This document shows positions 1 to 34,172 of a stretch of DNA of 34,172 nt, one piece after another. The stretch covers positions 1 to 34,172 of the forward strand of contig JAFQTN010000003.1 in NCBI GenBank assembly GCA_017409025.1, read 5' to 3'. Under the pieces are notes generated by a model. The model saw only the letters and a list, made by a program, of their open reading frames with translations, searched no databases and had not been told where the DNA came from. Position 1 is the first letter of the stretch, and each line of letters begins with the position of its first letter. Made by a program: the position numbers and the translations under genes. This stretch comes from Bacilli bacterium (GTDB taxonomy: Bacteria; Bacillota_I; Bacilli_A; RF39; UBA660).

Positions 1-49
1 AGCAATAGACGACTATATTTATTATTATAATTATGATAGAATTAAGGTA

Positions 50-92
50 AAATTAAAAGGACTGTCACCTGTAAATTACAGGTTACAATCCT
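50..92 (-). terminator. Rho-independent terminator of murC
   Basis: Read on the minus strand, the arms at 58-74 and 75-92 form a hairpin of about 16 pairs with a core of ACCTGTAA/TTTACAGGT, one G-U pair and one mismatch. A T-rich tract (TTTTAATT) follows. It lies about 40 bases after the murC stop, so it should end that transcript. Confidence 0.8.
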
Positions 93-132
93 CTAATTAG
101 AAACTATTTATAAACTGTCCAACTTTTGGGGT

Positions 133-1446
133 TCAGTTCAACTTTTCTAGTTCTTTTAAGTTAATTAGTTCTTGTTCAAGTTTGGATAAATCATTTGGTG
201 ACATAAAGATGAATACTGCATCTTTATGTTTATTTAATATATTAGCATCATCCATATTTAATGGATAAGCATTTTTCATTTCATTTATAATGGTATAATT
301 TGTTATATCTTTATAATCTTCTTGAGTTTCCCTAGCTGGATGGATATCCATAATATAAGAGATATCAGTTTTTGATAATTCGTTTGCAATATCTTTGGCA
401 AATTCCTTGGTTCTTGAGAATGTGTGTGGTTGAAAGATAGATACAATTAATTTATCAGGATACTTTTGTTTTATTGCATTAATAGTAGATTTTATTTCAT
501 TAGGATGATGTGCATAATCATCAATTATTACGTTATTTCCTACGAATGTTTCAGTAAATCTTCTCTTAGCACCAGTAAATGTTTGAAAACAAGTAGATAC
601 TTCTTCTGAAGGTATATCTTCAAAATAGCATACACTTATTACCGCTAGAGCATCCATTAGTTGATGAAGTCCGTATATTGGTAAAGCAAAATGGCCATAT
701 AGTTTATTATCTACTAATACATCAAAGGTAGTTCCTTCTTTTGTATATTTTATATTAATAGCTCTAATATTATTATTTTCATTTAGACCAAAGTAAGATA
801 TTTCTTTTTCTACATTCATTTTTCTTATATTATCGTCATCACCATTAGCAATAATCATTTTAGCACTAGAATTAGCGAATTCTTGATATGCATCAATTAC
901 ATCAAAGATATCTTTAAAATAATCTACATGATCTAAGTCAATATTTAATATAACTGTGTAGTATGGAGAATATGCTAAGAAATGTCTTTTATATTCGCAA
1001 CTTTCTAAAGCAAAATATTTATTTTCTTTATTAGCATAACCGGTACCATCACCAATTAGATAATTTATTCCTTTAATCTGATTTAGAACATGGGAAGTCA
1101 TTGCTGTTGTAGTAGTTTTTCCATGACAGCCACAAATACAGATAGTTTTAAATTTTTTTGTAAGAATTCCCACCATTTGATTATAATCTATTACTTCTAA
1201 ATTTAATTCTCTAGCTTTTTTTAATTCAGGATGTTCTTCAGTGATAGATAGTCCTCTAATGATAGTTAAATTGTTTGTTATATTGTTTTCGTTGTACGTA
1301 AAAAAATTAATGTTATTTTTGATTAGTTCTTTTTCAGTAAAGAAATGTTTTTCAAGATCACTACCTTGAACTTCGTATCCTAATTGTTTCATAATTACTG
1401 CTAAGGCACTCATTCCAGCACCTTTTATACCTATAAAATGATACAT
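133..1446 (-). CDS. murC: UDP-N-acetylmuramate--L-alanine ligase (MurC)
   Basis: Adds L-alanine to UDP-N-acetylmuramic acid with ATP in the cytoplasm, the first step of the peptidoglycan stem peptide. Seen: an N-terminal Rossmann segment with GIKGAGMSALA near residues 5-15, the Mur-ligase P-loop GCHGKTTTT near 106-114, a central ALESCEYKRHF segment, and the C-terminal domain around DDYAHHPNEI and FQPHTFSRT. The 437 residues are normal for the family. I chose the ATG at 1446 because MurC proteins typically begin just before FIGIKG. An in-frame GTG at 1455 would add three residues but sits only 3 bases from the AAGG ribosome site. The Thr usual in GTHGKT is Cys here. Single gene, divergent from the flippase, with TGA stop. 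Confidence 0.95.
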   Translation of the reverse strand: MYHFIGIKGAGMSALAVIMKQLGYEVQGSDLEKHFFTEKELIKNNINFFTYNENNITNNLTIIRGLSITEEHPELKKARELNLEVIDYNQMVGILTKKFKTICICGCHGKTTTTAMTSHVLNQIKGINYLIGDGTGYANKENKYFALESCEYKRHFLAYSPYYTVILNIDLDHVDYFKDIFDVIDAYQEFANSSAKMIIANGDDDNIRKMNVEKEISYFGLNENNNIRAINIKYTKEGTTFDVLVDNKLYGHFALPIYGLHQLMDALAVISVCYFEDIPSEEVSTCFQTFTGAKRRFTETFVGNNVIIDDYAHHPNEIKSTINAIKQKYPDKLIVSIFQPHTFSRTKEFAKDIANELSKTDISYIMDIHPARETQEDYKDITNYTIINEMKNAYPLNMDDANILNKHKDAVFIFMSPNDLSKLEQELINLKELEKLN

Positions 1447-1469
1447 AATAATCACTTTCCTTCTAATTA

Positions 1470-1478
1470 ATTATATCA
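1470..1478 (-). promoter_or_regulatory. Extended -10 promoter of murC
   Basis: The minus strand reads TGATATAAT (TGn plus TATAAT) about 25 bases before the murC start. A TTGTTA lies 19 bases upstream, too far to be a good -35. The TG extension probably carries recognition. The same TGnTATAAT pattern recurs at other promoters in the window. Confidence 0.65.
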
Positions 1479-1505
1479 TAATAAAATAATTATTTAACAA
1501 AAACA

Positions 1506-1511
1506 TATAAT
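1506..1511 (+). promoter_or_regulatory. -10 box placed for a leaderless flippase mRNA
   Basis: TATAAT ends only 5 bases before the ATG at 1517. Transcription normally starts about 7 bases after a -10 box, so the mRNA would begin at the start codon itself. No Shine-Dalgarno sequence precedes this ATG and no clear -35 is visible. This is inference from spacing. Confidence 0.45.
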
Positions 1512-1516
1512 TTAAT

Positions 1517-2791
1517 ATGAAAAATAAATTTATTAAGTCAACTATTATATTAATTATTGGTGGGGCTATTACTAAAATATTGGCTATGGTTATAAAGATA
1601 TTCCTTACTAGAAGTATTGGAGACGAGGGAATTGGCCTTTATATGTTAGTTTTACCTACTTTTAATTTATTTATTACGCTTTGTACAATGTCTTTATCTA
1701 CTTCAATTAGTAAACTTATATCTGAGAGAAGAAATAGTAAGAAAGTAGTTCTTTCCTTAGTTCCAATTAGTTTAATTTATAATTTTATTTTAATGTTTTT
1801 GTTAATAATATTTACACCATATATTTCAAATAATCTTTTAAAAAATAGTCTTACATATTATCCGATTATGGCTATTGCCTTTACACTACCTTTTATATGT
1901 ATTTCTAGTATTTTAAAGGGATATTTTTATGGTAAGGAAAATATGGGGCCTTTTGTTATTTCTAATATTGTTGAACAAATAGTAAGACTCGTATTTATTA
2001 TTTTTGTTATTCCAAAATTAATGGCTTATGGTATGACGATTGCTGTTTGTGGAGTTGTTTTAATAAATGTATTAAGTGAGTTTGCATCTATTATTTGTCT
2101 AATTTTATATATTCCTAATAAGAAGATAAATATTAGTGATTTTAAATTTGATAAGATTATTTTTAAGGATGTTTTAAATATTTCTGTGCCTTCTACTGGT
2201 AGTAGGCTTATTGGTTCTATTTCTTATTTTTTAGAACCTATAATTTTAACTTTTATATTACTTTATGTTGGTTATAGTAATGATTATATAACGCAAGAAT
2301 ATGGAGTTATTACTGGGTATGTTCAACCACTTTTATTATTACCTTCATTTTTTACAATGGCTATTTCTACTTCACTACTTCCAGTAATTTCAAGTAATTA
2401 TTCTAGAGGAAACTATAGTTATGCGAAAAAAAAATTAAAGCAAGCTTTAACTATTTCTTTAATCATAGGGGTATTTTTTACTATAATTTTTATGATAATT
2501 CCAGAATATTTACTAAAGTTTATTTATAATACTAATCTTGGTGTTAATTATATTAGAGTCATTTGTCCATTTTTTTTACTTCATTATATACAAGGTCCTT
2601 TAACAGCTTATTTACAGGCAATAAATAAGGCAAATGTAGCTATGAAGGGAACTTTAGTTGGGGCTATTATAAAAAATATTTTACTACTTATTTTACCTAT
2701 TTTTATGGGTATTTGGGGTTTGGTTGTGGCTTCTATTGTAAATATTTTTTATGTTACTATTCAGCACATATATTATGCTTACAAGTATTAA
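1517..2791 (+). CDS. SpoVB/MATE-like polysaccharide or lipid II flippase
   Basis: Integral membrane protein of the polysaccharide-transporter branch of the MOP (MATE/MVF) superfamily, likely flipping a lipid-linked cell-wall or surface sugar intermediate. Seen: about 11-12 hydrophobic segments over 424 residues, and an N-terminus typical of SpoVB/YtgP proteins (IGGAITKILAMVIKIFLTR, then GLYMLVLPTFNLF and SKLISERR). At 424 residues it is shorter than most SpoVB proteins (about 500-540), lacking the last one or two membrane segments. It stops at YAYKY and overlaps the convergent carD-like gene by 4 bases. The ATG has no ribosome binding site but a TATAAT just upstream, suggesting leaderless expression. 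Divergence from murC fits a wall role. The exact substrate cannot be told; nothing else here suggests sporulation. Confidence 0.8.
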   Translation: MKNKFIKSTIILIIGGAITKILAMVIKIFLTRSIGDEGIGLYMLVLPTFNLFITLCTMSLSTSISKLISERRNSKKVVLSLVPISLIYNFILMFLLIIFTPYISNNLLKNSLTYYPIMAIAFTLPFICISSILKGYFYGKENMGPFVISNIVEQIVRLVFIIFVIPKLMAYGMTIAVCGVVLINVLSEFASIICLILYIPNKKINISDFKFDKIIFKDVLNISVPSTGSRLIGSISYFLEPIILTFILLYVGYSNDYITQEYGVITGYVQPLLLLPSFFTMAISTSLLPVISSNYSRGNYSYAKKKLKQALTISLIIGVFFTIIFMIIPEYLLKFIYNTNLGVNYIRVICPFFLLHYIQGPLTAYLQAINKANVAMKGTLVGAIIKNILLLILPIFMGIWGLVVASIVNIFYVTIQHIYYAYKY

Positions 2792-3273
2792 ATAATTATT
2801 TTGTTTACTTCATTAATTATATATTCTTTAGTATCTTCATAACTTAAATTTAGGACTACTGAGAATTCATTGTATAGATGGGTTTCTGCTTGGTTAAAGT
2901 AGTAATTATCTTTATCAGTAGTTTTTTTATTGTTATCTATTCTTTCTTGATTTCTTAGATATGATGTTTTAATTATTTTTATTAAATCTTCATGTGTTCC
3001 TCTTTGCATTAATTCTTTATAATCATTTTCTAATGTTTTAGAGTCTGTTTTTATTATTTCTACTGAAGGTATACTTTTAATTAATTCTTTAACTCTTTCT
3101 TTTGTTATTAGACTTCTAACTGCACTACTAGTTACAGGAATTTGAATTTTTAAACTTTTATCTGTTAATGGAGTTAGAACATAATAATCTGTATCTTTTA
3201 TATATTTAACTTTTACCTCTTCAACCACACAAACATCTTTTTTATATACTAGTAAATCACCTTTTTTAAACAT
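2788..3273 (-). CDS. CarD/CdnL-family transcriptional regulator
   Basis: CarD-family proteins bind the RNA polymerase beta subunit through an N-terminal Tudor-like (RID) domain and stabilise open promoter complexes. Seen: the N-terminus MFKKGDLLVYKKDVCVVEEV matches the domain, with the typical YYVLTPL and KIQIPVTS strands by residue 50. An all-helical C-terminal part follows (about 55-161). The 161 residues are normal. The start has a clear site, AAAGGAGG, 7 bases before ATG. It has its own promoter and a leader with a terminator-like hairpin. Its last 4 bases overlap the convergent flippase gene, with no terminator between them. Confidence 0.85.
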   Translation of the reverse strand: MFKKGDLLVYKKDVCVVEEVKVKYIKDTDYYVLTPLTDKSLKIQIPVTSSAVRSLITKERVKELIKSIPSVEIIKTDSKTLENDYKELMQRGTHEDLIKIIKTSYLRNQERIDNNKKTTDKDNYYFNQAETHLYNEFSVVLNLSYEDTKEYIINEVNKIII

Positions 3274-3296
3274 AATTTTCCTCCTTTAGAATTTAG

Positions 3297-3341
3297 AAAA
3301 AGAGTAACTATCAACTGGACTTACGCCTTAGATAGCTACTC
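3297..3341 (-). promoter_or_regulatory. Leader hairpin plus U-tract before the carD-like gene
   Basis: On the minus strand, 11-base arms at 3331-3341 (GAGTAGCTATC) and 3302-3312 (GATAGTTACTC) pair with one G-U pair. Between them are an internal loop and a small GGC-GTAA-GTC stem capped by a GNRA-type loop. TTTTT follows directly, then the AGGAGG of the gene 20 bases on. The predicted transcription start (about 3346) puts the hairpin at the 5' end of the mRNA. It looks like an attenuator or a compact RNA sensor. It matches no riboswitch class I can name. Confidence 0.6.
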
Positions 3342-3352
3342 GTTGTAATTAA

Positions 3353-3381
3353 ATTATAGCATAAATTTTGATTTTATGTAA
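3353..3381 (-). promoter_or_regulatory. Promoter of the carD-like gene
   Basis: Minus strand: -35 TTACAT (3376-3381), 17-base spacer, -10 TATAAT (3353-3358) with TG extension (TGCTATAAT). It is divergent from the promoter of the plus-strand membrane gene, whose -35 begins 23 bases away. Confidence 0.65.
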
Positions 3382-3403
3382 GTTTAAAAAGTGTGTAGTT
3401 TTG

Positions 3404-3432
3404 TTGTAAAATATGTATTTATATGTTATATT
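3404..3432 (+). promoter_or_regulatory. Promoter of the GT-C-like membrane gene
   Basis: -35 TTGTAA (3404-3409), 17-base spacer, -10 TATATT (3427-3432). The predicted transcription start near 3439 lies after the upstream in-frame codons at 3391-3447, so translation must begin at the ATG at 3448. Confidence 0.65.
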
Positions 3433-3447
3433 ATGGTTGGTGATATT

Positions 3448-5013
3448 ATGAAAAAAAATAATAACGTTAAGAAACCGTTTAGAGAAGAACAAATAAAAAA
3501 GAATAGAAAAAAATTTGTTTTATTTTTTATAATTTGGATCTGTATACTTGGTATTGGTTTCGTTAAAAAAAGTTTTCAAAACGATACTTTTTATACGATT
3601 AAAATTGGAGAACTCATTTTAAACAATGGTATTGATATGATGGATCATTTTTCATTTCATGCTAATTTAGCTTATACATATCCTCATTGGTTGTATGATG
3701 TTTTTATTTATTTATGTTATTTTATTGGTGGATATACGGGAGTTTACATTTCATCTATAGTTTTGTTTTTAATACTTTTAATTCTTGTATTTAAAACCAA
3801 TATAAAAATTAGTAATAATTATTTTGTTTCAGCATTTGCTACTTTTATTTGTGCGCTTGCCATTAGTGGTTTTGCAACTGCAAGAGCTCAGCTTGCTAGT
3901 TTTTTGGTATTTACTTTACAGATATATTTTATTGAAGTGTTTTTAAAAAGTGGAAAGAAAAAATATTTATGGGGATTATTACTTTTATCTTTGATACTTT
4001 GTAATATACATGTTGCTGTTTGGCCTTTTTACTTTATATTATACTTACCTTATTTAGCTGAATATATAATTTCTTTTATAGCAAGTAAGATAAAGATTAA
4101 GAAAAAGAATAAATTTATTAAGTTTATGGAAAATAAATTTCTATTAGAAAAAAATAATAATATAAAATATGTTTTTATGGTGATGGTAGCTAGTTTACTT
4201 ACTGGTTTAATTACACCAATTGGTGATACTCCATATACATATTTAATTAAAACGATGATGGGAAATTCACAAGATTATATTCAAGAACATCAAATGCTTA
4301 GTTGGATTAATAGTCCATTTACGATAATTATTGCATTTGAGACAATATTTTTAAGTCTATTTTCAAAGGTTAAAGTTAGAGACTTCTTTATGATTTGCGG
4401 ACTTATATTTATGTCTATTATGTCTACTCGTCATTTATCTTTATTAGCACTTGTTGGTACTATTTGCTTTTCACGATTATTTTCAATGTTTTTTGAGAAT
4501 TTTAGTTTCAATATTGATGATAAGATTATGGCATTTTTTAATAAAAAAATAGTAATCGGTATGAGTTTTCTGTTTGCTATATTAGTATCTTCTCTATTAT
4601 TTTATAATGAAAGTAAAAAAGAATATATTATGAGTGATTTATATCCAGTTGAAGCCGTTAATTATATTAAAGAAAATATTGATATAGACAAGATGAAAAT
4701 ATTTAACGAATATAATTTTGGTAGTTATTTACTTCTTAATGATATTCCTGTATATATTGATTCTAGAGCTGATTTATATACTAAACAATTTAGTGGTTTT
4801 GAATATGATATGTTTGATGATTATCAATACATCAGTTCTAATTATCAAGAAAAATTTGAATTTTATAATATTACACATGTTCTTTTATATAAGAAGGGGC
4901 ATTTTTATAATATGTTAGAAAATGATAGTAATTATAAAACTTTATATGAAGATGAATACTTTGTACTTTATGAGAAACTTGGAAAAAGTAATGTTATTGT
5001 TACTTTGGAATAG
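3448..5013 (+). CDS. GT-C-like polytopic membrane protein, unknown substrate
   Basis: 521-residue integral membrane protein with about 10 hydrophobic segments and an extracytoplasmic C-terminal domain (about 400-521). The first loop holds an acidic/aromatic pattern after TM1: FQNDTFYTIKIG (about 43-54), DHFSFH (66-71) and HWLYD (80-84). This resembles the first loop of GT-C-fold glycosyltransferases that use polyprenyl-phosphate sugars. The ATG at 3448 is chosen because the promoter lies inside the longer open frame and GGTGAT sits 5 bases before this ATG. It is a single-gene unit ending in TAG. A role in surface glycan or wall polymer modification is inferred from fold-like features only; it could be another membrane enzyme or an uncharacterised family. 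Confidence 0.65.
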   Translation: MKKNNNVKKPFREEQIKKNRKKFVLFFIIWICILGIGFVKKSFQNDTFYTIKIGELILNNGIDMMDHFSFHANLAYTYPHWLYDVFIYLCYFIGGYTGVYISSIVLFLILLILVFKTNIKISNNYFVSAFATFICALAISGFATARAQLASFLVFTLQIYFIEVFLKSGKKKYLWGLLLLSLILCNIHVAVWPFYFILYLPYLAEYIISFIASKIKIKKKNKFIKFMENKFLLEKNNNIKYVFMVMVASLLTGLITPIGDTPYTYLIKTMMGNSQDYIQEHQMLSWINSPFTIIIAFETIFLSLFSKVKVRDFFMICGLIFMSIMSTRHLSLLALVGTICFSRLFSMFFENFSFNIDDKIMAFFNKKIVIGMSFLFAILVSSLLFYNESKKEYIMSDLYPVEAVNYIKENIDIDKMKIFNEYNFGSYLLLNDIPVYIDSRADLYTKQFSGFEYDMFDDYQYISSNYQEKFEFYNITHVLLYKKGHFYNMLENDSNYKTLYEDEYFVLYEKLGKSNVIVTLE

Positions 5014-5028
5014 TTTCTTTTTTATACA

Positions 5029-5055
5029 GAAAAACTAGATATTTTCTATCTAGTT
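5029..5055 (-). terminator. Terminator of the small membrane gene pair
   Basis: Perfect 9-pair hairpin, AACTAGATA (5033-5041) and TATCTAGTT (5047-5055). On the minus strand it is followed by TTTTTC. It overlaps the stop codon of the minus-strand gene and lies 20 bases after the convergent plus-strand stop. A near-identical hairpin recurs after the tRNA-Met gene at 12434-12457. Confidence 0.75.
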
Positions 5056-5542
5056 ATAGTATGAATTTAACAATTAATCCGATTAGTAAACATAAGACAA
5101 TACCAATTACTTCTCCGATTATTCCTTCTTTTATGTGATACCAATAATTTTTATATTCTTTTTTGATATCTTCTGTTCCTTTAAAGATGAATTTTTCTGA
5201 TTGACAAAACCAACATATATCTAATATGATAATATCGTATATATTGATGATTGTCCATATTAGAAGTGAAGATAAGAAACTGTCTTTAAAGTTGGTATAT
5301 CCATTTATATATCTTAATATTAGACTAACGCTTATGATGATTATTATAGCTACGATTGACTTTGCTAACATTTTCTTTTTATTGGTTGGTATTTTATCTT
5401 TATATTCTTTCATTGATTTTACTCTATCTCTTACTTTTGGTGGGTAGTTATAAAGAGTTGCTATAGGATTTTTTGAAATTATATAAACCATAGTAGTAAA
5501 TAATATGCCTAAGATTATACATTCAATTATAATTATCATCAT
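5054..5542 (-). CDS. Small integral membrane protein, unrecognised
   Basis: 162 residues, not recognised. Seen: a hydrophobic N-terminal segment (about 3-23), a cytoplasm-type basic loop containing NYPPKVRDRVKSMKEYKDK (about 32-50), three further hydrophobic segments (about 61-78, 90-110, 140-162) and a short CWFCQ motif near 110. The start overlaps the upstream 97-residue gene by 20 bases, indicating coupled translation. A terminator hairpin overlaps its stop. It may belong with the kinase-linked membrane genes upstream, but it has a separate promoter. No function is claimed. Confidence 0.6.
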   Translation of the reverse strand: MMIIIIECIILGILFTTMVYIISKNPIATLYNYPPKVRDRVKSMKEYKDKIPTNKKKMLAKSIVAIIIIISVSLILRYINGYTNFKDSFLSSLLIWTIINIYDIIILDICWFCQSEKFIFKGTEDIKKEYKNYWYHIKEGIIGEVIGIVLCLLIGLIVKFIL

Positions 5543-5816
5543 TACTTCCTTTCTTTTCTATGTATACTTGTTTAAATTTCTTTATGCATCCGATTAGTAA
5601 AGCTATACTACAGATAATAAGGGCTATTGATAAAGCAATACTTTCTTTAGATATGTGTAATCCTAATAGAAAAATAGCTATAATTATTGTTAAGAATATT
5701 ATTGTTATTATGATAGTCATCGGATATCTAATCCATTTGGGTACTTTTTTATTTGAACTAACTTCAATAGATCCTTCTAAGATTAGTTCTAAAATAAATT
5801 CTATTAATAAATCCAT
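5523..5816 (-). CDS. Small two/three-TM membrane protein, unrecognised
   Basis: 97 residues with an acidic, hydrophobic N-terminus (LIEFILELILEGS), two strong membrane segments (about 30-55 and 60-79) and a basic, hydrophilic tail. The start has AAAAGGAG 5 bases before ATG and its own extended -10 promoter (5840-5848). It is the first gene of a two-gene unit, ending in TGA inside the next gene. Function unknown. A different reading frame on the plus strand is open here but lacks a ribosome site and was set aside. Confidence 0.6.
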   Translation of the reverse strand: MDLLIEFILELILEGSIEVSSNKKVPKWIRYPMTIIITIIFLTIIIAIFLLGLHISKESIALSIALIICSIALLIGCIKKFKQVYIEKKGSNDDNYN

Positions 5817-5839
5817 AATTGCTCCTTTTCTCTATGGTA

Positions 5840-5848
5840 ATTATAACA
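5840..5848 (-). promoter_or_regulatory. Extended -10 promoter of the small membrane gene pair
   Basis: The minus strand reads TGTTATAAT 24 bases before the ATG at 5816. The -35 region overlaps the U-tract of the preceding terminator and shows no good hexamer. Confidence 0.55.
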
Positions 5849-5877
5849 TAAAAAAATAGGTTTTAATGACCTATTTT
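5849..5877 (-). terminator. Terminator after the four-gene membrane unit
   Basis: Perfect hairpin of 9 pairs, AAAATAGGT (5869-5877 on the minus strand) with ACCTATTTT (5853-5861), followed by a T-run. It starts inside the stop codon of the 218-residue membrane gene. Confidence 0.8.
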
Positions 5878-6532
5878 AATTACTTTCTAAACAAATAATT
5901 TTTTTAATATTTATTATCATGTACAATCCCATTATCATAATTATTACACTAACACCCATTCCTGTATAACCATTTATATTTGCTAAATCATATTCACTGG
6001 CATAGGTGTCCAATAGTACAACTTGAGTTAAAACAATTGATGTTAGGGCATTGGCAAAGCTAGTGATTTTTACTGATTTCAATATTGGACTACTCTTTCT
6101 TTTATATTTTACCATACCATATATGGACCAGCTAATAGACCAAAATGCATTTAAGGCTACTAAATAGGTTAAATATTCATGCATTATGGTGTTTGTTCCT
6201 TTATAATACATATATACACTAACAAAAAAGTACATAATTCCTAGTATGATTAATAATACCCCATTATGTAAATAATTCTTATATCCTATTTCTTTCTTTA
6301 TATTTTCATCTTTGGTACTTCTTCTTTTACCATAATTTCTAATAGAAAAAAATCTAGATATTGATAAAACTGCTAAAAAACAAGCATTTACAAAGAACCA
6401 TAGTGATGGTATTGTGATAGAAAATATAAACTTTGTAATAGCAATTATTATATTTCCTATAGTTGTAAATATCAATAATAACATTGTTTTATCATTTTTT
6501 TCTAGATTTTTAATTTCCTTAATTAATTTCAT
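5876..6532 (-). CDS. Six-TM membrane protein, unrecognised
   Basis: 218 residues with six hydrophobic segments (roughly 19-38, 44-60, 86-107, 119-138, 150-170, 188-208). Loop residues include a basic stretch (RNYGKRRSTKDENIKKE, near 65-81) and KYKRKSS near 142. The start codon overlaps the stop of the upstream 131-residue gene by one base (TAATG), so the two are translationally coupled. Last gene before a terminator. Its position behind a two-component system and an RR-box promoter suggests an envelope-stress or antimicrobial-response role by inference only. I cannot name the family. Confidence 0.65.
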   Translation of the reverse strand: MKLIKEIKNLEKNDKTMLLLIFTTIGNIIIAITKFIFSITIPSLWFFVNACFLAVLSISRFFSIRNYGKRRSTKDENIKKEIGYKNYLHNGVLLIILGIMYFFVSVYMYYKGTNTIMHEYLTYLVALNAFWSISWSIYGMVKYKRKSSPILKSVKITSFANALTSIVLTQVVLLDTYASEYDLANINGYTGMGVSVIIMIMGLYMIINIKKIICLESN

Positions 6533-6927
6533 TATTTTTTATCGTTTTTGATATAAGAATATACTGGGTAATTTAGTACACAAATAATAAGACCTACAAC
6601 ACCTGTTACGATACCTACTAACATGTCATTTTTAGTAGCACCTTCAACTAAAACTTTGCTCATACCAAATCCCATTATTAATGAACCAACTATACCGATT
6701 ATGAAAGTAAGTACTATTCCCCAATTAATAGGGCCACGAGGTTTTCTTGGATGATTTTTTCTATAAACTGGTATGATACATAATAGAATGATAAATCCTA
6801 TTATTGATACTACTACTCCTTGAGTGAATAAATTCCATTCAGGTAGTAGACACATCGTCATTCCGATTGCAAACACTAGTCCACCAATTGTTCCTAAAAT
6901 AATTTGAATTAAAGTTTCTTTTTTCAT
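6532..6927 (-). CDS. Four-TM small membrane protein, unrecognised
   Basis: 131 residues. Two repeated halves are visible: each begins with a glycine-rich membrane segment (IILGTIGGLVFAIGMTMC near 9-26 and FIIGIVGSLIMGFGMSK near 75-91) followed by a second hydrophobic segment that ends in PVY (near 53 and 121). This looks like an internal duplication. The centre is basic and proline-rich (RKNHPRKPRGP). AGGAGG-type site GTGGAGGTAATCAA precedes the ATG. Lies between the small helical protein and the six-TM protein in the same unit. Function unknown. Confidence 0.65.
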   Translation of the reverse strand: MKKETLIQIILGTIGGLVFAIGMTMCLLPEWNLFTQGVVVSIIGFIILLCIIPVYRKNHPRKPRGPINWGIVLTFIIGIVGSLIMGFGMSKVLVEGATKNDMLVGIVTGVVGLIICVLNYPVYSYIKNDKK

Positions 6928-6945
6928 TTGATTACCTCCACTATT

Positions 6946-7257
6946 TTACTTATTAGTTAAGTTATTTATGTTTTGTCTTTGTTCTTCTAACATTTTTTTA
7001 TAATTTTCTCTGTTTTCTTCTGCAATTGCTTTTCCATCTCTTTCCATATGTGATAAAACTACTTTTGCTTTGCCTGCTAATCCTTTAGCATCTTTAAATT
7101 CTTGGAAATCTGGATTAGTTTTCTTTGCTTCTTCAAATCTTGCTTTGCTATCTGCTTTTACTGCTTCAAAGTTTTCCTTATCGATTTCGTGTTGTTTTTT
7201 TGCACTTTCTTTCATGTCATCAAATGCTCTTTTTAAAAATCCTTTTTTTTCTGACAT
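6946..7257 (-). CDS. Small charged helical protein of the kinase-linked unit
   Basis: 103 residues, soluble, very rich in Lys, Glu and Ala, predicted as long amphipathic helices. It starts MSEKKGFLKRAFDDMKESA. I have seen similar short proteins in Firmicutes next to envelope stress genes, but no biochemical function is known to me. The start is the ATG at 7257: GAGAGG lies 9 bases upstream, whereas the open frame beyond it begins with a TTG that has no site. First gene after a promoter carrying the TTTACC/TTTACT direct repeat, so probably strongly induced by the neighbouring response regulator. Confidence 0.65.
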   Translation of the reverse strand: MSEKKGFLKRAFDDMKESAKKQHEIDKENFEAVKADSKARFEEAKKTNPDFQEFKDAKGLAGKAKVVLSHMERDGKAIAEENRENYKKMLEEQRQNINNLTNK

Positions 7258-7283
7258 AATATTTTTCCTCTCTTTCAATATAA

Positions 7284-7315
7284 ATATTATTATATGAAAG
7301 TAAAGTTATGGTAAA
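7284..7315 (-). promoter_or_regulatory. Response-regulator-type promoter, copy 1
   Basis: Minus strand: TTTACC (7310-7315), 5 bases, TTTACT (7299-7304), an 11-base period typical of OmpR/PhoB-family sites. A TAATAT (7284-7289) lies 9 bases after the box; TATAAT (7289-7294) is an alternative -10. There is no consensus -35, as expected for an activator-dependent promoter. The region just upstream (TTTAAAAA) is shared with copy 2 at 9730-9761. Confidence 0.6.
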
Positions 7316-7337
7316 TTTTTAAATGTTTTTGAGAAAA

Positions 7338-8384
7338 TTAATTTTTATAGAGTGTAACTGTGAAGATACTTCCTTTGTTTGGTTCACTTTCTACTTTTAT
7401 TTTTCCTTTTACTAATTCTACTATTCTGCTTACAATTGTTAATCCTAGTCCTAGCCCCTTTGTAGTTTTACTTTTATCTACCTGATAAAATTTATTAAAT
7501 ATTTGTTTTATTTCTTCCTTTGTCATTCCTATTCCTGAATCAATTACACTAAATATGATAGTTTGTGAATATACTCTTAAATTAATTATGATATTTCCGC
7601 CATCAGGTGTATATTTTATAGCGTTGTTAATTAAATTCATCCATAAGTGTTCCATAATTTCTTCACTACCAAAATATTTTACTTCTTCTAAGTTACATGT
7701 AACATTTATTTTCTTTTTACTATATTCTGGTTCTAATACGATAATACATCTTCTTATTTGTTCATCAAGAGAAAAATATTTTTTATTTGGTATTATTCCT
7801 TGTGAATTAAGTTTTGTAAGTAATATTGAACTATTTGCTAGGTGGGTTAATTTAGCTGACTCTTCAACTATTATTTTTAAATATTTTTTTTCAAGTTTCT
7901 CATCAATTTTTTCTTCTAATAAGAGTTCTGCAAATCCTTTGATTGAAGTAATGGGTGTTTTAAATTCGTGAGAATAATTATTTACAAATTCATCTTGTAG
8001 GGTATTGGCTTTTTTTAGTTCTTCTTCTAATTTATTAAAGTTATCATAAGCGACGGCAAAAATGGCAGATTTTTTAGGATCTAATTTAGCATGATAATCT
8101 CCACTAGCAGCTTTTGCTAGACCATCTGCTAAGTCATTCGCTTGTTTAGCCATCGATTTGGCGTTTATCATATTAATGATTGTTATAAACAGAGCCATTG
8201 GAATTATTAATCCAAGTGATCTTAGAAGTGGTTCCCATGATAATTTATAATCATTCATTCCCCATTCAACGATACAAAATGATAACATTGAAGATACTAG
8301 TATAAAGATAGTTTGAATTCTTAACCATTTTAATATATTTTTGTAAGTTATTTCATCTATATGAAGTTTATTTTTCTTCTGCAT
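7338..8384 (-). CDS. Sensor histidine kinase (HAMP-HisKA-HATPase)
   Basis: 348-residue membrane sensor that autophosphorylates and passes phosphate to the adjacent regulator. Seen: TM1 about 23-40, a very short outside loop (about 41-54), TM2 about 55-73, HAMP about 74-125, H-box NNYSHEFKTPITS with phospho-acceptor His139, N-box MNLINNAIKYTP (249-260), G1 DSGIGM (282-287) and G2 KGLGLGLTI (309-317). The roughly 14-residue outer loop is like the intramembrane-sensing kinases that respond to cell-envelope stress together with membrane partner proteins. The start overlaps the regulator gene by 17 bases. Confidence 0.92.
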   Translation of the reverse strand: MQKKNKLHIDEITYKNILKWLRIQTIFILVSSMLSFCIVEWGMNDYKLSWEPLLRSLGLIIPMALFITIINMINAKSMAKQANDLADGLAKAASGDYHAKLDPKKSAIFAVAYDNFNKLEEELKKANTLQDEFVNNYSHEFKTPITSIKGFAELLLEEKIDEKLEKKYLKIIVEESAKLTHLANSSILLTKLNSQGIIPNKKYFSLDEQIRRCIIVLEPEYSKKKINVTCNLEEVKYFGSEEIMEHLWMNLINNAIKYTPDGGNIIINLRVYSQTIIFSVIDSGIGMTKEEIKQIFNKFYQVDKSKTTKGLGLGLTIVSRIVELVKGKIKVESEPNKGSIFTVTLYKN

Positions 8385-9051
8385 TTAACATCACCACTTT
8401 ATAACCTAATCCTTTTACTGAGATAATTTCAAAATATTTAACATCTTTTAATTTATTACGTATCTTATTGATATGAGTCTTAATTGTATCTTCACTACTA
8501 TTTGATTCATAACCCCAGATAGCTTCTAGTAATTGTATTTTTGTCATAACTTTATTTGGATAAGATAGTAATTTAAATAATAGTTCAAATTCTTTTTTAG
8601 TAAGTTCTATTTTATTTCCATCGTTATATACAGAATAATCATTTTCATCCATTATGAAGGTTCCAATGTTAATTTTCATTTTACTTGAAATATTGGCTCT
8701 TCTTAATAGGGCTTTGATTCTAAGTAGTAGTTCTTCATAATCTATTGGTTTAGTAATATAGTCGTCTATCCCTAGGTCATATCCCATTCTTTTTGATTCA
8801 AATGTAGACTTTGCTGTTAGAAACAATATAGGTACTTCTTCTTTGTTATCTCTTAGACATTTTAACATTTCATAACCATCCATAACTGGCATCATGATAT
8901 CTGTTACGATTAGGTCAATTTGTTTTTCATAAAAAATATCAATAGCTTGACTTCCATTTTCTGCAGTTACTACATTATAGTATTTTTTTAATCTTGCTTC
9001 GGTTAATAATCTTGTGTGTTCGTTATCTTCAACAACTAATATTGTTACCAT
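8368..9051 (-). CDS. OmpR/PhoB-family response regulator
   Basis: 227 residues: receiver domain (1-115) with acidic pocket E8/D9, phospho-acceptor Asp51 in VTDIMMP, Thr79 and Lys101 in DYITKP, then a winged-helix DNA-binding domain (about 127-225; KKEFELLFKLLSYPNKVMTK and ending VKGLGYKVV). GAGGTGAT lies 5 bases before ATG. It is the first gene of a regulator-kinase operon with an extended -10 promoter that lacks the TTTACC repeat. Likely targets are the two neighbouring promoters that carry TTTACC-N5-TTTACC/T. Confidence 0.93.
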   Translation of the reverse strand: MVTILVVEDNEHTRLLTEARLKKYYNVVTAENGSQAIDIFYEKQIDLIVTDIMMPVMDGYEMLKCLRDNKEEVPILFLTAKSTFESKRMGYDLGIDDYITKPIDYEELLLRIKALLRRANISSKMKINIGTFIMDENDYSVYNDGNKIELTKKEFELLFKLLSYPNKVMTKIQLLEAIWGYESNSSEDTIKTHINKIRNKLKDVKYFEIISVKGLGYKVVMLNAEEK

Positions 9052-9072
9052 AATATCACCTCTTTTGTTTGT

Positions 9073-9081
9073 ATTATATCA
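9073..9081 (-). promoter_or_regulatory. Extended -10 promoter of the two-component operon
   Basis: Minus strand TGATATAAT, 21 bases before the regulator ATG. No convincing -35 (the region is TTTCTTT, part of the preceding terminator's U-tract). No direct-repeat box, so expression is probably constitutive. Confidence 0.55.
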
Positions 9082-9092
9082 TTAAAATAAAG

Positions 9093-9117
9093 AAAAAAGA
9101 ATTATCGGTGATAATTC
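9093..9117 (-). terminator. Terminator of the coiled-coil membrane gene
   Basis: Minus strand GAATTATC (9110-9117), 3-base loop, GATAATTC (9099-9106), then TTTTTT. Located 5 bases after the stop at 9122. Confidence 0.85.
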
Positions 9118-9121
9118 CTAC

Positions 9122-9688
9122 TTAATCAATTAATTTTCTTGCTTGTTCACAACTATCATATATAGTATTATATTGTTCTTCGATTAAAGAAATATTTTCT
9201 TTTTGTGTTTTAACTTTTACTTTTATATATGCAAAGTAGCCTAAAAACCAACCAGTTAACCCAATAATTCCACATATAATACACGAAATTATTAATGGAT
9301 TTGTTGCAGTTATAGAAAACACAGAAAGAGCTAAGAAAATAGTTCCAATTAATCCAATAGTCAATGCAGAAATTATTCCTTTTGTGTATGGTTCTTTTTC
9401 TAATGTTTCTATTTCTTTTAAAGATGATTCTAATTTTCTTTGTAGAGAAAGTAACTCTACTTTATTTTTGATTCTTCTGTCTCTTTTAAATTTAAGGTTT
9501 ACTAATTTATTATTGTTAACATTAGAATTATTAATATAATAATCTTCACTATCTATTAAAGATGTATTATTAATTAATATCCATCCAAAATTTTCATAAC
9601 AATCAATATATAATGGTTCAAATTCTGATTTTACATTTAAAGATATATATTCATATGCAACAAAATCTTTAGTTTCACTATTTTTCAT
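9122..9688 (-). CDS. Coiled-coil protein with two-TM hairpin, unrecognised
   Basis: 188 residues, family not recognised. Seen: a folded-looking N-terminal part (1-65) with Tyr/Phe/Trp-rich strands, a charged coiled coil (about 70-100; KNKVELLSLQRKLESSLKEI), two membrane segments forming a hairpin (about 104-125 and 130-153; the second has GIIGLTGWFLGYFAY), and a second helical region (about 155-188). AAAGGAGG lies 6 bases before ATG. It is a single-gene unit whose promoter holds the perfect TTTACC-N5-TTTACC repeat, so it is probably a regulon member of the adjacent two-component system. The symmetric helix-TM-TM-helix layout suggests a membrane-anchored cytoplasmic coiled coil. Confidence 0.7.
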   Translation of the reverse strand: MKNSETKDFVAYEYISLNVKSEFEPLYIDCYENFGWILINNTSLIDSEDYYINNSNVNNNKLVNLKFKRDRRIKNKVELLSLQRKLESSLKEIETLEKEPYTKGIISALTIGLIGTIFLALSVFSITATNPLIISCIICGIIGLTGWFLGYFAYIKVKVKTQKENISLIEEQYNTIYDSCEQARKLID

Positions 9689-9729
9689 AAATACCTCCTT
9701 TAATTGCTTTTGTCAATTTACAGTTATTA

Positions 9730-9761
9730 ATTATATATATAATAGGTAAATTTTTGGTAAA
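9730..9761 (-). promoter_or_regulatory. Response-regulator-type promoter, copy 2
   Basis: Minus strand: TTTACC (9756-9761), AAAAA, TTTACC (9745-9750), 9 bases, TATAAT (9730-9735). A perfect 6-base direct repeat with an 11-base period sits where the -35 should be. The same layout and an upstream TTTAAAAA are found at 7284-7315. Confidence 0.65.
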
Positions 9762-9816
9762 CTTTTTAAAATATTTTATCCAATAGCAAATTATAACTAA
9801 TAAAGATAATAAATAT

Positions 9817-9842
9817 TAAAAAGAACATTTTATATAATGTCC
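9817..9842 (-). terminator. Terminator of ldh
   Basis: Minus strand AGGACATT...AATGTTCT (9822-9842) with one G-U pair and a 5-6 base loop, then TTTTTAATATT. It begins 2 bases past the ldh stop. Confidence 0.8.
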
Positions 9843-9843
9843 T

Positions 9844-10755
9844 TTATTTTTCTAAATTATTAATATTTTCTTTAATTATATCAATTGATCTTTGTAGTTT
9901 GTCTTCTTCTTCTTCAGTTAACTTAAGATATACTCTTCTTTCTGCACCATCTTTGTTTAAAATGGCAGGTAATCCTACATAAACATCGTTTTCTTCATCG
10001 TACACAGATACTGGGATGATAGTATTTTCGTTACCAAGTATAGCATTAGTTATTCTTACCATAGCCATACCAATCCCGTAGTATGTTGCTCCTTTTCTAT
10101 TAATTATTTCATAGGCTGCATTTCTTACATTGTTTTCTATTTCATTTAATTCTTCTTCATTAAAGAACTCTTTAATATTTTGAAGACTTATGTTAGCGTT
10201 ACTCCATGGGATAAATTCTGAATCACCATGTTCACCAATTACATAGGCTTGAATATTTTTAGAATTTATACATAGTTTTTTACCTATAATTAATTGAAGT
10301 CTTGCTGTATCTAGACTTGTACCGGTACCTATTACTCTGCCTTTAGGTAATCCTGAATATTTATAAGTTAGATATGTCATTACATCTAAGGGATTAGTAG
10401 CAACTAGAAAGATTCCATCAAAACCTGATGCCATAACATTAGAAACGATATCTTTAAAAATTGAAGCATTTTTGTTTATTAAGTCTGTTCTAGTTTCACC
10501 TGGTTTTTGATTTGCTCCTGCTGCAATTACTACTATTCTAGCGTCTTTACAGTCACTATAAATTCCTTTATTAATACTTATTTTTGAAGGAGCATAAGGT
10601 AGGCAATGATTTAAATCCATTACTTCGCCTTCTACTCTTTCTTCGTTAATATCTATTAACATCAATTTATTAACATATGTTCTTTGATTAATTAGAGCAT
10701 AAGCATAGCTCATACCTACATTACCACAACCAATAATAACTACTTTATTATTCAT
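9844..10755 (-). CDS. ldh: L-lactate dehydrogenase
   Basis: NAD-dependent reduction of pyruvate to L-lactate in the cytoplasm, regenerating NAD during fermentation. Seen: Rossmann motif GCGNVG (9-14), substrate loop ANQKPGETR (81-89) with Gln83 (lactate rather than malate specificity), ATNPLDV (119-125), DTAR (149-152) and the catalytic IGEHGDSE with His176. The 303 residues are slightly shorter than the usual 310-320. A site AAGGAGAG lies 7 bases before ATG. Single gene with promoter, a palindrome at the -35 region, and a terminator. Confidence 0.95.
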   Translation of the reverse strand: MNNKVVIIGCGNVGMSYAYALINQRTYVNKLMLIDINEERVEGEVMDLNHCLPYAPSKISINKGIYSDCKDARIVVIAAGANQKPGETRTDLINKNASIFKDIVSNVMASGFDGIFLVATNPLDVMTYLTYKYSGLPKGRVIGTGTSLDTARLQLIIGKKLCINSKNIQAYVIGEHGDSEFIPWSNANISLQNIKEFFNEEELNEIENNVRNAAYEIINRKGATYYGIGMAMVRITNAILGNENTIIPVSVYDEENDVYVGLPAILNKDGAERRVYLKLTEEEEDKLQRSIDIIKENINNLEK

Positions 10756-10782
10756 AGTATCTCTCCTTACTTTTATAAATAC

Positions 10783-10815
10783 ATTATATCATATATCTTT
10801 TAGTTTAGTAAACTA
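10783..10815 (-). promoter_or_regulatory. ldh promoter with palindromic candidate operator
   Basis: Extended -10 TGATATAAT (10783-10791 on the minus strand). The -35 zone (10806-10811, TTACTA) lies inside a perfect 15-base palindrome at 10801-10815, TAGTTTA-N-TAAACTA. The palindrome also sits 7 bases upstream of the -35 of the divergent gene, so a bound protein could affect both. It does not match the Rex consensus TTGTGA-N6-TCACAA. Confidence 0.55.
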
Positions 10816-10822
10816 GTATGTT

Positions 10823-10851
10823 TTGTCTTTTTTCTTAATTTATGGTATAGT
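10823..10851 (+). promoter_or_regulatory. Promoter of the glycolipid glycosyltransferase
   Basis: -35 TTGTCT (10823-10828), 17-base spacer, -10 TATAGT (10846-10851) with TG extension (TGGTATAGT). It is followed by GGGAG and the ATG at 10869. Confidence 0.7.
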
Positions 10852-10868
10852 ATCTATAGGGAGATTAT

Positions 10869-11987
10869 ATGAAGAAGAAAATTTTAATATTATATACAAT
10901 GTATGGAACTGGTCATTATGCTGCTGCTAAAGGAATCGAGGAAGATTTAAAAGAAAGATATTCTGATTATAAGATAGATTTATTTGATCCTTTTTCTTAT
11001 GCTTATCCAAGAATTAATAAATTATTTGCTAAAGTTGGACGTATTATGGCTACTAGACTTAGAAAATTTAGAAACTTGATATACAAAAAAACAATGTATA
11101 AAAATTATACAAAAAACTTTTGGTATATGAATTTGGGTGTTAAATTTTTTTGGACTAAGAAGTTAAAAAATAAGTTACTTGAATTTAATCCAGATATTAT
11201 TATTTCTACTCAAGTAGGACCTACTGCAGTTATTGCAGAACATAAAGATTTATTTGATGCTAAATTAGTAGTAGTATATACTGATTATGGTGTTCATAGA
11301 TTATATGTATTACCGCATAAGGAGGTAGATATCTTTTGCGTTCCTACTGATGGAATAAAAAAAGAAATGACCCTATTAGGTGTTGATAAAAGTAAGATAA
11401 AGGTAACAGGTATTCCTGTTTCTAAAAGATTTAGAAAGAAAGATACAATATCAAAAAAGATAGAGATTATAACAAAAAAAGTTACTAAAGCTAAACAAAC
11501 ATTCTTATTTGTTTGTGGTGGTGGTATGGGTTATGATAATGCTTTTACCTACTTTGAACTTTTACTTCAATCTAAATATGAATTTAATTATATATTCGTA
11601 GCCGGTAGAAATGAATTGTTAGTTAAAAAGGCTACTGAGTTGGCTGACAAATATAAGAAAAAAGGAAAAATTTATGGTTATGTAAAAAATATGGATGAAT
11701 TAATGTATTCAAGTGATATGGTTATTGGTAAACCTGGAGGTCTTATTACAACTGAGTGTTTAAATACTATCACTCCTTTATGTGCAGTAGAACCAATTCC
11801 TGGGCAAGAAATTAAAAATAGTTTATTTGTAAGAGATAATAACTTTGGTTTTTATATTGAAAATAAAGAAATGTTTATGAATTTACTTAAAGATATAGAT
11901 TTTGGTAAAATTAAACTTGATGACTATAGAAAAAATATAAAAAAGAATTTTGTTAAATTTTCATTTATAGATGTAGATAAAATTTAA
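10869..11987 (+). CDS. Diacylglycerol glucosyltransferase-like (UgtP/MGDG synthase family)
   Basis: 372-residue GT28-type transferase, likely moving a sugar from a UDP-sugar to diacylglycerol at the inner membrane face to make glycolipids. Seen: the N-terminal acceptor domain with MYGTGHYAAAKGI (11-23), a basic, aromatic membrane-contact region (about 58-98), the DIIISTQ-GP motif (109-118), VYTDYGVHRLY (136-146), then the C-terminal nucleotide-sugar domain with VCGGGMGYDN (215-224), MVIGKPGGLITTEC (284-297) and EPIPGQE (308-314). GGGAG lies 7 bases before ATG. Followed 40 bases later by the ASCH gene, probably co-transcribed. Glucose versus galactose, and processivity, cannot be read from sequence. 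Confidence 0.85.
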   Translation: MKKKILILYTMYGTGHYAAAKGIEEDLKERYSDYKIDLFDPFSYAYPRINKLFAKVGRIMATRLRKFRNLIYKKTMYKNYTKNFWYMNLGVKFFWTKKLKNKLLEFNPDIIISTQVGPTAVIAEHKDLFDAKLVVVYTDYGVHRLYVLPHKEVDIFCVPTDGIKKEMTLLGVDKSKIKVTGIPVSKRFRKKDTISKKIEIITKKVTKAKQTFLFVCGGGMGYDNAFTYFELLLQSKYEFNYIFVAGRNELLVKKATELADKYKKKGKIYGYVKNMDELMYSSDMVIGKPGGLITTECLNTITPLCAVEPIPGQEIKNSLFVRDNNFGFYIENKEMFMNLLKDIDFGKIKLDDYRKNIKKNFVKFSFIDVDKI

Positions 11988-12027
11988 AAAATTATATTAC
12001 AAAACGTGTAGTGGAGGGGGAAATAAT

Positions 12028-12375
12028 ATGACTCATGAAATGAAATTACAACCTACATATTATAATTTTATACTTAATGGCACTAAAAGAATCGAAATCA
12101 GACTGTTTGATGAAAAAAGACAACAAATTAAAATTGGAGATACTATTAAATTTTTAAAAGTTCCTGATTTTAATGAATCATTTTCTGTTAAGGTTGTTGG
12201 TTTGTTAAGATATAATACTTTTGAGGATATGTTTAAAGATTTTGATATTTCTATTTTATCTGATAAATCTATGACTAAAGAGGAATTAATTGATGTTCTT
12301 GAACATTTCTATACAAAACAAGAACAAGAACAAGAACAATATGGTGTTTTAGGAATTAGAATTGAATTATTGTAA
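12028..12375 (+). CDS. ASCH-domain (PUA-like) protein
   Basis: 115 residues forming a single ASCH domain, a PUA-like beta barrel thought to bind RNA or nucleotides. Seen: HEMKLQPTYYNFILNGTKRIEIRLFDEKRQQIKIGD, given here as its parts LQPTYYNFILNGTK (about 7-20), RIEIRLFDEKRQ (21-32) and IKIGDTIKF (34-42), then YGVLGIRIEL at the end. A short Q-E repeat near residue 97-104 is encoded by three CAAGAA units. Very strong site GGAGGGGG before ATG. Ends in a strong terminator. Its link to the glycosyltransferase upstream is only positional. Confidence 0.8.
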   Translation: MTHEMKLQPTYYNFILNGTKRIEIRLFDEKRQQIKIGDTIKFLKVPDFNESFSVKVVGLLRYNTFEDMFKDFDISILSDKSMTKEELIDVLEHFYTKQEQEQEQYGVLGIRIELL

Positions 12376-12412
12376 AGAAGATATTAACCAATTTATTAAT
12401 GTCTTCTTTTTT
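12374..12412 (+). terminator. Terminator of the glycosyltransferase-ASCH unit
   Basis: 11-pair hairpin, GAAGATATTAA (12377-12387) with TTAATGTCTTC (12396-12406), one G-U pair, followed by six T. It begins at the ASCH stop codon. Confidence 0.9.
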
Positions 12413-12430
12413 ATAATTTATTTGCTCAAA

Positions 12431-12457
12431 TAAAAACTAGATATTTCTATCTAGTTT
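12431..12457 (-). terminator. Terminator of tRNA-Met
   Basis: Minus strand AAACTAGATA (12448-12457), GAAA loop, TATCTAGTTT (12434-12443), then TTTTTA. It lies 11 bases after the tRNA 3' end. Almost the same hairpin is found at 5033-5055. Confidence 0.85.
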
Positions 12458-12467
12458 GATTACTTAA

Positions 12468-12544
12468 TGGTAGCGACGGAGGGATTCGAACCCACGACCC
12501 TTCGGGTATGAACCGAATGCTCTAGCCAACTGAGCTACATCGCC
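12468..12544 (-). tRNA. tRNA-Met (CAU), elongator type
   Basis: 77 nt including encoded CCA. The anticodon loop TTCATAC lies between TTCGG and CCGAA, giving CAU. The D arm is GCTCAGTTGGCTAGAGC and the T loop TTCGAAT. The acceptor begins GGCGATG and pairs with CGTCGCT with a G1-U72 wobble, closely like the Bacillus elongator tRNA-Met. The G1-U72 pair and lack of three G-C pairs in the anticodon stem argue against the initiator. A U50-U64 mismatch is present in the T stem, where Bacillus has G-U. tRNA-Ile2 with CAU is less likely. Confidence 0.93.
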
Positions 12545-12563
12545 ATTACTCACAAGCATTATT

Positions 12564-12592
12564 AATATATCATAAAACTTGGAGTTTGACAA
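12564..12592 (-). promoter_or_regulatory. Strong promoter of tRNA-Met
   Basis: Minus strand: -35 TTGTCA (12587-12592), 17-base spacer, -10 TATATT (12564-12569) with TG extension. It is among the best promoter matches in the window, 20 bases before the tRNA. Confidence 0.8.
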
Positions 12593-12619
12593 GTATTTTT
12601 ATTTAAATTTATACATAAT

Positions 12620-13837
12620 TTAAACATTAAAACTTCCATCTTTAAATATTTCTATTTCTTTATTATCATATGTTATTGCAGTTATATTTAAATCTTTAGT
12701 TCCAATCATCATATCTACGTGATTTTTAGAATTATTGTAACCGATTTCTTCTAATTCTTTTTCGGTCATATCATGAGAATCTTTTATACATTCTTTAAAT
12801 CCTCTACCTACTGCGATATGACATGATGCATTTTCATCGTATAGTGTTTCATAGAATAAAGTATTAGTTTTAGCAATTTTAGAATTTTTATCTACTAGAG
12901 CTACTTCACCTAACATAGATGATTCTTCGTCTAATTCAATAATATTTTTTAATTCTTCTTTACCTGTGCTTGCATCAAAGTTTACTATTTTTCCGTCTTT
13001 GAATTCTAGCATAATGTCTTTTATTGTAATTCCTGAATGAACTAGCGGTAGTGATGTATATACCACTCCATTAGTTTTATTTTTATTTGGTGTTGTAAAT
13101 ACTTCTTCTGTTGGCATATTTACTATTGGCTCACGACCTTTGATTTGACTTGAACCACCACACCAAACTGCATTTTCTGGAAGTTCTATCATTAAGTTTG
13201 TTCCATTACTAGATTCATAATGTAATTCTTTAATATTTAAATTTGTCAGTTTTTCACACATTGCATGATTTTCTTTCATTTTCTTGGTCCATGCTTCTTC
13301 AGGATTATCAGTATTAATTAAACATATATCAAATATCAATTCCCATAGTTTTTCTTCAGAATCCTCTTTATTATCAAATAATAAATCTCCCCACTGTTTT
13401 GTTGCTACGGCTGCGATACACCAATCTATTTCATTATTAGATTGTTTTTCTCTATATAACTTTCTTGTTAGTAAAGAATGAGATGATGCTATTTTAAGTT
13501 TTTCTGATTCGATATCACTCATTAAGTTGCTACCTGTTGAAGTTAAATGTAAGAAGGCAGCATCTTTTTTTGCATATTCATCATGAACTGATTTATTCCA
13601 GAATCTACTTTCTTTTATTTCTTCTTCATTAAAATATTTTAACTGGGTATGTTTTAAATCTTCATCTGTCCAATCGTAATAAATATCTTTTATATTCATT
13701 TCGCAGGCTACTTTGGTTAGTATTCTTACGAATTTAATTGCATCTATTGGAACGTTAATTACTAATGGTTGATACTCATTTATGCATACTCCTTTTGTTA
13801 ATAAAAGATGGGCATATTTATATAATTTTTCTTCCAT
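12620..13837 (-). CDS. ampS: Aminopeptidase, M29 family (AmpS/PepS/AmpT-like)
   Basis: 405-residue metal-dependent leucyl-type aminopeptidase of the M29 (thermophilic aminopeptidase) family, cytoplasmic peptide turnover. Seen: the N-terminal Rossmann-like domain (KYAHLLLTKGVCINEYQPL, VINVPIDA), the motif GGSSQIKGREPIVNMPTEEVFTTP around 230-250 (split: MPTEEVFTTP holds the first Glu ligands), GEVALVDKNSKIAKT about 308-322 with a Glu ligand, LFYETLYDENASCHIAVGRG (Tyr, Asp, His), and NNSKNHVDMMIG near the end (His and Asp ligands). Length is typical (about 405-415). It starts 8 bases after ligA stops, so it forms a ligA-ampS operon. No terminator is seen before the tRNA promoter. Confidence 0.92.
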   Translation of the reverse strand: MEEKLYKYAHLLLTKGVCINEYQPLVINVPIDAIKFVRILTKVACEMNIKDIYYDWTDEDLKHTQLKYFNEEEIKESRFWNKSVHDEYAKKDAAFLHLTSTGSNLMSDIESEKLKIASSHSLLTRKLYREKQSNNEIDWCIAAVATKQWGDLLFDNKEDSEEKLWELIFDICLINTDNPEEAWTKKMKENHAMCEKLTNLNIKELHYESSNGTNLMIELPENAVWCGGSSQIKGREPIVNMPTEEVFTTPNKNKTNGVVYTSLPLVHSGITIKDIMLEFKDGKIVNFDASTGKEELKNIIELDEESSMLGEVALVDKNSKIAKTNTLFYETLYDENASCHIAVGRGFKECIKDSHDMTEKELEEIGYNNSKNHVDMMIGTKDLNITAITYDNKEIEIFKDGSFNV

Positions 13838-13845
13838 TTTTTCAC

Positions 13846-15849
<2,004 letters not shown>

Positions 15850-15857
15850 TTATGTAT

Positions 15858-15866
15858 ATTATATCA
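15858..15866 (-). promoter_or_regulatory. Extended -10 promoter of ligA
   Basis: Minus strand TGATATAAT ending about 18 bases before the ligA ATG; -35 region TTTATA is weak. It lies directly after the terminator copy at 15897-15930. Confidence 0.6.
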
Positions 15867-15896
15867 TTTATAGTAATAAATATAAAGGATTAGAAT

Positions 15897-15930
15897 CAAA
15901 AAAACAATAACTAATTTCTTAATTATTGTT
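15897..15930 (-). terminator. Terminator of the 452-residue gene; repeat copy 1
   Basis: Minus strand AACAATAATTAA, GAAA loop, TTAGTTATTGTT with one G-U pair, followed by a T-run. These 34 bases are identical to 17396-17429. It lies 18 bases after the stop at 15949. Confidence 0.85.
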
Positions 15931-15948
15931 TTAGTTGATTATTAAATT

Positions 15949-17307
15949 TTATTTTTTTCTTTTTCTACTATAACCTTTAATTTCTCCAAAAATTATTTGT
16001 GAATACTCTTGATATCTTGTATCCGTTTTATATTCGTTTAATATGTCAACAACTTCTTCATCCTTTGTTAATTGATAATATGTAGATGTAAATAATAATT
16101 TTTCAAAAGTCTTATCTGCATTTCCTTCAAAAACATCTTTAATAAAATATTTAGCTTCTTCAGCAAAAAATTCAAATGATTCTTCTTCTAATTTATAACT
16201 AAGAGCTTTTTCATACATTTTATTAAAATTTTCTTCAAGAAATAAACAATATTTTATATCATCTAATAAATACAATAATCTATTTCTAACAACTATTAAT
16301 TCTGTTTTTCCTTCAGCTATCAAATCATTTAATTTCTCGATATAAATAATATAAAAAGCAAATTCCTCTTCTTCTATGTCACAATTAATTCTAAATATAC
16401 TGGTGTCTGATTCATCGCATTCTTCAAATTCTTCTTCACTTATTATACTACATTGAGAAAAATCAAAGATATCTTTCATATATAATTTTGTAAATATATC
16501 TCTATATTTTTCGCCATACAAGGGTTGTCTTCCAAAAATTGCATACTGATATATATCTTCAATATTTTGTTGAATAGGATTAAGTGCTTCAACTATATCT
16601 TCATAAAATTCACTTTCTTCATACAAATCCTTGTCTATGGGATAGTCTTCACCAAAAAGTATATATTTTGAATTACTATAATAGTCATAGTTTTCATCTA
16701 TTACTAATTCATCTTTTCCGCCTTTAGGAATTACATTATATTTTCTTATAAAACTATTATTGTTAAGTACAATATTTAAAATAAAAGCAAATCGTTTATA
16801 TAATAATTTTTTTAAACTTTGCGATAAAGGAGTACAGTTATAGGCAGTTTCTATTTGTCTCTCTAATTTGTATCCTATCTCTCTATAATTATTTTCTTCT
16901 TCATAGAATTTAGTGATATTCAATAATAAGAAAATTTCTTTTCTGTCATTTACACGTTCAAATCTGTAGTGAATTATCTCGAATTCTTCTATAGCTTTTC
17001 TTACAGTATTTAAATCCATATTAATATGTATTTTATCATTTTCTAAGTAAAACAATTTGGGGTAATGTTTTAAAATGTTTTTTAATTCCTCTTTTTGATC
17101 TATATCTTTTATTTCAATTTCTTCTCCCCACATTTCTATTTCTTCAGATGTTTTATAACAATCATTGTTATAATTTTCAGTAACATCTTTTAAAACTTTA
17201 TCTCTATATTTGAACAAATCTTCTATTTTAATATATTTTTTATCATCAAATTCTAAAACTAAAGAAAATGCTTGAAGTAATGTATATATAAATGGAATTT
17301 CTATCAT
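15949..17307 (-). CDS. Acidic 452-residue protein, unrecognised
   Basis: Not recognised. Seen: no signal peptide and no membrane segment. The protein is strongly acidic with many Glu, Asp and Tyr, and is mainly helical by appearance. Landmarks are an N-terminal hydrophobic helix (IEIPFIYTLLQAFSLVLEF), a central VIPKGGKDELVIDENYDYY region (about 196-214), an acidic stretch EEEFEECDESDTS (near 294-306), and a basic end (YSRKRKK). GGAGATGACATA precedes the ATG. It has its own good promoter and terminator and sits between ligA and rplQ, a position flanked by exact 34-bp repeats, which suggests insertion. Base composition is similar to its neighbours. It could be an orphan or a lineage-specific gene. 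Confidence 0.7.
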   Translation of the reverse strand: MIEIPFIYTLLQAFSLVLEFDDKKYIKIEDLFKYRDKVLKDVTENYNNDCYKTSEEIEMWGEEIEIKDIDQKEELKNILKHYPKLFYLENDKIHINMDLNTVRKAIEEFEIIHYRFERVNDRKEIFLLLNITKFYEEENNYREIGYKLERQIETAYNCTPLSQSLKKLLYKRFAFILNIVLNNNSFIRKYNVIPKGGKDELVIDENYDYYSNSKYILFGEDYPIDKDLYEESEFYEDIVEALNPIQQNIEDIYQYAIFGRQPLYGEKYRDIFTKLYMKDIFDFSQCSIISEEEFEECDESDTSIFRINCDIEEEEFAFYIIYIEKLNDLIAEGKTELIVVRNRLLYLLDDIKYCLFLEENFNKMYEKALSYKLEEESFEFFAEEAKYFIKDVFEGNADKTFEKLLFTSTYYQLTKDEEVVDILNEYKTDTRYQEYSQIIFGEIKGYSRKRKK

Positions 17308-17330
17308 TATGTCATCTCCTTTTGAAGTAT

Positions 17331-17363
17331 ATTATACTATTGCTATTCTTAAAATGCAAGAAT
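17331..17363 (-). promoter_or_regulatory. Promoter of the 452-residue gene with inverted repeat
   Basis: Minus strand: -35 TTGCAT (17354-17359), 17-base spacer, -10 TATAAT (17331-17336). The inverted repeat ATTCTT-N7-AAGAAT (17345-17363) spans the -35 and could be an operator. Confidence 0.65.
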
Positions 17364-17395
17364 CATATATATCTGTTGTAACACTTAAATTTATA

Positions 17396-17429
17396 CAAAA
17401 AAACAATAACTAATTTCTTAATTATTGTT
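17396..17429 (-). terminator. Terminator of the ribosomal operon; repeat copy 2
   Basis: Same hairpin and T-run as 15897-15930, identical over 34 bases, 12 bases after the rplQ stop. It ends the S10-spc-alpha transcript. Confidence 0.88.
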
Positions 17430-17441
17430 CTTATTTGTTAA

Positions 17442-17783
17442 TTAAACTAATTCTAAGATAACTGTTAGAGCGTTATCTCCTTTTCTTTCTTTATATTTAA
17501 CGATTCTAGTGTATCCACCATTTCTTTCTTGGTAACGAGTTGCTAAGTCATTAAATACTTTTGCTACGCAAGCTTCATCGTTATGTAAGAAAGCTAGAGC
17601 TAATCTACGAGATACTAGAGAACCATTTTTTCCGTATGTTACCATTTTGTCTAAGCATTTTCTTACTTCTTTAGCTCTTGTTTCAGTAGTAACGATTTTT
17701 TCGTTCATGATAAGTTGCTTTGTTAAAGTAGCTAACATACTTCTTCTATGTTTATTGTCTCTTCCTAATTTTCTGTAAGCCAT
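17442..17783 (-). CDS. rplQ: 50S ribosomal protein L17
   Basis: Large-subunit protein near the exit tunnel. 113 residues, the short bacterial form. Seen: [20 protein letters not shown] at the start, [15 protein letters not shown] (about 29-43), and [19 protein letters not shown] near the end. Last gene of the alpha part of the operon, 17 bases after rpoA, followed by a terminator. GGAGGAAACAGT before ATG. Confidence 0.97.
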
Positions 17784-17800
17784 TACTGTTTCCTCCTTTA

Positions 17801-18754
17801 TTAGTCTTCAGATCTGAAATTTAGTCCCATATCTTTAACCTTATCGATTACTTCTTTAAGTGATTTCTTTCCTAAATTTCTAATTTTCATCATTTCGTTT
17901 TCACTCTTATCAACTAAATTTTTAAGAGTTAAGATACCAGCTCTTTTTAAGCAATTGTATGCTCTTACTGATAAATCTAAATCGTCAATTGAAGTTTCTA
18001 GTATTTTAACACTTGGATCTTCAACTTTTGCAATCATTAATCCAGTTTGATCTGCAATTTCATTTAAATCAGCTAAGATTTCAAAGTGTTCGATAAGAAT
18101 TCTACTTCCTAGTGAAATTGCTTCTTCTGGAGTAATAGAACCGTTTGTCCATACTTCCATGATTAATTTATCATAGTGGTCGTTTTGTCCAACTCTTGCC
18201 GGTTCTACTTCGTAGTTAATTCTTTCAATTGGAGAATAAGAACTGTCTATTGCGATAACATTCATTTTATTTTTATCAAATAATTTTTTGTTTTCTTCAG
18301 CTCTTACATAACCTCTACCGTTTCCGATAGTCATTTCAATATTGATTTCTCCACCTTCAGCTAAGTTACAGATAACTAAGTCTGGGTTGAATATTTCAAT
18401 ATCAGCATCTTGTTCAATATCAGCAGCAGTTACTACGCCTTCTCCTTTTTTTGATAATCTTAATACTTTGTTATAGTCATCTGAATGATTTTTGATAACT
18501 AAACTTTTAATATTTAAAACGATTGCAGTTACGTCTTCAATTACACCATCAATTTTTTGAAATTCATGTGCAACACCGTCAATTTTGATACTTGTTACAG
18601 CATCTCCAGGTAAGCTTGATAACATTACTCTTCTTAAAGCGTTACCTAAAGTTGTTCCGAATCCTCTTTCTAATGGTTCTAATTCAAATTTTCCATAAAA
18701 ATTACTGCTTATATATTCTTTTACTTTATATTCTGGTTTTTCAAATTTTAACAA
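17801..18754 (-). CDS. rpoA: RNA polymerase alpha subunit
   Basis: 317 residues. The N-terminal dimerisation domain (about 1-230) has [20 protein letters not shown] (28-47) and the central VRAEENK and VEPARVGQ motifs. A linker follows, then the C-terminal domain (about 245-312) with two HhH motifs ([11 protein letters not shown] and [12 protein letters not shown]), the part that contacts UP elements and activators. Placed as usual between rpsK and rplQ. AAGGGAGT before ATG. Confidence 0.98.
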
Positions 18755-18776
18755 TTTAACACACTCCCTTTCTTAA

Positions 18777-19166
18777 TTATCCACGACGTTTCTTTGGTGG
18801 ACGGCATCCGTTGTGTGGTATTGGTGTTACGTCAGTAATTGTTTTAACTTCTAATCCTACTGTTGCTAATGATCTTATAGCTGATTCTCTACCTGATCCT
18901 AATCCTTTAACAAAAACATCTACAGTTTTCATTCCAGCATCTGTAGCAGCTTTTCCTGCTTTTTCTGCTGCCATTCCTGCTGCGAATGGTGTTGATTTTT
19001 TGCTACCTTTAATTCCCATTGTTCCTGCTGAAGCCCAACTAACTGTATTACCTTCAGTGTCAGTAATAGTTATAACTGTATTGTTGAATGTTGTATGAAT
19101 GTGAACTTCACCATGTGGAATATTCTTTTTAACTTTACGTTTTCTAGCGTTATATGTTTTTCCCAT
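18777..19166 (-). CDS. rpsK: 30S ribosomal protein S11
   Basis: Small-subunit platform protein, 129 residues. Seen: [15 protein letters not shown] (about 22-36), [18 protein letters not shown], and the conserved end [17 protein letters not shown]. It starts 22 bases after rpsM, with AGGAGG 8 bases before ATG. Confidence 0.98.
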
Positions 19167-19188
19167 ATAAATATCCTCCTTTTATTAA

Positions 19189-19557
19189 TTAAGCTTTTTT
19201 CTTATTAGCTACAACTTTACCTTTTCCTTTACGAGTTCTAGCATTTCTGTTAGTTCTTTGTCCTCTTACAGGTAAGTTCTTTTTGTGTCTTGTTCCTTGA
19301 TAAGAATTGATTTCCATTTTAGTTTTGATGTTCATATTAACTTCTCTTCTTAAGTCACCTTCAACTGCATAGTTATCAATTTCTTTTCTTATTCTTGATA
19401 ATTCATCTTCTGTTAAATCTTTAGCTTTTTTGTTTAAATCAACGTTAGCTGCTGTTAAGATTGTTTTAGATAAATTTCTACCTATACCATAAATATAAGT
19501 TAGAGAAATTTCAATTCTTTTGTCATTTGGTATATCGATACCTTTAATTCTTGCCAT
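19189..19557 (-). CDS. rpsM: 30S ribosomal protein S13
   Basis: Head protein contacting L5 and P-site tRNA. 122 residues. Seen: [19 protein letters not shown], the H2TH-type region TYIYGIGRN, and the basic tail [16 protein letters not shown] that reaches the decoding region. Preceded by AGGAGG and 17 bases from rpmJ. Confidence 0.98.
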
Positions 19558-19574
19558 TTACTTTTTTCCTCCTA

Positions 19575-19916
<342 letters not shown>

Positions 19917-19924
<8 letters not shown>

Positions 19925-20675
19925 AATTATCATCTCCTGTTAGTATTTGATAGCCATCTTTTGTTACTACTACTGTATGCTCGAAATGAGCCGATGGACT
20001 TCCATCTTGGGTAATAATTGTCCAATCATCATCTAGCAAATAGATTTCTCTAGTTCCTAAATTTAGCATTGGTTCTATGGCTATAGTCATTCCTTCTTTT
20101 AGTATTGGACCTGTTCCTTTTTTACCATAATTTGGAACGTCTGGTTTTTCGTGTACGTTTGTACCTATTCCGTGTCCTACTAATTCTCTTACAATACCAA
20201 GTTTATGATTATTAGCATATTCTTCAATAGCATTAGATATGTCGCCGATTCTGTTACCCGGTTTTACTTGCTTTAATCCTTCATACAAAGCTTTTTCTGT
20301 ATGTTCTAATAAATACGCTTTTTCGCGTGAGACACTGCCTACTATGTAGGACCAAGCTGAGTCTCCATGGTAACCTTTGTAACAAGCACCAATATCTATT
20401 CCTATGATATCTCCATCTTTTAACTTTCTATTACTTGGTATTCCGTGTACTACTTCTTCATTTATAGAAGTGCAGATACTTGCTGGATATCCTTCATAAT
20501 TTAAGAAAGATGGTGTTGCATCTTGACTTGTTATAAAATCATATGCTAATTTATCTAATTCTTTGGTTTCGATTCCTGGCTTAATATATGGCTCTAAATA
20601 TTTATGAGTTCTATATACTATGTTGCCAGCTTTCTTCATTAGAGATATTTCTCTTTCTGATTTTATACTAATCAT
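19917..20675 (-). CDS. map: Methionine aminopeptidase, type I
   Basis: Removes the N-terminal Met from new proteins. 252 residues of pita-bread fold. Seen: [14 protein letters not shown] with the conserved His, metal ligands in [16 protein letters not shown] (two Asp), [18 protein letters not shown] (His), AIEPML (Glu) and HFEHTVVVT (Glu near the end is in this region). No N-terminal zinc extension. Overlaps adk by 8 bases at its start and infA by 8 at its end. Confidence 0.96.
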
Positions 20676-21324
20676 TTAATATCTCCTTAACTTCTTCGAA
20701 GATTGTTTTTGCATCTTTAGTAGATACATCTACTTTATGAAGAAGTCCTAAATTTTCATAGTATTCAATTAAATCTTTGGTACTATTTAAATAAGTATCA
20801 AATCTATGGATGAATACTTCTTCTGTGTCATCTGTTCTAGTTTTTAATTCACTATTACATCTGTCACAAATATTTTCTTTTTGTGGTTTTAAATCTTCAA
20901 CCAATAAGTTATAAGATGATCCACAATTACTACATATAATTCTTGATAATGTTCTTTTTAATGCTACTTCTTTATCTATATCAAAGAATATAACTATTCC
21001 CTTATCTAGATTAAGTTCATTTAATAGTTCATTATATTTTTTAGCTTGTGCTAAATTTCTAGGATATCCGTCTAAGATGAAACCATTTTTACAATCTGAT
21101 GATGTTATTCTATTTTTTAGGAGTGTAGTAATTACTTCATCTGATACTAAATTTCCTGATTCCATATCTTTTTTTATAGATAAACCTATTTCTGACTCTT
21201 TTGTCATTTCTTCTCTTAATAGATCACCGGTTGATATGTGAGGAATATTATATTCAGTGCTTACTAATTTTGCTTGCGTCCCTTTACCTGCAGCAGGTGG
21301 GGCTATAAATATAATATTCTTCAT
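20668..21324 (-). CDS. adk: Adenylate kinase (zinc-lid form)
   Basis: Converts ATP plus AMP to two ADP. 218 residues. Seen: P-loop IAPPAAGKGTQAK (7-19), AMP-site STGDLLREEM (31-40) and LDGYPRN (84-90), and a LID with zinc ligands C131, C134, C153 and C156. The P-loop differs from GxPGAGKGT: the first and fourth glycines are alanines, so it formally lacks the first G of Walker A. DGYPRN replaces the common DGFPRT. It starts 2 bases after secY stops and overlaps map by 8 bases. Confidence 0.95.
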   Translation of the reverse strand: MKNIIFIAPPAAGKGTQAKLVSTEYNIPHISTGDLLREEMTKESEIGLSIKKDMESGNLVSDEVITTLLKNRITSSDCKNGFILDGYPRNLAQAKKYNELLNELNLDKGIVIFFDIDKEVALKRTLSRIICSNCGSSYNLLVEDLKPQKENICDRCNSELKTRTDDTEEVFIHRFDTYLNSTKDLIEYYENLGLLHKVDVSTKDAKTIFEEVKEILND

Positions 21325-21326
21325 TC

Positions 21327-22586
21327 TTATCTACCGCCTTTATAACTTCTATTTAATAAACTACTTTCTAATTGGTTATATGTTTCTAATGTAACACCTA
21401 TAGCAATTAGAATACTTGTTCCTCCTAGAGAAACACTTGCTGGTAATCCTGTATTTATAAAGCTACTGAATACTATAGGTAGTCCAGCAACTACTGCTAT
21501 AAATAAGGCACCAATTAAAGTTATTCTTCCGATAACTGTACTTATATATTGTTTTGTTTCTTTTCCTGGTCTTACTCCTGGAATATATCCACCTTGTTTG
21601 TTAAGGTTTTTAGATAATTCTTCAGGATTAATTTGTAAGAATGTGTAGAAGAAACAGAATAAAATTATTATTATCATATATGCTGCGAATCCTACTGGTG
21701 TAGTATAATTTACGTATTTTGTTACGAATACAGCGAAAGCATTTTCACTATCCAATAAACTTGCAACGAATGTTGGGATTGTGAATACTACAGATGCAAA
21801 TATTACTGGCATAACACTTGCACTATTTAATTTAAATGGAATATAGTTTTGTCTTGCACCGTATGCTGATGATGTTTGATTTGCATATTGTATTGGTATT
21901 CTTCTTTCTGATTTTTCTATGAAAATGATTCCTACGATTATAGCAATGTATACTAGTATAAAAATACTAAATGCTACAATTCCCATAAACAATGATTCAT
22001 TTCCTAAAACAAGTGCTTGGAATGTTTCTATAAACATGTTAGGTATACTTGATACGATACCTGCCATAATTAATAGTGATACTCCGCTTCCGATTCCTTT
22101 TTGAGTCATTTGGTCTGCCATCCATAATAAGAAAGCAGTTCCACCTGTTAGGATAATAGCTACTTTTAGGTAATCTATGGCATTACCGTTTGGTAAGAAA
22201 GCAAATGCCATTCCAAATCCTTGTAAGAATGCGATAGCTAATCCTAAGTATCTATTAATTTGGTTTATTTTTTGTTGACCTGTTGCCCCTTGTTCTTTTA
22301 ACTCAGTAAAGTATGGAATAATATCCATTTGAAGTATTCCTGTAATTAGGGATGCTGAGATATAAGGCATTACACCTAGTGCAAAGATAGAAAATTGTTC
22401 TAATCCTCCACCAGAGATTGCATTATATAATTCCCATAATCCTAATGATGAAATAGCTCCTTGAGTTCCTGGTACTGGAATTGTTTTACCAATTATAAAT
22501 ACAAATAAACATCCTAATGTAAATAATACTTTTTTTCTAATATCTTTATTTTTTTTGTTAAATAGTAACTTAATTGTTTTAAACAT
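21327..22586 (-). CDS. secY: Protein translocase subunit SecY
   Basis: Core of the Sec protein-conducting channel in the membrane. 419 residues with ten membrane segments. Seen: GKTIPVPGT near TM1, the TM2 region with GVMPYISASLI, the cytosolic ERRIPIQYAN loop (C4), the C5 loop with NLNKQGGYIPGVRPGKET, and the C-terminus VTLETYNQLESSLLNRSYKG. It begins 1 base after rplO ends. Position in the spc part is standard. Confidence 0.98.
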   Translation of the reverse strand: MFKTIKLLFNKKNKDIRKKVLFTLGCLFVFIIGKTIPVPGTQGAISSLGLWELYNAISGGGLEQFSIFALGVMPYISASLITGILQMDIIPYFTELKEQGATGQQKINQINRYLGLAIAFLQGFGMAFAFLPNGNAIDYLKVAIILTGGTAFLLWMADQMTQKGIGSGVSLLIMAGIVSSIPNMFIETFQALVLGNESLFMGIVAFSIFILVYIAIIVGIIFIEKSERRIPIQYANQTSSAYGARQNYIPFKLNSASVMPVIFASVVFTIPTFVASLLDSENAFAVFVTKYVNYTTPVGFAAYMIIIILFCFFYTFLQINPEELSKNLNKQGGYIPGVRPGKETKQYISTVIGRITLIGALFIAVVAGLPIVFSSFINTGLPASVSLGGTSILIAIGVTLETYNQLESSLLNRSYKGGR

Positions 22587-22587
22587 A

Positions 22588-23025
22588 TTAAATCACCTCA
22601 GTAGTTCCACCAACATTTTCTATTTTAGTTTTTGCAGTAGATGAGAATTTGTTAGCTTTTACAGTTAATTTCTTAGTTAACTCACCGTTACCTAAAATTT
22701 TAATCCCATCTAATTCTTTTTTTACTAATCCTACTTCTATTAATAATTCTTTAGTTACTGTAGTTCCTTCTTCGAATCTTTCTAAGTCACCTACATTTAC
22801 AGTTGCATAAACTGTTCTAAAGTTATAATTGTTGAATCCTCTTTTTGATAATCTTCTGAATAATGGTAATTGTCCACCTTCAAATCCTGGTCTTACGCCG
22901 CCACCACTTCTAGCGTTTTGTCCTTTATGTCCTTTTCCAGATGTTTTTCCTAATCCAGATCCAGCTCCACGTCCAACTCTTTTACGAGTTTTTGCGTTAA
23001 GATTTTGTAATTCGTTTAATTTCAT
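22588..23025 (-). CDS. rplO: 50S ribosomal protein L15
   Basis: 145 residues. N-terminal basic extension with [20 protein letters not shown] and [19 protein letters not shown], then the folded domain. It follows rpsE directly with a one-base overlap (TAATG). In most Bacillota the L30 gene lies between these two; here it is absent. Confidence 0.98.
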
Positions 23026-23612
23026 TAGTTTAAAATCTCCTCAACTGTTTTTCCTCTTAATGCTGCTACATGTGATGGTGATTTTTGTAATTTAAGAGCG
23101 TTTAATGTTGCTCTAGCCATATTTACTTTTGTGCTAGAACCTAAGCTTTTAGATAATACATCTTTAACTCCAGCTAATTCAAGTACGTCTCTAACTGGTC
23201 CTCCAGCTTTAACTCCAGTACCTTCTTTAGCAGGTTTTAACATAACTCTAACTGCTCCTTCTTTTACTGTAATTTCATGAGAAATTGTACGATTATCAAT
23301 TAATTCAACATTTATTAAATTTTTAGAAGCTGCTTGTGTAGCTTTTTTAACTGCATCTGGCATTTCTTTAGCTTTTCCTAAACCAATACCAACTTTGCCT
23401 TTTCTATTTCCAACTACTACCGTAGCTGCAAAACGAAATTGACGTCCACCTTTAACTACTTTTGTAACACGGTTGATGCAAATTACTTTTTCTTCTAGAT
23501 CACTTTTAGGTTTATCAAAAGTTCTTCTAGGTTTTCTGTTAGGTCTTTTTGCATCGTTGTTTCTAACGTGTTTTTCGTTTTTTTCTTGTGGCATTTTAAC
23601 TTCTTCGTTCAT
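23025..23612 (-). CDS. rpsE: 30S ribosomal protein S5
   Basis: 195 residues: a dsRBD-like N-domain ([38 protein letters not shown]) and a C-domain ([20 protein letters not shown]). About 30 extra basic, polar residues precede the usual start ([20 protein letters not shown]). AAGGAGG 5 bases before the ATG at 23612 supports this longer start. Overlaps rplO by one base. Confidence 0.97.
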
Positions 23613-23625
23613 AAGTTCCTCCTTA

Positions 23626-23988
23626 TTAGAATTCTAATCCATTTTCACGTGCTGCTTCAGCAAGTGCTTTAACACGTCCATGATATAGGTATCCACCTCT
23701 ATCAAATACAACTTTTGTTATTTTTGCTTTTTTAGCTCTTTTTGCGATTTCTGCTCCGATAAGTTTTGCTGCTTCAACGTTTCCTCCATTAGCAATATTT
23801 AATTCTTTTTCTAATGAAGATGCGCTTACTAGAGTTACTCCTTTTTCGTCATCGATAATTTGAGCTGTTATATTTGCGTTTGATCTAAAAACATTTAATC
23901 TTGGTCTATCAGTTGTTCCTGCTAGATCTTTTCTGATTCTGTTATGTCTTTCAACACGCATTTCATTTCTTGAAACTTTTTTTATCAT
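23626..23988 (-). CDS. rplR: 50S ribosomal protein L18
   Basis: 5S rRNA-binding protein, 120 residues. Seen: [20 protein letters not shown] near the N-terminus, and [25 protein letters not shown] at the end, in part [16 protein letters not shown]. Spacing of 13 bases to rpsE and 18 to rplF. Confidence 0.98.
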
Positions 23989-24006
23989 AAGAATCTCACT
24001 CCTCTA

Positions 24007-24546
24007 TTATTTAGACGCTTTCTTTCCTTCTTTACGACGAACATGTTCACCTTTATAACGGATTCCTTTTCCTTTATATGGTTCAGGTTGTCTTACTTTA
24101 CGGATATTAGCTGCAAATTCACCTACTACGATTTTATCTGCTCCAGATACTTCTATTTCAGTTGCGCTTATAGCGTTTACTGTAATTCCTGTTGGAATAT
24201 CTAATTTAACTGGGTGAGAATATCCAGCTTGTATTGTTAATACGTTGCCACTTACAGCAAAACGATAACCAACACCAAGTATTTCTAGACCTTTTTTAAA
24301 TCCTTCACTTACACCAATAATCATATTATTGATATTAGCGTTTGTAGTTCCGTGCATTTGTCTTGTAAATTTATCTTCTTTTAATTTTTCTACAGTTAAT
24401 TCTTGACCTTCAACGTTTACTTTTATTGTCTTGATTAATTCTAGATTAAGTTCACCTTTTGGTCCTTTAACTGTTACTTTATTTTCATTAACATCAACAT
24501 TAACATTAGCTGGTATAGTTAATACTCTTTTTCCTATACGACTCAT
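24007..24546 (-). CDS. rplF: 50S ribosomal protein L6
   Basis: 179 residues, two repeats of the L6 fold. Seen: MSRIGKRVLTIPANVNVDV, VTVKGPKGELN, LEILGVGYRF and the conserved end RQPEPYKGKGIRYKGEHVRR. Usual position after rpsH. Confidence 0.98.
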   Translation of the reverse strand: MSRIGKRVLTIPANVNVDVNENKVTVKGPKGELNLELIKTIKVNVEGQELTVEKLKEDKFTRQMHGTTNANINNMIIGVSEGFKKGLEILGVGYRFAVSGNVLTIQAGYSHPVKLDIPTGITVNAISATEIEVSGADKIVVGEFAANIRKVRQPEPYKGKGIRYKGEHVRRKEGKKASK

Positions 24547-24555
24547 AATTTCTCC

Positions 24556-24936
24556 TTACCAAATGTATGCAATTACTTCTCCACCAACGTTATTTTTACG
24601 AGCTAACTTATCAGTCATAACTCCTTTTGGTGTAGATATAATAGCAATTCCTAATCCATTTAATACATGAGGTATTTCATCAGCACCTGCATATACTCTT
24701 AATCCTGGTTTAGAAATTCTCTTTAATCCAGTAATTACTCTTTCTTTGTTTTGTCCATATTTTAAAGTTAATGTTAATGTGTTTTCATTTACTGTATAAT
24801 TAGTAATAAAACCTTCAGCATCAAGTATTCTTGCGATTTCTACTTTCATTTTAGAAACTGGCATAGATACTTCTTTATTACGCATTTGGTTTGCATTACG
24901 AATTCTTGTAAGCATATCTGCGATTGGATCTGTCAT
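24556..24936 (-). CDS. rpsH: 30S ribosomal protein S8
   Basis: 126 residues; binds the central 16S domain and is often the translational repressor of the spc genes. Seen: [19 protein letters not shown] at the start, [11 protein letters not shown], and GGEVIAYIW at the end, all conserved. Slightly shorter than the common 132. Confidence 0.97.
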
Positions 24937-24965
24937 TTAAAATCCCTCCTTCTTTTATAGTGGTA

Positions 24966-25151
24966 TTACCAACTTGATTTTTTAACGCCTGGTATTTGTC
25001 CTTTATAAGCTAATTCTCTAAAACAAATACGGCAAATACCAAATTTTCTCAATACAGCGTGTGGTCTTCCACAGATGCTGCAACGAGTATATTCTCTTAC
25101 TTTAAATTTTGGTTTTCTTTGTGATTTAACAACCATTGATTTTTTTGCCAT
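24966..25151 (-). CDS. rpsN: 30S ribosomal protein S14, zinc type
   Basis: 61 residues, the short zinc form (type Z): [20 protein letters not shown] carries the four cysteines, and it ends [12 protein letters not shown] choose the ATG at 25151, which has GGAGGAAACA before it; the longer frame to 25184 adds residues from the rplE-rpsN gap and has no family match. Confidence 0.97.
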
Positions 25152-25161
25152 TGTTTCCTCC

Positions 25162-25701
25162 TTATTTCCTAAAAGGAACTCCAAGTTCTTTTAATAGATC
25201 AAATGCTTCTTCATTTGTTTTAGCCGTAGTAACGATTACAATATCCATTCCTCTTACTTTTTCAACTTCGTCGAAGTTAATTTCTGGGAATATTAATTGC
25301 TCTTTAATACCAATTGTGTAGTTTCCTCTTCCATCAAAACTTTTTGGTGAAAGTCCTCTGAAATCTCTTACTCTTGGTAATGATATTGAAATTAATTTAT
25401 CTAAGAAGTTATACATATTTTCTCCTCTTAGAGTTACTTTACAACCAATTTTGTGTCCTTCACGAACTTTAAATGAAGCGATTGATTTTTTAGCTTTAGT
25501 TTCTACAGGTTTTAATCCAGTGATTTTTTCTAGGTCAGCTACTGCTGCTTCTAAATTTTTAGAATTAGCAACTGCATCTCCTACACCCATATTAACTACG
25601 ATTTTTTCTATTTTAGGAACTAACATTACAGTTTTATAATTGTGACGCTCCATTAAACTTGGAACAACTTCTTTTCTATACTTTTCTTCTAGGCGGTTCA
25701 T
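25162..25701 (-). CDS. rplE: 50S ribosomal protein L5
   Basis: Binds 5S rRNA and contacts S13. 179 residues from the ATG at 25701 ([17 protein letters not shown]), the usual family length and start. A GTG at 25713 would add MDYI but touches the AAGGAGG with no spacing. Seen: [34 protein letters not shown] and [15 protein letters not shown]. Confidence 0.97.
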
Positions 25702-25725
25702 TATATAGTCCACCCTCCTTCCAAA

Positions 25726-26031
25726 TTAGTCAATCTTTTCATTAGATTTTTTTGAAATTCTAATCTTTTTACCATCTTTATCAAAATCCATTTTGATTCT
25801 AGTTGGTTTTTTTGTTTTTGGATCAATTATCATAACATTAGATCTGTGAATTGGTCTTTCTACTTCAACGATTTCACCAGTTCCGTTATTGTTTTTAGGT
25901 TTTAAGTGTTTTTTGCAAATATTTACGCCTTCAACGATAACTTTTTCATCTAATACTTTAGTAATTTTTCCTTCTTTGCCTTTATTGGCTCCTGAAATTA
26001 CTACTACTTTATCACCTGTTTTTAATTTCAT
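25726..26031 (-). CDS. rplX: 50S ribosomal protein L24
   Basis: 101 residues; early assembly initiator. The KOW motif is TGDKVVVISGANKGKEGKIT (5-24), followed by VEGVNICKKHLKP. AAGGAGGATAAAGTC lies before ATG. Between rplN and rplE as usual. Confidence 0.97.
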   Translation of the reverse strand: MKLKTGDKVVVISGANKGKEGKITKVLDEKVIVEGVNICKKHLKPKNNNGTGEIVEVERPIHRSNVMIIDPKTKKPTRIKMDFDKDGKKIRISKKSNEKID

Positions 26032-26058
26032 GACTTTATCCTCCTTATATCTTTGGGA

Positions 26059-26427
26059 TTATAGCACTTCTTTAGCTAAACTTACGATTTTTGTAAATCC
26101 TGCATCTCTTAATTCACGTGCTACTGGACCCAAAACACGAGTTCCAACTGGGCTCTTATCATCTTTAATGATTACGCAAGCGTTATCGTCAAATTTGATA
26201 TAGCTTCCATCTTCTCTTCTTACTCCGAATTTACTCCTAACAACTACTGCTTTTACAACTTTACCTTTTTTAACATTACCATTAGGAGTTGCTTTTTTTA
26301 CTGTTCCAACAACGATATCTCCGATGTTTCCAGTTTTTACTTTACTTCCACCAAGAACTCTGATTACTGATAATTCACGAGCTCCACAGTTATCTGCCAC
26401 TTTTAAACGGCTTTCTTGTTGTACCAT
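26059..26427 (-). CDS. rplN: 50S ribosomal protein L14
   Basis: 122 residues; lies at the subunit interface and is the docking site of RsfS. Seen: [31 protein letters not shown], and [17 protein letters not shown]. Full-length and typical. Confidence 0.98.
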
Positions 26428-26446
26428 TTTATTTCCTCCTTCCGAA

Positions 26447-26707
26447 CTAAAGAATTATAGCTTTCTCAATTATTTCAGCTAATTCATATCTTTTAGTTTT
26501 AGATAATGGTCTAGTTGCAACTAGACGAACTTTATCTCCTACTTTTGCAAGATTTTCTTCGTCATGAGCTGTATATTTTTTAGAGTATTTAACTCTTTTT
26601 TTGTATATTGGATCTTTTTTGTAAGTTTCAACTTTAACTGTGATAGTTTTTTCAGCTTTATCGCTTACAACAACGCCAATTAATTCACGTTTAATATTTT
26701 CATTCAT
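26447..26707 (-). CDS. rpsQ: 30S ribosomal protein S17
   Basis: 86-residue OB-fold protein. Seen: [19 protein letters not shown], the [15 protein letters not shown] loop, and [17 protein letters not shown]. 14 bases after rpmC; AGGAGGACGTC before ATG. Confidence 0.98.
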
Positions 26708-26721
26708 AATGACGTCCTCCT

Positions 26722-26916
26722 CTAACCTTCTATTTCTCTTTCTCTAAGAATTGTTTTTAATCTAGCAACAGTTTTTCTTAGTTCTCTGATTCTTGAAGGA
26801 TTTTCTAGAGATCCAGTTGCTTGTTTCATTCTTAAATTAAATAACTCTTCTTTTGATTCAGCAATCTTTTTGTTTATTTCTTCAGTGGATAATTTTCTAA
26901 TTTCATTAGTTTTCAT
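26722..26916 (-). CDS. rpmC: 50S ribosomal protein L29
   Basis: 64 residues, two-helix protein beside the exit tunnel. Starts [20 protein letters not shown], with the conserved [12 protein letters not shown] and [16 protein letters not shown]. The ATG at 26916 is preferred, with GGTGAAA just upstream; in-frame GTG codons at 26925-26928 lack spacing. Overlaps the rplP end by 11 bases. Confidence 0.97.
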
Positions 26917-27334
26917 TATTTTCACCACTTTCTTTTTTTACAAATTTTGTTTTTATTGGTAACTTGTGAGATGCAAGTCTTAATGCTTCTCTTGCGATAT
27001 CTTCAGTTACTTCTCCAATTTCAAACATAATTTTTCCTTGTTTTACTACGGCTACCCAAACTTCTGGATTTCCTTTACCTTTACCTTGTCTTGTTTCTAA
27101 AGGTTTTTTAGTTAATGATAAGTTAGGGAATATATTAATCCATACTTTACCACCACGTTTCATATATCTTGTCATAGCAATTCTGGCTGCTTCGATTTGA
27201 TTTGATGTAATCCAAGCACCTTCTTGTGCCATTAATCCATATGTTCCAAAATGTAATTCTGTATTACCTTTTGCTTTTCCTTCGTATTTTAGACGGAAAG
27301 TTTTTCTATGTTTAGTTCTTTTTGGCATTAACAT
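26906..27334 (-). CDS. rplP: 50S ribosomal protein L16
   Basis: 142 residues; near the A site and essential for assembly. Starts [20 protein letters not shown], with GGGAGG 8 bases before this ATG. Seen: [33 protein letters not shown] and [14 protein letters not shown]. Overlaps rpsC by 23 bases and rpmC by 11. Confidence 0.98.
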
Positions 27335-27980
27335 GAGAATTACCTCCCTTATCTTCTAAAATTTCTCCTTTATATATCCATACTTTTACACCGATTTTCC
27401 CATATGTTGTGTCTGCTTCAGATGTTGCATAATCGATGTTAGCTCTTAGTGTATGTAATGGAGTAGTTCCTTCTGAGTATCCTTCTCCACGAGCGATATC
27501 TGCTCCACCAAGACGACCAGATACTAAAGTTTTAATTCCTTTTGCTCCAGCTTTCATTGTATTTCTGATTGCTTTCTTTTGAGCAACTCTGAATGATACA
27601 CGATTTTCAATACTGTGAGCTATATTATCAGCAACTAGTTGAGCTACTAAATCTGGGTTCTTAACTTCAACTACTGAAATTTGAACATTTTCACCAACTA
27701 ATTTTGATACTTCTTTTTTAACGTTTTCTATTTCAGTACCACTTTGACCGATTATTAATCCTGGACGAGATGCATTAATAAATACTTCTGTTCTTTTTGA
27801 GTTTCTTTCGATAATAACGTTAGCGATTCCAGCAGTTTTGAATTTCTTCATTAAATACTTACGAATCTTAACATCATTACTTAGATATTTAGAGAATTCT
27901 TTATTTCCAGCATACCATTTAGATTGCCAATCTTTATTGATACCAATTCTAAGTCCGATTGGACTGACTTTTTGTCCCAC
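27312..27980 (-). CDS. rpsC: 30S ribosomal protein S3
   Basis: 222 residues at the mRNA entry channel. Seen: [22 protein letters not shown] domain with [16 protein letters not shown] (about 73-88), and the C-domain [20 protein letters not shown] and [14 protein letters not shown]. Overlap of 23 bases with rplP suggests coupling. Confidence 0.98.
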
Positions 27981-27998
27981 TTCGGTTCCTCCTTTATT

Positions 27999-28346
27999 TT
28001 ACTTATTTAGTTCACTTACTATTATAGTAATGTGACTAGTTTTATGATCATTTCTTCCAACATGTCCTCTTGAATCCATTTTTGCTCTTTTCATAACAAT
28101 TCCTTCATCAACATAACATGTTTTTACAAATAAATTTTCTTCTTTTAATTTAAAATTATTTACAGCGTTACTTGTAGCTGATTTTAAAACTTTTTCAATA
28201 ACTCTAGCAGCTTTTTGTGGTTGATTTCTTAGGATAGCAAAAGCTTCATTTACGCCTTTACCTCTTATTAAATCAATTATTAATCTTGTTTTTCTAGGAG
28301 CTATTCTTATTGTTTTAGCTACTGCTTTTGCTTCAGTTCTTTCCAT
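27999..28346 (-). CDS. rplV: 50S ribosomal protein L22
   Basis: 115 residues; the loop reaches into the exit tunnel. Seen: AKTIRIAPRKTRLIIDLIRG, AARVIEKVLKSATSNA, RAKMDSRGHVGRNDHKTSHI. Two adjacent ATG codons occur at 28346 and 28349; AGGAGG lies 6 bases before the inner one, which I prefer. Confidence 0.97.
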   Translation of the reverse strand: MERTEAKAVAKTIRIAPRKTRLIIDLIRGKGVNEAFAILRNQPQKAARVIEKVLKSATSNAVNNFKLKEENLFVKTCYVDEGIVMKRAKMDSRGHVGRNDHKTSHITIIVSELNK

Positions 28347-28367
28347 CATAGTCCTCCTTATAAGTTA

Positions 28368-28634
28368 CTATTTTTTGTCTGCGCCGTGTCCACCAAATTT
28401 ACGAGTTAATGAGAATTCTCCAAGTTTGTGTCCTACCATATCTTCAGTTACATAAACTGGAATAAATTCTTTACCATTGTGCACTGCAAATGTGTGACCA
28501 ATAAAATCAGGATAAATAGTTGAACGACGAGACCAAGTTTTAATAACTTCTTTTTTTCCTGTTTCATTAAGTAGTTTTACTTTTTTTAATAGTCTATCAA
28601 AGACATAAGGTCCTTTTTTTAAACTTCTTGCCAT
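28368..28634 (-). CDS. rpsS: 30S ribosomal protein S19
   Basis: 88-residue head protein. Starts [19 protein letters not shown]; conserved [20 protein letters not shown] and [17 protein letters not shown]. The ribosome site is AAAGGATGATTAAAAA, somewhat weaker than its neighbours. TAG stop. Confidence 0.98.
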
Positions 28635-28654
28635 TTTTTAATCATCCTTTCTTA

Positions 28655-29485
28655 TTATTTCTTACGACGAGTCACAATATATTTGTTAGATTCTTTTTTG
28701 TTTTTTCTTGTCTTTAATCCAAGTGCTGGTTTACCCCATGGAGTCATTGGTCCGCTTCTACCGATTGGTGCACGTCCTTCTCCACCACCATGTGGGTGAT
28801 CGTTAGGGTTCATAACTGATCCACGTACTGTTGGTTTGATACCCATATGTCTTTTTCTTCCTGCTTTTCCAACTTTAACTAATGAATAGTCTTCGTTTCC
28901 AATTACACCGATTGTTGCACGACAAGTTCCTAATATTTTTCTTGTTTCGCCACTAGCTAATCTTATTAAAACATATTTGTCTTCACGACCTAAGATTTGA
29001 GCACCAGCTCCGGCACTTCTTACTAATTGGCCACCTTTTCCTGGTTTTAATTCAACATTGTGAATAAATGTACCTACTGGAATATTCATAATTGGTAATG
29101 TGTTACCAACTTTGATATCAGCATTTTCTCCAGATTCAACTATTTCTCCAACAGTTAATCCTTTAGGAGCTAAGATATATGCTTTTTCACCATCTTTATA
29201 AGTGATTAGAGCTATATTTGCACTTCTATTTGGATCGTATTCAATGCTAGATACGATAGCTGTAATCCCATCTTTAATTCTTTTGAAATCAATTAAACGG
29301 TATTTTCTTTTAACTCCACCGCTACGGTGTCTTACTGTTATTTTTCCTTGGTTATTACGACCATCAGTTTTCTTCTTTGTAACTACTAGACTTTTTTCAG
29401 GAGTTGTTTTAGTTATTTCGCTACTTTTTAAATAGCTCATATTTCTTTGACCGTTAGTGTTTGATTTTAATACTCTTATTGCCAT
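28655..29485 (-). CDS. rplB: 50S ribosomal protein L2
   Basis: 276 residues; needed for peptidyl-transferase centre formation. Seen: [38 protein letters not shown], and the key loop [20 protein letters not shown] with the conserved His. Standard length. Confidence 0.98.
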
Positions 29486-29502
29486 TTTATTTCCTCCTTT
29501 TT

Positions 29503-29781
29503 CTAGTCAAAATTAATTGAATTACCTTCTGCTAACTTAACGATAGCTCTTTTATATTTGTCAGCATATCCAGTATATTTTCCAACTCTTCTTTTCTTTG
29601 GATGAGAGTTAGCTGTTGTAATACTTTCAACTTTTACTTTGAAGATACTTTCAATTGCTTGTTTAATTTCTGTTTTGTTGGCTCTTGGATCTACTTTAAA
29701 AGCATATTTGTTCTCATTAGCCATCATTGCAGATTTTTCTGTTATTATTGGTGCATAAATGATATCGAACTTCTTATTCAT
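29503..29781 (-). CDS. rplW: 50S ribosomal protein L23
   Basis: 92 residues at the tunnel exit; docking site for trigger factor and SRP. Seen: [38 protein letters not shown], and a [18 protein letters not shown] loop. Overlaps rplD by 8 bases; TAG stop. Confidence 0.97.
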
Positions 29782-30406
29782 TTCCTAGCACCTCCTCTAA
29801 TTTGTTTAATGCATTTTCAGTAATTACCATTTTGTCTGAATTTACTACATCATAAACATTAACTTCATTAGGTAATACGATTTTTACGTTTCCTAAGTTT
29901 CTTGAAGCTAAGCAAACATTTTCTGTTAATTCTTCAACTACTAGTAATACTTTTTTATTTGTTAATTCTAATTTATTTAATAGATTAACCATTTCTTTAG
30001 TTTTGTTAGTTTCAAAGTTAATTGCTTCTACTATCATTAATTCTTTATCTAATACTTTATAAGATAAAGCTGATTTTAAGGCTAATCTTCTAACTTTTCT
30101 ATTTTGTTTTTTAGAATAGTCTCTTGGTTTTGGTCCAAATGCTATTCCACCTTTTCTCCATTGAACTGCTCTAATACTTCCTTGTCTTGCATTACCAGTT
30201 CCTTTTTGTCTCCAAGGTTTTCTTCCACCACCAGAAACTTCTGCTCTAGTTTTTGTAGAATGTGTTCCTTGTCTTTCGTTGTTTTGTGCTAATACGATAG
30301 CATCATGTAGTACTACATCGTTTGGTTCTATACCAAATACGTTATCATTTAATTTAATATCCTTTACCTTTTCACCATTTATATTTAATAGTTCTAATTT
30401 AGACAT
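29774..30406 (-). CDS. rplD: 50S ribosomal protein L4
   Basis: 210 residues; its loop reaches the tunnel, and in many bacteria L4 represses its own operon. Seen: THSTKTRAEVSGGGRKPWRQ, KGTGNARQGSIRAVQWRKGG and FGPKPRDYS. The ATG at 30406 is chosen, with AAGGAGG 5 bases upstream. The earlier in-frame ATGs (30427, 30424) precede that site and add MMKKEDI. Confidence 0.97.
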   Translation of the reverse strand: MSKLELLNINGEKVKDIKLNDNVFGIEPNDVVLHDAIVLAQNNERQGTHSTKTRAEVSGGGRKPWRQKGTGNARQGSIRAVQWRKGGIAFGPKPRDYSKKQNRKVRRLALKSALSYKVLDKELMIVEAINFETNKTKEMVNLLNKLELTNKKVLLVVEELTENVCLASRNLGNVKIVLPNEVNVYDVVNSDKMVITENALNKLEEVLGNE

Positions 30407-30459
30407 AATATCCTCCTTTTTCATCACAAATTATTTAAGTATTATTTTGGTAACTATAA

Positions 30460-31221
30460 TTATTCAGCTACTGTTTCGTCTTGTGATGATTCTTCATTAG
30501 TTTCTTCAGCAACTGTTTCAGTTACTTCTTCAGTAGTAACAACTTCTTCTGTTTCATCAACATAAGTAATTAATTCTACTTTTTCGTTAACTTTGTCAGC
30601 ATTTTTAACTGCTGTTTTAATTAAAACTAATGATTTTTTAGGTCCAGGGACATTTCCTTTAACTAAGATAACGTTATTATTTAAATCGATTTGTACTATT
30701 TCTAGATTTTGAATTGTAACTTGTTCAGAACCCATATGTCCAGGCATTTTCTTTCCTGGGATAACTCTCATAGGTAACAATGTTCCTAATGACCCAACAC
30801 CACGATGATATTGGCTACCGTGTCCCATTGGTCCACGTGATTGATTCCAACGTTTAATAACACCTTGGAACCCTTTTCCTTTAGAAGTGCCGGTTACATC
30901 AACCATTTCTCCTTCAGCAAAAATATCTGCTTTTACTTCACATCCAAGTGAATAATTGCTAACATCTACACCTCTAATTTCTCTTAAGAAGCGCTTAGGG
31001 GTAGTGTTTGCTTTCTTTAAATGACCTTGTTCTGGTTTGTTAGCTAACTTTTCTCTCTTATTAAATGCAGCTAATTGGATTGCTTCATAACCATCTTTTT
31101 CTTTAGTTTTGATTTGACTAACGATATTTGGTTCAACTTCAATTACTGTCACTGGAATAAGAGTTCCATTTTTAGCAAATACAGATGTCATTCCGATCTT
31201 ACGACCTAAGATTCCTTTCAT
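30460..31221 (-). CDS. rplC: 50S ribosomal protein L3 with acidic C-terminal tail
   Basis: 253 residues, about 44 more than the Bacillus form. The core is complete: [55 protein letters not shown] (the loop near the peptidyl-transferase centre) and [14 protein letters not shown]. After about residue 212 follows a low-complexity tail of Glu, Val, Thr and Ser (for example [16 protein letters not shown]), an unusual charge for a ribosomal protein. AGGAGG is 5 bases before ATG. Confidence 0.97.
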
Positions 31222-31244
31222 TTTTTCCTCCTATGTTTTTTTTA

Positions 31245-31553
31245 TTATAATTTGATTTGGATATCAACACCACTTGGTAAGTCTAGATGTTGTAATGCAT
31301 CTATAGTTTCCTTACTTGGGTTATTGATATCAATAAGTCTCTTGTGAGTTCTCATTTCGAATTGTTCACGAGAATCTTTATATTTGTGAACAGCTCTTAA
31401 GATTGTATACTTTTGAACTTCAGTTGGTAGTGGTACTGGTCCACTTACAACTCCACCAGTTCTCTTTACAGTTTCTACTATTTTAGCAGCAGCTTTATCT
31501 AGAGTTCTGTGTTCATAAGCTTTTAACTTAATTCTCACTTTTGTGCTTGACAT
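31245..31553 (-). CDS. rpsJ: 30S ribosomal protein S10
   Basis: 102 residues; also the NusE antitermination partner of NusB. Starts [20 protein letters not shown]; conserved [34 protein letters not shown] and [14 protein letters not shown] lies 8 bases before the ATG at 31553. The reading frame stays open a further 38 codons upstream (to 31667), but that part is the structured leader and was not included. First gene of the S10-spc-alpha operon. Confidence 0.98.
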
Positions 31554-31681
31554 TATTGATTCCTCCCTTCGCCTATATCTAGTATAGACTTGCTCCGAGC
31601 AAATTACCTGATATTCCAGTTTTATATTAACAACTCTTCCTGGTGTATCAGCAACTTCGCCCATCATAGCCAGTCACACAG
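31554..31681 (-). promoter_or_regulatory. Structured leader of the S10 operon
   Basis: About 130 nt of 5' leader. Minus-strand structures: a nested hairpin CTGATA (31646-31651) CA CCAG ... CTGG AA TATCAG (31608-31613); a tight hairpin TTGCT-CGG-AGCAA next to it; and GTCTATA-CTAGA-TATAGGC immediately before the ribosome site GGGAGG. A likely place for L4-mediated autogenous control, inferred from S10 operons elsewhere. It is open in the rpsJ frame with two ATGs at its 5' end. Confidence 0.6.
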
Positions 31682-31687
31682 TTAATA

Positions 31688-31716
31688 ATTATACAGGAAA
31701 ATTATATGAAAATCAA
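31688..31716 (-). promoter_or_regulatory. Main promoter of the S10 operon
   Basis: Minus strand: -35 TTGATT (31711-31716), 17-base spacer, -10 TATAAT (31688-31693). Predicted start near 31681. An AT-rich T-tract region (31720-31780) lies upstream and could act as an UP element. Confidence 0.8.
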
Positions 31717-31785
31717 TAGTTTTTATGCATTTTTTTAATTTTTTTTACACTTTTTTTAAGAGAACTTTTTTTACCATTTTTTTAT

Positions 31786-31826
31786 AAAAAAAATAGGTTT
31801 TTATTTTATTTTTACCTATTTTTTTT
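31786..31826 (-). terminator. Terminator of the PTPS-related membrane gene
   Basis: Arms AAAAAAAATAGGT and ACCTATTTTTTTT (31786-31798 and 31814-31826) around a 15-base AT loop, T-run on either strand. It overlaps the stop codon at 31812. The strong part of the stem is short (ATAGGT), so efficiency is uncertain. Confidence 0.65.
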
Positions 31827-33503
31827 ATTTTTTTTATATATTAATGCAAATATACATGAAAATATTGTTATTATACTTATATAATTAGAAATTTTATTAG
31901 CAATTGTTCCTTCATATTGTACTTCTAAAATGCCACTCTCTTCTACTTCTAATTCTATAAAACCTTTTTCATTTTCTTTATATTTTACTTTTTTTAATTC
32001 TTTATCTGTTTGTAATTTTATTGAATAACCTAAATAGTATAGTCTTGGAAGTTCTATTACAACCGGTGTTTCTGATTCTAATTTTATATTTGCTTTTAAA
32101 TATGGGGTTTCTTTTTCAAGTATATCAATATTAGCTTTACCATTTTTTATTATTATTTCTTTATTTCTCTTTTCAAAATATTCAATATTTTCAATAGTCT
32201 TTTGAGGAAGATATTCTTTTTGAACTCCCATTGATATTTCCGTTGGATAATATGGTTTAGTAACTCGTTCTCTTGGTATTGTTGATGCTCCAAATAGTAC
32301 TATAAAAAGGCCTATTATGCATACTATTGTTTTTTTGTGTGGACTATCAATTATTTTGGTAAAGTATCCTGATAATATGGATGAACAAAATCCTATTATA
32401 CCGCACATTCTCCATGGAAATTGAATCATTTTAATAAATGATGGCATTATTGCCCATGGAAAATATTTAGTTGAAATAAAAGTTGAAACTATTAATATTA
32501 CCAATACACTCCAAAATATATATTTTTTTTCTTTTTTAAAGATTTGTTTATTAAAATGGATTGTTATTAGTGTCATATATATTATGACATAATTCATATA
32601 TACTTCTACTCCGTTTGGAGTTTTAATTTTTATTATAAAGAAATCTTTTAAACTTAGTGCATTTTCTTTTATTGTTTTTATCGTATACATTGTTTCTTGA
32701 TTAAAGACAACATAATTACCATAAAATTTATGTTCTAATAGTGGTACTAGGAATGGACTTGAAATTAATAGTATCAATATTGAAGCAAATATTAATTTTT
32801 TTATTATTTCCTTTTTAAATACTTTTTTAAAAAATATTAGAAAGACTATAATTATGAACATGGTTATATATATTGATAATACTAGATGACAATTAATCAA
32901 TCCTACGTATCCTAATGTAAATAAAATGTAGAATTTCTTTTTAGCGCCAAAAAAAAGTTCATACAATCCCCAAAATACCAAAGGTATAAAAATAAAAGTT
33001 AAAGATTCTGCAATAGCTATTCTAACATATATATTAGTTATAAAATAAACAGAAGATATATACGAAATAGCACTAATTATCGCAACGGTATTATCATTAG
33101 ATACTCTTTTTACAAATTTGTACATCATTAGTGATGATAAGAAAAAAATTATAATTTGTAAAAAAGGTAATGCCAAGATGCTATTTACTTTTATTATTTG
33201 AAAAAAATATGCTAAATATGATGTCAAATAATAAGATAATGGTGGATAAAAAATTCCTGTTCCGTATCCAAAGGAATTAGCAATATTTCCACCAAATACT
33301 TTTGGAATGATAAAATCTAATTTTAATATATTGATATTTGATTGATTTAAAAGAAAATTGGTTACGTGGAAATCGTAGTCATGTCCTGATGATACTTTAT
33401 TCCCTAGTAGTGGAAAAACTAATATTATAGTTGTTAATAATATTATTATCATAGGAACATTTTTCTTTATTATTCTTTTAAATTGCTCCATACATTGTTT
33501 CAT
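31812..33503 (-). CDS. PTPS-related/YfhO-like GT-C membrane protein
   Basis: 563-residue polytopic membrane protein of the 6-pyruvoyl-tetrahydropterin-synthase-related membrane family (a name of convenience; not a PTPS enzyme), related to YfhO-like GT-C glycosyltransferases. Seen: TM1 about 15-34, the first-loop motif SGHDYDFHVTN (39-49), then FGGNIANSFGYGTGIFYPPL, ten or so further hydrophobic segments, and an outside domain (about 420-540) before a last membrane segment and a basic tail KKNKKNR. Start ATG at 33503 with AGGAAAAG 6 bases before it. A TTG at 33521 is in frame but within that site region. The start lies inside the 42-residue ORF upstream. Probably modifies surface polymers or lipids; substrate unknown. 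Confidence 0.75.
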   Translation of the reverse strand: MKQCMEQFKRIIKKNVPMIIILLTTIILVFPLLGNKVSSGHDYDFHVTNFLLNQSNINILKLDFIIPKVFGGNIANSFGYGTGIFYPPLSYYLTSYLAYFFQIIKVNSILALPFLQIIIFFLSSLMMYKFVKRVSNDNTVAIISAISYISSVYFITNIYVRIAIAESLTFIFIPLVFWGLYELFFGAKKKFYILFTLGYVGLINCHLVLSIYITMFIIIVFLIFFKKVFKKEIIKKLIFASILILLISSPFLVPLLEHKFYGNYVVFNQETMYTIKTIKENALSLKDFFIIKIKTPNGVEVYMNYVIIYMTLITIHFNKQIFKKEKKYIFWSVLVILIVSTFISTKYFPWAIMPSFIKMIQFPWRMCGIIGFCSSILSGYFTKIIDSPHKKTIVCIIGLFIVLFGASTIPRERVTKPYYPTEISMGVQKEYLPQKTIENIEYFEKRNKEIIIKNGKANIDILEKETPYLKANIKLESETPVVIELPRLYYLGYSIKLQTDKELKKVKYKENEKGFIELEVEESGILEVQYEGTIANKISNYISIITIFSCIFALIYKKNKKNR

Positions 33504-33606
33504 ATAATGCTTTTCCTGCAAAAAATCCTACTACTATACATAGTACTAATACTATTATTGTTATTATTATTTCTTTTTTGTTTATATTCATTTTATTCTT
33601 TTTCAT
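33478..33606 (-). CDS. 42-residue single-TM small membrane protein
   Basis: A short ORF, easily missed: starts MKKNKMNINKKEIIITIIVL, ends FFAGKALYETMYGAI. A basic cytoplasmic N-terminus (1-11), one membrane segment (about 13-30), and a short outside tail with GKALYE. GGAGG lies 6 bases before the ATG at 33606, and an extended -10 lies just upstream. Its 3' end overlaps the next gene's first 26 bases in another frame, a layout of coupled translation. Family unknown; perhaps a partner of the GT-C protein downstream. Confidence 0.65.
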   Translation of the reverse strand: MKKNKMNINKKEIIITIIVLVLCIVVGFFAGKALYETMYGAI

Positions 33607-33616
33607 ATGTTCCTCC

Positions 33617-33636
33617 ATATGATAAGTATATCATAT
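33617..33636 (-). promoter_or_regulatory. Promoter with perfect palindrome before the 42-residue ORF
   Basis: The minus strand has extended -10 TGATATACT within the perfect 8-4-8 palindrome ATATGATA-N4-TATCATAT. The predicted start is near 33618, just before GGAGG at 33612-33616. The palindrome could be an operator or a 5' stem. It overlaps the end region of the upstream small gene by none (that gene stops at 33639). Confidence 0.5.
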
Positions 33637-33638
33637 AA

Positions 33639-33905
33639 TTATTTATTTTGGTTAATTTCTTTTAATTTTTTTTCAAATGCTGGCAAACCATATTCAGAAT
33701 TATAATAATTTGGAAATTCGTTTAAATGTGCTAAGGCAATTTTTGCTGTAATTAATAGATTATTATTTGTTACATTAGTAACTGGATCTATTAATCCATG
33801 TTCTAACTCTATATTAATTCCTGTTATAAAATCTGTTAGTGAAAATTTAGTAAAGTCTATGTTTAGTTTATTCGCAACTTCTAATATATCTTTCAATTTA
33901 AACAT
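33639..33905 (-). CDS. Small soluble protein, DUF5661-like
   Basis: 88 residues, soluble. The core ELEHGLIDPVTNVTNN (about 33-48) followed by TAKIALAHLNEFPNYYNSEY (about 53-72) matches, as I recall it, the pattern of DUF5661 proteins (uncharacterised). AAGGTGAT is 5 bases before ATG. It lies directly after the rRNA operon terminator, with its own -10 box. Function unknown. Confidence 0.65.
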   Translation of the reverse strand: MFKLKDILEVANKLNIDFTKFSLTDFITGINIELEHGLIDPVTNVTNNNLLITAKIALAHLNEFPNYYNSEYGLPAFEKKLKEINQNK

Positions 33906-33919
33906 AATATCACCTTTAT

Positions 33920-33925
33920 ATTATA
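33920..33925 (-). promoter_or_regulatory. -10 box of the DUF5661-like gene
   Basis: Minus strand TATAAT, 14 bases before the ATG at 33905. The -35 zone falls in the U-tract of the rRNA terminator with no clear hexamer. Confidence 0.45.
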
Positions 33926-33937
33926 TGATATACAAAT

Positions 33938-33976
33938 TAAAAAAACCCTAAAATAGATTATTACCTATTTTGGGGC
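33938..33976 (-). terminator. Terminator of the rRNA operon
   Basis: Minus strand CCCCAAAATAG ... CTATTTTAGGG with one mismatch and an 8-base loop, followed by seven T. It lies about 12 bases after the 5S 3' end. Confidence 0.88.
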
Positions 33977-33986
33977 ATAAAAAAAA

Positions 33987-34091
33987 TATTGGCAATTTCC
34001 TATTTTCGCTTTCACTATCGTCGGCGTTTAAGTGCTTAACTTCTGTGTTCGGTATGGGTACAGGTGAGCCACCTAGCTATTTTCACCAATA
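33987..34091 (-). rRNA. rrf: 5S ribosomal RNA
   Basis: On the minus strand the highly conserved segment CCCATACCGAACACAGAAGT is present, followed by TAAGC and CGCCGACGATAGTG. The ends TATTGG and CCAATA pair as helix I. About 105 nt, slightly short for a Bacillota 5S (110-117); exact ends may shift by a few bases. Confidence 0.93.
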
Positions 34092-34156
34092 TATTTTTTC
34101 TTTATTATTTTTCCAAGTTCTCTGAAAACAAGATAATGCGATCATTCAAATTATTT

Positions 34157-34172
34157 GGGATTAAATCCTCAA
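34157..34172 (-). rRNA. rrl: 3' end of 23S rRNA (partial)
   Basis: The window edge on the minus strand reads TTGAGGATTTAATCCC, like the end of 23S in Bacilli (...GATCGAGGACTTAACC). The 65-base spacer to 5S (34092-34156) includes TTATCTTGTTTTCAGAGAAC, typical of Bacillota rRNA spacers. Most of 23S lies outside the window. Confidence 0.7.

Follow-up and report, generated by a model that had tools for sequence, protein, structure and literature searches.

Paired direct repeats with an 11-bp period as predicted sites of a local OmpR-type regulator in a Bacilli genome

The window, the whole stretch of 34,172 nucleotides of Bacilli bacterium DNA that was analysed, contains a two-component system (TCS) consisting of an OmpR/PhoB-type response regulator and a histidine kinase, and two similar direct repeats, here called boxes A and B. 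The genes and signals of interest are given below in order of descending coordinates.

9745-9761, minus strand: box A, TTTACC-AAAAA-TTTACC, two half-sites arranged head-to-tail at an 11-bp interval, located in the -35 region upstream of the 188-aa gene
9730-9735, minus strand: TATAAT, the -10 element of box A, exactly 9 nt after the box, with the same spacing in relatives
9122-9688, minus strand: predicted target gene of box A, 188-aa protein with a coiled coil and two transmembrane (TM) helices (residues 105-123 and 132-150)
9097-9119, minus strand: terminator-like hairpin (GGAATTATC-ACC-GATAATTC and a T run) ending the 188-aa transcript, MFE -7.4 kcal/mol, z -2.9 to -4.3
9073-9078, minus strand: TATAAT, separate -10 of the TCS operon, read from the sequence
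8368-9051, minus strand: response regulator, receiver (Pfam Response_reg, 2e-27) and winged helix (Trans_reg_C, 4e-20)
7338-8384, minus strand: histidine kinase, HisKA and HATPase_c, two TM helices by hydropathy (residues 21-39 and 57-75)
7299-7315, minus strand: box B, TTTACC-ATAAC-TTTACT, upstream of a three-gene operon
7284-7294, minus strand: candidate -10 elements of box B, TATAAT at +4 (7289-7294) or TAATAT at +9 (7284-7289)
6946-7257, minus strand: first operon gene, 103-aa (110 from TTG) lysine/glutamate-rich helical soluble protein
6532-6927, minus strand: second operon gene, 131-aa protein with four TM helices by hydropathy, corresponding to two copies of a small membrane domain
5876-6532, minus strand: third operon gene, 218-aa six-helix membrane protein with a predicted cation diffusion facilitator (CDF)/ZnT transmembrane fold
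5853-5877, minus strand: terminator-like hairpin (AAAATAGGT...ACCTATTTT and a T run) after the 218-aa gene, MFE -6.9 kcal/mol, z -2.9
5840-5845, minus strand: TATAAT, a box-less -10 before genes for 97-aa and 162-aa membrane proteins, read from the sequence

The sequence-only reading had placed the two repeats at these positions and on this strand, each preceded by TTTAAAAA, with the regulator gene between them and no further pair in the window, and all of this is borne out: TTTACYN5TTTACY matches exactly twice in the window, at boxes A and B, against 0.23 matches expected from dinucleotide shuffles. A -10 hexamer nine bases downstream, also claimed there, is exact for box A and weaker for box B (TAATAT, 4/6), so that the replacement of the -35 element by a box with fixed -10 spacing (+9) is clearest in the former. 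Across all 37 contigs of the genome (1.28 Mb), the loose TTTACY pair is no commoner than expected by chance, with 7 matches versus 10 for the reversed control, and two of the five matches outside the boxes lie within coding sequence. Among the seven loose matches only boxes A and B have the strict form TTTACC-N5-TTTACY, each lying no more than about 1.1 kb from the regulator gene. The pair followed by a -10 at +9 (TTTACN6TTTACN10TANNNT) likewise has these two boxes as its only genomic matches, with one match in the control.

The regulator combines a receiver with a winged-helix output domain whose best matches of solved structure (PDB) include ArlR, SaeR and VicR; its recognition helix is TIKTHINKIRNKL and its orthologues are 42-58% identical to it. 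Neither the regulator nor the kinase reaches an NCBIfam equivalog cut-off, and the PhoB, YycF/WalR and MtrA models in particular score far below theirs. The linker between the two TM helices of the kinase is about 17 residues long (the intramembrane-sensing class has fewer than about 25) and no extracellular domain is present; by its predicted topology, the kinase is thus of the intramembrane-sensing type. The regulator-kinase operon has no box upstream, which corrects the earlier reading on this point.

The unit downstream of box A is a single, monocistronic gene. The C-terminal half of its 188-aa product matches a small membrane-domain profile built without window proteins (E 1.8e-7; 28 bits, versus 12 bits for the best of 2000 shuffles), and the 131-aa protein matches a profile so built twice (E 5e-29). 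As judged from these profile matches, the two belong to the same small membrane-domain family. A profile search of the genome, with both window proteins included in the profile, found no third member; thus the two units that the boxes are predicted to control hold the only two genes of that family in this genome. The predicted structure of the 188-aa protein was of low confidence (pLDDT 70, pTM 0.47) and was left uninterpreted. The second unit, in a further correction of the earlier reading, consists of three genes in an operon that ends with a hairpin, and its first gene starts at an ATG at 7257 preceded by GAGAGG. The genes for the 97-aa and 162-aa membrane proteins have a box-less TATAAT of their own and therefore probably lie outside the box-controlled unit.

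The 218-aa protein is predicted to share the six-TM fold of cation diffusion facilitators. Its AF2 model (pLDDT 85) matches ZnT7 in Foldseek (E 6e-4, probability 1.0), and ZnT/YiiP chains also match in fold; against Pfam Cation_efflux it scores 23.1 (7e-5), below the cut-off of 26.6. The Asp/His metal ligands are absent, as TM2 (SLWFFVNACFLAVLSIS) and TM5 (ITSFANALTSIVLTQVV) contain no D, E or H, and there is no cytoplasmic C-terminal metal-binding domain, the protein stopping after TM6. With neither the ligands nor this domain, metal transport by the protein is unlikely.

We compared the DNA around related systems in two sets of loci. Set A comes from a regulator scan of genome contigs that gave 80 loci, about 44 of which have the same regulator and a short-linker kinase; set B comprises 28 further loci from a later profile search of Bacilli genomes and was not used in forming the hypothesis. 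Direct repeats in TCS-flanking intergenic DNA were counted with no sequence assumed. In set A, exact 6-mer repeats at period 11 number 53, against 9.0 +/- 4.0 in 200 dinucleotide shuffles (maximum 21) and 3-18 at the other distances from 6 to 24. The same period stands out in set B, with 45 exact 6-mer repeats at 11 (in 14 loci) and at most 12 elsewhere (the next being 21 and 22), and with 27 7-mer repeats against at most 6 at other distances. The usual element in set B is GTTTAT-NTTCA-GTTTAT; exact TTTAC-N6-TTTAC does not occur in these Bacilli loci, because most of the regulators there have other recognition helices.

The close relatives carry no such footprint. The pair is absent from members of the same genus, which themselves lack the TCS and the neighbouring lactate dehydrogenase. 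GTTTAY-N5-GTTTAY, the repeat closest to the window boxes, is found beside the orthologous TCS with the -10 spacing kept, in Streptococcus and other Bacilli as well as in Clostridia and Lachnospiraceae. TATAAT-like hexamers (at least 5/6) were tallied by their offset downstream of the second half-site, and they fell at exactly +9 in 7 of 14 sites of set A and 4 of 10 of set B (11/24 in total), against a background of 1.9% per position, and other offsets show isolated matches. The nominal binomial probability of this enrichment is 3e-13 for all 24 sites and 3e-5 for set B alone, the sites of the two sets being not fully independent phylogenetically and the gene calls in the relatives being mechanical. 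On this tally, box A has the precise form of the consensus promoter of this family, GTTTAC-N5-(A)TTTACC-N9-TATAAT. Tandem 11-bp units also end 10 nt before a -10 upstream of a 131-family gene within the TCS cluster of two genomes (G022 and G402), and in Pseudobutyrivibrio TTTACC-N5-TTAACC, followed after 9 nt by TATTAT, precedes a run of genes that reaches a 218-aa homologue, the kinase and the regulator.

The half-site sequence co-varies with the recognition helix, and the association is partly phylogenetic. Where the helix residue at the THIN motif of the window regulator is N or S, pairs of TTTAC and of GTTTA peak at a distance of 11 and at no other; where that residue is G, the same holds for pairs of GTTGA and of TTGAA. 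Of the seven relatives whose first variable helix residue is K, six have TTTAC-type boxes (L038, L041, L042, L046, L047 and L102, with L040 having none), and the period-11 repeat is absent from six set B loci whose regulators have K at the helix position. The TTGA class is associated with the helix residue (p=0.0017); the Fisher test of TTTAC against helix N/S versus G alone is not significant (p=0.20). Such co-variation is expected if the regulator binds the boxes and co-evolves with them, with clade membership contributing. The boxes, their exclusivity in the genome, the conserved period of 11 and -10 spacing, and the co-variation with the helix are all results of computation, and this comparative evidence supports the earlier proposal of a probable regulon of the local TCS.

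The membrane proteins of the second unit recur in relatives in two settings. Homologues of the 218-aa protein adjoin the orthologous TCS genes in G022, G402, Pseudobutyrivibrio, Streptococcus suis and Gallimonas, lying next to or overlapping them in the first three. Within the family to which the window belongs, a 218-aa homologue is present in 24/243 genomes, and a divergent TetR gene stands next to it at 10/12 family loci inspected, as well as in G148 and G040. At most of these TetR loci the gene order is [small helical protein]-131-218, the helical protein not being identified in some. No match to that TetR exists in the window genome; therefore, the same module is found beside different regulators. 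A homologue of the 110-aa protein was found in just 2/197 other genomes of the class: G022, where it shares a contig with the TCS orthologue, and G180; an iterated 110-aa profile came to match kinase coiled coils and was set aside. Other genes near the boxes or the TCS in relatives encode MATE, ABC and RND-type transporters, a CTP-transferase-like protein, diacylglycerol kinase and acyltransferase, and a PLD-type cardiolipin synthase. These neighbours and the short linker of the kinase point to a membrane or envelope signal.

Several characterized systems share parts of this arrangement. PhoB/PhoP and WalR/VicR boxes are period-11 direct repeats that replace the -35 element, as in the window, and differ from it in half-sites and regulons. 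In the Lia system, LiaR is a NarL-type regulator and LiaF shuts off the kinase LiaS. The LiaFSR-LiaIH/Psp systems resemble the window system in the short-linker kinase and in the small helical and small membrane proteins that are the suspected output; in contrast to LiaR, the window regulator has an OmpR-type DNA-binding domain and not one of NarL/LuxR type, and Pfam/NCBIfam searches gave no match to the PspA or LiaF family. Promoters of the streptococcal CiaRH system, searched as TTTAAG-N5-TTTAAG with 10 nt to TATAAT (PMC3091779), share with the window boxes the hexamer-N5-hexamer plan, an activator -10 about 10 nt downstream and a very similar T-rich half-site. However, the final G is essential in CiaR boxes (PMC3091779), whereas the window boxes end in CC or CT rather than AG; the recognition helix is TIKTHINKIRNKL rather than the conserved VVEVYVSKVRKKL of CiaR, and the window kinase lacks a sizeable extracytoplasmic domain.

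SaeRS of Staphylococcus aureus shares 11-bp head-to-tail half-sites, an OmpR-type regulator, a kinase with two TM helices and a very short linker, and box-controlled genes for membrane proteins (PMC5083920). The SaeR box is GTTAA-N6-GTTAA (PMC5083920), whereas the window half-site is TTTACY/GTTTAY, and GTTAA-N6-GTTAA does not describe boxes A and B; moreover, the window TCS promoter has no box, and the predicted targets are a pseudo-CDF/131-family module, with no virulence targets seen. Taken together, the CiaR spacing and the SaeR box identify the window layout as a known activator layout. By their sequence and arrangement, boxes A and B are of the OmpR/PhoB head-to-tail type, like the CiaR or SaeR boxes. 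The literature searched contained no earlier description of TTTACC, GTTTAC or GTTTAT boxes, and the SaeRS review alone surfaced.

Our main reading, with a probability of roughly 0.9, is that the boxes are predicted sites of the regulator encoded between them, through which a stimulus to the kinase would activate both units, whose products would act at the membrane. The stimulus would probably be a membrane or envelope disturbance perceived by the intramembrane-sensing kinase. The phosphorylated regulator would then occupy both half-sites head-to-tail, standing in for the -35 element, and bring RNA polymerase to the -10 some 9 nt further along, switching on the 188-aa coiled-coil/two-TM gene from box A and, from box B, the operon of the helical soluble, four-TM and six-TM pseudo-CDF proteins. 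The small membrane proteins probably serve as effectors in an envelope response or as partners in feedback on the kinase, or in both roles. What we infer in this scheme is that the regulator binds the boxes, that it activates and does not repress, that the signal comes from the envelope, and that the proteins are effectors.

The explanation that we consider least probable is that the repeats are a chance resemblance between AT-rich promoters: the genome is A+T-rich and the loose pattern occurs at chance frequency, but the exclusivity of the strict form, the conserved period and -10 spacing, and the co-variation with the helix contradict it. That the boxes serve another OmpR-type regulator is also very improbable, even with at least two others encoded in the genome (G000:C33 and G000:C27), given that the boxes flank only the local one, whose orthologues carry the same repeats alongside. 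Both explanations were considered and rejected. Repression through the boxes is unlikely: the TATAAT that box B also permits at +4 would overlap the bound protein, but a -10 placed 9-10 nt after the last half-site, in a promoter lacking a -35, is how CiaR is arranged for activation (PMC3091779), and this spacing recurs in relatives.

A further reading, which accepts the boxes as regulator sites, is that the main task of the products is to switch the kinase off by feedback rather than to protect as effectors. This is a serious possibility, if not the one we favor. The kinase lacks an extracellular sensing domain, and 218-aa homologues lie against or overlap TCS genes in G022, G402 and Pseudobutyrivibrio; SaeP and SaeQ, moreover, are expressed from a SaeR-box promoter, bind SaeS and feed back on it (PMC5083920). 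On the other side, in most relatives within the family the genes of the 131-218 pair adjoin a TetR gene and have no kinase in their vicinity, so that these proteins have a role independent of this kinase.

Under the main reading, the boxes almost certainly mark genes that the local regulator is predicted to turn on, and their targets are an unstudied set of small membrane proteins. We offer as a tentative, more speculative extension that a widespread and unnamed Bacillota TCS family, with the code GTTTAY-NTTCA-GTTTAY-N9-TATAAT (and clade-specific half-sites such as GTTGA), might run a new membrane-protection or kinase-feedback module combining a CDF-fold protein that lacks metal ligands with a small, repeated two-TM domain, a module which in relatives would be wired to TetR through a regulator swap.

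A putative cognate promoter code can be assigned from sequence alone to a common and apparently unnamed Bacillota TCS family, and its fixed -10 spacing opens the way to regulon prediction and reporter tests. The analysis ties an uncharacterised ligand-less CDF-fold protein and a small two-TM family to a short-linker kinase, with the same membrane module seen beside two types of regulator. The covariation of half-site and recognition helix over many loci constitutes a natural data set for DNA recognition by the OmpR family.

Sequence comparison indicates a regulator swap at the membrane module formed by the 131-aa four-TM and 218-aa six-TM genes: in family relatives (loci L204–L214, L160 and L167) a TetR gene lies divergent to the module, whereas in the window genome, where this TetR was not found, the two-component system adjoins it (window 5876–7278). 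The 218-aa protein (window 5876–6532) is a member of a pseudo-transporter family and has a CDF/ZnT fold with the metal ligands missing. Of 392 genomes sampled across the phylum, 47 contain this family. Two more small membrane proteins, of 97 and 162 aa, are encoded after the box B operon (window 5054–5816) from a promoter of their own; neither has clear relatives in the compared loci.

Elsewhere in the window genome, an intergenic repeat, TTTACT-GGATA-TTTACC (L033, G000:C20:42396–42412), is correctly oriented 5' of a 124-aa gene and is not followed by a -10 at +9; from its sequence, it could be a weak third site for the regulator. In a sister clade of the regulator the boxes are GTTGA-N6-GTTGA (or TTGAA), often in three copies (L053, L059, L061, L063, L066, L070, L072 and L073). 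Among the other regulator clades compared, some have AGATTT and some further ones no visible repeat. In Pseudobutyrivibrio (L041 and L042, 9744–9800), four tandem 11-bp units with a different core, CCTAAC/CTAAT, lie 5' of a gene of the 131-aa protein's family.

The two-component system is also adjoined by a metabolic gene:

9844–10755, lactate dehydrogenase gene

This gene is missing from six genus mates, most of whose genomes are incomplete, and the 218-aa gene is likewise missing from both genus mates listed. Because of these absences, this block may have been acquired recently, or it may be a remnant that the other genomes have lost.
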